Assembly: GCA_035968315.1 (NCBI GenBank)
Contig: JAVYIN010000008.1
Location: forward strand, 1-64,000
DNA: 64,000 nt
Origin: Nitrospira sp.
GTDB taxonomy: Bacteria; Nitrospirota; Nitrospiria; Nitrospirales; Nitrospiraceae
Direction of reading: 5' to 3'
Part shown: one piece after another, positions 1-64,000 of the stretch
Layout: each line of letters opens with the position of its first letter
Position numbering within the stretch: position 1 is the stretch's first letter
Notes under the pieces: model-generated
Seen by the model: only the letters and a program-made list of their open reading frames with translations
What the model was told of the DNA's origin: nothing
Database searches by the model: none
Position numbers and translations under genes: made by a program

Positions 1-172
1 GGTATTGATCGTGATAGACGCGCTCCCACGACCGGTCCGGATAATCGCCCAGCGGGTTCCCGACTTCGATGACCGGCTGCAGCGCGGTCAACGCCAGGAC
101 TTTATCCGCCACCGCCACTGCGGCCACGGTCCCCGCGGAGACTTTCAAAAATTGCCGACGTGACAAAAACAT
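1..172 (-). CDS. nxrA: Nitrite oxidoreductase alpha subunit, N-terminal part (cut by window edge)
   Basis: Only the first 57 codons are present; the gene continues beyond position 1. The start is ATG at 172, with AGGAGGT about 7 bases upstream. The protein opens with a twin-arginine signal (LSRRQFLKVSAG, then an Ala/Val-rich stretch), so a folded cofactor-bearing enzyme would be exported by Tat. The mature start (GNPLGDYPDRSWERVYHDQY) matches my memory of Nitrospira NxrA, the molybdopterin subunit that oxidises nitrite to nitrate on the periplasmic side. The catalytic domain and Fe-S ligands lie outside the window, so another member of the DMSO-reductase type II family is possible. The long AT-rich upstream region is its likely control region. 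Confidence 0.75.
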   Translation of the reverse strand, partial: MFLSRRQFLKVSAGTVAAVAVADKVLALTALQPVIEVGNPLGDYPDRSWERVYHDQY

Positions 173-827
173 GAGTGACACCTCCTAAGTTGAGGGCTCA
201 AAAAGCCCACGTGCCTTTCCTACTATTTAAACCGCTTACCAACCACCCCCCTTCCTTCTGATGATTTCGCCTTAAACCCGAGAACAAATAGCTGGCAACG
301 AAGGGCGCTATAACCTTCCATCCACGCTATTTTCTCAACGTTTTCCAGCATAACGATTCATTCCTTATCGCAATATTCAAACCATTGAATTGAAATGGGA
401 TGACAGGAGGGCAATGCTTTTAACTAGTTGATAAGTATAGACATAATGACTTTACTGCGATCCAATCAACAAAGAGACACTTCTTCGAAATGAGTAGTTT
501 TAGTATCACTTAAAAATCTCCATGCCAGCTATGCTATATAAATATAAAAAATACAGCTACTTATGAGTTGCGTCGATTATTCGTCCGGTGATACCAAAAG
601 GTAGCGCTCTATCCGCTGAGCGAGACGTTTTCCCATCTAAATCTATGCGCATGATTCATGTAAAAAAGATCTAGCGTAGGTCAATGAACATCCGGCTACG
701 TCTTTTTATAATCTCTCATTAAAAAGACGGCCCCCAGTGATGCTAGCTCCTAGCTTCCATAGCTCTAAATCCATCGTTCAGATATTTCGCCTGACCATGA
801 CAATCTTTTATATATTGATTGGCTTGC
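173..827. other. AT-rich intergenic region upstream of nxrA
   Basis: About 650 bases without a convincing gene, clearly richer in A+T than the flanking coding DNA. It should hold the promoter and leader of the leftward nxrA gene, but I could not pick a clear -35/-10 pair on the minus strand. A small GGGCT/AGCCC hairpin (194-208) sits just upstream of the nxrA ribosome-binding site. The only other recognisable element is the tRNA-like fragment at 592-624. Confidence 0.5.
592..624 (-). pseudogene. tRNA-like fragment (D-arm, part of anticodon arm)
   Basis: On the minus strand positions 624-605 read CTCGCTCAGCGGATAGAGCG, which is a perfect tRNA D-arm of the kind seen in tRNA-Arg. It is followed by a short TACC-TTTT-GGTA hairpin where the anticodon arm would be. 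I could not find a matching acceptor stem or a GTTCRA T-loop downstream, so it is not an intact tRNA gene. It may be a decayed tRNA, a scar left by an integrated element, or chance. Confidence 0.35.
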
Positions 828-856
828 TTGACAGCCAAGATCTACCTCAGTAGAAT
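828..856 (+). promoter_or_regulatory. Sigma70 promoter for tRNA-Gly
   Basis: TTGACA at 828-833, a 17-base spacer, and TAGAAT at 851-856. The predicted start near 863 lies about 20 bases before the tRNA-Gly gene. The match to consensus (11 of 12) and the position make this a strong candidate. Confidence 0.75.
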
Positions 857-883
857 CGCACCTCTTCGTCAGCCCCCTAGCGA

Positions 884-958
884 GCGGGAATAGCTCAGTG
901 GTAGAGCATCGCCTTGCCAAGGCGAGGGTCGAGGGTTCAAATCCCTTTTCCCGCTCCA
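884..958 (+). tRNA. tRNA-Gly (anticodon GCC)
   Basis: A complete cloverleaf. The 7-bp acceptor stem GCGGGAA pairs with TTCCCGC (948-954), the D-arm is GCTC...GAGC, and the anticodon stem TCGCC/GGCGA carries GCC at 916-918. The T-loop is GGTTCAAATCC and the 3' CCA is encoded (956-958). A consensus promoter lies just upstream. Confidence 0.97.
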
Positions 959-1036
959 AATTCTCTTCTTGGATATTCTGGTACCCCGAACGATTTCTTC
1001 CTGATTGGGCTACATTCGCAAATCCAGGGATTCCCC

Positions 1037-2008
1037 ATGGTGAGTGACGTAGCATTTGAGTCCATTGCCCAGGCGGCTGATATCCTAAGGGGAGTCGCCC
1101 ACGTTACACCGGTCATATCGAACCGACAGCTCGATGCGGTGGCACAGGCATCCGTCTTCCTCAAATGCGAGCAGTTTCAAAAAACCGGCTCTTTCAAGTT
1201 TCGAGGAGCCTACCATGCTGCCAGCCATGTCCTCTCATCCGGTCGCTCCAAAACTGTCGCCACCATCTCTTCCGGAAACCATGGTCAAGGACTGGCCTTG
1301 GCCGCCAAGTTGCTTGGCCTCTCCGCCCATGTGATCGTGCCAAAACCTGAGTCAGCGTTGAAGTTAGCGGCGATTTCGTCATATGGAGCCCAGCTCCATC
1401 TTGAAGAGAATCGATCTCTGGCTGAAACGACGATACGTGAAATGACAGAGCAAGGAGAGATCATTCCGATTCATGCCTTCAATGATCCGCACGTCATCGC
1501 AGGACAAGGTACGATCATGCTGGAGCTCTTCTCGCAAGTCCCGGACTTAGACATCATCCTTGCCCCGATAGGGGGAGGGGGATTGCTGTCGGGGCTCTGC
1601 CTGGCCACCCACCACCTCAACCCATCCCTCCGGGTATATGCCTGTGAGCCTTACGGTGCGGCTGATGCCAAAGAATCTCTCCGATTGAATCAGGTCATCC
1701 CGATGCCTGCGCCACAAACCTTGGCCGATGGGCTCCGGACAAGTCTCGGCAGCAAGACACTCCCCATCTTGCGACAGCACCTGACCGATGTCTTGTTGGT
1801 GAGCGAAGAGGAAATCGTGGCGGCGATGCGCTTCGTCTCTGAACGGATGAAGCTCGTGATCGAACCTTCCAGCGCCGTCGCGATAGCCCCATTACTCCGG
1901 GCAGAGTCCGTGTTAAGAGGGAAACGGGTGGGAGTGGTTATTACCGGAGGAAACGTAGACCTTGAAATCTTTTGGAAGTCTCTAAAGCCCGCAGCCGGCC
2001 AACCATAA
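1037..2008 (+). CDS. Threonine/serine dehydratase-like PLP enzyme
   Basis: A fold-type II PLP enzyme of 323 residues. Lys54 in GSFKFRGA is the expected Schiff-base lysine, SSGNHG (78-83) binds the substrate carboxylate and the GGGG loop (179-182) binds the cofactor phosphate. The family deaminates L-threonine to 2-oxobutyrate or L-serine to pyruvate, and some members are serine racemases. It lacks the C-terminal ACT domains of biosynthetic IlvA, so it resembles the short catabolic type (TdcB) or serine racemase; the sequence alone cannot decide. ATG at 1037 is chosen because longer versions run into the tRNA. The next base triplet, GTG at 1040, is a possible alternative. It converges on the transglutaminase gene 13 bases away. 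Confidence 0.85.
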   Translation: MVSDVAFESIAQAADILRGVAHVTPVISNRQLDAVAQASVFLKCEQFQKTGSFKFRGAYHAASHVLSSGRSKTVATISSGNHGQGLALAAKLLGLSAHVIVPKPESALKLAAISSYGAQLHLEENRSLAETTIREMTEQGEIIPIHAFNDPHVIAGQGTIMLELFSQVPDLDIILAPIGGGGLLSGLCLATHHLNPSLRVYACEPYGAADAKESLRLNQVIPMPAPQTLADGLRTSLGSKTLPILRQHLTDVLLVSEEEIVAAMRFVSERMKLVIEPSSAVAIAPLLRAESVLRGKRVGVVITGGNVDLEIFWKSLKPAAGQP

Positions 2009-2021
2009 ATTTAGAATGTAG

Positions 2022-4214
2022 TCACGCCACCGGCGGATCAAGGTGCATCAATTGGCTAAGGCTCTGCTGAGCGCGGTCCAGCTCTTCTTTGGTCAATGCA
2101 ACCTGTCCAAACCTTCTCCGGCAATAGAGATCCGTGACGATTGCCATCGATTCACCAGCCTGCGCCCATTGTTCTTTGACGGATTGCAAGAATTCCAGGG
2201 GAGTGGCGGCGGGAGACTTGGCAATTCCATATTGAGCGGCCTGCGTGATCGCCCTCTCGTACATGGAGGCAATGACCGTCCGATCAGGGGAGACCTTCTT
2301 CGATAGGCTCTTCTTGCCCCACGGCCACACCCGGATCAGGCCGAACATGGCACCAAACCCGATCACGACGAGGCCCAGAAACTTCAGAACAAGACGAAGG
2401 TTTCCCTCACGTGCAGATTGGACCATCGCACCCAGTCGATCGCCAACGGGAGCCAGCAGTGACGAGAGCGAACTCCACGCGTGATGGCGGACCGCGTCAC
2501 TGCCCTCCTTGAGTCCTCTCACCACCGCGACTTGATCGGCTCCGCTGTATTGCACAAAGAACCGATTCCATCGGAGCCGTAGGTTATCCATCATCCGGCT
2601 CAACGTCTGCCACCCTGGATCGACCACGGATTCAATCACGGCTGGAGTAGGGTCCATCATGACCCAGCCGGAGTGGGGCAAATACACTTCGACCCAGGCA
2701 TGGGCGTCACGTTGACGCACCAGATAATAGTTGCCGTATTCATTCCATTCAGTCGCCAAAAACCCCGTGACTAATCGCGCGGCCACGCCCACACTCCGCA
2801 GCATCACGACCATGGCGGTCGCATAATGCTCGCAATAGCCTGTCTTTCGGGAAAAGAGAAACTCTTCGAGAGGGCGATCCTGGCTGCTGGCCGGAATATC
2901 GAGACTGTATCGGAAATTTCTCGACAGATAATCTTGGATGGCCTGAGCCTTCTCATACGTACTCGCCTTGGCCTGTGTCACCTCTTGGGCCAAGGCGGCC
3001 ACGCGCTCAGAGGCGTCCGGAAGCTGCAAATAATGTCGCGCAAAGGGCTCGGAATATGTGACTGGTTGGGGGTGCAGATCCGCGGGCTGTACCGAATGGG
3101 GGCGTGACAGCACCGTATACTCGATCCGGGACGACGCGGATAACGGAAGGTAGAGCGCCCCGGTCGGATCGGACTGGATCCCGAAAAACTGCCCGCTGAC
3201 CGACTCAGGGAACGGAGCCGCAAACAGCACCGCTGTATCCAATGCCTCCAACAGGATAGTTTGGCGAATCAATGGACCGCTCTGACCGGAGAGACGCGGC
3301 TGGCTGGATCTAATCGTGAAGGTCCCCGGCGATGATTCGGCTACAGCTCGACGATTCGTCAGCTGTGTAGTCCATGATCGCCCATCGTACCGGTCATAGG
3401 CCATTCCCCGCAGATAGAAATGGTCCTCAGCTTTCCCAGACCGCTCAGCCAACTCCACTCGCATCACGATTCCCGGATCCCGCTTGATTGGGCCGATCAT
3501 CCCCAAATCCACGGTTTCTGAAAATCCCGACGTCCGGATGCCTTCCCCCATGCTCGTATGGCCGAATCCTGCGCTCACGCGCGGGATCGTGAAGAAGATC
3601 ACCACCGTGAACAACAACGTTCCCAGAGCCAGGCCATTGGCCAGCCAAAACAATTGCGGGGTAATGCGGGCTCCACTTGCCGACGGTGACTCGACCGAGT
3701 TCGCAGCCCGAACCTCCAGCGTGCGGTCCTCAGATTCTCTTGTGAGCTGATACAGCACGAGCGTCCAGACTCCCGTCAGGAGATAGGCAAGAAACACGGG
3801 GAGGTACCACAAATCTGTGGTCGATGCCGCCGACGCCAAAATGGCCATCAGGCTGATGGCGTAGAGGTGGAGGTAGTCCCTCCGGCTCTCCAAATTGAAA
3901 AGCTTGATGACCATGAGCAGCAACAGAAAATGCACGCCCGCCGGCAGCAGCTCACCCGACATCCAGAGCAGATCAACCCAGAATCCCGCAAAAGCTGTGA
4001 GCACCAGGACATTCCACGCTCTCGTCGAGAGCGTGATGTGATTCACGAATTGACCAACTGGATAGATCCCGACGGTTCGCAGAAGGGTGAGGATCAACGT
4101 CGATCCGGTGAGCAGCAGAAGACCTTCCGGCAAACTCGCGCCGAGACTGAGGCCGATAAAGGCCGCGGAGGCGAGCAAGATCGATGTCAGCCGTAAGGCC
4201 TTATCAAACGGCAT
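2022..4214 (-). CDS. TgpA-type transglutaminase-like membrane protein
   Basis: About 730 residues. The N-terminal third is a bundle of hydrophobic helices (DUF3488/TgpA N-domain), followed by an extracytoplasmic transglutaminase-like domain with the Cys-His-Asp triad in GYCEHYATAM, DAHAWVEVYL and DPTP. A further membrane helix and a DUF4129-like tail come last. TgpA in Pseudomonas is an essential periplasmic transglutaminase-fold protein; its substrate is unclear. The start is uncertain: ATG 4214 has GAGGG close upstream and overlaps the DUF58 gene by 11 bases, and ATG 4241 is the alternative. It is the last gene of a MoxR-DUF58-TgpA operon, a widely conserved trio. Confidence 0.88.
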   Translation of the reverse strand: MPFDKALRLTSILLASAAFIGLSLGASLPEGLLLLTGSTLILTLLRTVGIYPVGQFVNHITLSTRAWNVLVLTAFAGFWVDLLWMSGELLPAGVHFLLLLMVIKLFNLESRRDYLHLYAISLMAILASAASTTDLWYLPVFLAYLLTGVWTLVLYQLTRESEDRTLEVRAANSVESPSASGARITPQLFWLANGLALGTLLFTVVIFFTIPRVSAGFGHTSMGEGIRTSGFSETVDLGMIGPIKRDPGIVMRVELAERSGKAEDHFYLRGMAYDRYDGRSWTTQLTNRRAVAESSPGTFTIRSSQPRLSGQSGPLIRQTILLEALDTAVLFAAPFPESVSGQFFGIQSDPTGALYLPLSASSRIEYTVLSRPHSVQPADLHPQPVTYSEPFARHYLQLPDASERVAALAQEVTQAKASTYEKAQAIQDYLSRNFRYSLDIPASSQDRPLEEFLFSRKTGYCEHYATAMVVMLRSVGVAARLVTGFLATEWNEYGNYYLVRQRDAHAWVEVYLPHSGWVMMDPTPAVIESVVDPGWQTLSRMMDNLRLRWNRFFVQYSGADQVAVVRGLKEGSDAVRHHAWSSLSSLLAPVGDRLGAMVQSAREGNLRLVLKFLGLVVIGFGAMFGLIRVWPWGKKSLSKKVSPDRTVIASMYERAITQAAQYGIAKSPAATPLEFLQSVKEQWAQAGESMAIVTDLYCRRRFGQVALTKEELDRAQQSLSQLMHLDPPVA

Positions 4215-5325
4215 GGGCCCTCGCGCGGAGAGCTGTTTCATCAATGACGACGTCCGGACGCCCTCCCCAAGAAAAGAGCTCCTGTCTCCCCCAAGGCAAA
4301 ATGGCAATGGTCGCACCGGCTCCGCCACTCAACGAGTCATCACCCTCTGCAGGAATGAGCGGCCCGTTTGAGTCGGGAGCCACCCGCTCACACAGCGCCA
4401 AGGATTCCAATAGGCCCATCAGATGGGCCTCGCCTTGACCAAACACAGACGGGGTCTTCCCCACAATCATCCTCACTTGATACCCCCGCGCCGTCAGTGC
4501 CCAGGCCAGAGAGGCCGTCAACGACACCGCCTCCTCGAACAGGGTGTCATGACTTTGCGGAGCGGTTGTAGAGAGGATGAGCGTCACGCGCTGCTGATCT
4601 TCCGCTTCCATCTCACGCACCATCAGCTTTGAGGTGCGCGCCGTGGAGAGCCAATGGATGTTGCGGGAATCATCGCCCGAGTGGTACTGCCGCAGATTAT
4701 AGAGTTCGCTTCCATGCCCTCTTCGCTGAAGCGAGCGCTCATGCCCCAAGGCAATGACGTTTGCAAGGAGCTGGTCTTCAACCGGCTGAATCGCGGGAGA
4801 AACAATCACTGATCCTTCGAGAGGATAATAGGCCTTCTTGAGAAACAGGCCGAAGGGAAACGAGGTGCCGACGCGTACGCCTCCCAAAGACAACCGCCCT
4901 CGTTTGGTCGCCACCAGGGGATAGGGCAACAGATGACTCGCCCCGGGCAGCAATTGCCGCACTGTCAGCCCGCGATCGATCTCCTGCTCGCCGGCCACAT
5001 CCCACAGGCGGAGCGAAAAGCTCGGCATCCGTGTTTTACGATTGCTCACGACGAGCGTCGCCGTCGTCGGCTCATTGAGATAGATGAGGCCCGGGAGATG
5101 GCGGCGGAATTCCAGCCTGCGCAGGCAGAGCTCCGCCACAATCCCTGACATCATTACCACACTCAACATCATGGCAAGGAGCAGATAAAACAGATTATTG
5201 CCGGTATTGATCGCGGCCACGCTCACGGCGAGCGTGAAAAACAGAAACCTGGTTCCCTCGGACGTGACTCGCGTCGAGCGGCGCTGGGTCACACGCCGGA
5301 ACCACCGTTTCAGACCATTCAGCAT
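4204..5325 (-). CDS. DUF58 domain protein
   Basis: 373 residues. Two adjacent hydrophobic segments near the N-terminus (roughly residues 27-65) would anchor the protein. A beta-rich region and the DUF58 core follow, with the typical signature near residues 205-225 (HGSELYNLRQYHSGDDSRNI), where the family is von Willebrand factor A-like. DUF58 proteins are nearly always encoded next to MoxR AAA+ ATPases and are thought to be their partner or substrate-binding subunit at the membrane. Here it sits between MoxR and TgpA and overlaps the TgpA start, so the three are probably translated together. The exact function is unknown. Confidence 0.87.
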   Translation of the reverse strand: MLNGLKRWFRRVTQRRSTRVTSEGTRFLFFTLAVSVAAINTGNNLFYLLLAMMLSVVMMSGIVAELCLRRLEFRRHLPGLIYLNEPTTATLVVSNRKTRMPSFSLRLWDVAGEQEIDRGLTVRQLLPGASHLLPYPLVATKRGRLSLGGVRVGTSFPFGLFLKKAYYPLEGSVIVSPAIQPVEDQLLANVIALGHERSLQRRGHGSELYNLRQYHSGDDSRNIHWLSTARTSKLMVREMEAEDQQRVTLILSTTAPQSHDTLFEEAVSLTASLAWALTARGYQVRMIVGKTPSVFGQGEAHLMGLLESLALCERVAPDSNGPLIPAEGDDSLSGGAGATIAILPWGRQELFSWGGRPDVVIDETALRARAHAV

Positions 5326-5364
5326 AGCGGTCGTCTTCCGAGAGAGCGCGACGAACGTCGCAGC

Positions 5365-6306
5365 TTAGACAGGGACCGGGACGGACTCGACGAGATCATG
5401 CACCACCTGCTCGGTCTGCTCGCAATTGCGCTGGCGCAACCCCTGAGACCGGCTGAGCATGATGCGATGCGAGAGCACGACAGGGGCCAGCTCTTTAATA
5501 TCGTCCGGCAGGCAATAGGCCCGTCCTCGCACAAACGCCAACGCTTTGGCCGCACGGCTCAAGGCCAGCGCGCCACGGGTGCTCACACCGAGCGACAACA
5601 GCTCCGTCTGCCGCGTCGCCTGCACGATTGCCAGGAGATACTCCGTTAAGCTCTCCTCCATCAGCACCTGCTCGACTTGGTGTTGCAAGTCGAGCACGTC
5701 GCGGGCACTCACCACCGGCTGCAGATCTTCGGCCGGATGAAGCGATTGCGGGCGGTCCAGCACCTTCTTTTCCTCCTCCGGCGAGGGATAGCCGATCTGA
5801 AGGCGCATGAGGAACCGGTCGAGCTGCGACTCCGGCAAGGGGAACGTGCCGTGATATTCCGCCGGGTTCTGGGTGGCAATGACCATGAAGGGCTGATGCA
5901 GCGGATGGGTCTGATTATCGACGGAAATCTGCGCTTCGCTCATCGCTTCCAATAAACTGCTCTGCGTCTTGGGCGTCGTGCGATTAATTTCATCGGCTAG
6001 AACGATGTGCGCGAAAATAGGGCCCGGCATAAATTCAAACGCCTGTTTTTGCCGGTTGAACAGGGAGACGCCGACAATATCGGAGGGCAGCAAATCGCTG
6101 GTGAACTGAATGCGTTTGAAAGAGCAATCCAACGACCGCGCCAGACTGTGAGCCAGGGTCGTCTTCCCAACGCCCGGCACATCCTCCAGCAACAGATGCC
6201 CGCGGGCCAGCAGGGTCACGACCGTTCGTTCGATGACGCTCGGTTTGCCTTTGATCACACGGGCAATATTCTCTTGGATCGCCTGCACGATGGAGGTGGA
6301 TTTCAT
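5365..6306 (-). CDS. MoxR family AAA+ ATPase
   Basis: 313 residues from ATG 6306 (a longer reading frame adds an unconvincing N-terminus). The Walker A loop is VPGVGKTT (43-50), Walker B ends in ADE (104-106), and the sensor stretch ATQNPAEYHGTFPLPESQLD is the MoxR family hallmark. MoxR ATPases act as chaperones that mature or remodel protein complexes, often at the envelope. It is first in the MoxR-DUF58-TgpA run; the gene above it, a methyltransferase-like protein, points the same way and ends 142 bases upstream, so it may or may not share a transcript. Confidence 0.93.
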   Translation of the reverse strand: MKSTSIVQAIQENIARVIKGKPSVIERTVVTLLARGHLLLEDVPGVGKTTLAHSLARSLDCSFKRIQFTSDLLPSDIVGVSLFNRQKQAFEFMPGPIFAHIVLADEINRTTPKTQSSLLEAMSEAQISVDNQTHPLHQPFMVIATQNPAEYHGTFPLPESQLDRFLMRLQIGYPSPEEEKKVLDRPQSLHPAEDLQPVVSARDVLDLQHQVEQVLMEESLTEYLLAIVQATRQTELLSLGVSTRGALALSRAAKALAFVRGRAYCLPDDIKELAPVVLSHRIMLSRSQGLRQRNCEQTEQVVHDLVESVPVPV

Positions 6307-6448
6307 AATGGGTATCGTCGTTGTTCCGGTTGTGAGGCAGATACTGACCAGATTAGAGAGAAGTCTAGCAAAGGGTCTGGGGGTGGTCAATTTATGGTGT
6401 ATATCCGGCGGGCGAGGCCGACGAATGTTCGACGGGCAGGGGAATTGG

Positions 6449-7762
6449 CTAGCAACGGTTCGGAACGAGTGTCACAAACCAGGGAGGCGCTTCTTCGATC
6501 ATGTCGGAGAAGCGGCGCGCCGTACTGCTGGCCGGAAGACCTGGGAAAACTGCGCCGCGCCGGATCAGGACCTGCCGGAACGAAGCAGGCTTGCCATTGG
6601 CTTGGACGGTTGGCGATGCCGGCAGAGTGGCACGGAGAGGGGCGATGTCGGCAAGCGACAGAGACTCTCCGCTCTGCAAGCCGGTCAATTGCCGGTAGAC
6701 CTCGCCAAAGACCTCCGGCAGATTTGACGACGAGAACGGCAGATCGGCAGGACGATAGCGCGGATGCTCCAGCAACTGCGCGAGCAATTCCCAGAACACT
6801 TGCGAATCGACTGCGCCAAGAATGCCCACGACACCGCGTTTCGCCAACAGATTGAGAAGGGCCAGAGGACCGCGAATGTCGAACTTCCAGGACGGGAAGA
6901 TGAGGGCCCGTTCACCGTGCTGGACTTCTAGGGCCGATTCACCTTCAAAGCGAATCTGTCGGAAGGTCCCCTTGGTCTGGCGAAGATCCTCCAGAATCAC
7001 AGCCTCTGAGAGTCGTGTCGGCTCATAAGCAAACGTGGGAGTGGCCGGAGCCCAGCAGGTGGCGATGGTATAGAGAGGCGCCAGCTTGCCGGCGTCATCG
7101 AGATCGTGCAGGTCGCACATGTCTTGATTGCCGTAAAAGCGAAAGGCCAGCCCAGGCCGTGCTTGCAACTGCGCGATGCGCGTGCGCCCAGGATGGAGCG
7201 GCCCACCGAGCTTAGAACCGGGATCGAGCCGGTCCACAGCATGGAGTATCAGATCTCGCGCTTGGCCCAGAAGAATCGGCAGATACTGATCCGCGAGCTC
7301 GCCGGCGAAGGAAAGATCTCCCGCTCCCAAATCAAGAACGGACGCCACAGGCGATTGGAGAAGAAGATCGAACGGATTGGATGACTGCCGGACCAACCGA
7401 TCGACGTCTTTGTCTCCGACATCCGGCACAGGCCATCGCGAGGCCAGTGCCGGAATGAGTCCGAAATATATGCAGAGGGCGCGAAACGCTTTGGACGGAG
7501 GGAACCCCGTGAGTGCCTTCAGACCAGGGCCGTCCACATCTTGAATCCCTCTTGCGTGTCCCCGGTCCAAAGACCGGCTCAATAGATCCTTGACTGCCGG
7601 AGGAAGCGATGCCTCCTGCGATGCACGGACAAGTTGTGCGAGTATCAAAGGAAAGGCCGATGATTCGTGGACCCGTTTGGATGCCTCCCACCGGCTTCCC
7701 GATTCTTGTGCGAGACGGTTTACGACCCGTCGGAATTCTGCAATGGTATCGTGTTCGGACAT
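6449..7762 (-). CDS. Uncharacterised protein with SAM-methyltransferase-like motif
   Basis: 437 residues with no family I can name. Around residues 141-155 it has SVLDLGAGDLSFAGE, which matches the glycine-rich motif I of class I S-adenosylmethionine methyltransferases. Later motifs are less clear. The region after residue 250 (ILEDLRQTKGTFRQIRFEGE) and the C-terminal third show no known signature. There is no signal peptide or membrane segment, so it is probably cytoplasmic. It lies upstream of moxR in the same direction and is divergent from the ChaN-like lipoprotein. A methyltransferase role is inference. Confidence 0.7.
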   Translation of the reverse strand: MSEHDTIAEFRRVVNRLAQESGSRWEASKRVHESSAFPLILAQLVRASQEASLPPAVKDLLSRSLDRGHARGIQDVDGPGLKALTGFPPSKAFRALCIYFGLIPALASRWPVPDVGDKDVDRLVRQSSNPFDLLLQSPVASVLDLGAGDLSFAGELADQYLPILLGQARDLILHAVDRLDPGSKLGGPLHPGRTRIAQLQARPGLAFRFYGNQDMCDLHDLDDAGKLAPLYTIATCWAPATPTFAYEPTRLSEAVILEDLRQTKGTFRQIRFEGESALEVQHGERALIFPSWKFDIRGPLALLNLLAKRGVVGILGAVDSQVFWELLAQLLEHPRYRPADLPFSSSNLPEVFGEVYRQLTGLQSGESLSLADIAPLRATLPASPTVQANGKPASFRQVLIRRGAVFPGLPASSTARRFSDMIEEAPPWFVTLVPNRC

Positions 7763-7888
7763 GATGAGACAGGATCATTCCCCAACGACATTCGCAATGC
7801 ACGCCGCTTCAGGAGAATAATGGCCCTGTCCTCACACCGTCAAGGCGGCCAGCTTGTCGCCATGTCGTGGGTATGTTAGGAAACAATC

Positions 7889-8908
7889 ATGCACCCACCC
7901 CACCGCACAACTATTTTCAGCAGAAATATGCAGCGGCTCTCGCTCTGCCTCGCGTTCGCCTTCCTTTCCCTCCTCAATGCCTGTGCGCCAACCGCCGTAT
8001 CCACCCAAGGAACGAGCCGATCGTCTGTCTCTGTCTGGCAGCCAGGCCAGATCATCGATGGAAAGACCGGGCAGGTTCTGGACCGATCCGATTGGCTCAA
8101 GAGTCTTTCACAATACGACATCGTGTATCTGGGAGAGGAGCACTACAACCGTCACCACATAGAGGCGGCCCTCACGGTCCTAAAAACTGTGATGGCAGAG
8201 GGCATCCGTCCGGTTCTGACAATGGAAATGTTCGGATGGGATGGTCAGGGGGCGTTGAACGACATCCTTTCCAGTTCTGATCCCATGGATAGCCCATGGC
8301 TGGATCGTGCACGGTGGCAGCAGAACTGGGGAGGCGCGTATGACAATTACGCGCCGCTCGTCGCCTTCGCAAGAGACCAGCATCTGGCCCTCTACGCCAT
8401 GAACCCGCCAAAATCCTTGATCCGTCGCGTCGTCACATTGCGCCTGGACCAGGCTCGGCAAGAACCGGAATGGACTCTCTGGGGGATGGATCGGGAAGAG
8501 ATCGTCGATGATCCCGCCTATCGGTCCAGAATTCTCGCCCAACTCCAACGCTGCCATGGTGGCGGCGCGGAAGAAGACTACCTTCCTATGTACGAGGCCT
8601 CGATGGTGCGGGACGAAGGCATGGCCAAAACCGTCGCACAAGCCCTTCGCACCGCCCGGCTCTCCGAACATGCTCCCCGGACACTCATCCTAAGCTATAC
8701 CGGAGGCGGACATATCCAATACCACCTGCCTGTTCCCAAACGAGTGGCCCGCCGGCTCACCGAGAAGATCGCTCAGACAACGGTCTACCTTGCCTCGTAT
8801 GACTCCAGCCGCGCAGATGACATCGTGAACTTGGTTCAGGAAGGCATCGCCGATTACATCTGGCTGACGCCGGTCAGCCAGCAAGGTCTCCCCCAGCGCT
8901 GCCGGTAG
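7889..8908 (+). CDS. ChaN-like haem-binding lipoprotein
   Basis: 339 residues. A signal sequence ends in the lipobox LLNAC (Cys32), so the protein should be lipid-anchored. The ChaN/cofactor haem-binding domain follows; its hallmark YLGEEHYNRHH is at about residues 75-85, and a second conserved element is ILSYTGGGHIQYH. ChaN of Campylobacter is an iron-regulated outer-membrane lipoprotein that binds haem through a tyrosine, and other members look like metallo-hydrolases. ATG 7889 is supported by TTAGGA seven bases upstream; ATG 7928 would give a shorter, more typical signal peptide. No haem-uptake partner genes lie nearby, so the role is open. Confidence 0.8.
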   Translation: MHPPHRTTIFSRNMQRLSLCLAFAFLSLLNACAPTAVSTQGTSRSSVSVWQPGQIIDGKTGQVLDRSDWLKSLSQYDIVYLGEEHYNRHHIEAALTVLKTVMAEGIRPVLTMEMFGWDGQGALNDILSSSDPMDSPWLDRARWQQNWGGAYDNYAPLVAFARDQHLALYAMNPPKSLIRRVVTLRLDQARQEPEWTLWGMDREEIVDDPAYRSRILAQLQRCHGGGAEEDYLPMYEASMVRDEGMAKTVAQALRTARLSEHAPRTLILSYTGGGHIQYHLPVPKRVARRLTEKIAQTTVYLASYDSSRADDIVNLVQEGIADYIWLTPVSQQGLPQRCR

Positions 8909-8961
8909 GTGACGTCTCACCCCCCTTGGCCGGCAGGCTGAGAACAAGAACTCCCGAATTG

Positions 8962-8990
8962 TTGACAGATTCCCGAGAGAGAGGCAGACT
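8962..8990 (+). promoter_or_regulatory. Possible promoter for the SWIM protein gene
   Basis: A perfect TTGACA (8962-8967) is followed after 17 bases by CAGACT (8985-8990), a weak -10. It lies 27 bases before the ATG at 9017. The poor -10 keeps confidence low. Confidence 0.3.
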
Positions 8991-9016
8991 GACTCGATGT
9001 AGGGGACTGGTCTTTC

Positions 9017-9928
9017 ATGGCTATCACGCGAAACAAGATTCCTTGCAGCGCAGATCGCCTTGGCCTGCTCGATCCACACATGATCCAGGCGGTGGTCGAA
9101 TCCTCTGCCTTTCAGATCGGCAAACAATACCTGGCCGAAAATCGGGTTCGAATCGTTGAAGCCGACGAAGCCCAGATCGCATCAGCCGTGATCGGCAATT
9201 CCGGACTCTATGAACAGACGATCCGGTTGAAAGACGGCCACTTAATCTCAAAATGTTCCTGCACCCTGCCTGAAGAACCAATCTGCCGGCATTGCATCGC
9301 TGTCCTTTTGGAGTATCACCGTTGGTCACAGCCCCGTCAGGCGCGAAAATCGCCGGCGGCACCCGAGACGAAACCTCAGGCGGCACCCCAACCAACAGCC
9401 CAGGGGCAGGCGAAGACCGCCCAGGCCTCAGCGTTCTCAGCCGACGTCAAACTCAGCGAGGTTATGTTATTCATCGAGTGGCTGCAGCCGGCGATGGCGG
9501 CAATCGAAAAAGGACAGGCGCTCCCGGCCTCACCGCCAATTGGCGCCGGTGAAATCGCCACCTGGATGCACACGATTCGGAATCTTGAAGAACGCCGCCA
9601 GGAAAGCGAAGCGGTACAAATTCATCTTGAAGCGGATCTGCGGGATCGGGAGGCCTATGTCGGACGGCTCACCCAACAATTGCAGACATCAATCGCGGAG
9701 GCCAAGACAGCCCAAACCACCACGCAAGAACTCCAGCGAGAAGTCGAGACCTACAAAGGACTCCTCGCGAAGGTGGCTGAGCTGGCGGGTGACGTCAGCC
9801 GTTATGACGGTCAGTTGAAATCGATGGCCCAAGAGTTCCTGAGCAAAGGCAGCCAGCTCGACAAATTGGCGGGATCCTACAAGTCAGTCGCTGACGCCCT
9901 CAAATCTGTCACCAAGACCCCTTCCTGA
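9017..9928 (+). CDS. SWIM zinc-finger protein with coiled-coil tail
   Basis: 303 residues. The N-terminal part holds a SWIM zinc finger, CxC-x7-CxH, with Cys80, Cys82, Cys90 and His92 (KCSCTLPEEPICRHC). An Ala/Pro/Gln-rich linker (about 105-140) follows, and residues from about 195 to 290 are rich in Glu, Gln, Leu and Ala in heptad-like spacing, so a coiled coil is likely. SWIM domains bind DNA or protein. Classic bacterial SWIM proteins are Swi2/Snf2 helicase partners; no helicase is encoded here. The function is unknown. Start ATG 9017 has GGGGA a short distance upstream. Confidence 0.8.
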   Translation: MAITRNKIPCSADRLGLLDPHMIQAVVESSAFQIGKQYLAENRVRIVEADEAQIASAVIGNSGLYEQTIRLKDGHLISKCSCTLPEEPICRHCIAVLLEYHRWSQPRQARKSPAAPETKPQAAPQPTAQGQAKTAQASAFSADVKLSEVMLFIEWLQPAMAAIEKGQALPASPPIGAGEIATWMHTIRNLEERRQESEAVQIHLEADLRDREAYVGRLTQQLQTSIAEAKTAQTTTQELQREVETYKGLLAKVAELAGDVSRYDGQLKSMAQEFLSKGSQLDKLAGSYKSVADALKSVTKTPS

Positions 9929-9996
9929 CATCCTCCGGTTCGGCTATCCCCCAGCCACCCAATATTGGGCGTCCTCCTCCCATCCAGAAAGACATC

Positions 9997-10026
9997 TTGC
10001 GCTCCTCCTCGATGATTTTGTAAAAT
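9997..10026 (+). promoter_or_regulatory. Promoter candidate for the 63-aa membrane peptide
   Basis: TTGCGC (9997-10002), an 18-base spacer and TAAAAT (10021-10026). It lies about 40 bases before the start codon of the small gene, which is otherwise alone. Confidence 0.45.
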
Positions 10027-10067
10027 GCGGCCCTCGATTTCGATTTGGCCCTCACAGAGGAGTGATC

Positions 10068-10259
10068 ATGATGAAGAAAATGTTGGCAGGAGTGAGCATG
10101 ATGAGCGCCGTCATGCTGACGGTGGCGCCGGTCGTATTGGCAAATGAAGCCAAAGGTGATGGTCCGCCAGACTATAGCGGCATCACGGGCTTGTATTACG
10201 TCATTATTGCCCTCATCCTCGGCTACGGCGTCTGGGACACGTTCCTCAAGAAGTCGTAA
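10068..10259 (+). CDS. Small exported membrane protein, unknown function
   Basis: 63 residues from ATG 10068, which has AGAGGAG just upstream (ATG 10071 is equally possible). The N-terminus is a signal peptide (KKMLAGVSMMSAVML, Ala-rich end before NEAKGDG). It is followed by a short polar stretch and one transmembrane helix (GLYYVIIALILGYGVW) ending in KKS. The product would be a single-span envelope peptide. It has its own promoter candidate and a strong hairpin terminator, so it is probably transcribed alone. I do not recognise the family. Confidence 0.72.
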   Translation: MMKKMLAGVSMMSAVMLTVAPVVLANEAKGDGPPDYSGITGLYYVIIALILGYGVWDTFLKKS

Positions 10260-10284
10260 GCGGTTCCGCCTCGTATCATGTTGT

Positions 10285-10329
10285 ACGAAGTCCTGCCCGG
10301 TTGAATATTTCAGCCAGGCAGGACTTCGT
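10285..10329. terminator. Bidirectional terminator hairpin
   Basis: A perfect 13-bp stem (ACGAAGTCCTGCC at 10285-10297 with its complement at 10317-10329) and a 19-base loop. It lies exactly between two convergent genes, the small membrane protein and tesA. The T-tract after the stem is interrupted, so efficiency is uncertain. Confidence 0.7.
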
Positions 10330-10348
10330 GCTTCTCGTCTTGCGGGAC

Positions 10349-11026
10349 CTACGACCCGTTCTTCAGGAGCGGCCTGAGCTTCTGGAATACCCCGTCAACA
10401 ACCCGCTCGTATCCCGCTGCCGTCGGATGAATCCCATCAGCCTGATTCAACTCGCGTGAACCAGCCACTCCTTCAAGGAAAAAGGGGATCAGCGGAAGAT
10501 GATACTGTTTGGCTAACTCAGGGTAGATTCGTTCAAACCCATCAATATAGTCCTTTCCGTAATTGGGCGGCAGCGTCATCCCGGCAAGAACGATCTTTGC
10601 CCCTGAGCGTTGAATGTGCTGGATCATCCGCTCTAAGTTCGCTTTCGTCTCCTCCAGCCGCAACCCTCGGAGCCCGTCGTTGGCGCCCAGTTCAAGAATC
10701 ACGATCTCCGGGTGGCTCTTCAAGATCCAGGGCACCCGGCGCAGCCCCCCTGCCGTGGTCTCTCCGCTGACCCCGGCATTGATCACTCGATATCGAAACC
10801 CTTGCGCATCAAGGCGCCGTTGTAATTGCGCGGGGTACGCGTCGCCCGCTCCCATTCCAAGACCCGCCGTCAGACTATCGCCAAATGCCACAATCGTGGG
10901 CCTTACATCCGGTGATGACACGGAAGGCTCCGCACGAACCTCGTGCGAAAGCCCACCGAAACCGATGACCATGAGGGAGACGCTGAGAATGACGGTCGAG
11001 ACCGACACGTTTCTGATCAATTTCAC
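10349..11026 (-). CDS. tesA: GDSL esterase / lysophospholipase L1-like (TesA type)
   Basis: 225 residues from GTG 11026. A signal sequence (KLIRNVSVSTVILSVSLM) precedes an SGNH hydrolase domain. Block I is AFGDSLTAG with the nucleophilic serine, block II has the oxyanion Gly in NAGVSGETT, block III is ELGANDGLRG, and block V is DGIHPTAAGY with Asp and His. TesA is a periplasmic multifunctional esterase, thioesterase and lysophospholipase. It is divergent from an ATP-binding protein and an 890-aa permease, the same tesA/ybbA-ybbP order as in Escherichia coli. The start is uncertain because upstream in-frame codons exist, but they would run into the divergent control region. Confidence 0.9.
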   Translation of the reverse strand: MKLIRNVSVSTVILSVSLMVIGFGGLSHEVRAEPSVSSPDVRPTIVAFGDSLTAGLGMGAGDAYPAQLQRRLDAQGFRYRVINAGVSGETTAGGLRRVPWILKSHPEIVILELGANDGLRGLRLEETKANLERMIQHIQRSGAKIVLAGMTLPPNYGKDYIDGFERIYPELAKQYHLPLIPFFLEGVAGSRELNQADGIHPTAAGYERVVDGVFQKLRPLLKNGS

Positions 11027-11095
11027 CCTACGTTCCAAAGTCGTACAGTATAATAACACCCGGCCGAATTCTCCGGTACAGGAGCGCACTCCTCT

Positions 11096-11800
11096 ATGAT
11101 CGCCATTGCACAGCTTTCGATGCATCTTCCGGCAGGGGGCCGGCCTGTCACCATCCTCGACAATCTGTCACTCGATATTCCAGACAAACAGATGGTGGCC
11201 ATCGTCGGTCCGTCAGGAAGCGGGAAATCGACGTTGCTGGGCTTGATGGCGGGCCTCGACCGGCCCACGTCAGGATCGATCACGTTAGACGGAACCGAGA
11301 TCACGACCCTGTCCGAAAGCGCGCTGGCGCGCTTTCGCCGCGCCAAGATTGGATATATTTTCCAATCCTTTCATCTGATTCCAACCCTTACGGCTCGTGA
11401 GAACGTGATGGTGCCATTAGAACTCAGTGGCGAGCGAGGGGCCGATGCTCGGGCGGCGGACCTTCTTGCCACGGTAGGACTGGCAGGCCGTCTCGACCAT
11501 TATCCGGTCCAACTTTCCGGAGGCGAACAACAGCGCGTGGCCGTCGCACGGGCCTTCGCCTGCCGTCCGCCCTTCCTGTTTGCCGACGAGCCAACCGGCA
11601 ATCTCGACAGTGCCACGGGCACACAGGTCATCGATCTGCTGCTCTCGATGCATCGGGACTATGGCACCACGCTGGTCCTGGTCACGCATGACCGGGCCCT
11701 TGCCGGCCAGATGCAACGCGTCGTGTCACTGCGAGACGGCCGCATCGAATCCGATCAACTGGCTCCAGATTCCACCGGCGCCATAGGCTCCTGCGCGTGA
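11096..11800 (+). CDS. ybbA: ABC transporter ATP-binding protein YbbA
   Basis: 234 residues with every ABC ATPase motif: Walker [11 protein letters not shown]-loop YIFQSF, signature [14 protein letters not shown], Walker [12 protein letters not shown] and the H-loop VTHD. It belongs to the MacB/LolD subfamily that powers FtsX-type permeases. The stop codon overlaps the GTG of the next gene by four bases (GTGA), so it pairs with that permease. In E. coli YbbAP sits beside TesA, and a role in exporting or handling hydrophobic substrates or lipids has been proposed. A TATAAT-like -10 (11049-11054) lies in the short divergent region, but without a clear -35. Confidence 0.93.
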
Positions 11801-14469
11801 CGCGCGTCCTCTTAAAGATGGCCTGGCGGGAAACCCGCGCCTCCTGGCGGCACTTTCTCTATTTTCTGATCTGTATAGCGGTCGGCGTCGGAGCGCTGGT
11901 GGGTGTCTCCCTCTTCGCCGCCAACGTAGAACAATCTGTCACCCGAGAAGCTCGCGGGTTGCTGGGGGGCGATCTTGAGATTCGCCTCTCCCGTCCGATG
12001 AGTCCCTCAGGGTTGGATTACCTTGCCTCGCTGTCCAGCCGGGACATCGTACTGACGCATGTCAGTGAGTTGGTCGCAATGGCCGCACGAACGCCGGGCG
12101 GGAATCCGGGCGGACAACCCACGCAACTTGTCGAATTGAAAGCCGTTGAGACCCTCTATCCATTTTATGGGGCCCTGCGCATCGAACCAGCACGCCCGCT
12201 GTCAGCGCTCCTGTTTCCTCCGGCGGGCCAGTGTCTCTCACAGCCCTGTCACGGAGCTGTCGTACAGGACGCGCTACTGATCAAGATGGGGCTCGCTGTC
12301 GGTGATCGCGTCACAATCGGCCAAGCGATGTTTCTGATCACCGGCGTCATCCGGACCGAGCCGGATCGGATGGCCAATGCCTTCAGTGTCGGCCCTCGGG
12401 TGTTGATTTCCCAGGAAGGACTTCAGGCCACGGATTTGGTCAAGGTCGGCAGCCGTGTGCGTGAGCGATACTTGCTGAAAGTTCCGCCTTCCACCAGAGT
12501 CGATCCGATGCTCTATGAGTTACGGGACCGGCTCGCAACCGACTCTCCACGAGTCTCGACCTATCGCGACGCGCAACCGCAGCTCAAACAATTTCTCGAC
12601 CAGCTCACGCGCTATTTGGGGCTGATCGGCCTCACCGCGCTGTTCATCGGCGGCCTCGGCGTGGCCACGTCAATTCGGGCCTTTCTGCGGGAAAAACTGG
12701 CCACCATCGCGATCCTCAAAACCATCGGCGCCGAATCCCACACCATTGTGTTCATCTATGTTTTACAGGCCGTCTTGTTAGGACTCACAGGCAGCCTCGG
12801 CGGATTGGCGATCGGCATGGGGCTCGATCACGGAGTCCCGTGGGCCATTACAACCTGGTTTGACGCTGACCTGATCGAACAATTGGGATTCGTTTCCGGC
12901 TTGACGCTGAACGCGCTCCTTCCATTGGGGAAAGGCCTGGCGCTGGGCCTGCTCACAACACTGTTGTTTGCTCTGTGGCCGCTCTTGACCATTCGTGAAA
13001 TCAAACCGTTCGCCATCTTCCGGCGCGAGGTGGCCCCTGATGAAGGGGCTGCGACGGCAGGGTTTCTCACCGGCCGATTTAGACGAGTTCGCGTTGATTA
13101 TCAAAAGATCGTGGTCGGTGTCTTCATTGGAATGGGGTTGGCGGGGCTTTCGATCTGGCAGGCGGGGTCTTGGATGGTGGGATCCTTGTTTCTTGCGGCG
13201 TTTGCCCTGGCGATCGTCTTGCTGGGCAGCGCATCCTGGCTGGTCATGCGGGGGCTTTCGTGGATGCCGCGTATTCCTCATCTGGCCGTTCGGCAAGCGG
13301 TTGGCAATATGATCAGGCCGGGGAGTCAGACGGCGAGCGTCACGATTGCCATAGGAATCGGCGTCATGGTGATGGTGACGGTCGCGCTGGTGGAACGAGC
13401 GCTGCTTCGGCAAGTGGGCGAGAGCCGTCCACAGGATTCCCCAACCTTTTTTTTCATCGACATTCAGCCGGATCAGGCCGAAGGCATGACGTCGTTGCTC
13501 CGGACACGCAAGGGCGCGACCCCTCCGACATTGACCCCACTGGTACGGTCACGCCTGGCGGCCCTCAACGGCCAGCCGGTCAAGGTGGATGCCTTGTCCG
13601 AGGAAGAAGAACGAGCTCGGCGCTCAGGAGACAAAGAGGAGCGGCGAAAAACTTGGTACCTGACCCGTGAGTATGTCCTGACCTTTCTGGACACGCTCCC
13701 TAAAGATAACCGGATTGTCAAAGGCACCTGGTGGTCTCCGGGCCAGGCTTTTACCACCCCCCTCGTCTCCGTCGAAGAAGAGGCGGCCCATGCACTGGGC
13801 CTCGATCTCGGACAAACGCTCACGCTCGATATTCAGGGCGCCAGGCTCGTCGCAACCGTGGGGAGTATTCGCAAGGTGGAGTGGGGAAACTTCTCCACCA
13901 ATTTCTACCTGATTCTTTCGCCCGGCTCGTTGGATGGCGCCCCACTGACCTATGTCGCCACCGTGCGTGTTCCTCCCGAAGACGAATTGCCGCTCCAACA
14001 GGCCGTCGTCGCGGGATTTCCAAATGTGACCGCGATCAATATCGGGGACGTGCTGGAGAGTTATGCGCGCATGCTGGACAGGCTGTCGCTGGCCATCCGC
14101 GCCGTCGCTTTGTTCTGCGTCGTGACCGGCGGACTGGTCATGGGCGCGGCCCTCGCCGCCACCCGGTATCGCAGACTCTATGAGTCCGTCATCCTCAAGG
14201 CGCTCGGCGCGACGCGCAACATGATTACCTTTTCATTCGCGATCGAATATGCGCTGCTGGGGCTTGTCGGGGGAGGCATCGGCATCGGATTGGCCAGCGC
14301 CTTGTCCTGGGGCATCCTCACATTTCTCTTCGAACTGCCATGGGGATTGCACCCATCCATCCTGCTGGTGGGAATGAGTCTGACGATTGTGCTCACCCTG
14401 GCCGTCGGATTTCTGAGCACCTATCGGCTGCTCGGCCAGCGGCCCTTGGCCGTGCTCCGTCAGGAGTAG
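11797..14469 (+). CDS. ybbP: FtsX-family ABC permease YbbP
   Basis: 890 residues from GTG 11797, overlapping ybbA by four bases. An N-terminal helix (HFLYFLICIAVGVGALVGVSL) is followed by a large extracytoplasmic domain. Next come an FtsX-type helix cluster (about 265-410), two central helices (about 430-480), a second periplasmic domain and a C-terminal FtsX cluster (about 760-890). This duplicated architecture, length and the tesA-ybbA setting fit YbbP. It would form the transmembrane half of the YbbA-YbbP transporter. Substrate unknown. It converges on the M1 aminopeptidase gene 26 bases away. Confidence 0.9.
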   Translation: MTRVLLKMAWRETRASWRHFLYFLICIAVGVGALVGVSLFAANVEQSVTREARGLLGGDLEIRLSRPMSPSGLDYLASLSSRDIVLTHVSELVAMAARTPGGNPGGQPTQLVELKAVETLYPFYGALRIEPARPLSALLFPPAGQCLSQPCHGAVVQDALLIKMGLAVGDRVTIGQAMFLITGVIRTEPDRMANAFSVGPRVLISQEGLQATDLVKVGSRVRERYLLKVPPSTRVDPMLYELRDRLATDSPRVSTYRDAQPQLKQFLDQLTRYLGLIGLTALFIGGLGVATSIRAFLREKLATIAILKTIGAESHTIVFIYVLQAVLLGLTGSLGGLAIGMGLDHGVPWAITTWFDADLIEQLGFVSGLTLNALLPLGKGLALGLLTTLLFALWPLLTIREIKPFAIFRREVAPDEGAATAGFLTGRFRRVRVDYQKIVVGVFIGMGLAGLSIWQAGSWMVGSLFLAAFALAIVLLGSASWLVMRGLSWMPRIPHLAVRQAVGNMIRPGSQTASVTIAIGIGVMVMVTVALVERALLRQVGESRPQDSPTFFFIDIQPDQAEGMTSLLRTRKGATPPTLTPLVRSRLAALNGQPVKVDALSEEEERARRSGDKEERRKTWYLTREYVLTFLDTLPKDNRIVKGTWWSPGQAFTTPLVSVEEEAAHALGLDLGQTLTLDIQGARLVATVGSIRKVEWGNFSTNFYLILSPGSLDGAPLTYVATVRVPPEDELPLQQAVVAGFPNVTAINIGDVLESYARMLDRLSLAIRAVALFCVVTGGLVMGAALAATRYRRLYESVILKALGATRNMITFSFAIEYALLGLVGGGIGIGLASALSWGILTFLFELPWGLHPSILLVGMSLTIVLTLAVGFLSTYRLLGQRPLAVLRQE

Positions 14470-14495
14470 CCATCACGGCCTCTCGCGCCTTCTTA

Positions 14496-17231
14496 TCAAG
14501 AGAGCAGCGACTGCGACAGGCTCGCCCCTGCTCGTTCGCGAAACGCGACGGCGATGCGGAGCTGTTCAAAATACTGCTCCAACGTCTTCCCGCCGAGATC
14601 GATCTTGCGACGGCCGAAAAAGTCCCGCACATCCCGTTCGAGTTCCGGCGTCGCGAGGCACACGATGCCGCCGCACATCCGCCGGAGGCCCTGCTTCGGA
14701 AACAAGCGGTCCATCTGGTCCCAGTTTGCCTTCACAAAGTCCCACGCCTGCTCCCGGCCATACACATTCCCCAGCACCGCGCTGACGAGAAACGGGGCAT
14801 CTTGCGTTCTGGTCTCTCCGCTGACCGTCCTGGCCAGCGTCCGTTGCAGCAACGCGGGAGGTTGAAATGCCGCGAGGGAAAACAGATAGCGCCGTTCTTC
14901 TTGCGGCGTCGCGGCCGCTCGATATTGCTCAGCAAAGGCCTCGTACCGCGCCTCGTCTCCGGTATGGGCAAGAATGGACACGAGGGCGGGGACGAGATTC
15001 GGATCCACCGCGGCGGAATCGTGTGTGTACTGCTGATAGCGTTCGGCGGCCTGTTGCTGAATTACCGTGTCGTTGCCCAGCTTTCCCAACGCGCCGATGA
15101 GCTCCCCGCGCAATTGCCGGACAAGATCGTTTTCTCCCGCCTGAGGCGTCCAGCCAAGCCTGTCGACCGCGGGGGCGACGAGCGCTCGGACGAAGGCTTC
15201 CAACGCAGGCCGTTCCTGGGCGGTGACGATGCGATTCAAAAACGTCAAGGAGTCGAGCAGCACGGCCCACACATTCTTGTCCCGCTCCTGCTGGAAGGAC
15301 TTGGTCAAGCGGAGATAGTCCGACAGCGGCATGAGCCCGGAGAGGGTCGTCGCCCAGGCATCGCCGACCATATTGAACCGTTCGATGGGCGCCAGCCTGT
15401 CCAGACCGGCCGTGAGGAGCTGCTGAAGCAGCGTAGGACTATAGCGGACCCGATAGAACCCGTGGCCCCCCTCGTTGATGAGGAGATGGGTCGTTCCCTT
15501 GGGAAGCGCCACCCGCATCTGACGATCTTTGAGCAGTATCTGACGAGACTCCGCCTCGTTGCCGATGCCGACGCTCATCCGCACCGGCACCTGCCAAGAC
15601 TGCTCCGTCGTCTGTTCGTTCGGCAGATAGGAAAAGCGTTGCTGAGACAGCACAACCGCCGACTCTCCATCCATAGCCACCGTGATCAATGGGAAGCCTG
15701 GTTGGAAGATCCAGCCATCCATCAACTCGGGAACCGGCTGCTTCGCGGCCGTGCCTAACGACACCCACAGATCGTTCGTATCCGCGTTTCCATACGCATG
15801 GGTGCGAAGATACTCGCGCACGCCATCACGAAACACGGTTGGCCCAATGTGTTGCTCCAACATGCGGAGCACGGAGGCTCCTTTTTCATAGGTCAGCACG
15901 TCGAACATGGCGTCGGCATCCTTGGGGGCGCGCACCGGAAATTCAATGGGCCTGGTGCTCTGGAGCCCATCGACGGAGAAGGCCGCCGCCCGTGAGACGC
16001 TGAAGGAATCCCACCGCTTCCATTCCGGCTTCCAGGCATCCACCGCCAACATTTCCATGAAGGTCGCGAAGGCCTCGTTCAGCCACAAGCCGTTCCACCA
16101 GGACATCGTCACCAAATCGCCGAACCACATGTGGGCATTCTCATGGGCGACCACATCGGCGACTCGTTCCAGTTCGCCATGGGTCCCGCTTCCAGGATCG
16201 ACCAGGAGCGCGGTTTCTCGAAACGTGATGGCGCCCAAATTTTCCATGGCGCCCGAGGCAAAGTCGGGAATGGCCAGAAGGTCCAGCTTGTCGCCCGGAT
16301 AGGGAATCCCGTAGTAGGCCTCGAAAAACGTCAGCGACGCGACGGCAATGTCATGGCCAAACGAGGTGAGTGGTTGTTTGCCTGGCACGGTCCAGAGCCG
16401 CACGGCCGTGTTGCCGACGAACACCGGCTTCGTGGCTTCCAGCCGCCCAACGATGAAGGCCACCAGATACGTGGACATCTTGATACTGTCGGCGAATCGC
16501 AGCACTTTCTTGCCGGCTTCGACGGACTCAGACACCACCTGCGTGTTTGAGACGGCGGTCAGGGCTGGATCGATGGCCAGCGTCGTGGCAAATACGGCTT
16601 TGAAATCCGGCTCGTCCCAACAGGGGAAGGCGCGGCGCGCATCGGTAGCTTCAAATTGAGTCGCCGCCAATATCTGGGTCGCCCCTGACGGGTCTTTATA
16701 GGTGCTGCGGTAAAAGCCACGCAGCTGATCGTTCAATTTCCCCTGAAACACCAGATGAAGCCGCCATTCGCCCGGTGTAATAGCGGACGGGAACCGGAGC
16801 TGACCGCGTTGCAGCGATTCATCCAGCTCGATCGTGGCGCGCCTCCGCTGCCCCGCGACATTGTCGAGTTCAGCGGAGGCGATGTTCAGATCGACCGCGT
16901 TCAGGATGATGACGCTCGTCGCCTGTTCGACTCTTAGGGTGACCGTCTCACGCCCTGAAAACGTGGCGGAAGCCAAATCCGGTTCGAGATGCAGATCGTA
17001 GCGAGTCGGGATCACGTGCCGGGGCAGCCGATAGGGATCCCCCATCATCGTTGTCGTATCTACGGTCATATCGTTACCTCTTGGTCGAGCTGGAATGACG
17101 GTTGTGTGTGCAGGGGCGCAGGCGGCAAGGAGCGCCGGCGCGAACGGGAGCATCAGAAGGAAACGAGCCTGTTTGAGCAACGTCAGGCACGTCTCGCGCC
17201 GGCCAACGCAATCCTCATCCTCGTGTTGCAT
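14496..17231 (-). CDS. M1-family zinc metallo-aminopeptidase (probable lipoprotein)
   Basis: 911 residues. Residues 327-331 are GAMEN, the exopeptidase signature. HENAH (363-367) and Glu386, 18 residues further on, form the gluzincin HExxH-x18-E zinc site. The C-terminal 400 residues match the ERAP1-like domain of the family. A hydrophobic stretch ending in LLAAC near the N-terminus suggests a lipoprotein signal, so it may be envelope-bound rather than cytosolic PepN. The start is uncertain: ATG 17231 lies inside the end of rpiA, while TTG 17180 or ATG 17153 give shorter leaders. It is the last gene of the leftward sugar-phosphate operon and removes N-terminal residues from peptides. Confidence 0.9.
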   Translation of the reverse strand: MQHEDEDCVGRRETCLTLLKQARFLLMLPFAPALLAACAPAHTTVIPARPRGNDMTVDTTTMMGDPYRLPRHVIPTRYDLHLEPDLASATFSGRETVTLRVEQATSVIILNAVDLNIASAELDNVAGQRRRATIELDESLQRGQLRFPSAITPGEWRLHLVFQGKLNDQLRGFYRSTYKDPSGATQILAATQFEATDARRAFPCWDEPDFKAVFATTLAIDPALTAVSNTQVVSESVEAGKKVLRFADSIKMSTYLVAFIVGRLEATKPVFVGNTAVRLWTVPGKQPLTSFGHDIAVASLTFFEAYYGIPYPGDKLDLLAIPDFASGAMENLGAITFRETALLVDPGSGTHGELERVADVVAHENAHMWFGDLVTMSWWNGLWLNEAFATFMEMLAVDAWKPEWKRWDSFSVSRAAAFSVDGLQSTRPIEFPVRAPKDADAMFDVLTYEKGASVLRMLEQHIGPTVFRDGVREYLRTHAYGNADTNDLWVSLGTAAKQPVPELMDGWIFQPGFPLITVAMDGESAVVLSQQRFSYLPNEQTTEQSWQVPVRMSVGIGNEAESRQILLKDRQMRVALPKGTTHLLINEGGHGFYRVRYSPTLLQQLLTAGLDRLAPIERFNMVGDAWATTLSGLMPLSDYLRLTKSFQQERDKNVWAVLLDSLTFLNRIVTAQERPALEAFVRALVAPAVDRLGWTPQAGENDLVRQLRGELIGALGKLGNDTVIQQQAAERYQQYTHDSAAVDPNLVPALVSILAHTGDEARYEAFAEQYRAAATPQEERRYLFSLAAFQPPALLQRTLARTVSGETRTQDAPFLVSAVLGNVYGREQAWDFVKANWDQMDRLFPKQGLRRMCGGIVCLATPELERDVRDFFGRRKIDLGGKTLEQYFEQLRIAVAFRERAGASLSQSLLS

Positions 17232-17916
17232 GGAGCGTTTCGACGCCCTGAGGTCTGCCGACAATCACGATATCGGTGCGTCCGACAAAGAGACCGGTTT
17301 CCACGATTCCCGGAATTTGGTTCAGCGCGACTTCGAGTTCCTGCGGCCGGTCGATGCGGGCGAGATGCACATCCACGATCAGATTCCCGGCTTCGGTTTT
17401 AAATGGAGCCCCGTTGCGCTCCCTCAAGACAACTCGGCTCTTGGTCAGCGCTTCGATTTCCCGCGCCGTACTGCCCCAGCCAAACGGGATGACTTCAATC
17501 GGCAAAGGGAATGAACCGCCCAACATGGCCACTTGCTTCGTATGATCGACCAAGACGATAAATTGCTTGGCGGAGGCCGCGACAATCTTTTCCTTGAGCA
17601 GCGCACCACCGCCGCCCTTGACCAGATTGAACGCGGGATCGACCTGATCGGCGCCGTCGATGGCCACATCGATCTCCCACCGATTATCCGTATCAATGAG
17701 CATGATGCCGGCTTGTCTGGCCAGTATCGCTGTTTCTTGCGACGTCGGCACGCCGCGCAGCTGCATCCCGGCGCGGACCTTCTCGCCCAGGGCGATCACC
17801 ATATGCTTCGCCGTCGAGCCGGTTCCGAGTCCTACGACCATGCCGTCGCGGACATACTCCACCGCGGCCAAGGCCGCGGCTTTTTTCAGACTATCGAGAT
17901 CGTGAGGGTTGGTCAT
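17215..17916 (-). CDS. rpiA: Ribose-5-phosphate isomerase A
   Basis: 233 residues, the normal length of RpiA. The phosphate-binding loop GLGTGSTA (29-36), DGADQVD and the KGGGGALLKEK segment with the catalytic residues are all present. The enzyme interconverts ribose 5-phosphate and ribulose 5-phosphate in the pentose phosphate pathway, and Nitrospira needs it for nucleotide precursors and carbon metabolism. Its ATG overlaps the glk stop by four bases (ATGA), and its 3' end overlaps the likely start of the aminopeptidase gene, so it is translated within the pgi-pgl-glk-rpiA run. Confidence 0.95.
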   Translation of the reverse strand: MTNPHDLDSLKKAAALAAVEYVRDGMVVGLGTGSTAKHMVIALGEKVRAGMQLRGVPTSQETAILARQAGIMLIDTDNRWEIDVAIDGADQVDPAFNLVKGGGGALLKEKIVAASAKQFIVLVDHTKQVAMLGGSFPLPIEVIPFGWGSTAREIEALTKSRVVLRERNGAPFKTEAGNLIVDVHLARIDRPQELEVALNQIPGIVETGLFVGRTDIVIVGRPQGVETLHATRG

Positions 17917-18980
17917 AATGCCGGTGCGTGTGAGAGGGCGCCGGCGACCGAGGCCGCGCCGAGGAGCGCGGTCTGCTGATTCATGACCACCTTCACAGGC
18001 ATGTTGCTCAGCAATCGCTTATAGCGTCCCTTGTTGGTAAATGATTTCATGAAGGTGCCGTCTTGCAGTTTCTTGATCAGCTTCGGCGCCATGCCTCCGG
18101 CGACATAGACTCCGTCGAGCGACAACGATTTTAATGCGAGATTGCCGGCTTCGGCCCCATAAATGGAGGCAAAGAGATCCAGCGTCTGCTTCGCAATCTC
18201 GGCCTGTCCATTGAGGCCGGCTTCGGCGATCTCCGCTGCGGGATTCCCGGCCTTGATCTTTTCCGCCAGCCAGGTCGGTTCATTCTTTTTCGTGTCCCGT
18301 ACATACTCGTAGATCGCATGCAACCCCGGCCCTGACAGCAACCGCTCATAGCTCACGTGGAGATACTGGCTGCGCAAATACCGGAGCAGCTCGATCTCAT
18401 AATCATTGGTCGGGGCAAAATCCGTATGCCCTCCCTCCGACGGCATCGGACGATAGGACTTGCCATCCCAAAAAAGAATGGCTTCGCCGAGTCCTGTGCC
18501 CGCGGCAATCAGAGCCAGCGCTTGCCGTTTCTTCGGCAGCGTGCCGGGGTTGAGCACTTCTACTTCATCGGGACGGAGTAGCAAGACTCCATAGGCGGTG
18601 GCTTCGAGATCGTTGAGCAATTGCACCCGCGGAATGCTGAACTTCTTCGCAATCGCCGGACCATCGACAATCCATGGAAGATTGGTGGTCTGTGAATGGT
18701 TGTCGATGACCGGCCCCGCGATGCCGAAGCAGGCGGCAGCGACAGTGATTGGCTCCGGCGGAGAGTCCGCCTCTTTCTCTTCGCCATCGATTTCCGCATC
18801 GAGTTCATCAAGGGGAGTCGGCGGCTTGGGCGGCGTGAGAAACTCTTCCAGGATTTCTTCGAGTGATTTATAATCGGCGCTGTGAAAGGTTTCGAGCCGC
18901 ACCGGCTCCACTCGCTCGCTGACCCATTCATAGAGGGCCAGATTGGTTTTCGTTCCGCCGATATCGCCTGCGAGAATCAT
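17913..18980 (-). CDS. glk: Glucokinase
   Basis: 355 residues from ATG 18980; an upstream in-frame extension is only the shadow of pgl. The N-terminal phosphate-binding motif GDIGGTKTNLALYE, the FGIAGPV segment, the substrate motif NDLEATAYG and IAAGTGLGEA identify the bacterial Glk family, which phosphorylates glucose with ATP. An insert of about 25 residues near residues 48-72 is strongly acidic and Pro-rich (DELDAEIDGEEKEADSPPEP) and is not usual in Glk. The start overlaps the pgl stop by four bases and the end overlaps rpiA by four. Cytoplasmic. Confidence 0.93.
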   Translation of the reverse strand: MILAGDIGGTKTNLALYEWVSERVEPVRLETFHSADYKSLEEILEEFLTPPKPPTPLDELDAEIDGEEKEADSPPEPITVAAACFGIAGPVIDNHSQTTNLPWIVDGPAIAKKFSIPRVQLLNDLEATAYGVLLLRPDEVEVLNPGTLPKKRQALALIAAGTGLGEAILFWDGKSYRPMPSEGGHTDFAPTNDYEIELLRYLRSQYLHVSYERLLSGPGLHAIYEYVRDTKKNEPTWLAEKIKAGNPAAEIAEAGLNGQAEIAKQTLDLFASIYGAEAGNLALKSLSLDGVYVAGGMAPKLIKKLQDGTFMKSFTNKGRYKRLLSNMPVKVVMNQQTALLGAASVAGALSHAPAL

Positions 18981-19747
18981 GATGCTCCCCTGTGTGGGTC
19001 CGAGAGACTGGCTCCAGCCGATCGATCCAGCAGCCAAATCAGCCGTCCGCTCTCCGGTCGTACCAATGCAGCCGGCAGCGCTGGCTCCATCTGATTGCGT
19101 GGCTCGATGACCGCGCGCACGGTCTGCGCCTTCCCGGCGCCGGTAACCAGGAACAGTACCACAGTCGCCCTGTTGAGCACACCTACTGTCAGCGTGAGTC
19201 GTGACACAATCCCCTTGGGCGCCTGCCCCACGGTCACCAGCCGGCGCTGCTCCGTCACCGCCGTGGTTCCCGGAAAAAGGGACGCCGTATGGCCATCGTC
19301 TCCAAGGCCAAGCAATACCAGATCGAGTGGTGGGATTTTGGGAGCCGGACAAGCTGTGAGTGCCCGCAATGTCTTTTCATACTCTCGCGCGGCGGCAGCG
19401 GGATCAGGCATTTCGCCTTTCATGCGATAGACCTGGTCCGGCGGGATCCCGAGGGGCTGAAAGAGAGCCGTCTGCGCCAGCCCGTAATTACTCTCCGGAT
19501 GCTCCGGCGGCACACAACGCTCATCCCCGAATACAAACATGACATGATCCCATTGAATCTGAGACCGCCATTCCGGGGACGTCAACGCACCATACACCAG
19601 CTTGGGTGTAGATCCGCCGGACAAGGCCATGAGACATCGGCCACGTGATTGGATCGCATGCGCCGTGATATCACGAATCAGGACACAAGCTTGGTGTAGC
19701 CATTCCTGGCCGTCTGAATAGATCTGGATGTCAGGAGAGTCAGGCAT
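18977..19747 (-). CDS. pgl: 6-phosphogluconolactonase
   Basis: 256 residues. The family motifs are ALSGGSTP near residues 41-48, the FGDERCVPPEHPESNYG stretch, and GLGDDGHTASLFPG. Pgl hydrolyses 6-phosphogluconolactone in the oxidative pentose phosphate pathway. It begins one base after the end of pgi and overlaps glk by four bases, so pgi, pgl, glk and rpiA form one tightly packed operon. No glucose-6-phosphate dehydrogenase is present in the window. Confidence 0.94.
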   Translation of the reverse strand: MPDSPDIQIYSDGQEWLHQACVLIRDITAHAIQSRGRCLMALSGGSTPKLVYGALTSPEWRSQIQWDHVMFVFGDERCVPPEHPESNYGLAQTALFQPLGIPPDQVYRMKGEMPDPAAAAREYEKTLRALTACPAPKIPPLDLVLLGLGDDGHTASLFPGTTAVTEQRRLVTVGQAPKGIVSRLTLTVGVLNRATVVLFLVTGAGKAQTVRAVIEPRNQMEPALPAALVRPESGRLIWLLDRSAGASLSDPHRGAS

Positions 19748-19748
19748 G

Positions 19749-21440
19749 TCAGCGACGTCGTTGCTGCTGCCGTTTCAAGGCTGGGCGACGGACGGTACGG
19801 GCGGGGATCAAGGCCTGTGTGATGGCCTGCACCGCCGCCACGGGATTCGCCCCCAACGAGACTCGGAGAACGGCACGCTCGTGTGCCTGGAGCGAGTCAA
19901 GATCGCCCGCAGCCTGGGCTTGAGCCAGTGTGCCGAATGAGAACGCCTTTCCTGGAATGGCCAAGTCGGGTGTCATGCGATCGACCAGCTCTAGAAAGAT
20001 ACCGCTATTCGGACCACCTTTGTGCAGTTGTCCGGTGGAGTGCAGGTAGCGAGGGCCGTAACCGAACGTCGTCGTGATATGGTGTTGCTGGATCAACGTC
20101 TTTCTGAGACGGCGGACCGCCGATTCAAATGACTTGGACGGCATCCCATAGGCCAGAATCGAGAGATAGGCCCCGGGCTTCATCCGGCTGGCCAACGAGA
20201 CGGCAGCCTGTTTGGGCGAGCTGACGGTTTGGTCAGGCAATCGGCCATTGGCCATGAACCCCTCCAGCACCCGATTGGTGTTGTCCTTGCTTTCCTGAAC
20301 GTTCGGCTGATCGAACGGCTGAATGCCCAACAGATGACCCGCCACCGCCGTTGCATATTCCCATCGGAAAAATTCCGCCCCGAGGTCGTAGGGATCTCTG
20401 AGATCGAATTGCAGAACGGGATGGCCGCCTTGTGCAAGCGCCTGAACTTGGCGATCGAGGGTGGCATTCTTGGCCCCCTTCAATCGCAAATAGATAAAGA
20501 ACCGGTCTTGTCCGTACATCGTGGGAGTCAGCACCGGCTCTTGCGCGACAGGGATCAGACCTGTGCCCTCCTTCCCCGTGCTCTCTGCCAATAGCTGCTC
20601 GGCCCACAACCCAAAGCTGTCGATCGGTGGTGATGCGATGATGGTGACTTTATCGCGTCCCGCCTTTGCCATTGTGGCCATGGCCACACCTAAATAAATG
20701 CCGGGATTGCGCTCGACGTGATCAGCCACTCGGCACTGATCGGCCATACGTGCAGCCCGTTCCAGCAGCCGTTGGACATTGACCCCCAATAACGCGGCAG
20801 GCACTAATCCGAACAGCGATAGGACGGAATACCGGCCGCCGATATCGGGCGGATTGCTGAAGATCTGACGGAATCCATAGTCCTTCGCCATGCGCTCAAG
20901 TCCGGTCGCGGGGTCGGTGATGGCGATGAATTGTCCGCCTCCCTGGTTCCCCTTGGTCCGAGTGACAAGATCCCAGAAATGGGCAAAGAGAGACATGACC
21001 TCAACCGTGCCGCCGGATTTGCTCGCCACCAGAAAGATCGTACGAGCCGGATGAATGGCCTTGGTTACTGATTTCACCCATCCCGGCACGGTCGAATCAA
21101 GCACCCACAGTTTCGGACAGCCCTTCTGCGATCCGAACGTGACCCGGAGGACTTCAGGCCCCAGACTGCTGCCCCCCATTCCGAGCAGGACGACATCTGT
21201 GATGCCATCTTGTCTGGTTTCTTTGGCAAGGAGGCGAAGGGTGTCTAATTGCTGAAGCATATCCTGAGGCAGGGATAACCAACCCAGGCGATTGGAAATT
21301 TCCGAGGGATCTGGCTTCCAGAGACGGTGATCCTTGGCCCAGAGGCGTTCAACGGTGCGGGTGAGGAACTGCTGCTCGAGCGAAGCATGGGTCAACTCGG
21401 CGTACGGCGATGCAAGCATGCGGAGTGAGGACCGCCCCAT
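19749..21440 (-). CDS. pgi: Glucose-6-phosphate isomerase
   Basis: 563 residues. Two SIS-type sugar isomerase domains are visible: GMGGSSLGPEVLR and ASKSGGTVEV in the first, and TTFGYGPRYLHSTGQLHKGG in the last third. The sequence resembles the Pgi half of the fused transaldolase-Pgi proteins and their stand-alone relatives more than E. coli Pgi. It interconverts glucose 6-phosphate and fructose 6-phosphate. No transaldolase gene lies next to it. It is first in the sugar-phosphate operon; 102 bases separate it from the upstream envelope gene, where a promoter could lie. Confidence 0.92.
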   Translation of the reverse strand: MGRSSLRMLASPYAELTHASLEQQFLTRTVERLWAKDHRLWKPDPSEISNRLGWLSLPQDMLQQLDTLRLLAKETRQDGITDVVLLGMGGSSLGPEVLRVTFGSQKGCPKLWVLDSTVPGWVKSVTKAIHPARTIFLVASKSGGTVEVMSLFAHFWDLVTRTKGNQGGGQFIAITDPATGLERMAKDYGFRQIFSNPPDIGGRYSVLSLFGLVPAALLGVNVQRLLERAARMADQCRVADHVERNPGIYLGVAMATMAKAGRDKVTIIASPPIDSFGLWAEQLLAESTGKEGTGLIPVAQEPVLTPTMYGQDRFFIYLRLKGAKNATLDRQVQALAQGGHPVLQFDLRDPYDLGAEFFRWEYATAVAGHLLGIQPFDQPNVQESKDNTNRVLEGFMANGRLPDQTVSSPKQAAVSLASRMKPGAYLSILAYGMPSKSFESAVRRLRKTLIQQHHITTTFGYGPRYLHSTGQLHKGGPNSGIFLELVDRMTPDLAIPGKAFSFGTLAQAQAAGDLDSLQAHERAVLRVSLGANPVAAVQAITQALIPARTVRRPALKRQQQRRR

Positions 21441-21542
21441 AATCTCCTCCCCTCAAGCAACAGACCGACTGAGAGCCGTGTGCAGACTGTCGGATATCTT
21501 AGGGAACCGAGACACGAAAAGCCACTGATCTTCAACCATGTA

Positions 21543-22181
21543 TCATGAGGGGTCTGGCAAGCGGCGGACAATCAATGCCATCCCATCGACTGTGGACCAT
21601 GCCAGCGACTGCGCTTGTTCGACCGATAGGCTAAGCGCGATGCTGGCCTCAGGCGGGGACGGCTGATTCGTGTGGGCAGTACCCCATGCCTTCAGTTGCC
21701 GCCAGAGATCCGCGGCCGATGAAAGGGCCCTTTGGACAACCCCCTCATCACGAGCCGATTGAATCTCTACCCGGAGGGCCGGAGTAAACGACAGTTGATA
21801 GTCCGTCGGCATATCCGCAAGTGCGATAGGCTCCTGCTCCGTGGTTGCGGACGGATCGATCTTTCGGCGAACCACCGGCGGCCGTGCAGCCAGTCGGAAC
21901 GTGCCCGTCAACTGATGCGGAGCTGTGGCAGCCCATCGCAGAATCGATATCCGGTGGAGATCGACTCCGCGCCCCTTGATCCGGACCGCTCCTGCAGGAA
22001 GGTCGAGCAGAAGATAGGTTTGCGGCCTGGCGGCGAGCTTCACTTCTTCTTCAAGAACCCGGGTCGCCTCGCGAAGAGCGGCTGGGTCATCGCGCTTGAG
22101 ATCGGGGAATGCATCGTATTCGGCGGCCCACCCAGTGGACACCATGACAAAAAAGAGCACGATTGCAGCTTGAACAGGCAT
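21543..22181 (-). CDS. Exported protein of unknown function
   Basis: 212 residues. The N-terminus is a signal peptide (VQAAIVLFFVMVSTGWAAEY). The mature part has no motif I recognise; residues 45-75 (EEEVKLAARPQTYLLLDLPAG) and the end (VDGMALIVRRLP) suggest a small beta-rich domain. It lies 28 bases after an L,D-transpeptidase gene in the same direction, and the phrase YLLLDLPAGAVRIKGRGV resembles the first strands of a YkuD domain without its catalytic part. A role with the L,D-transpeptidases is inference from context. Confidence 0.75.
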   Translation of the reverse strand: MPVQAAIVLFFVMVSTGWAAEYDAFPDLKRDDPAALREATRVLEEEVKLAARPQTYLLLDLPAGAVRIKGRGVDLHRISILRWAATAPHQLTGTFRLAARPPVVRRKIDPSATTEQEPIALADMPTDYQLSFTPALRVEIQSARDEGVVQRALSSAADLWRQLKAWGTAHTNQPSPPEASIALSLSVEQAQSLAWSTVDGMALIVRRLPDPS

Positions 22182-22209
22182 GAACGGTATCTGTGTTAGC
22201 CCGGCACGG

Positions 22210-22845
22210 CTAGAAAATCATGATGGGTGTCCCGACTCGAGCGAGCTGGTAGACACTTTTCAGGTCGTTGTCGTTCAACCGAATGCACCCGTGGGTCACA
22301 TTTTTTCCCAAGAGCCTGGTATAGAGGGTGCCGTGAATGAAGTACCCTTTTCCGAACCCGAGCGCATATTCCCCGAGGACCCCCTGTTCCACCCGGTCGG
22401 CAGGATTTTTGGGCACCATGAGGCCCTCTTCGATGAACGCCCAATCGGGTTTCACCCATACCGGATGCGTCAATTTCGACTGCACAGAGAACTCTCCACG
22501 GGGCGTATCGAACACCCATTGGCTGTTCCCTTCCCCGGGTTTGTCCAGCACGATTCCGCTGCCGGTCGAAGCCAGCGCGTCCAAGATCACCTCGTGGCTG
22601 CGCTTTACGTATAAGTGATTTCTTGCTGTATCGACAAGAATATACGGCTGGCGAGGCATATACTGCGTGAGCTGTTTGCTCACATTCTTGTACCGGGCGT
22701 GGAGATCATCCAGGAGAGCTTGATCGCGTACCGGCGGCGGTGTGACGGACGCAGGTGACGTCTGCACTTCGCTGCGAGTGGAGGACAACAGAATCGCAAC
22801 CAGCCCGAGCGCGACCGCTGACAGTATGATGAAGAACCGTGTCAT
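22210..22845 (-). CDS. L,D-transpeptidase (YkuD domain)
   Basis: 211 residues. One N-terminal helix acts as signal or anchor. A YkuD domain starts near residue 67 (YILVDTARNHLYVKR) and carries the catalytic motif in full: His171-Gly172, then HGCIRL with His185, Cys187 and Arg189. YkuD enzymes make 3-3 crosslinks in peptidoglycan or attach proteins to it, acting in the periplasm. It is followed by an exported unknown protein and preceded, 8 bases away, by a second YkuD-type lipoprotein, so the three form one envelope operon. Confidence 0.92.
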   Translation of the reverse strand: MTRFFIILSAVALGLVAILLSSTRSEVQTSPASVTPPPVRDQALLDDLHARYKNVSKQLTQYMPRQPYILVDTARNHLYVKRSHEVILDALASTGSGIVLDKPGEGNSQWVFDTPRGEFSVQSKLTHPVWVKPDWAFIEEGLMVPKNPADRVEQGVLGEYALGFGKGYFIHGTLYTRLLGKNVTHGCIRLNDNDLKSVYQLARVGTPIMIF

Positions 22846-22853
22846 CGGGCGCC

Positions 22854-23990
22854 TCAGGTTTCGTCTTTCCGCACATCTAATTGGGACAAGGCCAATGCAA
22901 CTGCATTGCCCTCGGTCAACGCCCCGACGATCGTGACCGGCGTCCCGGCCTGGACCCGCTCAAACAACGCCGTCATGTGTGCGTTTTCGAGCATGACGCA
23001 TCCCAGTGTTTGCGCCATCAGCTCGTTTTCCGCCCCATGGATCTCGATTTGCCCCCCGATTTGTTTCGCCGTCGGAATATGACCGGCCTTTTTGGCCTGA
23101 ACAAATCGACGCCGATCATCTTGATTCGGATAATCCAGGACCAGCGCGCGGTAAAACTGGGTTTGCCCTTGCCCGCGTTTGGCGGTGATGCGATAACGCC
23201 CTTCCGGTGTGGCGCCATCCCCTTGAAATTGCTTTTCACGGATTCCGTTAAATCCGAGCCGCACCGGATACGAGAGGATTGGCCGCCCATTTTTATAGAG
23301 GATCAGATTCCGATCGGCCTTACTCACCACAATCGCCGTTGACTGATGCGTACGGGACCAATCCACCGTTTGCTGAGCCAGTGTCTGCCATCGGGCGATC
23401 CGGCGTTCATCCGTATAGCGCCCGAGCTCCTTGCTGAGTACGGACGCCTCAACAAATAGTGCGCGCCCGGCCTGATCGGCAGCCTGAATCGCCCGCTGAT
23501 AATCCTGGCGATCGTAGAATGACCGGGCTTGCTTGACAAGAAGATCGGCCTGGACAGACTTGCCCCCCAAGACGATACGCCCATCAATGGCATCGACTTG
23601 CGAGGCGATCAGCTTGAGTCGTTCCTCGACCCGCGTGAGCTTGTCCTGCGCCATCCGTCGTTTGAGGTCTCGCTCCTTATGAAGCCGCGCAACAGTTCCC
23701 CCGCCCTCTTCCAGTAACCGTTTGAGCTCGGCCTCCAAATCGTTGGCTTCCCATGGCCAGCGAACCAGGTCATCATCCGATTGAACACGCGCTCTCAGTG
23801 GAATCCATTGCTGAACGAAATGCGCGTAGTCGTCAGGGGCAACCTCCGCCGCTTGCAGGGCCACCAGATCGTGATCAATGGATTCAAGAGCATTGACCAG
23901 ATCCGGTGGGACGGCTTCAAGACAGCCCGCCAGGAGCAAGCCCTGGCAGACTGCAAAACCCCTCAGCATATTCGTGAATATTGCCCTCAT
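22854..23990 (-). CDS. L,D-transpeptidase-like lipoprotein with coiled-coil N-domain
   Basis: 378 residues. A lipobox LLAGC (Cys23) predicts a lipoprotein. Residues 80-200 are helical and charged (coiled-coil like). The YkuD domain occupies about 217-360, starting AIVVSKADRNLILYKNG. His318-Gly319 and the nucleophile Cys331 are present, but the usual HGC-x-R core reads LGCVML, so the conserved His and Arg next to the cysteine are Leu329 and Met333. Activity may be altered or lost. It is first of the three-gene envelope operon, ending 8 bases before the canonical transpeptidase. Confidence 0.87.
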   Translation of the reverse strand: MRAIFTNMLRGFAVCQGLLLAGCLEAVPPDLVNALESIDHDLVALQAAEVAPDDYAHFVQQWIPLRARVQSDDDLVRWPWEANDLEAELKRLLEEGGGTVARLHKERDLKRRMAQDKLTRVEERLKLIASQVDAIDGRIVLGGKSVQADLLVKQARSFYDRQDYQRAIQAADQAGRALFVEASVLSKELGRYTDERRIARWQTLAQQTVDWSRTHQSTAIVVSKADRNLILYKNGRPILSYPVRLGFNGIREKQFQGDGATPEGRYRITAKRGQGQTQFYRALVLDYPNQDDRRRFVQAKKAGHIPTAKQIGGQIEIHGAENELMAQTLGCVMLENAHMTALFERVQAGTPVTIVGALTEGNAVALALSQLDVRKDET

Positions 23991-24004
23991 CAGGAAATAC
24001 TACC

Positions 24005-24625
24005 TTATTTCTTCTTTGCCGCCGAGGGTTTCCCTTTTCCCACCTTGGCAAGAGCGCTCTGAATTTCGGCTGAAACGGCCTGGCTCTTGTCGTTAATAGC
24101 CTTCGCTTGAGTTTGCGCCGCAGGATAATCTTCCTTGTCGATCGCGATTTGGACTTGATTCAACGAGGCTTTCAGTGCCTCCACATCGTTCTTAATCGCT
24201 TCCAATGCTGCACGGTCTTTGCCCACTGGCGCACTGGCGACAAGATCTTCCGCGACCTTCACGGCTTCCTGTGCGACTTGCCGCGCCTGAAGGGCTCCAG
24301 CCTTGGCTTCCTCTTTCTTCTTTTCCGCATCGACCTTGACCCGCTCACCCTCGGCTTTGGCGGAGGCAGCCAGTTGCTCGACCTTTCCATAGTCCCGCAA
24401 CAGCGCAAACTTGGCATCCTGGTCGGCCGCTTCTTTCTTCATCGCCGCCAGCGAGGCTTCGAGCTTAGCAAAGTCCTGCGCGCTATAGGTTGCAGCCCCG
24501 CTTTGCTGAGCCTCCCGTACGGCTTTATCCGCCGCTTCGATTTGCTCTGTCGGAGGCTTGGCACAGCCGGCTAACAAAAATGCTCCTAAAGCAAGAGGGG
24601 CTATCATATTGGTCATCTTCGTCAT
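24005..24625 (-). CDS. Alpha-helical lipoprotein (DUF4398-like)
   Basis: 206 residues. The lipobox LLAGC (Cys21) follows a short signal peptide. The rest is almost wholly Ala, Lys, Glu and Gln in helical repeats (for example QVAQEAVKVAEDLVASA) and ends in a Lys-rich tail. It resembles the DUF4398/Lpp-like coiled-coil lipoproteins seen near peptidoglycan enzymes and OmpA-like proteins. It ends 14 bases before the lipoprotein transpeptidase gene begins, so it is probably co-transcribed with it. A structural or spacer role in the envelope is inference. Confidence 0.8.
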   Translation of the reverse strand: MTKMTNMIAPLALGAFLLAGCAKPPTEQIEAADKAVREAQQSGAATYSAQDFAKLEASLAAMKKEAADQDAKFALLRDYGKVEQLAASAKAEGERVKVDAEKKKEEAKAGALQARQVAQEAVKVAEDLVASAPVGKDRAALEAIKNDVEALKASLNQVQIAIDKEDYPAAQTQAKAINDKSQAVSAEIQSALAKVGKGKPSAAKKK

Positions 24626-24774
24626 CTCGGTCTCCTTCTTCTTTCGATTCAGTCAATCCAATTGATACGTATCGCGGGCACAAATTCGAGGCCGTCCAGA
24701 GACAACGGCATTGGGATGCCGAGGCCGGTCTCGATGATACAACCAGGCCTCGGAGGGAAATTCGGCTATCCGTT

Positions 24775-25011
24775 CTACTTTTTCTGACCTTTTTTCTTTC
24801 CTTTGCTTCCCTTTTTCCCCTTCTTCCCCTTTTTCTCCTTGTCACCGTCCGCTGGTTTCTCCGCTTCAGCAGGAGCAGAAACAGCAGGAGCAGGGCTCGC
24901 AGGTGCTGCAGGAGTGGCAGGCACAGCTTCTTGGGCTCGAGCTGACGCCCCCATTGAGAACGTGACAGCAATAGTGATGGCCACGACGCTGGCGAGAATC
25001 CGCATCATCAT
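24775..25011 (-). CDS. Small exported protein with lysine-rich tail
   Basis: 78 residues. ATG 25011 is chosen because GAGGAGG lies six bases upstream; longer versions add an unlikely leader. The signal peptide ends at ASARAQ. A stretch of Ala, Pro and Val follows, and the last 25 residues are almost all Lys and Gly (GKKGKKGSKGKKKGQKK). The tail would be strongly positive and could bind nucleic acid, lipopolysaccharide or peptidoglycan. The family is unknown to me. It is the most origin-proximal leftward gene. Confidence 0.7.
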   Translation of the reverse strand: MMMRILASVVAITIAVTFSMGASARAQEAVPATPAAPASPAPAVSAPAEAEKPADGDKEKKGKKGKKGSKGKKKGQKK

Positions 25012-25335
25012 GATTTTCCTCCTCAACGACATAAAATGTAGAGACATCCCTTCCCTTCAGCACGATCTCCGCGTCTAGGCAAACCAGTGACGCGAACATC
25101 TACGTTCATCATGGCAATCTCGATGCCATCACTCTCCCAAGTCAAAAATATTACAATAAATACATAATAACAATGCGTTACGCATGGTAGCGCTTAAAAT
25201 GCTCTCAATTTGTCCTGTGGCACTCTGGCACTGACTGGACAAAAATGCCTCAAAAATTAATGCTTTACCGAATTCGCTTTCCTAGCTCTCAACAGGACGG
25301 CGCCTAAAGAAACGGCTTCTTATCGCAATAGAAAA
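25012..25335. other. AT-rich divergent gap, possible replication switch region
   Basis: About 320 bases between divergent genes, locally AT-rich around 25135-25200 and 25240-25265, with a short palindrome ATGCG-TTA-CGCAT near 25174. Long leftward and rightward gene runs meet here and the rpmH-parB block follows. I found no DnaA box (TTATNCACA) and no dnaA gene, so calling it oriC would go beyond the sequence. It also holds the leader of the leftward small protein gene. Confidence 0.35.
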
Positions 25336-25364
25336 TTGACACATGGACACATGCTCAATATAAT
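25336..25364 (+). promoter_or_regulatory. Consensus sigma70 promoter for rpmH-rnpA
   Basis: TTGACA (25336-25341), exactly 17 bases, TATAAT (25359-25364): a perfect consensus promoter. It ends 48 bases before the rpmH start codon and should drive rpmH, rnpA and possibly yidD-yidC at a high level. Confidence 0.88.
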
Positions 25365-25412
25365 GCCCCTTTCGCTCAGGTAGCCAGTGCGGCAATTACG
25401 AAGGAGAGTGTG

Positions 25413-25550
25413 ATGTCTTTTACGTTCCAGCAGCCCTCGAAATTGAAACGGAAACGGGAACATGGGTTCCGCAAGCGGATGAGCACCAAAAACGGCCGGA
25501 AGGTATTGGCTCGTCGTCGGGCAAAGGGCCGCGCTCGTCTTGCCGTCTAA
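25413..25550 (+). CDS. rpmH: 50S ribosomal protein L34
   Basis: 45 residues and highly basic, with the family signature [20 protein letters not shown] followed by [12 protein letters not shown]. The ATG has AAGGAGAG upstream. L34 binds 23S rRNA in the large subunit. It lies directly downstream of a perfect promoter and upstream of rnpA, the almost universal bacterial order. It is too short to show in a usual 60-codon ORF search. Confidence 0.97.
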
Positions 25551-25704
25551 GACATCCTGATCCATTCCGGGACGGGATTGGAATAGATTCTCAGGGCGAT
25601 GGGCGTTCTGCCTTTCTCTGGAAGGTGCTTCTTCCTGCCTCTCATTTGAACGACAATGGCAGCCCACGCCTTGAGCATCCTACTGATGGTCTCTCCATAT
25701 TCTG

Positions 25705-26079
25705 ATGGCGATAAGACAGGGACCTCAACCCAGGCGTCAGTCCATGTTTTTACGGGTGAGTCGTGAGATTGAGCAGGTCAAGCGCCATGGCCACCGCGTT
25801 TCAACTCACTTCTTCAATTTATTGCTCTTTCGAAAATCCGATTCCCTCAGCCAAGTCGGAATTATCGTCGGCAAACGGTTTGGGATTGCCGTACGGCGGA
25901 ATCGTGCCAAGCGGATTTTTCGTGAACTGGTTAGAGAGACTTACCCCGATCTCACGCCAGGCTTCGCGCTCCTGATCTTTCCCAAGAGGGATGCAATCCT
26001 AGAGCCCTTTCAGGATCTCAAAGCGGCATGGATCGGCTCGCTTCGAAAACAACGGTTGCTGTCATCAAAACCGCTCTAA
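25705..26079 (+). CDS. rnpA: Ribonuclease P protein component
   Basis: 124 residues from ATG 25705. The family signature sits in [20 protein letters not shown] (about residues 58-77), with the earlier basic block [19 protein letters not shown]. The protein assists the RNase P RNA in cutting tRNA 5' leaders. An in-frame stop at 25684 limits the N-terminus; ATG 25744 is an alternative giving 111 residues, and neither start has a strong ribosome-binding site. It sits between rpmH and yidD as expected. Confidence 0.93.
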
Positions 26080-26080
26080 C

Positions 26081-26293
26081 ATGCGTCACCTTTTGATACT
26101 GTTCATTCGCGGCTATCAATATCTGATTTCCCCTTTGCTGGGGCCTGCCTGCCGGTTTGAACCCACTTGCTCTCACTATGCCGCGGAGGCTATTCATCGC
26201 CATGGCGCTTTATATGGGTCGGGACTGACTCTCGCCCGTTTATTGAAATGTCACCCCTTCCACCCAGGCGGGATCGATCCTGTCAAAAAATAA
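26081..26293 (+). CDS. yidD: Membrane protein insertion efficiency factor YidD
   Basis: 70 residues, with the family core [27 protein letters not shown] and the ending [12 protein letters not shown]. YidD is a small membrane-associated protein with an amphipathic N-terminal helix that helps YidC insert inner-membrane proteins. It starts one base after rnpA and ends 31 bases before yidC, the standard arrangement. Confidence 0.95.
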
Positions 26294-26324
26294 TCTCCTT
26301 TATCTGAGAAAGTACTGCTGAGAT

Positions 26325-28016
26325 ATGGAAAAGCGCGTCGTGGTTTTCTTGGTCCTCTCCCTTGTCATCATCTTCGGGTATGAATACGCCCTCAAGGAAT
26401 TGGGATTGATCCCGGCGGTGTCCTCTGTTGAAGAAACTGCACCAGCTCCCGGAGACGATCAAGGATCTCGTCCTGCACCGGCGGTCAATGCCCAAGCGCC
26501 TGTCGCCTCTTCCGGTCAGCCTCTTTCGGCCTCCTCAGGCGAATCGCGAGCGCAGGAAGCGGCCATGCAGCCGATCGCAACGGACGAGCTTGTCGAGATA
26601 GAAACCGACTTGTACCGGGCCAAATTCTCGCCTCACGGAGGCGTGCTGACAAGCTGGGAACTTAAACGGTATCAGAATTCAACGACGGACCAAACGGCCG
26701 TTCAATTAGTCCGGCAAGGGGCAAAATTCGCCGGACCGTTAACGGTCGTCACCGGTGATCCGGCCCTGACCAAGTCATTGGTCAATGGTTTGTATACGGT
26801 CGAGAAGGATTTCACCTCCTTGGATCAGGCTCATCCCGTCGGACATTTGACCGTCCGCTATCAAGATGAGTCTCAAAACATTTTCCTCGAAAAGCAGCTG
26901 ACCTTTCATTCCAATAGCTACCTCGTCGATATCCAAGTCAAAACTACTGGACTCGACGGGACCGTCAATCTAGGCTTAGGCACCAATTTTGGCATCGTGG
27001 AATGGGGCGATGGCATGATCGGCCAAATTGGATCGGCTGTTCTGGTGGATGGGAAAGTCGAAAAAGAAGCCCCTGAGTCTGAGACCGAACGGAGCGGCAA
27101 TATTCAATGGCTCGCGCTCCAAGACAAATATTTTCTGTCGGTATTAATTCCCAAGCAGGCCTCGACCGTCTTGGTCAAGAAGGAAGGCGATAAACTTATT
27201 TCGGCCGCCGTCAAAATACCGGTGACCCCATCAGGATCCACATTGGCCCTCCAGCTGTATGCTGGCCCGAAAGAATATGACACCTTGCAGGCCTTGCAAC
27301 TAGGGCTTGAGGACACGATCGACTTCGGATGGTTCATCTTTGGCAGTTGGAGCGTCGTCAAAGCCATTGCGAAGCCCATTTTTTATGTCCTGCGTTTTAT
27401 CAACGAGTACACCCACAATTACGGCGTCACTATCATCCTGTTGACCATGGCGATCAAGGCGCTCTTTGTCCCCCTGCAATTCAAGAGCTATAAATCGATG
27501 AAACAGATGCAGGTGATTCAGCCCAAGGTTCTGGCGGTTCAGGAAAAATACAAGGACGACCGGGATCGCCTGAACAAAGAGCTGATCAAGCTTTACCGTG
27601 ATCATAAGGTGAATCCGGTGGGTGGCTGCCTTCCGATGGTGTTGCAGATGCCGGTGTTTGTCGCGCTCTTTAATATTCTCTATATGACGATCGACCTCCG
27701 GCAGTCGCCTTTTATCGGCTGGATTACCGATCTTTCGCTTCAAGACCCCTATTACGTGATGCCGATCATCATGGGTGTCACGATGGTGGTGCAGCAAAAG
27801 ATTACGCCCACCACGATGGATCCCACGCAGGCGAAGATCATGCTGATGCTTCCCGCGTTCATGACTTTTTTGTTCATCAATTTTCCTGCCGGTTTGGTCT
27901 TGTATTGGCTGACCAACAATGTGCTCACAATTTCTCAGCAGGTCATCACCGATCGAGTCATCTTTGCGAATAAGCCTGTCTTGCACGATGCGAGTGAGTC
28001 ACCATCCAAGCGTTGA
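26325..28016 (+). CDS. yidC: Membrane protein insertase YidC
   Basis: 563 residues. An N-terminal transmembrane helix (VVVFLVLSLVIIFGYEYAL) is followed by an Ala/Pro-rich linker, the large beta-fold periplasmic domain (about 85-320) and the conserved insertase core with five helices. The core has FINEYTHNYGVTIILLTM, the cytoplasmic hairpin rich in Lys and Arg, and NILYMTIDLRQSPF. This is the Gram-negative layout. YidC inserts and folds inner-membrane proteins alone or with SecYEG. It follows yidD and precedes mnmE. Confidence 0.97.
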   Translation: MEKRVVVFLVLSLVIIFGYEYALKELGLIPAVSSVEETAPAPGDDQGSRPAPAVNAQAPVASSGQPLSASSGESRAQEAAMQPIATDELVEIETDLYRAKFSPHGGVLTSWELKRYQNSTTDQTAVQLVRQGAKFAGPLTVVTGDPALTKSLVNGLYTVEKDFTSLDQAHPVGHLTVRYQDESQNIFLEKQLTFHSNSYLVDIQVKTTGLDGTVNLGLGTNFGIVEWGDGMIGQIGSAVLVDGKVEKEAPESETERSGNIQWLALQDKYFLSVLIPKQASTVLVKKEGDKLISAAVKIPVTPSGSTLALQLYAGPKEYDTLQALQLGLEDTIDFGWFIFGSWSVVKAIAKPIFYVLRFINEYTHNYGVTIILLTMAIKALFVPLQFKSYKSMKQMQVIQPKVLAVQEKYKDDRDRLNKELIKLYRDHKVNPVGGCLPMVLQMPVFVALFNILYMTIDLRQSPFIGWITDLSLQDPYYVMPIIMGVTMVVQQKITPTTMDPTQAKIMLMLPAFMTFLFINFPAGLVLYWLTNNVLTISQQVITDRVIFANKPVLHDASESPSKR

Positions 28017-28071
28017 GGGAATGGCGATAGCGGAGACCCTTGAGCATAACTTCTGGATGTGAGGCACGACC

Positions 28072-29511
28072 ATGGCATACGGAGGGGGGCCTGATGATAC
28101 AATCTGTGCCATTGCCACACCGGTCGGCGAGGGTGGTATCGGAATTGTCCGACTGAGCGGGACGGATTCCATCCCCATTGCCGCTCGATTTATCCGGCTT
28201 CGGTCGGAGGTTCCGATCGGCTCACTTTCGACTCATTCGCTTCATCTTGCGGACATTATTCGCCCCCAGCCTTCTTCCCATCCCAGCCAGACGTGTACGG
28301 GCCACGATGCCATCATCGACGAAGCTTTCGTGGTCTATATGAAAGCCCCCCGATCCTATACAGGCGAAGATGTCGTTGAAATTCATTGCCATGGCAATCG
28401 CCGCATCTGCGCGATGATTTGCGACGCGGCACTCTCGGCCGGATGCCGCCTGGCCCAGCCAGGTGAGTTTACCAAGCGCGCATTTCTCAATGGCAAGATG
28501 GATCTCTCTCAGGCTGAAGCGGTCCTCGACACGATTAGAGCGACTTCGGAAGAAGGGTTGAAGGTCGCACAGCGCCATCTACGAGGCGATTTAGGGAAAG
28601 AGGTTGGACGGTTACGCGAACAACTTCTCGCGCTGCTGGCCCATATCGAGGCCGGCATCGATTTTGTGGAAGAAGATATCAGTTTCGTGGAACGCACGGA
28701 GCTGCTGGATACTCTGGCAGACACTCAGGTGGTCATCCTCCGCGCCCTGAATACCGCTAAAACCGGGCGTTTGCTTCGGGAGGGTGCACGGGTGGTGATT
28801 GCGGGCCGGCCCAATGTTGGAAAATCGAGCCTCTTGAATGCGCTGTTGCGCGAACGGCGCGCGATCGTGTCCTCCATTCCCGGTACCACCCGCGACATGA
28901 TTGAGGAGTCGATGGAGGTTGACGGAATTCAAATCTCCTTGATCGACACAGCCGGAATTCGCAACACGGTCGATCCCCTCGAACAAGAGGGCATTCATCG
29001 CACCTGGAATGCGCTCCATGACGCGGACCTCATTATCACTCTGTTCGATGCGACGTCTCCCCCGGAGGAATCCTTCGAGATGGAGCCGTATTGCCTGTTC
29101 CAAGAGCGGGCGATTCCTGTTTTAAATAAGGTGGATCTCCTGCTACCTGAACAACGAATGTCCTTACAACAACGGCTGTCCGATATCTTGGGACACCTAC
29201 CCATTTGTGTTTCAACGATGAGCGGAGAAGGCCTCGATTCTTTGCGCCATCAGCTACGCTCTCGAGTCTTACCCGATTATCTCGAGTCTTCCGAAGGGGT
29301 CATGATTACAAATGTTCGTCATCAGGATGCGCTTGTGCGATCAAATGACGCGCTCACTCAGGCCATCGATTCGGTCAACTCAGGAAGAGAAGCGGAATGT
29401 CTGGCGGTCGACCTCCGTACCGCAGCTGATGCACTTGGTGAGATTACCGGCGTAATTACGTCGGACGAAGTTCTTGATCGCATTTTTTCTGAATTCTGTA
29501 TTGGGAAATAG
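28072..29511 (+). CDS. mnmE: tRNA modification GTPase MnmE
   Basis: 479 residues. The N-terminal folate-binding domain begins with [22 protein letters not shown], a central helical domain surrounds a G domain with P-loop GRPNVGKSS, switch IPGTTRD, DTAG and NKVD, and the C-terminus is the invariant FCIGK whose cysteine is needed for activity. With MnmG it makes the (c)mnm5U34 modification in the wobble position of several tRNAs. It lies between yidC and mnmG; the mnmG start follows after 8 bases. Confidence 0.97.
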
Positions 29512-29519
29512 CGAGACCC

Positions 29520-31406
29520 ATGGCTCAGGCTTTCGATGTTATCGTGGTAGGAGGAGGGCATGCAGGCTGCGAAGCGGCGTTGGCTGCGGCGCGGATGGGC
29601 GCAGACACCTTGCTCTTGACGATGGAGAAGGATCGCATCGCCCAAATGTCGTGCAATCCCGCGGTCGGCGGCATTGCCAAGGGCCACCTGGTAAAGGAGA
29701 TCGATGCACTGGGCGGCGAGATGGGCCGGAATACGGATCGGGCCGGAATTCAATTTCGCTTTATCAATACCAGCAAAGGCCCGGCTGTCCGAGCCTTGCG
29801 CGCCCAATGTGACAAGAAGCTCTACCGTCTCGCCATGCAGGACACGCTGGCCGCACAGGCTCATCTGCGGGTTGCGGAAGGAACGGTCGACCGCCTTCTC
29901 ACCGAGTGCGGCCGTGTGGTGGGCGTTATCACCGGCGCCGGCGAGCGCATTGACGCCAGAGCGGTGATTCTGACATCAGGTACATTCCTTAAGGGTCTTA
30001 TCCATATTGGGATGAGTCATTTCCCGGCCGGACGAGCCGGCGAGGCCTCCGCGGAACACCTGTCCGATTGCATGCGCGACCTTGGATTCGAAGTCGGTCG
30101 ATTGAAAACCGGCACACCGCCGCGCCTCGACAAACACTCCATCGATTTCTCTGTGATGGAGCCGCAGCCCGGCGACGATCCTCCGCCGCCCTTTTCCTAT
30201 CGCACAGAGAAAATCACCACCCCTCAGATTTCATGTCATCTCACATATACAAATTCACGCACGCATGAAATCATCAAAGAGAATCTCGACCGCTCACCAC
30301 TCTACAGCGGCGTCATCGATTCCGTTGGGCCCCGCTACTGTCCATCGATTGAGGACAAGGTGGTTCGATTTGCCGATAAACAGCGGCATCAAATTTTTGT
30401 GGAACCGGAAGGACTGGATACCGACGAGTTTTATCCCAACGGTATTTCAACGAGCCTTCCGGTAGATGTTCAAGCCCAGATTCTCGCCACGATTCCAGGA
30501 CTGGAATCTGCCAAGATATTGAAACCAGGATATGCAATTGAATATGACTATTTCCCACCGCGCCAACTGTTTCCTACGCTTGAAACAAAGCTGATCGCCG
30601 GCCTCTATCATGCCGGACAGATCAATGGGACCTCAGGCTATGAAGAAGCGGCGGCACAGGGAATTATGGCAGGTATCAACGCGGTCTTAAAGCAGAGAGG
30701 GGAGGCCCCTCTCATCCTCGATCGTTCGCAGGCTTATATAGGCGTATTAATTGATGATTTAATTACAAAAGATGCTCGCGAACCCTACCGCATGTTCACG
30801 TCACGAGCCGAGTATCGCCTTTTACTTCGCCATGGCAACGCGGATCTTCGTTTGATGGAGACCGGTTATCAGGTGGGGATCGTCGGACAACGCGACTATG
30901 ACAATCTTCTCAGAAAGCGAGAGGCTATCGTTCAGGAAATAGAGCGGCTCAATACGACCAGACCGAAATCATCCGATGCCATTCAGACGCGCTTGAAAAA
31001 CACACACCTTGAAAACTATTTGACCTCTCATACGTTTGCCCAGCTACTCAAACGGCAGGATTCAACCTATCGCCAACTGCTACATACATTCGATGCGATA
31101 ACGATAGAAGATGATGAAATCATTGAAGAAGTTGAGCTAGAAATTAAATACGAGGGGTATATCAAGAGGCAACTGCAGCAGATCGGTCAGTTTAAAAAAC
31201 TTGAGCAACGATCGATTCCCCAAACATTTGACTACAAAACTATCCCAGGGTTTTCTCGGGAAGTACTCGAAAAATTCGTTCGCGTGAGGCCTTCGACAAT
31301 AGGGCAGGCGTCAAGAATTTCAGGAGTGACCCCGGCATCAATTTCTCTGCTTATTGTGGCACTTGAAAAATTCAAGCGTAATGGGTCACGGTCTGCTCAA
31401 GCATGA
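29520..31406 (+). CDS. mnmG: tRNA uridine-5-carboxymethylaminomethyl modification enzyme MnmG
   Basis: 628 residues. The FAD-binding Rossmann motif [19 protein letters not shown] opens the protein; the two GidA signatures [13 protein letters not shown]-like and the [17 protein letters not shown] region are present, and a helical C-terminal domain binds MnmE. With MnmE it modifies uridine 34 of tRNAs using FAD, NADH and methylene-THF. Base composition becomes noticeably more AT-rich toward its 3' end and stays so through rsmG and parA. Confidence 0.97.
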
Positions 31407-31472
31407 TCATCCGTCATAAATTATTGATGACCGTATTCTTGCCCTCTTGACCTCCTTCCCATAATCACGTAA

Positions 31473-32129
31473 TTGTTCCACGTGGAACATGAATTTTCTA
31501 TTTCCTCGCTTCTCGTCGATAGCGCTGCCTCACTCGGCATTTCGATTACTGCAGAACAATCCAAAAGCTTCATGGTCTATTTAGATCAATTGAAGACTTG
31601 GAATAGGACGACGAATTTAACCAGCATCACAGACGATGCTGAAATTGTGATTAAGCATTTCATCGATTCCATTGCCGCTATAAACGCCGTTGACTTTCAT
31701 GTCGGCAGCCTTGTGTGTGATGTAGGAACGGGGGCAGGATTTCCAGGAATCCCACTCAAAATCATGCGACAGGACCTGCGAATGGTCTTAATAGAACCAT
31801 CGAAGAAAAAAGCGTCATTTTTACGATATATTGTTGGGCTGCTCCGCCTTAATCAGATGGATATATTCGAAGGATCTTTGGAGAGTTTTGCAGGTAACTT
31901 CACCGGTAAAGAAAAGGCAGACTATATCCTCGCTCGAGGGATCAAATACGATTTTATTCTTGGCCTGTCACAAGCAATCCTTTCAATGAACGGGAAAATC
32001 ATTCCTTTTCTTTCTATGCCAATTGATCGTACAGGCTTAATCGGTGGAGCAACCTGTGAGAATGAATACTCTTTTGATCTCCCAATGGGCCTTGGGCACC
32101 GAGTCATTGCTTCCATATCAATGATATAG
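31473..32129 (+). CDS. rsmG: 16S rRNA (guanine527-N7) methyltransferase RsmG
   Basis: 218 residues if translation begins at TTG 31473; GTG 31482 is the other candidate. The SAM-binding motif CDVGTGAGFPGIPLKI (about 84-99), the NRTTNLTSI segment and LARGI fit RsmG/GidB, which methylates G527 of 16S rRNA. Its first codons (F-H-V-E-H) are the translation of a parS site, so the start codon and the ParB-binding site overlap. The gene lies between mnmG and parA, the classical position, and a second parS follows it. Confidence 0.93.
   Translation: MFHVEHEFSISSLLVDSAASLGISITAEQSKSFMVYLDQLKTWNRTTNLTSITDDAEIVIKHFIDSIAAINAVDFHVGSLVCDVGTGAGFPGIPLKIMRQDLRMVLIEPSKKKASFLRYIVGLLRLNQMDIFEGSLESFAGNFTGKEKADYILARGIKYDFILGLSQAILSMNGKIIPFLSMPIDRTGLIGGATCENEYSFDLPMGLGHRVIASISMI
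31474..31489. promoter_or_regulatory. parS site 1
   Basis: TGTTCCACGTGGAACA, a perfect 16-bp palindrome identical to the widely conserved ParB/Spo0J-binding site. It overlaps the first codons of rsmG. ParB encoded 1.5 kb downstream should load here and spread. Confidence 0.95.
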
Positions 32130-32146
32130 AGCACCATCACTGTGAA

Positions 32147-32162
32147 TGTTCCACGTGGAACA
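32147..32162. promoter_or_regulatory. parS site 2
   Basis: A second exact TGTTCCACGTGGAACA palindrome, in the gap between rsmG and parA, 29 bases before the parA start codon. Its position could also let ParB affect parAB transcription. Confidence 0.95.
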
Positions 32163-32190
32163 TTCAACCATATCGCGAAAAGGTTAAAGA

Positions 32191-32967
32191 ATGGCGCGTA
32201 TTGTTGCCGTGGCCAACCAAAAAGGAGGCGTTGGGAAAACAACGACTTCCGTTAATTTATCAGCGGCGCTCGCGCTCCAAGGTCAATCAGTTTTATTGAT
32301 TGATCTTGATCCTCAGGGAAATGCCACCAGTGGGGTTGGAATTGATCCACGGTCATTGCAAAGTACTGTCTATACATGTCTTATTAAGCAAGCCAAAGCG
32401 GTCGATGTTGTACATTCTACTGATATTAAAGGACTTTCTGTCATTCCATCCAATGCTGACTTGGCCGGAGCAGAAATAGAACTCGTTGGACTTGATGAGA
32501 GAGAACACTACCTTCGTGACGCCATTCAAGACATTCACGCTCAGTATGATGTCATCATTTTAGATTGCCCACCAGCTCTTGGGGTCTTAACTATCAATGC
32601 CTTGGCAGCTGCAGGCTCGGTCTTAATCCCGGTTCAATGTGAATATTATGCACTTGAAGGGCTGACAAGATTGATCGGGAGCATTGAACGGGTGAAGGAC
32701 GCCATAAATCCCAACCTCTCTATCGAGGGGATTGTGCTGACCATGTTCGATGCTCGCAATAGTTTAGCCCGTCAAGTGTCTGAGCAGGTCCGTGGCCACT
32801 TCGGTGACAAAGTTTATCAATCTGTTATCCCTCGAAACGTCACCTTGGCAGAAGCCCCAAGTTATGGGCGCCCGGGTATCCTGTACAATATGGCCTCATC
32901 CGGTTCTCAGGCCTATCTTTCGCTCGCAAAGGAGTTCATTGCCCATGGAGAAAAAAGCGCTCGGTAG
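32191..32967 (+). CDS. parA: Chromosome partitioning ATPase ParA (Soj)
   Basis: 258 residues. The deviant Walker A motif KGGVGKTTT (residues 11-19), DLDPQGNATSG and DCPPALGVLTINAL identify the chromosomal ParA/Soj type, which lacks the N-terminal DNA-binding domain of long plasmid ParA. ParA dimers bind DNA nonspecifically and move ParB-parS complexes by ATP-driven gradients. It overlaps the start of parB by 23 bases, and a parS site lies just upstream. Confidence 0.97.
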   Translation: MARIVAVANQKGGVGKTTTSVNLSAALALQGQSVLLIDLDPQGNATSGVGIDPRSLQSTVYTCLIKQAKAVDVVHSTDIKGLSVIPSNADLAGAEIELVGLDEREHYLRDAIQDIHAQYDVIILDCPPALGVLTINALAAAGSVLIPVQCEYYALEGLTRLIGSIERVKDAINPNLSIEGIVLTMFDARNSLARQVSEQVRGHFGDKVYQSVIPRNVTLAEAPSYGRPGILYNMASSGSQAYLSLAKEFIAHGEKSAR

Positions 32968-33796
32968 GGGATTGGACGCACTGCTTCCATCAGGAAAATC
33001 ATCGCCTTCTCAGCCACTTGCATCAGATGTACACCAGCTGAGAGTCGATGCGATTGTCCCGAACCGGTATCAACCTCGGCAGATTTTCCATCCTGCTGAG
33101 CTTGCAGAATTGGCTGCCTCAATTAAAGAGAGCGGCTTGCTCCAGCCAATCTTGGTTCGTCGCAAAGGCGATGGAATCTATGAGCTGATCTCAGGAGAGA
33201 GAAGATGGCGCGCGACAAAGGAGGCCGGCCTCGACACGATTCAAGCCGTTGTCAGGAATTGTAGCGACCAAGAGGCCATTCTCTTTGCTCTCGTTGAAAA
33301 TATTCAACGAGAAGATCTGAATCCCATGGAAACGGCTCGGGCCTATGCCAGAATGATGAACGAATTTGGACTTACTCAAGACGGCATTGCTCAAAAAGTG
33401 GGGCGCGATCGATCCTCGGTAGCGAATTCCCTTCGCCTGCTTAATCTTCACCCTGATGTCCAGCAACTGGTTGAATCCGGAGCTCTTTCTGCCGGTCATG
33501 CTAAAGCACTCCTTGGGCTGGCTCTTCCAGAATATCATAATAAATTCGCTAAGATAGTGACAGATAAAGGCCTCTCAGTCAGAGAAACGGAAAAGCTGGT
33601 TGAGACAGCATCCACTGAAAAGCGCCGCGAGAAAAAAGCATTGCCCAACTCTGACTGGTCCGACGTCGAGTCCAGATTACAAAAGCGACTCGGGACTCGC
33701 GTTACCATAGAACCACGCGGCAAAGGCGGAAAAGTCGTCATTCATTATTTCTCCGAACCGGAGCTTGAGGGTCTGATCGAAAACCTCCTTTCCTAA
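32945..33796 (+). CDS. parB: Chromosome partitioning protein ParB (Spo0J)
   Basis: 283 residues from ATG 32945; a longer frame only reads through parA. It begins with MEKKALGRGLDALLP, the usual ParA-stimulating N-terminus. It then has the CTP-binding ParB/Srx domain with ISGERRWRATKEAG, the helix-turn-helix (QDGIAQKVGRDRSSVANSLR) and a C-terminal dimerisation segment. ParB binds parS and slides along DNA as a CTP-dependent clamp. Both parS sites in the window should be its targets. Confidence 0.97.
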   Translation: MEKKALGRGLDALLPSGKSSPSQPLASDVHQLRVDAIVPNRYQPRQIFHPAELAELAASIKESGLLQPILVRRKGDGIYELISGERRWRATKEAGLDTIQAVVRNCSDQEAILFALVENIQREDLNPMETARAYARMMNEFGLTQDGIAQKVGRDRSSVANSLRLLNLHPDVQQLVESGALSAGHAKALLGLALPEYHNKFAKIVTDKGLSVRETEKLVETASTEKRREKKALPNSDWSDVESRLQKRLGTRVTIEPRGKGGKVVIHYFSEPELEGLIENLLS

Positions 33797-33963
33797 CAGC
33801 CGCCCCCAAACATTTTTCTGTCACCCAGGCATGGAAATGCATATTTCTTGTCTTTCTGTAAAATAACGCTAAATATCTTCCCTAGACACTCCGATACAGC
33901 TCCTAACAAGAGCCAACCCATTCACCCTATGTATTCGGAATAGCCAGAGGAGGAGCATCGATT

Positions 33964-34464
33964 ATGTGGAAATCAGACAAGCAAGACGGGAAGCGTCCGA
34001 TGGGGGAGGAAATGGAAGTCGAAGACTCCAATAGTAATTCCACCCCGACCAGACAAGAAACCGCCGAAGATGTCAGTGCATTCGTGGGAAAGGGCGTTGA
34101 GTTCAAGGGAACGATTTCCTACAACGGCACCGTACGCATCGACGGATTCCTTGATGGCGAAATCCATACGGAAGGCGTGCTACTCGTCGGCGAAGAAGCC
34201 GTCATTACTGCCAAAGTCACGGCCGGCACCATTGTGTGCAAGGGCAAAATCACTGGCGATGTCGTGGCAAAAGAAAAGGTCAAGCTCCGGGCTCCCGCGA
34301 TTGTCAGCGGCGGTATCAAGACGCCGATGCTCTCGATCGAAGAGGGCGTGCTCTTCAACGGAACCCTGGAAATGAGCCAAGGAATCAGGGAAGTGCCGCG
34401 CGACATCCCTGCCCACCCAGTGGGCATGTCCAATCAGGGCGGACTGAAGCGCGTGAATGGTTGA
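33964..34464 (+). CDS. Bactofilin 1
   Basis: 166 residues. A charged N-terminal tail (1-45) precedes the bactofilin (DUF583) beta-helix, which has regular hydrophobic repeats, for example VRIDGFLDGEIHTEGVLLVGEEA and IVCKGKITGDVVAKEKV (about 47-150). Bactofilins polymerise into nucleotide-free filaments that scaffold envelope or chromosome-segregation proteins. It starts 167 bases after parB on the same strand and is followed by a second bactofilin. Start ATG 33964 has AGAGGAGGAG upstream. Confidence 0.93.
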   Translation: MWKSDKQDGKRPMGEEMEVEDSNSNSTPTRQETAEDVSAFVGKGVEFKGTISYNGTVRIDGFLDGEIHTEGVLLVGEEAVITAKVTAGTIVCKGKITGDVVAKEKVKLRAPAIVSGGIKTPMLSIEEGVLFNGTLEMSQGIREVPRDIPAHPVGMSNQGGLKRVNG

Positions 34465-34507
34465 TTTTAGCTAATAAGTTTCACGTAAGCATAGCCTGAT
34501 CCCGTTG

Positions 34508-34551
34508 CTCATCGGGGCGCCATTCTTGCTGTTTTTTGACGCCCCGATGAG
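34508..34551. repeat. Strong hairpin between the two bactofilin genes
   Basis: A perfect 12-bp stem (CTCATCGGGGCG with CGCCCCGATGAG) around a 20-base loop containing a T6 run. There is no T-tract after the stem, so it may be an attenuator, an mRNA-stability element or a weak terminator between bactofilin 1 and 2. Confidence 0.6.
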
Positions 34552-34586
34552 TTGACCGCAGCCATGAGAAAGGTCTACATCATCGT

Positions 34587-35033
34587 ATGTGGGCACTCGG
34601 CGACAGAAAAGCCTCACCGGAAAACGAAGACGACAACTTTACCTTTCTAGGAAGGGGCGTCGAGTTTAAAGGCGTGGTCACCTTCGACGGTACCGTGCGC
34701 GTCGACGGCCGCCTTGAAGGAGAGATTCATACCACGGGGATGCTTATCGTCGGGGAATACGCCGTCATCAAAGGGATCATTTCCGCCGGCGTATTGATGA
34801 CCAGTGGAAAAATCCAAGGAACCGTGACAGCCGCTGAAAAAATACAAATCCTCAAGCAGGGGGTCTTAATCGGAGACATCCGAACCCCGGCGATCTCCAT
34901 CGAAGACGGAGCCCATTTCCATGGGATGTGCGACATGGGAGCTCACAAGTGGGTGGACGAACCATTACAGCCAGCCAAAAATGTCCATGATCTCACCCTT
35001 CACCGAAATAAAGTGCGGACTCCAGACCTCTAG
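34587..35033 (+). CDS. Bactofilin 2
   Basis: 148 residues with the same beta-helix pattern as bactofilin 1 (FLGRGVEFKGVVTFDGTVRV, GEIHTTGMLIVGEYAVIKG). Its N-terminal tail is shorter and its C-terminal tail differs (VDEPLQPAKNVHDLTL). The two are clear paralogues, probably a tandem duplication that diverged, and could co-polymerise. The gene is followed 36 bases later by mnmA. Confidence 0.92.
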   Translation: MWALGDRKASPENEDDNFTFLGRGVEFKGVVTFDGTVRVDGRLEGEIHTTGMLIVGEYAVIKGIISAGVLMTSGKIQGTVTAAEKIQILKQGVLIGDIRTPAISIEDGAHFHGMCDMGAHKWVDEPLQPAKNVHDLTLHRNKVRTPDL

Positions 35034-35069
35034 CCCTTTCAGCTCCTAGCCAGTACAATAGCTCCCACT

Positions 35070-36152
35070 ATGGCACGCCCAACGGTTCTCCTCGGCATGA
35101 GCGGAGGAGTCGATAGTTCTGTCGCCGCGCTTCTCCTGGTTCGCCAAGGCTACGAGGTCCATGGCGTCACCCTCCAGGTGTGGGAGCACGAAGATGAGAC
35201 CGTCGCGGCCTCCAAGCGATGGGAAGAGCGAGGTTGCTGCAAAGTGGGCATTGCCCGCTATGTCGCACAGAAACTGAACATCCCTCATGAGCTCGTCGAT
35301 TCACGGGAGCAATTCCGTGCTGCGGTCATAAACGATTTCGTATCCGGGTACGCCAACGGCACCACACCCAATCCCTGTGTCCGCTGCAATGAACGAGTCA
35401 AACTCCGGCAACTCATCGAACTGGCTGATGCCAAAGGCATTGCCTACGTCGCAACCGGCCATTATGCACAAATCGCCTCTGAGCAAGGCCGGACGATCCT
35501 TAAGCGCGGCGCGGATCCGAAAAAAGACCAGAGCTATTTTCTCTATCGCATTCAACCATCTTGGATGTCCAGGCTCCTGTTTCCAGTCGGCATGATGAAC
35601 AAGACAGCCGTCTGGGAGCGATCAGAAGAACTCGGACTCCCGACGGAGGAACTTCGTGAAAGCCAGGAAATCTGCTTTGTGAGCACCGGAGACTACCGGA
35701 CATTTCTACAAACGGAAATTCCCACGGCCAAGAATCCAGGTCTCTTTGTCGACCAGGATGGAAAACCACTTGGAACACATCAAGGCATCGCCTTCTATAC
35801 ACCAGGCCAACGCCGCGGCCTCGGCGTCTCATCGGGTCAACGCCTCTACGTTCAACGGGTTCAGCCCGAGAACAACACGGTTGTCCTGGGACCAGACGAC
35901 GCCCTCCTCAGCTCGGCCTGTACCGTGGCCGATCTCAATGTGCTTGACCCGATGCTGCATGCACATTCGGCTCTGGTAGAGGCCAAACTCCGCTACGCGA
36001 CTCCAGCGACTCCCGCGACCATCCAACCGAGTGGTCCCAGCTCTCTCACCATACAATTCCACACACCACAACGAGCCATCAGTCCAGGACAATCGGCCGT
36101 CTTTTATCATGGAAACCAAGTCCTTGGAGGCGGTATTATCCAAACCGTCTAA
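35070..36152 (+). CDS. mnmA: tRNA-specific 2-thiouridylase MnmA
   Basis: 360 residues. PP-loop GMSGGVDSSVAA at the N-terminus, the catalytic cysteine in NPCVRCNERVK, the second cysteine in SQEICFV and the DQSYFLY motif define MnmA. It adds sulfur at C2 of uridine 34 in tRNA-Lys, -Glu and -Gln, acting on the same nucleotide as MnmE/MnmG encoded 4 kb upstream. Start ATG 35070 follows the second bactofilin by 36 bases. Confidence 0.96.
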   Translation: MARPTVLLGMSGGVDSSVAALLLVRQGYEVHGVTLQVWEHEDETVAASKRWEERGCCKVGIARYVAQKLNIPHELVDSREQFRAAVINDFVSGYANGTTPNPCVRCNERVKLRQLIELADAKGIAYVATGHYAQIASEQGRTILKRGADPKKDQSYFLYRIQPSWMSRLLFPVGMMNKTAVWERSEELGLPTEELRESQEICFVSTGDYRTFLQTEIPTAKNPGLFVDQDGKPLGTHQGIAFYTPGQRRGLGVSSGQRLYVQRVQPENNTVVLGPDDALLSSACTVADLNVLDPMLHAHSALVEAKLRYATPATPATIQPSGPSSLTIQFHTPQRAISPGQSAVFYHGNQVLGGGIIQTV

Positions 36153-36586
36153 CGGACGGGCACACCTCGTTCAGCGATAATCTTCCCCAGCATCAAAGAC
36201 GGCGATATAACTGCCGACCTTCCCTCCTCCTAAGTGGATCCAGAGAAGCACCCATATTTCTTGAGGCAGACTTATGCCACTCTATGGCCAGGATGCCACA
36301 GAAGAATATCCCTCCCCAAAAAACTAATTCCATTCCCATGAAAACACGCATATTCTAATAGCACTCTTATGGCATCAGCATTGCTTGGGGGTGGAAAACC
36401 TCCTCACATACTTCAACTCCTACTGTTATGTGACAAGAGAGATAAATTCATCGTTGCGCAGAATAAAACAAGTCAGGTATACACATCACTCAATACAGTC
36501 CATTTGGCCCTAGGTTGTCTATCGACATTCCAACCACCTGTTAAATCGGAAACCGCGCCACTCGTCTTTGTGTATAAGGAGGAGCA
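36153..36586. other. Intergenic region before the DUF481 gene
   Basis: About 430 bases. One frame is open for 73 codons (36369-36590), but it lacks a ribosome-binding site, shows no recognisable protein and runs into the next gene's start, so I do not call it. No terminator hairpin after mnmA and no convincing promoter were seen. The end holds AAGGAGGAG, the ribosome-binding site of the next gene. Confidence 0.5.
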
Positions 36587-37669
36587 ATGAAGAAACTCGT
36601 CTCTCTACTGCTCATGCTGGGTATCAGCATGGCTGGCATGGCATCTGCCCATGCTGTTGAAGAGGTTCCCCATCTTGATATGGCCACGATGAAAAATGGC
36701 AGCACTATTTATGGGGAAGTAATTGAGATGTCCGGAGGGGTCCTCGTGATGAGAACCCCTGCCAGTCCAGACAATCTGATAAAACTTAATTGGAGCGAAG
36801 TCGTCAGCCTGTCCGTAAACCATCCGATCCCCTTCCATTTCAAAGAAGGTACAGTCCTGATCGGCACGGCCACCGTTGGCCCAGACGGAAATATCAACAT
36901 CAGCTCCGAACCCCTCAAGGGCTCTCTGTCGGTGCCAGTGGATGCCATCACGGCGGTCAATCCCCTCATTCAACCGCCGGTCATCTATTCCGGCAGCCTC
37001 ACAGCCGGCCTGTCGCAAACAACCGGCAATAGCCACCTCAAGAATGCCAGCGTACTGGGCGATCTGGTCGCGCGCAGCGAACAGCTTCGCCTCTCAATCA
37101 ACGGCCGCTACATCTATGGCGAAAATGCCAGCACCCTCATTGCGCGTAACTCCCGGGGAACGATCAAGCTCGACTTCTTTATCACCAAACGGTTTTATTG
37201 GTTTGCCTCAGCCTATGTTGAAAACGACCGGTTCCAAGACTTAAAAATGAGAACCGCCCTCGCCAGCGGTCCTGGTTATCAATTTATCGAGCGTGGAGAC
37301 TTTACCGGCATCTTCAAAGATATGACCTTCTATACAGAAGCCGGCGTCACATACTTCAACGAAGATTTCCGTCTGGCGGAGGATAAATCATCCATCCGTG
37401 CCCGTGTCTCCATGAAACTGAACTGGCCAATCCTGGACGACCGCATCACCTTCTACCACTACGATGAGTTCTACCCATCGCTCGAGAATACGAGCAACTA
37501 TTACTTGACCATGGATAACGGGGTGCGATTCAAGATCTGGGAAGGATTCGTCAGCGGCATTCAAGTCACGACACGGTACAACAGCAAACCCGCGGCCGGT
37601 ACCGGCGATACAGACAATATGTACCTCTTTACCCTGGGCTATAGTTTCGACACCGCACGCAAACGATAA
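36587..37669 (+). CDS. DUF481 outer-membrane protein
   Basis: 360 residues with a signal peptide (KKLVSLLLMLGISMAGMASAHA). Residues 30-125 form a small beta domain (MKNGSTIYGEVIEMSGG) seen in front of DUF481 in other bacteria. The DUF481 beta-barrel follows with alternating aromatic strands such as LRLSINGRYIYGEN, FYWFASAYVENDRFQDL and the end LFTLGYSFDTARKR. YdiY-type proteins sit in the outer membrane and their function is not settled. A strong ribosome-binding site (AAGGAGGAG) precedes ATG. Confidence 0.88.
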   Translation: MKKLVSLLLMLGISMAGMASAHAVEEVPHLDMATMKNGSTIYGEVIEMSGGVLVMRTPASPDNLIKLNWSEVVSLSVNHPIPFHFKEGTVLIGTATVGPDGNINISSEPLKGSLSVPVDAITAVNPLIQPPVIYSGSLTAGLSQTTGNSHLKNASVLGDLVARSEQLRLSINGRYIYGENASTLIARNSRGTIKLDFFITKRFYWFASAYVENDRFQDLKMRTALASGPGYQFIERGDFTGIFKDMTFYTEAGVTYFNEDFRLAEDKSSIRARVSMKLNWPILDDRITFYHYDEFYPSLENTSNYYLTMDNGVRFKIWEGFVSGIQVTTRYNSKPAAGTGDTDNMYLFTLGYSFDTARKR

Positions 37670-37717
37670 CGCCGATCGAGTGAATATCCATAACCAGGCT
37701 GACCAAGGAGGGTACCT

Positions 37718-38131
37718 ATGCTGAAAGAATTTAGAGACTTTGCCATACGCGGTAATGTACTCGACATGGCCATCGGGGTCATCATCGGCGGGGCGTTCGG
37801 TAAAATCGTGTCCTCGCTGGTCAGCGACGTGTTGATGCCACCAATTGGACTGTTGATGGGGAGAGTCGATTTCTCCAGTCTCTTTATCAATATGTCAGGC
37901 ACACCTCAGCCTTCGCTCACCGCAGCGAAAGCCGCCGGAGCTCCCACCATTAATTACGGGGTCTTCCTGCAAACCGTCTTCGACTTCATGATCATTGCCT
38001 TTGTCATCTTCATGTTGGTGAGGCAGGTCAATCGATTCAAAAAGGAAGCCCCTCCCGCGCCGCCGGCGGGACCTACCAACGAAGAAAAGCTCTTGATGGA
38101 AATCCGAGACGCCCTGAAAAACCGTCACTAA
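37718..38131 (+). CDS. mscL: Large-conductance mechanosensitive channel MscL
   Basis: 137 residues. The N-terminal helix and TM1 read [24 protein letters not shown], the classic MscL signature, and TM2 is [19 protein letters not shown], ending in a charged C-terminal helix ([14 protein letters not shown]). MscL pentamers open under membrane tension to release solutes on osmotic downshock. AAGGAGG lies upstream of ATG. The next gene starts 60 bases later. Confidence 0.97.
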
Positions 38132-38191
38132 TCACCGGCGTTTGACTTGCCACGATTGGGCAAGCGCGCGTCATACACAAAAGGAGAACCC

Positions 38192-39319
38192 ATGCGAATA
38201 TACAAGACACCTCTTCTGGCACTGAGCCTTCTGGCACTGGCCGGCTGCTCTTCCTGGCAACCGATGTGTCCGGACAACGGCTTCCAGTACCGCATCTGCC
38301 CGCAAGGCACCGCTCAGAGCACCACGCAAGATTTAACGAACCGACTTGCCGCGCTTGAAAAGGAGCGCGAGGCCCTCGCCGCCGAATTGGCTGCCGCGAA
38401 GCGGGAGAGCGGATTACTCAGTGAGCGAGTACAATCCCTGGAATCTCAACTGGCACAAAAAGACCGAGAGCTGGCGGCGTTGCGTAGCGGTGCCGGAGAC
38501 TCATCGCAACTGGCCAGACAGCTCTCCAGTGCGCAATCCGATCTAGAACAGGCGAAATCCCGCATCACAGATCTCGAGCGACAACTCGCCGCCGCACAAG
38601 CCGGGGCATCGACTGAGAAAGAGCAGCTCGCCGCCCTTCAAGCCGGAGTGGGAGAGAAGGACCAGCTCGCCAAGGACCTGGCAGCAGCCAAGCAGCGGAA
38701 TGCAGAGCTCGAAGCCCAATTAACTGCCCTGACCAGCGCGGCCGGGGATAAGAGCAAGCTTGCCGCCGATCTCGCCGCTTGCGCACAACGAGTCGCCGAT
38801 CTGGAACGCCAACTCGCAGAGCGGGACAAAGAACTTGCCGGACTCCGTGGCGACCTTTCATCGGAAATGGCTAAGCTGAGAGAGGCCCAGCGCGGACTCA
38901 TCAAGGCGCTGCGCCCGCAGATCGAGAAGGGCAACATCATGGTCGATCTCAACAATGAACGCCTCCTCATCAACCTCGCCTCCAGCTATCTCTTCGGATC
39001 GGGCGAGGATCAACTCAAGCCGGCCGGAGCCGATGCGCTCAAGCAAGTGGGGAACATTCTCAAAGATTTCCCTGAATACAAGGTCGCGGTAGACGGCCAT
39101 ACGGACAATCGCCCCATTCGGAGCGCGCTGAAGAAAAAGTTTCCGACGAACAAAGAACTCTCCGAAGCCCGAGCCGCGAACGCGGCGCAAGCGCTGACGG
39201 AAGGCGGCTTAGGGGCAGCGATAACTCACGGCTATGCTGACACCCAACCGGTGGTGCCGAACACCACCGATGCCGGCCGGGCCAAGAATCGGCGTGTCGA
39301 AATACGGGTTACCAAGTAA
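38192..39319 (+). CDS. OmpA-family lipoprotein with long coiled coil
   Basis: 375 residues from ATG 38192 (AAGGAG just upstream). The lipobox LALAGC gives Cys19. Residues 50-255 are a long coiled coil with repeated LAALEKE/LAADLAA-like heptads and evident internal repeats. The last 120 residues form an OmpA C-terminal domain with YLFGSGEDQLKPAG and the peptidoglycan-binding segment VDGHTDNRPI. It would span from a membrane anchor to the cell wall. It is followed by a terminator. Confidence 0.9.
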   Translation: MRIYKTPLLALSLLALAGCSSWQPMCPDNGFQYRICPQGTAQSTTQDLTNRLAALEKEREALAAELAAAKRESGLLSERVQSLESQLAQKDRELAALRSGAGDSSQLARQLSSAQSDLEQAKSRITDLERQLAAAQAGASTEKEQLAALQAGVGEKDQLAKDLAAAKQRNAELEAQLTALTSAAGDKSKLAADLAACAQRVADLERQLAERDKELAGLRGDLSSEMAKLREAQRGLIKALRPQIEKGNIMVDLNNERLLINLASSYLFGSGEDQLKPAGADALKQVGNILKDFPEYKVAVDGHTDNRPIRSALKKKFPTNKELSEARAANAAQALTEGGLGAAITHGYADTQPVVPNTTDAGRAKNRRVEIRVTK

Positions 39320-39348
39320 CTCTATGACCGGTCCTAATTCGTAATACG

Positions 39349-39377
39349 GGGGCTTCTCCCGCAAGGAGAAGCCCCCT
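39349..39377. terminator. Bidirectional terminator
   Basis: A perfect 12-bp GC-rich stem (GGGGGCTTCTCC with GGAGAAGCCCCC) and a 5-base loop, between the convergent OmpA-lipoprotein and binding-protein genes. No clear T-run follows, but the position and stability support termination. Confidence 0.72.
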
Positions 39378-39391
39378 CTCACATTCGTCGT

Positions 39392-40639
39392 CTACAAGAT
39401 ACAAGCCTGTTGATCAACTGAACCGGACACAGCCACGCCTGGAACCGTAGACACTATTTTATAGTGCCCCAGACCCAACTCTTTTCCAAACGCTTCGCCC
39501 ACCAACACATCCTGCACATGCTGATGATCTGACGCCCGAAACACCGACGGACCTTCCTTGAGCCCATCGAACTCGTGCCCCTCAAGGGCTTTAATCAGAG
39601 CGGCCGTCTCTGTGGTGCCCGCCCGTTGCATCGCTTCAAGAATTTGGGTCATGGCGGCATACCCAAGATAACAACGAGACGTGGGCGTATGGTTATACTT
39701 ATCGATCACGCCCTGGATGAAGCGTCTCGAGCTGTCTGTCTTCACCTTGGGATCCCAGATGAGTCCCCAGATCCCCGCATTACTGGCATAGCCGAGCGGG
39801 CGCCCGATTTGCTCGCCACTGATCATGCCACCCACGCCGATCTTCTCCTTGGCCAACTCCAGCTTGGCATAGACCTTCAGCGCATGAATCAGATCCCAGC
39901 CGTAAAGGTTTAAGACGATCAATGATGGCCGCTTGTCTTTCGCAACAGCCACGGCGTCGGTAAAATCCGTGGACCCAAAGGGCATCAGTGCTTCACCGAT
40001 CAGTTCAACTCCGTGGGACTGCCCGGCGGTCACCATCTCCTGAGCCATTGCCTTGCCATCCAGGGAACTGGTGGTGATCATGTACCACTTCGTCCCGTAC
40101 GCCTTGACCAGATGAGGCACGACCGCCCGTGACATCATGGCGGCATTCGGCATGAACACAAAGGTGTGGGAGTTACAGGCCGCTCCGCTGAGTTCTGGAA
40201 GATGCGAGCCCGTGACCATAAACAGCTTGTGCTCTTTCTTGGCATATTCCGACACAACCAAGGCGCAGTCCGCATTGAAGGTGCCCATCAACACATCGAC
40301 ACGATCCTCCTTTACAAACTTGGTCGCGGCCTTCAAGGCCATCTCCGGATTCGAGGCATCGTCCGCTTCCAGAATCATCACCGGACGCCCCAAGACGCCC
40401 CCTCTCTTGTTAAAAAGATCGACGGCCACATTCGCGCCGTGGACGTCATGGATCGAAGAGGTCTTATATGGACTCGACAGCGGATCGATGATGCCGATCT
40501 TGATGGGCTGGCTGCCCGCCGCTGCTGTCTGAGCAACGCTTGTCCATCGCACACCCTGGTTGATCAGGTCACCACAAACCAAGGACCCGGTGGCGGCTAC
40601 GGCCAATTGAAGAAACTGTCGTCGCGATTGCTCAATCAT
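39392..40639 (-). CDS. Tat-exported periplasmic binding protein (branched-chain amino acid/urea type)
   Basis: 415 residues from ATG 40639, with GAGGAGG upstream. The twin-arginine signal SRRQFLQLAVAATGSLVCG precedes a type I periplasmic-binding fold: IKIGIIDPLSSPYKTSS, then the ANVAVDLFNKRGGVLGRPV motif typical of LivJ/UrtA/AmiC proteins. No permease or ATPase gene is nearby, so it is an orphan receptor or works with distant partners. Ligands of the family include amino acids, urea and amides. Export through Tat instead of Sec is unusual for a cofactor-free binding protein. Confidence 0.85.
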   Translation of the reverse strand: MIEQSRRQFLQLAVAATGSLVCGDLINQGVRWTSVAQTAAAGSQPIKIGIIDPLSSPYKTSSIHDVHGANVAVDLFNKRGGVLGRPVMILEADDASNPEMALKAATKFVKEDRVDVLMGTFNADCALVVSEYAKKEHKLFMVTGSHLPELSGAACNSHTFVFMPNAAMMSRAVVPHLVKAYGTKWYMITTSSLDGKAMAQEMVTAGQSHGVELIGEALMPFGSTDFTDAVAVAKDKRPSLIVLNLYGWDLIHALKVYAKLELAKEKIGVGGMISGEQIGRPLGYASNAGIWGLIWDPKVKTDSSRRFIQGVIDKYNHTPTSRCYLGYAAMTQILEAMQRAGTTETAALIKALEGHEFDGLKEGPSVFRASDHQHVQDVLVGEAFGKELGLGHYKIVSTVPGVAVSGSVDQQACIL

Positions 40640-40705
40640 GCAGATCCTCCTCTTCTGCCAATCCATCGCCCAGGCACAACCGCTGAACGTCACGATAGTC
40701 GATAT

Positions 40706-41788
40706 TCAACTGTATTGGTCCCAGGTATCACACTGCTTGATCGACCAAAACACAGCTTCTTTGAGTTTTTTGAGCTGCAGATTGTCAGGATCACGGATGG
40801 CTTGAAGCTTCTTATCCAAATCGTAGAGAGGCTGAATCGAGCGTTTATCGGGAATCTTTCCCAACGCCCACGCGACCTCGATGAGCACCGGCCAATCGGT
40901 CTTGGGATCCTGAAGTCTGGCCAGCAATGGAAGCACCACCGACGCATCACCGTGAATGCCCCCCAGCTGGCCCAGCCCCTTGGCCGCGGCCGCCTGAATT
41001 TCTACCTGCGGAGCGGTATTCATCATCTCGACCAAGAGGGGAATCCCTTCTCGCCCCAGATTCCCCATAGCCATCAAGGCCTGCTTCGCAAGATCCCGGT
41101 CTTGCAGCGCCTGCTTCAATTTCGGCAAGGCCTCATCGGCCTGCATCTCGCCCAGCAATGAAATGATCCGCACCTTGCGAGGCACACTCGTGTCCGCCGC
41201 ATCCAAGACCTTGAGCAGCCGTTCGGGATGCCCCCACTCTGCGGCCAGTAAGAGAGGAAACTCGTATTTCTCCAGCGCCTCTTTCAATCGTGCCATCGCA
41301 AAGGTTCCGGCGTCGCCCGCATGAGCCGCCTGAGCCGCAGCAGACGCATCCTCGAAATCCGTGCGCACTTCCTTCTGCCACTTAATTTTCATCCCGCCCA
41401 GCACATAGGTCAGCTGACACGCCGGCCCTTTCCATAACCTGGACGGAGCATCGGGCAAATCATTATCTCCCCCCGCTGACGCGGTTCCTTCCCACGTCTT
41501 GCGTTGCTCACATTTGACCCGAAAGACCACATCGTGGGGTTTGGTCCCATCCTGAACCATGGTGTACCCTAATTCACTCAACCGCCGAACCACGACCGAC
41601 GATAGAGGACCGGCATCGGTGGCGCCTGTATCAGTCAGAGCAATCGCCTCCACCAGAATCGTTTGAATCTTATCGAGCTGGGCCTTCTGCTCCGCGGTAA
41701 AATACTCCCGATACGCCCCCGCCTCGGAAGTCCATAGACTCACACTCCCTATGATGACGGATGCCAGCACCACTAATGATCGAAACAT
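40706..41788 (-). CDS. Exported HEAT-repeat protein
   Basis: 360 residues from ATG 41788 (AAGGAGGTG upstream); the frame extends further but without support. The signal peptide is FRSLVVLASVIIGSVSLWTSEAGA. Residues 20-170 have no known signature but two cysteines (VKCEQRK, GPACQLTY). From about 185 onward are HEAT-like repeats, e.g. RIISLLGEMQADEALPKLKQ, ALMAMGNLGREGIPLLVEM and AAKGLGQLGGIH. Probably a periplasmic scaffold. It precedes the binding-protein gene in the same direction with a 66-base gap. Confidence 0.8.
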   Translation of the reverse strand: MFRSLVVLASVIIGSVSLWTSEAGAYREYFTAEQKAQLDKIQTILVEAIALTDTGATDAGPLSSVVVRRLSELGYTMVQDGTKPHDVVFRVKCEQRKTWEGTASAGGDNDLPDAPSRLWKGPACQLTYVLGGMKIKWQKEVRTDFEDASAAAQAAHAGDAGTFAMARLKEALEKYEFPLLLAAEWGHPERLLKVLDAADTSVPRKVRIISLLGEMQADEALPKLKQALQDRDLAKQALMAMGNLGREGIPLLVEMMNTAPQVEIQAAAAKGLGQLGGIHGDASVVLPLLARLQDPKTDWPVLIEVAWALGKIPDKRSIQPLYDLDKKLQAIRDPDNLQLKKLKEAVFWSIKQCDTWDQYS

Positions 41789-42147
41789 GACACACCTCCT
41801 TGCCAGCCGGACACTGCGGAGATGAAAAAGCTGTATGAACCGCTGAACACCATAAGCATAGAAGCGCGAGGGACCATGCCACTTAAGTATACTCCCCGGC
41901 CTTTGTCGGGACCACCCATCTCTCACGACCTCCCCGCTTAGACCCATGATCCCTGCCTGCTTCCCCTGTGCATCCAACGCTCCACACTGATGCTCAATAA
42001 GATCCGTCTCCTTCCCGGATCCAGCGCCCAACCCCGCAGGAGTATGGGTTGACACTGGCATCCCTCCAACGGTACAAAAGGCTTACACAATCGCGTGTTT
42101 TGCTGTCTCAGCAATCGCGGCGACAGCCCCGCGATGCTCCCCACCGT

Positions 42148-42230
42148 GCGAGAGTGGCGGAACTGGCAGACGCGCGAGACTTAGGATCTCGTGGGTAACC
42201 GTGGGGGTTCAAGTCCCCCCTCTCGCACCA
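42148..42230 (+). tRNA. tRNA-Leu (anticodon TAG)
   Basis: A class II tRNA. The acceptor stem GCGAGAG pairs with CTCTCGC, the anticodon stem CGAGA/TCTCG holds loop CTTAGGA with TAG at 42182-42184, a short variable arm follows, and the T-arm is GGGGGTTCAAGTCCCCC. The CCA end is encoded (42228-42230). It lies 57 bases upstream of tig. Confidence 0.96.
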
Positions 42231-42287
42231 GCCACGGCAGACCATATTGGCACTCATCCCTAGCAGCAGTGTGGAAGGACGTCCGCG

Positions 42288-43610
42288 ATGACCATGAAGA
42301 TGGAAATGACCGAATTAGGCCCCATGAAGCGGGCCCTGAAAATTGAGGTCGCCGCAGAGGAAGTCACGCAGCGATTCTCACAGGCCTATACCGAACTGAA
42401 CCGGCAGGTGCGCATCCCGGGGTTTCGTCCGGGCAAGGCGCCGTTGGGCATTCTTGAACAACGGTATGCCAAGGCCGTTGAAGAAGACGTCATCCGCAGC
42501 CTGGTGCCAGATTATTACGACCGCGCGATCCGACAGGCCGGCATCAGCCCGGTCGTGGTCGAGATCCCCCCGCTGGAGCGCGTAAAAATCAAGAAGAACG
42601 AACCCTTCACCTTTACGGCCACCGTTGAAATCAAGCCCACGATCGACCTGCGGGATTACAAAGCGCCCAATCCCATTTCGCTCAAGCCGGACAAACGCAC
42701 GGTCACAGACGAACAACTGGATCGCGCGCTTGAAGTCTTGCGCGAGCAACAAGCCAAGCTGGATGCGGCGCCAGCCGGCACCGCATTGGCCGAAGGGGAT
42801 TTTGCCGTCGTCGACCTGGAAGGGTTCCTGTCCGGGTCTCCGCTCGAAGGCACCAAGAAAGAGGGCCAGCTCCACAAAGTGGGATCCAAAGCCGCCCTGC
42901 TCGGAATTGAAATCGACTCCCATGTGACCGGCAAGAAGGAAGGGGACGTCATCGAGATTCCCCAGGCCTATCCGCCGAGTCATCCAGACAGCCGAGTTGC
43001 CGGAAAGACCGTGCAGTTTCGGCTTGTCATTCAGGGAGTGAAACGGAAAACCTTGCCCGTGCTGGACGACGAATTTGCCAAAGACTGCGGCCCGTTTTCA
43101 ACGCTGCAAGAAATCAAAGACAAGCTCCGCAGCGAAATGGAGAAGGCGCTGAAGCGCGATATTGATGAGTCCTACAAGGACACCATTCTCAAGCGTTTGG
43201 CGGAAACCCATCACTTTGACCTGCCTGAAACCCTGGTCAATCGCGAATTAGACGCGATCGTTCGCCAGAAGCTCCAGGAGCGCCAGCGTGGAAAAGCCAC
43301 CGACCCGGCTCCTGCAGCCACAGCGGAAGATATTAACGCCATTCGCGAAGAGAACCGCGAGGAAGCCAACCGCCGTGTCAAAGTGGGTCTCGTGCTCGAA
43401 GCCATCGCGGCCAAGGAAAACATTACCGTCACTCAGGAAGACATGAATAACGAAGTGAACCGCCTGGCAACAGAGCTTCGTGTCCCTGTAGGCGATCTTG
43501 TGAAGATGATCCAGTCTGGCGGCCAAGATTCTATTGAAGAACTTCGTTCTCGAATCCTGGCCGACAAGGCCCTCGACTTCGTTTACCGTCATGCCGTGAT
43601 TCAAGGATAG
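42288..43610 (+). CDS. tig: Trigger factor
   Basis: 440 residues. The ribosome-binding N-domain carries the signature GFRPGKAPLG (near residue 45). The FKBP-type prolyl isomerase domain spans about 155-245 (LAEGDFAVVDLEGFL), and the helical C-domain forms the chaperone arms. Trigger factor binds nascent chains at the ribosome exit. It heads the tig-clpP-clpX cluster seen in many bacteria. GGAAGGA precedes ATG; a second in-frame ATG lies two codons in. Confidence 0.96.
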   Translation: MTMKMEMTELGPMKRALKIEVAAEEVTQRFSQAYTELNRQVRIPGFRPGKAPLGILEQRYAKAVEEDVIRSLVPDYYDRAIRQAGISPVVVEIPPLERVKIKKNEPFTFTATVEIKPTIDLRDYKAPNPISLKPDKRTVTDEQLDRALEVLREQQAKLDAAPAGTALAEGDFAVVDLEGFLSGSPLEGTKKEGQLHKVGSKAALLGIEIDSHVTGKKEGDVIEIPQAYPPSHPDSRVAGKTVQFRLVIQGVKRKTLPVLDDEFAKDCGPFSTLQEIKDKLRSEMEKALKRDIDESYKDTILKRLAETHHFDLPETLVNRELDAIVRQKLQERQRGKATDPAPAATAEDINAIREENREEANRRVKVGLVLEAIAAKENITVTQEDMNNEVNRLATELRVPVGDLVKMIQSGGQDSIEELRSRILADKALDFVYRHAVIQG

Positions 43611-43679
43611 ATACGGGCATTCGCTCCGGGCCCACGCCCGGAGCTTTCACAACCCGAAGCCGGAAAGGAACTGACGTCT

Positions 43680-44318
43680 ATGCTGGTCCCCATCGTCGTC
43701 GAACAAACGAATCGAGGCGAACGCGCCTACGACATTTACTCCCGGCTCTTGAAAGACCGCATCATCTTCTTGGGGGCCCCCATCGATGACGTGTTCGCCA
43801 ATCTGGTGATTGCCCAACTCCTGTTCCTCGAGGCCGAAGATCCGGAGAAGGATATCAATCTGTATGTGAATTCTCCCGGAGGAAGCGTCACCGCAGGACT
43901 CGGCATTTACGACACGATGCAATACGTGAAGCCTGCCATCAACACTATCTGCCTGGGCCAGGCCGCCAGCATGGGCGCCTTGCTCCTGACCGCGGGCACC
44001 AAAGGCAAGCGCTTTGCGCTCCCCAACGCACGCGTGATGATTCATCAGCCCTTGGGCGGGTTCCAAGGGCAGGCGACCGAGATCGACATTCATGCCCGCG
44101 AGATTCTGAAAATCCGCGAACGGCTGAACGAGATCATGGCCAAACACACCGGCCAGCCGATTGAAAAGATCGCGCATGATACGGAGCGCGACTACTTCAT
44201 GTCCGGTGAAGAAGCCAAGAAGTACGGACTGATCGACGAAGTCATCACGCGGCCTCCCAAAGCCTTGAAGGCAGTGGAATCCGGCGACGCCGCCAAAGAC
44301 GGGGCCAAGGGCAAGTAA
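43680..44318 (+). CDS. clpP: ATP-dependent Clp protease proteolytic subunit
   Basis: 212 residues. The catalytic triad is Ser97 (GQAASMGA), His122 ([10 protein letters not shown]) and Asp171 (TERDYFMS). ClpP forms a double-heptamer chamber that degrades proteins fed by ClpX. The N-terminus is full and a slightly long Lys/Asp-rich tail follows residue 200. It is placed between tig and clpX; clpX starts 13 bases later. Confidence 0.97.
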
Positions 44319-44331
44319 CACAGGAGGGCGC

Positions 44332-45588
44332 ATGGCCAAGCAGGAGAAAGTCGACCGACATCTGCGGTGTTCGTTCTGCGGAAAGAGCCGCGATGAAGTC
44401 CGCAAGCTCATCGCGGGTCCGACCGTGTATATCTGCGACGAATGCGTCAACCTCTGTAACGACATCATTGCCGAGGATTGGGAAGAGGCTAAGGAGGAAA
44501 TTTCCTCCAAGCTCAAAAAGCCGGCCGACATCAAGCACCATCTTGACCAATATGTCGTCGGCCAAGAACGGGCCAAGCGTATCCTCTCCGTCGCCGTGCA
44601 CAACCATTACAAGCGCATCTCGTCCAAAGAAAAGGATGTCGACGACGTCGAGCTCCAGAAGGGCAACATTCTCGTGGTCGGCCCAACGGGAACGGGAAAA
44701 ACCCTGCTCGCCCAGACGCTGGCCAAGTACTTGGACGTCCCGTTTACCCTGGCCGACGCCACAACACTGACAGAGGCCGGCTACGTGGGAGAAGATGTCG
44801 AAAACATCATCCTCAAGCTCCTCCAAGCCGCTGACTACGATGTGGAACGAGCCGAGCGCGGAATCGTGTATATCGATGAAATCGATAAAATCAGCCGCAA
44901 GAGCGACAGCCCCTCCATCACCCGTGACGTATCCGGAGAGGGCGTGCAACAAGCCCTCCTCAAGCTGATCGAGGGCACAGTTGCGAATGTTCCCCCCCAG
45001 GGAGGGCGCAAGCATCCTCATCAGGAATTCATTCAGGTCAATACCAGCAACATCCTCTTCATCTGCGGCGGCGCCTTCGTTGGGCTGGACTCGATCATCG
45101 AGCAACGATTGAACCGCAAGGCCATGGGGTTTGGCGCAGAAATACGCGGGAAAAACGAAGTGCGCTTGGGCGAGCTGCTGGCCAAAGTGCAGCCGGAAGA
45201 CTTCCTCAAATACGGGCTCATCCCGGAGTTTGTTGGACGGTTGCCAGTGGTGGCCACACTGGAAGAATTGGATGAGCGGGCGCTCATACGCATTCTCACC
45301 GAGCCGCGAAATGCGTTAACCAAGCAGTACGAAAAATTGCTCTCCTTCGAAAAGGTGAAGCTGAAGTTTACCGACGGCGCCTTGGGAGCCGTCGCCCGGA
45401 AGGCCTTCCAGCAGAAAACCGGAGCCAGAGGCCTTCGCGCTATTCTCGAAGAAGTCATGCTGGATGTGATGTACGACGCCCCGTCGCAAAAGCAAATCAA
45501 GGAAGTCCTCATCACAGAAGATGCGATTTCAGGGAAGAATCCCCCGATTCGCATCTACGAACAGGATAAAGACGCCAAAAGCGCATAG
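44332..45588 (+). CDS. clpX: ATP-dependent Clp protease ATP-binding subunit ClpX
   Basis: 418 residues. The zinc-binding domain has Cys13, Cys16, Cys35 and Cys38. The AAA+ domain carries Walker A GPTGTGKT, Walker B YIDEIDKI, the pore loop GYVGEDVE and the IGF-loop region [11 protein letters not shown] that contacts ClpP. ClpX unfolds substrates and passes them to ClpP. GGAGGG precedes ATG. A strong terminator closes the cluster directly after it. Confidence 0.98.
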
Positions 45589-45596
45589 CCATTGTG

Positions 45597-45632
45597 CTGG
45601 CTCGGGCTACCATCTGTAGCCCGAGCCAGTTT
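45597..45632 (+). terminator. Rho-independent terminator after clpX
   Basis: A perfect 14-bp stem, CTGGCTCGGGCTAC with its complement, 5-base loop CATCT, then TTT. It lies 8 bases after the clpX stop codon and should end the tig-clpP-clpX transcript. Confidence 0.88.
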
Positions 45633-45754
45633 CCTCTCTCCCCTCCCGGTGTGCCCTCGAATCATACGCCTCCTGTGCAAATCTCATGATTTTCTCGACA
45701 ATAGAGAATACCCCGATATACTCGTGGAATGACGAACTGCGCTCAGGAGGATCT

Positions 45755-46273
45755 GTGAAATATCCCGTATCATCCAGCCTTCGCCACAGAGGGAAAGCGC
45801 TCGAACTGGATGCAGCGCGCGAAATGGTCACCCTGCTCGGAATCACCGGCGAACCTATTGGAAGCCTGCCATGGGATTTTGTCATCGACCAGATTCTGGC
45901 CTATCGCAAACCGCCCACACCCAAAGAAACACGAACCGAACCACGCGTCGCCCTGTCATTTCGGGTGAAGTATAAAACCCCGGAAGGCCACCACTTCGAT
46001 AGCCGGGCCGGGGGAATCGGCGGGGGAGGCCTCTTTATTGAAAGCACGTCCCCCCTACCGGTCGGGACCAAGATCGCCATGGACTTTTCACTCTCTGAGC
46101 AACCGCCTGAGTGGATCCCGGCCAAAGGCATCGTCGCCTGGGTCTGCCCCAAAGCCGATCAATATACCTTCAGCCCCGGCATGGGGATCCGCTTCACCGA
46201 TATGGCCCAGGAAACCCGTGACCGTATCCTCAGCATCGTCGCGTCACTTGAGAGCAACGGGCAGGCCGCGTAA
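45755..46273 (+). CDS. PilZ-domain protein, paralogue A
   Basis: 172 residues from GTG 45755, chosen because AGGAGG lies 4 bases upstream and because it then aligns end to end with the next gene (also 172 residues). The first 55 residues form a paired small domain ending in IGSLPWD. The PilZ domain follows: RTEPR provides the RxxxR half of the c-di-GMP motif, but the second half reads GIGGGGLFIES instead of D-x-S-x-G-G-L-F. Binding of c-di-GMP may therefore be weaker or absent. It lies 122 bases past the clpX terminator, so it has its own transcript. Confidence 0.85.
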   Translation: MKYPVSSSLRHRGKALELDAAREMVTLLGITGEPIGSLPWDFVIDQILAYRKPPTPKETRTEPRVALSFRVKYKTPEGHHFDSRAGGIGGGGLFIESTSPLPVGTKIAMDFSLSEQPPEWIPAKGIVAWVCPKADQYTFSPGMGIRFTDMAQETRDRILSIVASLESNGQAA

Positions 46274-46327
46274 ACAGGCTCCGGCGACGCTCACCATTTC
46301 GTCCGTATGTTTTCAGTGGATAGACAG

Positions 46328-46846
46328 ATGAAATTCACCGTTCAAACGACCGCCGGCCATCAAGGGAAGATTCTGTCGGTTGACGCCCAAGACGAAACCG
46401 TAGTGATCCATTCTCCTTCGGGAAATCTTCTCGGCAGCCTGCCTTGGAGCGCCGTCATCGATCGCGCCATCCAGCACTTTGACGATGGCGACTACGCGCA
46501 TGCCCGGAACTATCCTCGCACCCCCCTGGCATTGAAAATCCGCTATTCCACACCGGACGGCAAACAGATCGACAGTTTAACGGGGGGGGTCGGAGGTGGA
46601 GGGCTTTTTATCGAAAGCAGCGACCCCTTGGCTCCTGGCACCATGCTCACAGTGGAATTCGCCCTTCCCCACCGCCCGGCACAAAAACTCAAAGCCACAG
46701 GGAAGGTCGCCTGGACGAGAAAAAGGGCCGAGCGTTATCTGCTCTTCCCGGGAATGGGCATTCAGTTTATCGAGATCGAGGAGCAGGCCCAGAAGGATCT
46801 GATTGAGCTGGTTGAAGGATTGAATCGAGCCCGTCTCTCGTCGTAA
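46328..46846 (+). CDS. PilZ-domain protein, paralogue B
   Basis: 172 residues from ATG 46328, by alignment with paralogue A (MKFTVQTTAGHQGKILSV versus VKYPVSSSLRHRGKALEL). The same layout is seen: N-terminal domain ending LLGSLPWS, then PilZ with RNYPR and GVGGGGLFIES. The second motif again lacks the Asp and Ser. The tandem pair is 54 bases apart, and a duplication is likely. Its 3' end overlaps the convergent HEAT lipoprotein gene by 80 bases. No ribosome-binding site is strong, so coupling to paralogue A is possible. Confidence 0.83.
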   Translation: MKFTVQTTAGHQGKILSVDAQDETVVIHSPSGNLLGSLPWSAVIDRAIQHFDDGDYAHARNYPRTPLALKIRYSTPDGKQIDSLTGGVGGGGLFIESSDPLAPGTMLTVEFALPHRPAQKLKATGKVAWTRKRAERYLLFPGMGIQFIEIEEQAQKDLIELVEGLNRARLSS

Positions 46847-47639
46847 GCCCCGCAAGACTCTGCCTGGCCCAGCGGCGCACTTGGGCGCTGCTATCCACGA
46901 GGGCCGCAGCAGTAAGACCGCTGCCCACCGTATCCTCTGCATGAAATCCCAGGCGATAGGCCGCTTCGGCCCGCACGGCGGCATCGGCATCGTGCGCCAG
47001 CCGATCGAGAAGTGTTGCCACAACACGATCGTCATTCTGTTCACCTAAGACCGCCACAGCCAATTGCCGCACATGCGCGTCATCACCGACGGCCTTCCGC
47101 AATAATTCCTCCTGCGCATCTCCCACTCGATCGAGGCCCAGTAGTGCGGAGAGAGCGGCGGACCCAGCGTGAGAGTTTTCATGGGACAAGATGGCCGCAA
47201 TCGTAGATCTGACTTCCTGATCGACCTCAGCATTGCCCAGTGCTTGTGCGGTAGAAAGCCGAACGGCAGGACTTGGATCCAGCAATAAGACAACAAGCCG
47301 CCGACCGGCATCCGCCTTCAACGGGCCCAGCCGTCCAAGACTGCGAGCAATCGCTTCCCGCACGATGGGGGACTCGTCGCCAAGCCGCGATACAAGATGG
47401 GGTACCGCACTCGGATCGCCGATCTTGCCTAAAGCCTCCGCTGCCGTTCGACGGATCGCCCCGTCTCGATCATCCAGAAGCATCACGAGGGAAGCAACGG
47501 TATGGAACGGAGCGGAAGGAGGGGAGTCTTGATAACAGCCCTGAAGCGCAGCCGTCACGACCATCAAGACAAGATGGGAGAAAACACGATGGAGGAACAT
47601 ATGAATCCGGACGACCGCACAAAATCCTGCAGATCTCAC
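46767..47639 (-). CDS. HEAT-repeat lipoprotein
   Basis: 290 residues. A hydrophobic segment ends in LQGC (Cys35), so a lipoprotein. The rest is a HEAT array: [65 protein letters not shown] and [15 protein letters not shown], each about 30 residues. Start GTG 47639 overlaps the tatA stop by four bases (GTGA), suggesting coupling; ATG 47600 gives a neater signal peptide. The C-terminal end overlaps the convergent PilZ gene by 80 bases. Likely an envelope scaffold; no specific partner known. Confidence 0.82.
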
Positions 47640-48442
47640 GCTGGCTTGGGCGGTTCCTCATCAACGACCGGCAATTCCCTGGCCGCTTCAAGGGATTGCT
47701 GGAATTCTTTCTGCGCAGAATCCATTTCATTTTGGATGGTGCGCATTTCCGGATCGACGGTATTGCGGACATCCGCCACCGCTTGCCGGAATGTGCGCAA
47801 TGCATCCCCAAGGCCTTCCCCCAAACTCTGCATGTCGTTGGGAGACACCCCCGCCGGCTGGGCGGCTTTGGCCTTGAGTGCCGCCTGCTGTGCCTGCACA
47901 CGAGCCACCGCATCTTTATTCACAATCGCCGAAGGCCGATTGGCCGCTGGTTTGGCCTGGGCTCCCGGAGGAAGCGGAGGATACTGGGCACGCGACATGG
48001 GAGCGGGCGCTGCGGCGCGCTCCTCCATCGTGACCACCCGTTGAGCGGCGCCCGGCGACGTTGCCGCCGGTTGAGGCGCGGCAGAACGAGGAGCTTGAGG
48101 AGACTGCGGACCCATATTGTAGAGCATCGACGCCGTTGTGCCAGGGGTCAATTCAGGACCAGGCACATAGGGAACATTGGTGGCTTTTGGCGCAGCTGGC
48201 GCCTGAGCCGCCGGTGGAGCCACAACAGGAGCGGCTTGAGCCTGAACCACCTGCGGTGCGACAGCTTCCGGTTGAACCTGGGCGGCATCCGGAGGCGGAG
48301 GCATTTCGTTTACTTCTTTTTTGAATCCTTTCAGCGCCTTGCCGACCCCTTCGCCGATCTGAGGCAACCGGCCGGCGCCAAAAATGATCAGCACGATGAC
48401 GAGAATGATGATCAGCTCTGAAATGCCCATTGTTCCGAACAT
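47636..48442 (-). CDS. tatA: TatA-like protein with second, TatB-like amphipathic region
   Basis: 268 residues from ATG 48442. Residues 1-45 are a textbook TatA: short N-terminus, helix [17 protein letters not shown] and amphipathic helix [16 protein letters not shown]. An Ala/Pro/Gln-rich linker (47-200) is unusually long. Residues 207-222 repeat the amphipathic helix ([16 protein letters not shown]), followed by a charged coil ([20 protein letters not shown]) that resembles the TatB tail. No second membrane helix is present and no tatC lies in the window. TatA forms the pore of twin-arginine export, which this organism needs for NxrA and the binding protein here. Confidence 0.85.
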
Positions 48443-48573
48443 TGCCGCACCTTTCTTCTTCCCGTGAGCCTTGACGAGGCCCGGCCTAACGCCCCGCACC
48501 TGGGCTGAATCTAGCCGCCACAGCGATGGACTGTCAAGGAAGGTATGATCAGAGAGGGAGCGACCGAACTCGC

Positions 48574-49776
48574 TTACAGGATGGGAACGATTTCCGTCTG
48601 CAGAGGCTGGCCGTAAGCCAGCGCCTCGCGTTCGGAGACATACACATCCAACTCACTCCGAATGCCAAATTCTCCCGGCAGATAAATTCCCGGTTCAATT
48701 GAAAAACAGGTGTGTGGAATGATGCGTCGGCTATCTTGAGTCTCCAAATTATCGATGTTGGCCCCGTTGCCATGCACTTCTTCGCCGATGGAATGGCCGG
48801 TGCGGTGGACGAATTGTGCCCCATACCCAGCCGCCACGATCACCTGCCGGCAGGCCTCATCAATTTCCCAGCCATAAGGGTATTGCCCTGCAGCCACTCG
48901 CTGTTGCACAAAAGTGACGGCGGCATCGCGGCCACTCCGCACCGTGTCGAAGACCGCACGATGCTTGGAGGGAACCCGGCTTCCCGTAAATCCGGTCCAT
49001 GTAATATCTCCATAGACCGCACCCGGCTCCTGGCGCTTGGCCCAGAGGTCGATCAACACCAAATTCTCACGAGTAATGGGCGAAGACCTGGTCGCGGTTG
49101 GCCCATAGTGGGGATCCGCGCTATGGGCATTCACGGCTGCAATGGGAGGACTCGACGTCACCATCCCCGCATCATGAATCCGCCCCAGGATGAATTGCTG
49201 TACATCATATTCCGTAAGCGAGCGGCCGGCATGTACTACCGATCCGACATGTGCAAACGCTTCATCCACGATCCGGCGCAAGGCCGTCACCGCATAGCGA
49301 TGGGAGTCCAGCTGCTCGTCCGTCCAGACCGCTTCAAACCGCTGAATCAGGTCGGCTGCACTCACCACATCCACCCCGAAGCTGCGGATCAGATCGATCG
49401 TGCCCGCATCAACCCGCGAGACATACGGCACGGCATTCCGCGGGGAGTATTGCATCGCCACACGCCGCTGACCGGCGAGGAGCGCCGACAGAAGCCGGTG
49501 CTGCTCTTCCCATGACACATAGACCTGAGAGCGCCCGGGCAATTCATCCAGCACGTGAGGCTCAATGCGATGGAGCAGCTTCACCGGTTCGCCAATCGCC
49601 GGCACCCAGTAATACCAGCGCCGCGTCACATGGCGTGACGGGTCCAAGAGCAGGACGCGATAGGCCAGGGGATCGCTCCCCCGAAAATCATAGAACAACC
49701 AGCCGTCCGCCAAGCCGGTCTCCCGAAGCGTCTGCTGAATCGACGCCACCCGTTCGTCATATCGTGAGGTCGTCAT
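48574..49776 (-). CDS. M24-family metallopeptidase (Xaa-Pro aminopeptidase-like)
   Basis: 400 residues. An N-terminal creatinase-like domain (1-150) precedes the pita-bread fold. The five metal ligands are visible: Asp in LIDLWAK, Asp in GDITWTG, His in [10 protein letters not shown], Glu in [11 protein letters not shown] and Glu in RSELDVYV. Such enzymes cut Xaa-Pro peptide bonds with two metal ions; some are creatinase or dipeptidase relatives, so the substrate is not certain. No signal peptide, so cytoplasmic. Divergent from the next gene. Confidence 0.9.
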
Positions 49777-49855
49777 GGTGAGGCATCTTATCGTCGGAAC
49801 AGAGACCCGTCAATTCACGCTCGGCTCGATCCAGCCGCATGCTACAATGTGGCGC

Positions 49856-50302
49856 ATGGATACGACCGCGCCACCCGACCAGCTTCCGTATCGCGTGACA
49901 CTCTTCTTTGGTCCTGAAACCGTCGAAGAACAGGATGACACTCACTACTGTGTGTTCAATGTCAAAAAACGGAGTTGGAAGGCCGGGATTCAAGTCTCCG
50001 TCGAGATCGCGAAGGCCCAAGTCACGGCCCTCCAGGAAACACTGCAGCTGACAGAACGTCTCGCAAGCGCTCTCGCATCCGTGCCCGAACCTGAACAGGC
50101 TGACTACGCGGCACGCATTCAGGACCTTTTTGCCCAAGCGATCGCCTGGTGCAAACTCGACCTGCGACTAGATTTAGGCGTTCCCCAAGAGAACCAGCGT
50201 ATCGGCAGCACCGAACTGGTCCAAGAACTTCATCATGCCGCACAAGCCAGACGAGAGTATGTTGTTTCCTACATCCTCAGCGAGCTCGATCTCATGCCAT
50301 GA
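49856..50302 (+). CDS. Conserved-looking hypothetical protein
   Basis: 148 residues from ATG 49856; a longer frame would overlap the divergent peptidase start. TACAAT lies 13 bases before the ATG and may be a -10, which would give a very short leader. The first 50 residues look beta-rich (YRVTLFFGPETVEEQDDTHYCVFNVKKR) and the rest helical (AQVTALQETLQLTERLASAL). No signal peptide or membrane helix. No family recognised. Confidence 0.7.
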   Translation: MDTTAPPDQLPYRVTLFFGPETVEEQDDTHYCVFNVKKRSWKAGIQVSVEIAKAQVTALQETLQLTERLASALASVPEPEQADYAARIQDLFAQAIAWCKLDLRLDLGVPQENQRIGSTELVQELHHAAQARREYVVSYILSELDLMP

Positions 50303-50445
50303 ACGCCTTCGTGGGCATTCTGCTGAAAAGCCATTCGGCAGGGGGTTTGCAAGCGATGATGAATTTGTTATAACGCGATACACCCGTTTTGAATCAGGAG
50401 AGTCATTCAGATCACTCTTCTGCTGTGAAGAAGAAGGAGGTACCC

Positions 50446-50853
50446 GTGACACGTCTTGGATTGATGCGTACGCTTCCACTGACCACGCTGGTCGTGCTGA
50501 TGACATTTTCGCTCCTCATCGCCGCTCCGGCCTGGAGTCAATCATCTTCAGCCGATACCCAACAGGGAACGGCCTCCGGCGCAGGCATGCAGGCAGCCTC
50601 CGCCGTTTCCACCATTCTGTATTTTCCGCTCAAGGCCGCCTTTTCGATTTGCGGTGGCATCGTCGGCGGATTGGCCTATGTCTTCTCCGGCGGAAGCGAA
50701 CAAACTGCCAAGAACATCTGGATCCCCAGCATGTACGGCACCTACGTCATTACCCCCGAGCATCTGAGCGGCGATCGCCCAGTCCGATTCCTCGGCGTAG
50801 CCGCCGACAGCGAATCGTCAGGCACCACCGGTGCGCCTGAACCAGTCCGGTAA
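50446..50853 (+). CDS. Small exported membrane protein, unknown function
   Basis: 135 residues from GTG 50446, with AAGGAGG five bases upstream. The signal peptide runs to APAWSQ. A hydrophobic stretch (ILYFPLKAAFSICGGIVGGLAYVFSGG) may be a membrane or channel-lining segment with two Gly-rich turns. The end (WIPSMYGTYVITPEHLSGD) is distinctive and probably conserved among relatives. The next gene starts one base after its stop, suggesting co-transcription with the amidotransferase-type hydrolase. I do not know its family. Confidence 0.72.
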   Translation: MTRLGLMRTLPLTTLVVLMTFSLLIAAPAWSQSSSADTQQGTASGAGMQAASAVSTILYFPLKAAFSICGGIVGGLAYVFSGGSEQTAKNIWIPSMYGTYVITPEHLSGDRPVRFLGVAADSESSGTTGAPEPVR

Positions 50854-50854
50854 C

Positions 50855-51595
50855 ATGAAACCCGTCATCGGCGTCACGCCAGACTTTAATGCCGGTGACC
50901 GGAAAGAATGGGGTGGGCATGAGCCCACCTATTTTTTGCGGGCGCGCTACATTCGCGCCATCGAAGAACTCGGCGGAATTCCCCTCATCCTGCCGCTCGT
51001 CGCCGATACAGCGGGACGGCGCCGCCTCCTGGACGGCATAGACGGGCTGCTCTTGACCGGAAGCGGACCCGATCTTCCGCCGCGTCTTTACGGAGAGCGT
51101 CAGCGCTATAAATTTCCGCTTGTCAGCGAGCGCCGCGCCAACTTCGAGCTGGATCTCGTCCACCACGCGCAACAACGCGACCTCCCCTTGCTGGGCATCT
51201 GCGGCGGGATGCAAACCCTCAACGTGGCCTTTGGTGGCAGCCTCTTTCAGGACCTGCCGTCCCAGGTGCCCGGCGTCTTGCCCCATCGGCAAAAGGCCAA
51301 GGCGATCCATGTGTCCCACGCCGTAACGGTCGCACCAGGCAGCCTGCTCAGAAGAATCGTCAAGAAGGCCTCGATGATGGTGAATAGCTCCCACCATCAA
51401 TCCGTGAAAACCGTAGGACCAGCCTTGATCGCCAGTGCCGTTGCGCCGGACGGCGTGATCGAAGCCGTCGAATCGCCCCGACACCGATTTCTCCTCGGGA
51501 TCCAATGGCACCCTGAATTTCTCTTCGAGCGCCACGTACTCCATCGGCGGTTATTTCACGCTTTGCTACGAGCCGCTCGCCACACGCGCACCTGA
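50855..51595 (+). CDS. Class I glutamine amidotransferase-like hydrolase (peptidase C26/PuuD type)
   Basis: 246 residues from ATG 50855. The nucleophile elbow is GICGGMQTLN, and the His-Glu pair is in GIQWHPEFL near the end. The N-terminus (PVIGVTPDFN, RYIRAIEELGGIPLILPL) matches the gamma-glutamyl-GABA hydrolase PuuD family. PuuD cleaves gamma-glutamyl amides in putrescine breakdown; other members act on folate polyglutamates or spermidine conjugates. No puu genes flank it, so the substrate is open. An amino-acid permease gene follows 123 bases later. Confidence 0.88.
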   Translation: MKPVIGVTPDFNAGDRKEWGGHEPTYFLRARYIRAIEELGGIPLILPLVADTAGRRRLLDGIDGLLLTGSGPDLPPRLYGERQRYKFPLVSERRANFELDLVHHAQQRDLPLLGICGGMQTLNVAFGGSLFQDLPSQVPGVLPHRQKAKAIHVSHAVTVAPGSLLRRIVKKASMMVNSSHHQSVKTVGPALIASAVAPDGVIEAVESPRHRFLLGIQWHPEFLFERHVLHRRLFHALLRAARHTRT

Positions 51596-51718
51596 TACCC
51601 GGGAGGTCACGCTTCTCAATTCTTCTGGCCCTCCACTATCCTGCTGCTATACTGACCAAAAGATGGATCCTGCATCCTTGAACACCCACACAACTTCAGA
51701 CGATCGTTCGGAGGGTTC

Positions 51719-53167
51719 GTGACCAGCCGCCTCTTGCGCACCAAATCGATCGAACGCATTCTCTCAGACGCCGACCATCCGCAGCACCGCCTCAAGCGCA
51801 CCCTGAGCGCGTGGGACCTGACCGGATTGGGCATCGGCGCCATTATCGGCACCGGCATCTTTGTGCTCATCGGCACCGCGATCGTGGGCGATGCCCACCG
51901 GCCAGGAGCCGGTCCTGGAATCATTCTCTCCTTCATTCTGTCGGGATTGACCTGCGTGCTCGCCGCCCTCTGTTATGCGGAATTTGCGGCCATGATCCCG
52001 GTCGCCGGTTCGGCCTACACCTATTCCTATGCCACGCTCGGCGAATTCCTCGCCTGGATCACCGGATGGAATTTGATCTTGGAATACGGGGTCGCCTGCG
52101 TCGCCGTAGCCATCGGCTGGTCCGGCTATTTCAACAATCTGCTCAAGCTTGCCGGAATCCAGTTACCCAATTGGGCCACCCACGCCCCCGGAGGTCCCGA
52201 GGGCGGCATTGCCAACTTCCCTGCGGCCATCATCGTCTTGCTGGTGACCATCATCCTCGTCATCGGCATCAAGGAAAGCGCCCGCGCCACCGGCATCATC
52301 GTGTGCCTGAAGCTGGTCGTCATTCTCTTTTTCATCGCCGTCGGCGGTCCGGCGGTCACCCCGAGCAACTGGACCCCGTTCATGCCGCAGGGCTTTGCCG
52401 GGGTGAGCGCGGCCGCCGCCACCGTCTTTTTTGCCTACATTGGGTTCGACGCCATCACCACCACGGCGGAGGAAGCCCGCAATCCTCAGCGGGACTTGCC
52501 AATCGGCATTATGGCCGCACTGGGCATCTGCACGATTCTCTATGTCGCCGTCGCCGCCGTCCTGACCGGGCTCGTGCCCTCCGATCAGATCGACATTCAT
52601 GCACCCGTGGCGGAAGCCCTTCGCTTGGTGGGATATACATGGGGCGCCGCCGTCGTGGCCATCGGCGCGGTGGCGGGGATTACGAGCGTCCTGGTCGTGA
52701 TGATGTTGGGCCAGATCCGGGTGTTTTTCGCAATTTCACGTGATGGGCTGCTGAGTCCCTGGCTATCGGCTGTTCACCCGCGGTTTGGAACGCCCCATCA
52801 TGCGACCTGGCTGACCGGGGGTGCCGTAGCGCTCATGGCTGCCCTTGTGCCCATCGGCACCGCCGCCGACATGACCAATATCGGAACGTTCTTCGCGTTC
52901 ACCCTCGTCTGCATCGGCCTCATCGTCCTGCGCTACACCAGGCCCCATCATCCCAGACCGTTCAAGACTCCCTTCATGCCGTGGGTCGCGATCCTGGGCG
53001 CGATGTCCTGCCTTGCCCTCATGTGGCAGCTTCCCACACTCACCTGGCATCGGTTTGTCTGGTGGACCATCGCGGGCATCGTCTTGTATGGAATCTACGG
53101 GATGCGGCACAGCAAGCTCGCCGCAGCTCAGGCGAACGAAACCGCGACGCGGCCGAATTCAGACTAA
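51719..53167 (+). CDS. APC-superfamily amino-acid permease
   Basis: 482 residues from GTG 51719 with GGAGGG five bases before it. Twelve hydrophobic segments start at residue 35 (LTGLGIGAIIGTGIFVLIG, the unwound TM1 signature of APC transporters). EFAAMIPVAGSAYTYSYATLGE and the FFAYIGFDAITTTAEE stretch place it with the cationic amino-acid transporter/YfnA group. The C-terminus is short and polar. It probably imports amino acids by proton coupling. A TATACT-like -10 is at 51648-51653 but its -35 is poor. Confidence 0.9.
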   Translation: MTSRLLRTKSIERILSDADHPQHRLKRTLSAWDLTGLGIGAIIGTGIFVLIGTAIVGDAHRPGAGPGIILSFILSGLTCVLAALCYAEFAAMIPVAGSAYTYSYATLGEFLAWITGWNLILEYGVACVAVAIGWSGYFNNLLKLAGIQLPNWATHAPGGPEGGIANFPAAIIVLLVTIILVIGIKESARATGIIVCLKLVVILFFIAVGGPAVTPSNWTPFMPQGFAGVSAAAATVFFAYIGFDAITTTAEEARNPQRDLPIGIMAALGICTILYVAVAAVLTGLVPSDQIDIHAPVAEALRLVGYTWGAAVVAIGAVAGITSVLVVMMLGQIRVFFAISRDGLLSPWLSAVHPRFGTPHHATWLTGGAVALMAALVPIGTAADMTNIGTFFAFTLVCIGLIVLRYTRPHHPRPFKTPFMPWVAILGAMSCLALMWQLPTLTWHRFVWWTIAGIVLYGIYGMRHSKLAAAQANETATRPNSD

Positions 53168-53182
53168 GCAACCAAGACAGGA

Positions 53183-53617
53183 TTACTTCGATTCGACCGC
53201 AGATTCCGGTGTAGCCGCTGGAGCGGCAGAAGCAGATGGCGGAGGAGTCGCAGGAGCAGGACTTGGCGTGGCGGCTGCCGGAGGAGCTGGCGCGACACCG
53301 GCTGCTGCTGGGGGAGCAGCCGGCTTGGGAGGAGCGGCCGGTTTCGGCGGAGCTGGTTTCTCCGGCTTAATTCCACCTTCCCACGACGGCCCGGAATACA
53401 TCTCTGCCGCCAGCCCTTTGGTCTTCCACTTGTCTTCGAAATCAGCCGCTGCTTTGTTCGGAGTTTCCCCCACACCCAAGACGTCATTCCAGGGATAGGC
53501 TTTAGGACTGATCTGGCAGCCGGTCTCCGTCCGCTTCAAATAGAGCGCGATCGGATTCCCTCGGTAGGGGCCGAGAAAGATATGCACGCAGCCGACATAT
53601 TCGAGTAAATTGGCCAT
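53183..53617 (-). CDS. Small protein with Pro/Ala-rich tail, unknown function
   Basis: 144 residues from ATG 53617 (GGAG upstream). The first 80 residues form a compact Trp/Tyr-containing domain (VHIFLGPYRGNPIALYLKR; two cysteines, 10 and 34). The last 60 are almost only Pro, Ala and Lys (PPKPAAPPKPAAPP repeats), a flexible tail often seen on surface or envelope-associated proteins. There is no clear signal peptide. Lies 15 bases from the convergent permease gene and downstream of the PsiE-family gene. Not recognised. Confidence 0.7.
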   Translation of the reverse strand: MANLLEYVGCVHIFLGPYRGNPIALYLKRTETGCQISPKAYPWNDVLGVGETPNKAAADFEDKWKTKGLAAEMYSGPSWEGGIKPEKPAPPKPAAPPKPAAPPAAAGVAPAPPAAATPSPAPATPPPSASAAPAATPESAVESK

Positions 53618-53691
53618 ACCAGTCTCCAGGAAGGCGGATGATGCCATAAGTCGCGGGACACAGGCAAGTCAAAGAGACAGGAATCTGACTG

Positions 53692-54198
53692 CTAGGCGAT
53701 CGCGCTATTCCCAGCCGCCGGCCGCTTTCGGATCATGAAAACCGCAATGATGAGGACCAGAATGACCAGCACATTCAAACCCACATCCATCAAGTATTGA
53801 TAGAATTGCATGTCCGTCATGTGCAGTTGATGGGACAACTCCGCGCTCGCCGTCAAAATTCTCCTGGTACAGGCAATAATGCCCACGGCCAAGTACGGCT
53901 CCAGCGTCAGGACTTCGGTCTGGAGAAATCGGACCACCGTGCGGAAGAGCTCCAGTAAAATAATCACCAACAACAAATCATTGAGCAGCTTGAGCCCCGC
54001 CGGCAGCAACGCCACTTCCCCGGCCTTGGTGAACAACACGACCAGGAACAGATACCACGCATGCAGGAAAATCAGCATGCCCAGGATCAAGAGGCTGAAC
54101 CCGGCCGTGGCATAGCCCAACCGGTCCAGCCACTCCATGTAATGACACCAGCGCTTCAGGACCTCACCGCGAGCCGTGACCGATTGATCAGCCGCCAT
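53692..54198 (-). CDS. PsiE-family membrane protein
   Basis: 168 residues from ATG 54198, with GGAGG six to ten bases upstream. Four transmembrane segments are visible: LGYATAGFSLLILGMLIFLHAWYLFLV, LLNDLLLVIILLELFRTV, YLAVGIIACTRRIL and VGLNVLVILVLIIAVFMI. The LLxELxRTVxxFL and EPxLxVGIIACTRRIL elements are typical of the phosphate-starvation-inducible PsiE family, whose function is unknown. It follows the desulforedoxin-like gene on the same strand. Confidence 0.82.
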   Translation of the reverse strand: MAADQSVTARGEVLKRWCHYMEWLDRLGYATAGFSLLILGMLIFLHAWYLFLVVLFTKAGEVALLPAGLKLLNDLLLVIILLELFRTVVRFLQTEVLTLEPYLAVGIIACTRRILTASAELSHQLHMTDMQFYQYLMDVGLNVLVILVLIIAVFMIRKRPAAGNSAIA

Positions 54199-54217
54199 CA
54201 CTATCCTCCGATCGTGA

Positions 54218-54610
54218 TTAGGCGTGTCCCGCCTGACCGGTTGGCTTCGGCTCCGGATCAGGGGCACGCATCTGACCGAACTTCAGCTCCCGCATCGAAC
54301 TGGCCGTCAAGGAATGTCCGCAGCAGCGGATTTCCTTAAAGCCCGCTCCGCCATCCATAATCATCACACGCAACCCGCAGGAATCGGGATAAAGCTTCTT
54401 TTCATCCAGGATCACCGCCGGAGGCAACAGCCCTTTTTTCCGGCCGGCCGGAGAGCCCATGTCTTCCACCACATCCAGCTCCGTCAATTCATGATTGCAG
54501 CAGATCACCTTCTCAAACCCTTCGCCGCCGCCCATGACTTTGATCACGAGTCCGCACGATTGAGGATGCCGTTTGTGCTCATCGAGGATATCGCCCTTCT
54601 TTACCGCCAT
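54218..54610 (-). CDS. Tandem desulforedoxin-like protein
   Basis: 130 residues made of two related units of about 40 residues. Unit 1 has Cys19, Cys37-Cys38 and His40; unit 2 has Cys78, Cys96-Cys97 and His99. Both share the frame ILDE...P-x-S-C-G-L...G-G-x-G-F...C-C-x-H-x-L. This resembles the Fe(Cys)4 desulforedoxin knuckle (CxxC...CC), except that the first cysteine of CxxC is replaced by Pro, leaving three cysteines plus a conserved histidine per unit. A metal site of another kind, or a lost one, is possible. No signal peptide. The gene follows the MFS permease gene by 9 bases. Confidence 0.7.
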   Translation of the reverse strand: MAVKKGDILDEHKRHPQSCGLVIKVMGGGEGFEKVICCNHELTELDVVEDMGSPAGRKKGLLPPAVILDEKKLYPDSCGLRVMIMDGGAGFKEIRCCGHSLTASSMRELKFGQMRAPDPEPKPTGQAGHA

Positions 54611-54619
54611 CCGGTCACC

Positions 54620-55903
54620 TCAGTCCTGCGCAGCCGCGATGCCGCGCTCTTCATCGACTCCAAGAAATACGGCCAGGCCGGCCGCGAAAAAGACCACCAT
54701 GGAGAGGACCGCCCAGCGCTGGCTGCCGGTCCAAGCCGTGACTTCACCGTAGACGATCGGCCCCATGATCGCCGCAAACTTCCCGACGACGGAAAAAAAC
54801 CCGAAGAACTCTCCTTGCCGGCCCAGCGGGGTAAATCGTCCGAGCAGCGTGCGACTGACCGCTTGATTGGATCCAAGCGCAGCACCCGCCACCAGCCCGA
54901 GCAGATAAAACTGAGTCTGTGTTTGAACCATCGCCGCAGCAATGACCAACCCGACCCACATGACTAACGTAATCGTGATGGCTCTGACCGCGCCAATCCG
55001 ATCAGCAACCACTCCAAATCCGACCGAGCCGAGGCCCGCCGTAATCTGGGTGACGAGGAAATAGATAATCAGATCCCCCGGCGTGAAGTCTAGGACTTTG
55101 TTGGCGAAAATCGCCGAGGCCACAATCACCGTATTGATGGCATCCGAATAAATGAGATAGGCCACGAAGTACCGCCGCAGATCACGATATTTCGCCAATT
55201 GGCCGATCGTGTCGCGCAATTGGGCCGTCAGTTCACGCCATAGGGTCAGCCCAGGCGCGAAGCCCCTCGGTTGAGCCCGCTCCTGCAGCAAGGCAAAAGT
55301 CGGAAGGGCGGCCACAAGAAAAAACACCGCGGTAACCACAAAACTCAGCCGGTAGAAGATCAAATTGGCGTCGGCAAATCCCTCTTTGATGAAGGGATAG
55401 GCCAGCGCCAGCGACAAGAGCCCGCCGACATAGCCGAATCCCCACCCGTACCCGGACAAGCGGCCCATCTGCTGGGGCGGCACCAGCTCGACGAGAAATG
55501 CGCTACAGAACACAAAACCCAGGTCAAAACCGATATTGGCCAGACCGAACAACACCAGCCCGAGCCCGGTGTCGCCCCTGACGACGAAAAACAACAACGC
55601 GGTGCAGGTCACACAGAGCAGGGTAGAGCCGATCAGCAGCCACTTCTTGACCGCGCGGGCATCGGCCAACGCCCCCAATAGCGGAGACAGCACCGCGACC
55701 ACCAGCATAGAGGCCGAATACCCCCAGAACCACAGCCGCTCAGCCATTCCGTTAGAGGACAGATCCGCCGCCACGACCTGAATGAAATAGACGCTATAGG
55801 CGACGGTGACGATGAGGGTGGAAAAGGAGGAGTTGGCGAAGTCGTAGCAGCACCAGGCCCAGAGTTCGCGACGGCTGGCCGGGTAGGGGGGCGGCTGTGT
55901 CAC
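54620..55903 (-). CDS. MFS permease, UMF1/Atg22-like
   Basis: 427 residues and about 12 transmembrane helices. The N-terminus WAWCCYDFANSSFSTLIVTVAYSVYF is the hallmark of the UMF1 (Atg22-like) group of MFS transporters, with SPLLGALADARAVKKWLL between TM2 and TM3. Start ATG 55903 overlaps the nagZ stop by four bases, so the two are translationally coupled. Since NagZ works on muropeptides in the cytoplasm, a role in importing wall fragments (AmpG-like) is suggested by context only. Confidence 0.85.
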   Translation of the reverse strand: MTQPPPYPASRRELWAWCCYDFANSSFSTLIVTVAYSVYFIQVVAADLSSNGMAERLWFWGYSASMLVVAVLSPLLGALADARAVKKWLLIGSTLLCVTCTALLFFVVRGDTGLGLVLFGLANIGFDLGFVFCSAFLVELVPPQQMGRLSGYGWGFGYVGGLLSLALAYPFIKEGFADANLIFYRLSFVVTAVFFLVAALPTFALLQERAQPRGFAPGLTLWRELTAQLRDTIGQLAKYRDLRRYFVAYLIYSDAINTVIVASAIFANKVLDFTPGDLIIYFLVTQITAGLGSVGFGVVADRIGAVRAITITLVMWVGLVIAAAMVQTQTQFYLLGLVAGAALGSNQAVSRTLLGRFTPLGRQGEFFGFFSVVGKFAAIMGPIVYGEVTAWTGSQRWAVLSMVVFFAAGLAVFLGVDEERGIAAAQD

Positions 55904-57003
55904 ACCGTCGCTTTCGCGATGCGCTCGCGCGCCTGGTGGATGGAGCGGAGCAGCATTTGATGGCTGCGGCAGCCCACGATCAACTTGGCATCGGAAATCA
56001 CAACCGGCTTATAGGGGGCAAGAAACCGCTGCTTCAACCGGGCAATACGCGCCAGCGATTGCTCCAACCGCTCGATGGAAATACTTCCATCGGCAACGGC
56101 TTTATCCAAGGCCGTGATGGCCGCAATCTCGCGGTTCCGGTCCTTGCAGATCAACGGCATGTCGCAACCAGCCTGAATCGCCCGCACGGTGGCCTCTTCA
56201 ATGCCATAATGATCGATAATCGCATGCATCTCCAGATCGTCGGTTAAGACCACCCCGTCATATTTGAGTTCCCCACGAAGGAAATCGGTGATGATGGCGG
56301 GAGACAGCGTCGCAGGCACCTTGTCATCCAAGGCGTGGTACCGCACATGGGCCGTCATCAATGTGGCCACTCCGTGAGCCGTGGCCTGGCGGAACGGGGG
56401 AAACTCGACGTCTTCCAGCCGCTCGCGCGTAGCCGTCACGACCGGCAGTTCCTTGTGGGAATCCGTACTCGTATCCCCATGTCCGGGGAAATGCTTGCCG
56501 CAGGCCACCACACGGCTATCTTGAAGACCGCCGATCGTGGCCAATCCCAGTTCGCAGACAGGACCGGGCGTTGTGCCGAAGGCGCGATCCCCGATCACCG
56601 GATTCGCCGGATTGCTGTTCACATCCAGCACCGGGGACATATTCATATTGATCCCGACCGCCCGGAGTTCTTTCGCAATGGTCGCCGCCGCCGCATAGGC
56701 GAGTTCGGAAGAGTTGCAGCGCCCCAGCACCTCGCAGGGCGGGAAAATCGTGAAGCTCTTCGGCAACCGCGACACCCGGCCGCCTTCCTGATCGATCGAA
56801 ATCAGCAACGGCGAATGCGGGCTGCACCGCTGCAGCTCATTCGTCAATTCCACGATTTGCCCGATCGATTCCAGATTGCGCGAAAAGAGAATCACCCCGC
56901 CTGGCTTATATTCCCTGATAAAGGCCGCCAGGTCCGGGGAAACCGACGTCCCGTCGAACCCCACCATGAATAACTGGCCGATCTTCTCACGCGACATCAG
57001 CAT
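55900..57003 (-). CDS. nagZ: Beta-N-acetylhexosaminidase NagZ
   Basis: 367 residues. The GH3 NagZ signature KHFPGHGDTSTDSH contains the His-Asp acid/base pair, and the nucleophile is the Asp in VVLTDDLEMHAI. ISIDQEGGRVSRL near residue 65 is the sugar-binding loop. NagZ removes N-acetylglucosamine from anhydromuropeptides during wall recycling in the cytoplasm; no signal peptide is seen. ATG 57003 is chosen because a longer frame runs into pepA. It lies 20 bases after pepA and overlaps the permease gene. Confidence 0.93.
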   Translation of the reverse strand: MLMSREKIGQLFMVGFDGTSVSPDLAAFIREYKPGGVILFSRNLESIGQIVELTNELQRCSPHSPLLISIDQEGGRVSRLPKSFTIFPPCEVLGRCNSSELAYAAAATIAKELRAVGINMNMSPVLDVNSNPANPVIGDRAFGTTPGPVCELGLATIGGLQDSRVVACGKHFPGHGDTSTDSHKELPVVTATRERLEDVEFPPFRQATAHGVATLMTAHVRYHALDDKVPATLSPAIITDFLRGELKYDGVVLTDDLEMHAIIDHYGIEEATVRAIQAGCDMPLICKDRNREIAAITALDKAVADGSISIERLEQSLARIARLKQRFLAPYKPVVISDAKLIVGCRSHQMLLRSIHQARERIAKATV

Positions 57004-57023
57004 AGGTGCAGCCCTCAACGGCC

Positions 57024-58532
57024 TTAGAGTGTCCGATCGATCAAATACTGGATCAATAGCCGCGTCCCAATCCCGCTGGGCCCCTTGGGAATATAGGCCC
57101 GTTCCCGCTCGCTCCAATCCGTGCTGGCAATGTCCAAATGCACCCAGGGGCAATCACCAACAAACTTGCTCAGGAACAACGCCGCCGTGATCATCCCGCC
57201 CCCGCGGCCTCCGATATTCCGCATATCCGCGACATCGCTCCGCAGCTGCTCGAAGTATTCCTCCCACAGCGGCATCTCCCAGACCCGCTCCCCTGAGCGC
57301 AATCCGGCCTTGCGCAACGTCTCCTTCAAGACCGTATCGGTCCCGAACATGCCGATGGCGAACTGCCCCAGCGCCACGACACAAGCGCCGGTGAGCGTGG
57401 CAATGTCGATCAGGGCCGCCGGTTTGTAGCGGGTCGCATAGGCCAGCGCATCGGACAAAATCAGCCGGCCCTCCGCATCCGTGTTCTGCACTTCAACCGT
57501 TTTGCCAGACAGCGTCTTCACCACATCGCCGGGCTTCATGGCCCGGCCACCCGGCATGTTTTCGGCCACCGGCAAGATGCTGATCAGATGCAGGGGCAAT
57601 TTCAACCGGGCCGCGGCACGGATCGACGCCAAGACCTCGGCGCCGCCGGTCATATCCGCCTTCATATGTTCCATGTTTTCCGCCGGCTTGAGTGAAATAC
57701 CGCCGGTGTCGAACGTGATGGTCTTGCCGACCAGCACAACAGGCCGCTCGTCTTTTTTCTTTGAGCCCTTGTATTCGAGAATAATGAACTTCGGAGGCTC
57801 ATGACTGCCCCTGGCCACGCCGAGCAACGCGCCCATCCCGAGTTTCTCCATATCGCGCTCTTCGAGGATCTTGATCGTCAGGGATTCTTCCTTCGCAATC
57901 GCTTTCGCCTCGTTCGCCACCATGGCCGGGGTCAGCACATTCGACGGATGGTTGCAGAGATCGCGCACCAACACCGCCGCCTCCGCCGTCGCGACACCAC
58001 GCCGCAGCCCTTCCGTGACGGAACGGAGCGCCTCCTTCCCCGTCACCAATACGCACATGGCCTTCACATCTTTGGCAGCCGGCGCGTCACTGCGATAGGT
58101 CGTGAACTGGTAGCTGCCGAGAATCGCCCCCTCGGCCATCGCTTGCGCGGCCTCCACCAGCGACGATGCGGCCGGCAGCAGCGCGGGTAAGGCGACGATA
58201 AACGACGACGCCTTGATCTGACGCACCCGCTTCACGGCATACCCCATGGCCTGCCGAAGCTGGTCCGCGCCGAGATCCTTCTTCTTGCCCAGCCCCACCA
58301 GGAGAATCCGTTTGGCAGGGACCTTTTTCTGTGCATGAATCAAGGCCAGCTCATTGGCCTTGCCCTCGAATTCTTTCGATTGCAGCAAGTCCCGCAGCAC
58401 GCCGCCCAGGGCCTTATCGACCGACGCGGCATCCAGGGAAAGCGCCTCGCCCTCGCAATGCATCAGGACCAGTACCTCGGCTGCTTCGGTTGTGACCCGG
58501 CCTATCTTGGTTTCAACGCGCATGATCTTCAT
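57024..58532 (-). CDS. pepA: Leucyl aminopeptidase (M17 family)
   Basis: 502 residues, normal length. The C-terminal catalytic domain has the signature NTDAEGRL, with metal ligands in VGKTITFDTGGISLKP and MKADMTGGAEVL, and the bicarbonate-binding arginine in the signature. Hexameric, two-zinc enzyme that frees N-terminal Leu and other residues; in E. coli PepA also binds DNA and acts in Xer recombination. It is followed by nagZ, both of which could work on recycled wall peptides, but general peptide turnover is as likely. Confidence 0.95.
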   Translation of the reverse strand: MKIMRVETKIGRVTTEAAEVLVLMHCEGEALSLDAASVDKALGGVLRDLLQSKEFEGKANELALIHAQKKVPAKRILLVGLGKKKDLGADQLRQAMGYAVKRVRQIKASSFIVALPALLPAASSLVEAAQAMAEGAILGSYQFTTYRSDAPAAKDVKAMCVLVTGKEALRSVTEGLRRGVATAEAAVLVRDLCNHPSNVLTPAMVANEAKAIAKEESLTIKILEERDMEKLGMGALLGVARGSHEPPKFIILEYKGSKKKDERPVVLVGKTITFDTGGISLKPAENMEHMKADMTGGAEVLASIRAAARLKLPLHLISILPVAENMPGGRAMKPGDVVKTLSGKTVEVQNTDAEGRLILSDALAYATRYKPAALIDIATLTGACVVALGQFAIGMFGTDTVLKETLRKAGLRSGERVWEMPLWEEYFEQLRSDVADMRNIGGRGGGMITAALFLSKFVGDCPWVHLDIASTDWSERERAYIPKGPSGIGTRLLIQYLIDRTL

Positions 58533-58583
58533 AGCCCGTACACCCTCCTCGAAATAGACGACACCACCTCACCACACAGGATG

Positions 58584-59258
58584 CTATACGCCCCGCATAT
58601 CGGGAGCCCAAATATATTTGTGCAACTGCAATTGGAACCGTACCGGCAGCCGATCCGCCAGAATCCATTCCGCCAACTGGCGAGGGTCCAGGGAGCCGAA
58701 CACCGGACTGAAGAGCACCGTGCAGCGGTCGGCCAGCCGATACCGCGCCACCATCTCGCGCGCCCAGTCATAATCCGCGCGGCTGGCCAGCACATACTTC
58801 GCTTCATCCTTGGCCGTTAACTGATCCAGGTTCGGCCAATGCATGCGATCCGTCATCCCGCTGCCCGGACATTTCACGTCAAGAATGATATGAGCCCGCC
58901 GATCGACCGGCTCAATGTCGATCGCACCACTGGTCTCCAGCAAGACCGTATAGCCCTCGTCGCAGAGCCGCGCAATCAATGGAAGCGACTCCGGCTGCGC
59001 GAGCGGTTCGCCGCCGGTCACTTCAACCAAACGGCATCCGTATTGCGCCACCTGCGCGAGGAGCGCATCGACAGACAACAATGTACCGCCATAGAAACTA
59101 TATTCCGTATCGCACCAGGTGCAGCGGAGCGGGCAGCCGGTCAGCCGAATGAAGACGCACGGCTGGCCCGCATAGGTCGACTCGCCTTGAATACTGAAAA
59201 AGATTTCGGTGACCCGCACCATCGTCTCTCGAGGCGGTGCAGCCAGATTCATTTCCAT
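58584..59258 (-). CDS. queE: 7-carboxy-7-deazaguanine synthase QueE
   Basis: 224 residues. A radical-SAM enzyme with the CxxxCxxC cluster motif in GCPLRCTWCDTEYSF (about residues 42-56), preceded by EIFFSIQGESTYAGQP and followed by the SAM motif VEVTGGEPLAQ. QueE turns carboxytetrahydropterin into 7-carboxy-7-deazaguanine on the way to queuosine. It overlaps the HAD gene by 10 bases. No queC, queD or queF is in the window. Met13 (58584 side unaffected) could be an alternative start. Confidence 0.94.
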   Translation of the reverse strand: MEMNLAAPPRETMVRVTEIFFSIQGESTYAGQPCVFIRLTGCPLRCTWCDTEYSFYGGTLLSVDALLAQVAQYGCRLVEVTGGEPLAQPESLPLIARLCDEGYTVLLETSGAIDIEPVDRRAHIILDVKCPGSGMTDRMHWPNLDQLTAKDEAKYVLASRADYDWAREMVARYRLADRCTVLFSPVFGSLDPRQLAEWILADRLPVRFQLQLHKYIWAPDMRGV

Positions 59259-59935
59259 GACACCACCGGCCAGCCATTGCGCCGGGCTACCCGGGCCATC
59301 CCCCTGATGGGATTCACCACGGTTGGATGCCCTACCGCGCTCAAAATCTCCCGATCGCCGGGACTGTCTCCATAGGCGAAGCAGGCGGCCAGATCCAAGT
59401 CCAGCTCCTCAGCCAGACGCTCCACCAGTGTGTGTTTTCCATTCCCGTAGGGCAACGGCTGAAGCAGATCGCCGGTATAGACACCATCCCGTTGCACCAG
59501 TTGGCCGGCCAGACACCGATCGACTTGCAGCGAGGTCGCAATGGGATCCACCAGAAAGTCGAGCGATCCCGTCACCAGCACAATGGCATGACCGGCCTGC
59601 CGATGCTGCTCCATCTGTCTCATGGCATCGGGCGAGACCGCGGGGCATAAGCATTCACGACAAAATTCTTCACCCAGCGGCTCAATCACTTGAGCCGGCT
59701 TCCCCATCAAATACAGTTTCCGTTCCCGGAGCGGCTGAAGGGACAGGGCCGGCCAATGCCGAAGCCACCACATCGCACTGGCCCGCGCTTCGGGCCATCC
59801 CACGATTCGCCGCTGCCAGAGCCATCGAAAAAACCGTATTTCGCTCGCCTCGCCGGGCAATAGCGTGTTATCCACGTCGAAAAACGCGGCGACAGACGTG
59901 CCAAGACGGTGGCGATTGGAGGTCACGAAGGCCAT
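59249..59935 (-). CDS. HAD-superfamily IB hydrolase
   Basis: 228 residues. Motif I is FFDVDNTLLPGE (the nucleophilic Asp and the acid Asp), motif II is VLVTGSLDFLV, and motif III is YGDSPGDREIL. The size and cap region place it with subfamily IB, which includes phosphoserine phosphatase-like enzymes and CicA. The substrate is unknown. It is coupled to queE by a 10-base overlap and is the first gene of a leftward run reaching the PsiE-family gene. Confidence 0.87.
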   Translation of the reverse strand: MAFVTSNRHRLGTSVAAFFDVDNTLLPGEASEIRFFRWLWQRRIVGWPEARASAMWWLRHWPALSLQPLRERKLYLMGKPAQVIEPLGEEFCRECLCPAVSPDAMRQMEQHRQAGHAIVLVTGSLDFLVDPIATSLQVDRCLAGQLVQRDGVYTGDLLQPLPYGNGKHTLVERLAEELDLDLAACFAYGDSPGDREILSAVGHPTVVNPIRGMARVARRNGWPVVSWK

Positions 59936-60019
59936 GAAACGACTATCCTACCTGCTTACCCGAGAACGCCCACGGTCAGTACGGGAGATGGGGGCCGATT
60001 CTACCGGACACCTGCTTTA

Positions 60020-60049
60020 TTGACAAGGATTTTGGCCTACTTCTATAAT
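60020..60049 (+). promoter_or_regulatory. Consensus sigma70 promoter for tRNA-Leu(GAG)
   Basis: TTGACA (60020-60025), an 18-base spacer and TATAAT (60044-60049), both perfect hexamers. The predicted start near 60056 is about 27 bases before the tRNA gene. Confidence 0.85.
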
Positions 60050-60082
60050 GCCCCTCCCTCGTCCGGTTTCCATGCTTCCGAT

Positions 60083-60166
60083 GCCGAAGTGGTGAAATGG
60101 CAGACACGCACGTTTGAGGGGCGTGTGGCGCAAGCCGTGCGGGTTCAAGTCCCGCCTTCGGCACCA
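60083..60166 (+). tRNA. tRNA-Leu (anticodon GAG)
   Basis: A class II tRNA. Acceptor GCCGAAG pairs with CTTCGGC; the anticodon stem CACGT/GCGTG holds loop TTGAGGG with GAG at 60116-60118. A variable arm (TGGCGCAAGCC) and the T-arm GCGGGTTCAAGTCCCGC follow, and CCA is encoded at 60164-60166. Confidence 0.96.
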
Positions 60167-60575
60167 ACAACAGTAGCTCCCGCCCGAATCTCTTAAGAGA
60201 CGATGATCGATCGGCGCACGGCCCGCCGCTCTTTCTTGGCGGTTCATCCGGGCATCAGGCCTGGTGTATTTTTGTCTAGACATTCGTCACCCCTTCATAG
60301 GACACTCTTCATTCCTAATCTTCCCGGTTCAGGCCTTACCTGAGAGGGCATGTGGCTAAGCGGTTCTCGCAACCCACCTTACAACCACTGTTCTGGACTC
60401 CTCGACCACGACTCCTCTCTCTCCTGTTACATGGCGTCACGTTGAAACTGCTGTCAGCCTTTCCCATCAGATCCGGCTGTAGTTCCACCACCTTTTCTTC
60501 ATCCATCTCCTTCGCACAGTCCCTTAGGTTCTCCGACCATCTCAGGATCTCTTCCACTAGACAAGGAGCTACCGC
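60167..60575. other. Intergenic region between tRNA-Leu and the sensor kinase
   Basis: About 400 bases. The first part holds a weak terminator-like element, CATCA-GGCC-TGGTG followed by TATTTTTGTCT (60253-60275). Open frames of about 75 codons exist on both strands (60352-60579 plus, 60336-60557 minus), but neither has a ribosome-binding site or a protein I recognise. The end carries AAGGAG for the kinase gene. Confidence 0.5.
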
Positions 60576-62381
60576 ATGAGTCGCACCGATGTCCTTGAGG
60601 AACTTGAGTCGATGCGAACGCAGGTATCAGAACTTACACGCGAGCTCGCCGAGCGCGACCGCACCATCGACGACCTTCGGAACATCATGGACACCGTGCC
60701 CGACTTTCTGTTCACACTCGATCACGGCGGACAGCTCATCAAATGGAACAGACGGGCGGTCGAAGCCACCGGATATACACCCCAGGAGTTATTCCATAAA
60801 CCCGCCCTAGACTTTGTTCCAGAGGAAGAACAGGATCGTACCGCAGCGGCGATTCGACAGGCCTTCACGGAAGGATACGCGGAGCTCGACGGCCATTTAC
60901 TGACCAAAGGGGGCCGCCGCATTCCCTATCATTGGACCGGCGCCGCACTCAAGAATTCACAGGGTAACGCCATCGGCATCACGGGCATGGGCCGGGATGT
61001 CTCCGAACAGAAACGCGCGGAAGAGGAACACCGCGCCTTATTTGACCAAAGCCCGCTCATGTGCTTTCTCATCGACACCGATGGGACACTCCAGAAAGTC
61101 AACCGGCAGGGGGCAATGGCATTGGGGTATGAGGCTGACGAGTTGCTGGGCCAGTCCATCCTCACCCTGTTTCCGGAGGAACATCACGCCCTCGCAATGG
61201 ACCATATCGCCGCCTGTATCATTGGCTCCGGAAGCGCCCTCGCAAGTTGGGAACTGGAGAAGCAACGCAAAGACGGCAGCCGTCTCTGGGTCAAGGAATT
61301 CACTCGGGTGATGACAGACCGGTATGGCCGGCCCACCCTGCTGATCTCCTGCGAAGACATTACGGATCGCATCCGGGCTGAGCACATGTTGCGGCTTTCA
61401 CAATTCACGATCGATCATGCCGTGGACGCGATCTACTGGATCGATCCCCAGGCCAAGATCATCCGGGTGAACAAGGCGGCCGGCACTATACTGGGATACT
61501 CGGAAGAAGAGTTGTGCACGATGACCGTCCACGATCTGAATCCCGCATTCCCAGAAGCCATCTGGCCGTCGTTTTGGGCCGAATCGAAGCAACGCAAAAC
61601 CCTTACGATCGAAACCACCCATCGACATAAGCAAGGCCACCTGATCCCCGTCGAGATTCAGATCAACTATCTTGCTTATGAGGGCCAAGAGTTCCACTGC
61701 GCCTTTGTTCGCGATATCACCAATCGCAAACAGGCGGAAGATGTGCTCCGCCATCGGGAGCAGGATTTGCGCAAAGTCCTCGACGAACGGGAACAGCTTA
61801 GCCAAAACCTCCACGACGGCATTTTGCAATCGCTCTACGCGATCGGGCTTGGCCTCGAATCCTGCAAACCCCTTATGCGCCACCGAAAACACGGCAAGGT
61901 CTCGGAACTCCTCGAACAAGCCATTGGCCAGATGAACCGCGTGATGGGAGAGATCCGGAACTTTATTGCCGGACTGGATTCCGGAATGTTATCGGAAGAC
62001 ACGTTCTCTAGCGCGCTGCATGCCGTGATTCACGCGATCACCGCCACCCAACCCCTTCACTGCACGGTGACCATCGACGATGCCGCCGCTGGCCGGTTAT
62101 CCACCGAGCAGGCATTGCACTTGGTGAATATCGTGCGCGAAGCCCTCAGCAACAGCCTCCGCCACGGACGAGCCACGAAAGCCTCGGTGTCGCTCAAGCA
62201 ACTGGCCCATTCCCTTCGCCTCTGCGTCAGCGAAAATGGGCATGGATTCAATCCACCCAGTGTGCAGGGAGTGGGAAACGGCCTGACCAATATGGCAGCG
62301 CGAGCCCACAAGATCGGAGCACGGTTCTCGATCCGTTCCGCGCATGATCGCGGAACACGCATCCTCGTCAATCTCCCATAA
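60576..62381 (+). CDS. Soluble PAS-PAS-PAS sensor histidine kinase (NarX/UhpB type)
   Basis: 601 residues, no transmembrane segments. A short coiled coil (1-35) precedes three PAS domains at about 36-148 (VPDFLFTLDHGGQLIKWN), 152-268 (FDQSPLMCFLIDTDG) and 273-388 (HAVDAIYWIDPQAKI), each ending in a DITxRKxAE-like linker. A HisKA_3 domain follows with phospho-acceptor His413 in NLHDGILQSLYAIG, then a HATPase domain with REALSNSLRHG and SENGHGF. The response regulator gene is 10 bases downstream. It senses a cytoplasmic signal; the PAS ligand cannot be told from the sequence. Confidence 0.92.
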   Translation: MSRTDVLEELESMRTQVSELTRELAERDRTIDDLRNIMDTVPDFLFTLDHGGQLIKWNRRAVEATGYTPQELFHKPALDFVPEEEQDRTAAAIRQAFTEGYAELDGHLLTKGGRRIPYHWTGAALKNSQGNAIGITGMGRDVSEQKRAEEEHRALFDQSPLMCFLIDTDGTLQKVNRQGAMALGYEADELLGQSILTLFPEEHHALAMDHIAACIIGSGSALASWELEKQRKDGSRLWVKEFTRVMTDRYGRPTLLISCEDITDRIRAEHMLRLSQFTIDHAVDAIYWIDPQAKIIRVNKAAGTILGYSEEELCTMTVHDLNPAFPEAIWPSFWAESKQRKTLTIETTHRHKQGHLIPVEIQINYLAYEGQEFHCAFVRDITNRKQAEDVLRHREQDLRKVLDEREQLSQNLHDGILQSLYAIGLGLESCKPLMRHRKHGKVSELLEQAIGQMNRVMGEIRNFIAGLDSGMLSEDTFSSALHAVIHAITATQPLHCTVTIDDAAAGRLSTEQALHLVNIVREALSNSLRHGRATKASVSLKQLAHSLRLCVSENGHGFNPPSVQGVGNGLTNMAARAHKIGARFSIRSAHDRGTRILVNLP

Positions 62382-62391
62382 CAGGAGGACT

Positions 62392-63048
62392 ATGCGAACG
62401 GTACAACCTCACCCGGTCCGGTTGCTCCTCGTCGATGACCATGAAGTGGTGCGCGTCGGGCTGCGAACGCTGCTCGTACAACATGACCATGTCACCGTGG
62501 TGGGAGAAGCCGACAGCGTGGCTGGAGCCATTCTCAGCGCCGCACGGCTGAAACCCGACGTCATCCTCATGGATGTGCGTCTGCCGGATGGCTCCGGTGT
62601 GGACGCCTGCCGGGACATCCTGGCCGCCAACCCCGCAATCCGTGTGATCTTTCTTACCTCCTATGCCGATGACGACTCGGTCCTTGCCGCGGTGCTGGCC
62701 GGAGCGCACGGATATGTTCTCAAGGAAATCGATTCCGCCGCCTTGCTCCGAGCTGTACACACCGTTGCCCAAGGCCATTCCATATTGGACCCTCACGTGA
62801 CCGAACGCGCCTTGAGCTGGATCCGGGGCCTTGGCACAACTCCGCAGGCCCCAGGTACGGACCCTCTCTCTACTCAAGAAGAACGCGTGTTAGCGTTAGT
62901 TGCGGAAGGGCAGACGAATAAGGAAATCGCAACGGCTCTCAATCTCAGTGACAAAACGGTGAAGAACTACCTGTCTAACATCTTTCAGAAATTGCGGATC
63001 ACCCGGCGGGCTCAAGCCGCCGCATTCTTTATCAAACGGCAACCGTAG
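62392..63048 (+). CDS. NarL/FixJ-type response regulator
   Basis: 218 residues from ATG 62392, preceded by AGGAGG. The receiver has the acidic pair Asp15-Asp16, phospho-acceptor Asp61 (VILMDVRLPDGSG), Thr in FLTSYADDDS and the conserved Lys in YVLKEID. A LuxR-type helix-turn-helix spans about 157-216 (LSTQEERVLALVAEGQTNKE, TVKNYLSNIFQKLRI). It is the cognate partner of the upstream PAS kinase and should regulate transcription when phosphorylated. Confidence 0.94.
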   Translation: MRTVQPHPVRLLLVDDHEVVRVGLRTLLVQHDHVTVVGEADSVAGAILSAARLKPDVILMDVRLPDGSGVDACRDILAANPAIRVIFLTSYADDDSVLAAVLAGAHGYVLKEIDSAALLRAVHTVAQGHSILDPHVTERALSWIRGLGTTPQAPGTDPLSTQEERVLALVAEGQTNKEIATALNLSDKTVKNYLSNIFQKLRITRRAQAAAFFIKRQP

Positions 63049-63341
63049 ACAGAGACAGACGGCCCTAGACCAATCCGTCCCAAAATCCTTTCCAAGCCGC
63101 TCAATCGCTCTAGTAACAAGACGTTGCCATGCACTAAGCTTGGGCCATTGAGGCGGGATGTTCCATGATCTAAGGTCGGCTCTTCCTTGCACGAGATGAC
63201 ATACGGATGGAAGCGCTTGCTCGCATTAGCACGTGATGCTAGAGTTGCCGGGGCGCTCATCAACCGGCTGCATGGGCTTGCAAGAGTCTTCCCCCCACCC
63301 CAGCCGCACGGTTGCTAGGGCCTTCTTATTAGAGGTACTCC

Positions 63342-63713
63342 ATGCCATCTGTCCTAGTCGTTGATGACGAAGATCAGATCCGCCAGTTGATCCGAGAAAC
63401 CTTGGAGCAGGCCGGGTATGAGGTTCAAGAGGCCCGTGATGGGAAAGAAGGCCTGGAACGATACCGGGCCAAACCGGCCGACCTCGTGATCATGGACATC
63501 TTGATGCCGGACCAAGACGGACTGGAAAGTATCATGACGCTTCGGCGTGAGTTTCCTGCCTCCCGCGTCATTGCCATCACGGGTGGCACCGACATGATCG
63601 GCATCTTGAATTTCCTCGATGTCGCCAAAATGCTCGGCGCGCGCAGAACCCTTCAAAAACCATTCGACATGCAGACGTTGCTGGAGGCCGCGCGGGCCGA
63701 GCTCGCCCGGTAA
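63342..63713 (+). CDS. CheY-like single-domain response regulator
   Basis: 123 residues, a receiver domain only. Asp8-Asp9-Glu10, phospho-acceptor Asp52 (LVIMDILMPDQDG), Thr80 (VIAITGG) and Lys106 (LQKPFD) are all present. With no output domain it must act by protein contact or as a phosphate relay. It stands 293 bases after the NarL-type regulator, a gap where I see no other gene, so it may be separately transcribed. Confidence 0.92.
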   Translation: MPSVLVVDDEDQIRQLIRETLEQAGYEVQEARDGKEGLERYRAKPADLVIMDILMPDQDGLESIMTLRREFPASRVIAITGGTDMIGILNFLDVAKMLGARRTLQKPFDMQTLLEAARAELAR

Positions 63714-63789
63714 GTTCGCTCCCGGCAGCCACGACCGCCTCACCCCTCATTGACTTCGGATCGTACAGCCGTCACACTGCCTCCCCGCC

Positions 63790-64000
63790 ATGCCACTGAC
63801 CTCGCAGAACCTCATCCAGCTCAACATCGGCCTCGGCACGCTTGTCGTGGCCGCAGGATTTTGGCTGCTCTGGGGCGCCGTGCCAACGGCGGTCATGGTC
63901 GGATGGACCCTGCTCGTTGCGGGTTTTCTCTTGTGGAAAGGCCGGACGATCACGAAAATCTGGGCCTGGTCCACGCTGCTTGTCGGACTGGAGAGCTTCG
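63790..64000 (+). CDS. Membrane protein, N-terminal part (cut by window edge)
   Basis: The first 70 codons, open to the right edge. Two to three hydrophobic segments are visible: LGTLVVAAGFWLLWGAV, MVGWTLLVAGFLLW and IWAWSTLLVGLESF. The start ATG 63790 has no strong ribosome-binding site. The family cannot be named from this fragment. Confidence 0.6.
   Translation, partial: MPLTSQNLIQLNIGLGTLVVAAGFWLLWGAVPTAVMVGWTLLVAGFLLWKGRTITKIWAWSTLLVGLESF

Follow-up and report, generated by a model that had tools for sequence, protein, structure and literature searches.

The open frame at 172..2 on the minus strand, which runs off the edge of the 64,000-nucleotide stretch of DNA analysed here (the window), is the start of a Nitrospira-type nxrA, the gene for the catalytic alpha subunit of nitrite oxidoreductase, with which Nitrospira draws energy from nitrite. 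Taken together, the evidence indicates almost certainly that this is the nxrA start of a canonical nitrite-oxidising Nitrospira, that it belongs to a set of two or more near-identical nxrAB copies collapsed by the assembler, and that the AT-rich gap beside it is a control region in which the use of sigma-54 is most likely. The gene itself is ordinary and familiar, and the promoter that it shares with its relatives is the sole mildly new point.

The visible part of nxrA (2..172, minus strand, interrupted at window position 1, where the contig ends) comprises the first 57 codons including a Tat signal; counted from the ATG its residues are MFLSRRQFLKVSAGTVAAVAVADKVLALTALQPVIEVGNPLGDYPDRSWERVYHDQY, the protein beginning MFLSRRQFLKVSAG. 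A ribosome-binding site, AGGAGGT, was read from the sequence at 180..186 on the same strand and is kept in 23 aligned upstream regions. Profile matches to Pfam TAT_signal (1.8e-6) and TIGR01409 (1.1e-4) bear out the Tat signal that the original prediction had recognised in these residues. Among all PDB chains, the sole match at E<=1 was 7b04_B, 'Nitrite oxidoreductase subunit A' of Kuenenia (E 7.4e-11), with a collinear, gap-free alignment over residues 1-57, and NarG, against which the prediction had proposed to search as well, was not matched. The fragment was also matched in 50 of 59 related genomes, at identities up to 100% and in several cases at exactly 100%, and many of these matches lie in open frames roughly 1150 codons long. 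Scanning organism-named genomes with the fragment returned almost exclusively Nitrospira or Nitrospirales records, three N. moscoviensis loci among them, in keeping with the earlier claims of a nitrite oxidoreductase alpha gene at the window edge and of a nitrite-oxidising source for the whole window.

The surroundings of the gene are conserved as well. Upstream of nxrA lie tRNA-Gly(GCC) (884..958, plus strand), a gene for a PLP-dependent threonine/serine dehydratase-like protein (1037..2008, plus), and genes for a TgpA-type transglutaminase (2022..4328, minus), a DUF58 protein (4204..5325, minus) and a MoxR AAA ATPase (5365..6390, minus). MoxR, DUF58, TgpA and tRNA-Gly(GCC) are found ahead of nxrA at about 25 loci in congeners, one of them in N. 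moscoviensis, and the dehydratase gene stands between TgpA and tRNA-Gly in some species only. The order MoxR, DUF58, TgpA, dehydratase, tRNA-Gly(GCC), nxrA is shared with an N. moscoviensis nxrAB locus (NZ_CP011801, L079), to which the window locus is orthologous; the two are 100% identical over the 57 residues and both carry a sigma-54-type element, at -198 in N. moscoviensis. They differ in that nxrAB is complete there and cut by the assembly here, and in that the other upstream DNA has diverged. Judged from its place in the genome, the N. moscoviensis locus most likely corresponds to nxrAB_1, a locus with no adjoining transcriptional regulator identified (PMC6606698). A plasmid location of the nxrA locus was considered and rejected, since it has no PLSDB match and relatives carry this gene order on the chromosome.

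The intergenic region that separates nxrA from the divergent tRNA-Gly (173..883) spans 711 bp and has 41.9% GC, against 56.9% for the whole window, falling to 33% at 400-560. The original prediction had described a 650-base AT-rich gap that controls the key energy enzyme; its AT-richness holds, its length was about 60 bp too short, and its role as the control region of nxrA is likely, given the conserved sigma-54-type element that it carries. This putative -24/-12 promoter element, TGGTTTGAATATTGCG, occupies 369..384 on the minus strand, 197-212 bp upstream of the nxrA start codon; it fits only 8 of 12 consensus positions and has GG and GC ten bases apart. Across 23 dereplicated upstream regions from loci of this type, conservation is seen in the ribosome-binding site and in TGG-N6-T-N-TTGC, the latter having the make-up of a sigma-54 -24/-12 core. 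Sites were scored with the published consensus, requiring the invariant GG/GC, a position from -300 to -90 and a score >=8, and dinucleotide shuffles, two stretches further upstream and the opposite strand served as controls. By this scoring, 57 of 58 regions upstream of nxrA across Nitrospirales contain a sigma-54-type site; many of these regions are related to each other and not independent. The corresponding counts are 5.45 in shuffles, 6 and 8 in the two further-upstream stretches and 2 for the opposite strand. When a score >=10 is required, 26 regions have a site vs 0.35 in shuffles. On contig C7, the second nxrA copy of this genome is preceded by its own sigma-54-type element, CGGCATAGTAATTGCC, located at -156; a site lies at the matching position in the counterpart of this copy in another species (G025, L045). 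The genome also encodes rpoN.

The most serious alternative is that the TGG-N10-TTGC block is a different conserved element, such as an activator site or an untranslated RNA feature, and that nxrA is transcribed by sigma-70 polymerase. Such a reading could account for the distance of about 200 bp between the block and the start codon and for the deviation from the full sigma-54 consensus, yet it appears unlikely because the invariant GG/GC core and its spacing are kept, the sites are strongly biased to one strand (57 vs 2 of 58), rpoN is present, and sigma-54-dependent regulators adjoin many Nitrospira nxr operons (PMC7522533, PMC6606698). Moreover, the minus strand yielded no sigma-70-like call, and an RNA element in the stretch that separates the promoter from nxrA was rejected, as this stretch had no Rfam match and a folding energy like that of shuffles (z -0.14). 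The preferred reading is therefore that of a sigma-54 promoter: transcription of nxrA would most likely depend on sigma-54 RNA polymerase acting at the element at 384-369, and it would require an enhancer-binding activator, which might act in trans. Whether nxrAB loci across Nitrospirales, including the tRNA-Gly locus for which no regulator gene is known, are all driven by sigma-54 promoters at about -110 to -290, placing a core energy enzyme under an activator-dependent switch operated partly in trans, is a broader proposal to which we give about an even chance. No account of a conserved promoter at the regulator-less nxrAB locus was found in the literature covered, which was partial, and genome papers may already describe nxr promoters. 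The conserved -24/-12 element could provide a testable handle on the regulation of nitrite oxidation at a locus without a reported regulator.

Two further sequences in the gap were observed. A sigma-70-type promoter-like site, TTGACA-17-TAGAAT (828..856, plus strand), is located 5′ of tRNA-Gly as a consensus match only. The stretch at 598-626 on the minus strand, CGCTCAGCGGATAGAGCGCTACCTTTTGG, resembles a D-arm with part of an anticodon arm and may be what is left of a degraded tRNA; the tRNA models make no call there, and its core string occurs in none of the relatives compared.

The abrupt end of nxrA is explained by the assembly, which consists of 11 contigs (3.11 Mb, 99.97% complete). The window covers bases 1-64000 of contig C8, so that window position 1 is a contig end. 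Another nxrA start, its protein 96% identical, lies at the extreme end of contig C7, and the C7 and C8 ends have exactly 141 identical bases in common (window 1..141, minus strand), the next base being different. Comparison of all 22 contig ends recovered six branch pairs, C7/C8 and five others, and one circular self-overlap, every one of exactly 141 bp, and these branches include the starts and ends of apparent tuf (EF-Tu) genes. Overlaps of such uniform length are the signature of a de Bruijn graph broken at repeats with k = 141; a k of 141 is the largest default of MEGAHIT. Since the other 141-bp branches (contig ends L149-L170 of this genome, G000) lie within genes present in duplicate, tuf for example, almost all gaps of this assembly correspond to duplicated genes. 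No trace of the nxrA body or of the rest of nxrB was found in the 11 contigs; the only nxrB piece is its last 23 codons at the end of contig C9, and no second contig end carrying an nxrB tail was found among the contig ends. The 141-bp overlap of C7 and C8, the nxrB tail on C9 and the absent body together show that the assembly collapsed nearly identical nxrAB copies whose shared piece lies outside the bin, two being a lower bound on copy number. A short-read assembler unable to resolve the copies would have merged them, halting C7 and C8 in the same 141-bp nxrA block and C9 in the nxrB end, which accounts for the missing rest of nxrA. Collapse of nxr copies in assemblies is a known problem in Nitrospirales (PMC12342949; PMC12542776).

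A real truncation, in which the fragment would be a pseudogene or a 5′ remnant of recombination that owes nothing to assembly, is very improbable. The visible piece does amount to just 57 codons, and recombination between nxrB paralogs removed an nxrAB copy in N. moscoviensis (PMC6606698); however, the piece stops precisely where the contig does, the block in common with C7 has the same 141-bp length as the six other contig-end relations, and the frame is open to the edge and 100% identical to intact congener genes. A pseudogene was rejected on the strength of these 141-bp overlaps, leaving assembly collapse as the explanation of the break. Two related observations concern contig ends and gaps. 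Just past the nxrB stop at the C9 end (L062, 1460-1501) there is an inverted repeat, GGGCGGAG ... CTCCGCCC, which is likely the nxrAB terminator. The one-contig assembly of a congener (G022) has 100-N gaps beside its three nxrA starts (L047, L048, L049), the same collapse hidden within scaffolds.

The assembly lacks the gene body, so evidence on the molybdopterin domain and nxrB comes only from relatives and from the 23-codon nxrB tail. A congener protein of 1145 residues, identical over the 57 residues (L043), matches NXR-A over its full length with 1586 bits, vs 157 bits for the next best family and 74 bits for NarG; a full-length congener also scores far under the family-model cut-offs of narG, ebdA and others. 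The Molybdopterin domain is present in this congener protein (P0001), and nxrB lies directly downstream of nxrA in congeners. None of the 57 visible residues is catalytic. The congener NxrA that is 100% identical over them contains C67, N70, D71, C75 and C115, all kept relative to Kuenenia stuttgartiensis NXR-A (7b04), in which C67, D71, C75 and C115 are the FS0 ligands and the Asn is the proposed substrate-coordinating residue (PMC8387239). Judged from congeners, the FS0 ligands of this clade would thus be Cys67-Asp71-Cys75-Cys115, beyond residue 57. The [4Fe-4S] His-Cys3 motif that the original prediction had expected is a NarG-like pattern and gives way to Cys-Asp-Cys-Cys in congeners, outside the visible fragment; NarG (e.g. 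1q16), although of the same molybdopterin superfamily, has His for the first FS0 Cys and Cys for the Asp. The Kuenenia enzyme differs in coming from an anammox organism, in its tubule-forming complex and in its Tat signal sequence. An origin from another type II DMSO-reductase family enzyme (NarG, perchlorate or selenate reductase, ethylbenzene dehydrogenase) is barely conceivable: the fragment matches the general type II model TIGR03479 over the first 52 model positions, but no such enzyme in PDB matches it at E<=1, and the match scores of both the fragment and the full-length congener led to the rejection of NarG and the other molybdopterin families.

With the gene assigned to Nitrospira-type nxrA, the window is fixed as DNA of a canonical nitrite-oxidising Nitrospira. 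No match to amoA was obtained in this genome; the same search found amoA in 21 of 39 congener genomes, which shows that it works. The genome is therefore apparently that of a canonical, not a comammox, nitrite oxidiser, the absence of amoA being in principle open to assembly loss. NxrC-type EB_dh genes are present. NxrA would be exported by the Tat system, suggesting a periplasmic location, and together with NxrB and an NxrC-like subunit it could oxidise nitrite to nitrate at a periplasmic molybdenum cofactor. The assembly also illustrates how a near-complete genome can appear without its defining enzyme because a duplicated operon was lost at a k-mer branch.

Contig C10 (L171, 1-14274) overlaps itself by exactly 141 bp and is therefore circular, with a length of about 14.1 kb. 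By eye, its open reading frames resemble those of a coupling protein, ParA, a replication protein, an integrase and a DNA cytosine methyltransferase, and it is likely a mobilisable plasmid of this Nitrospira.
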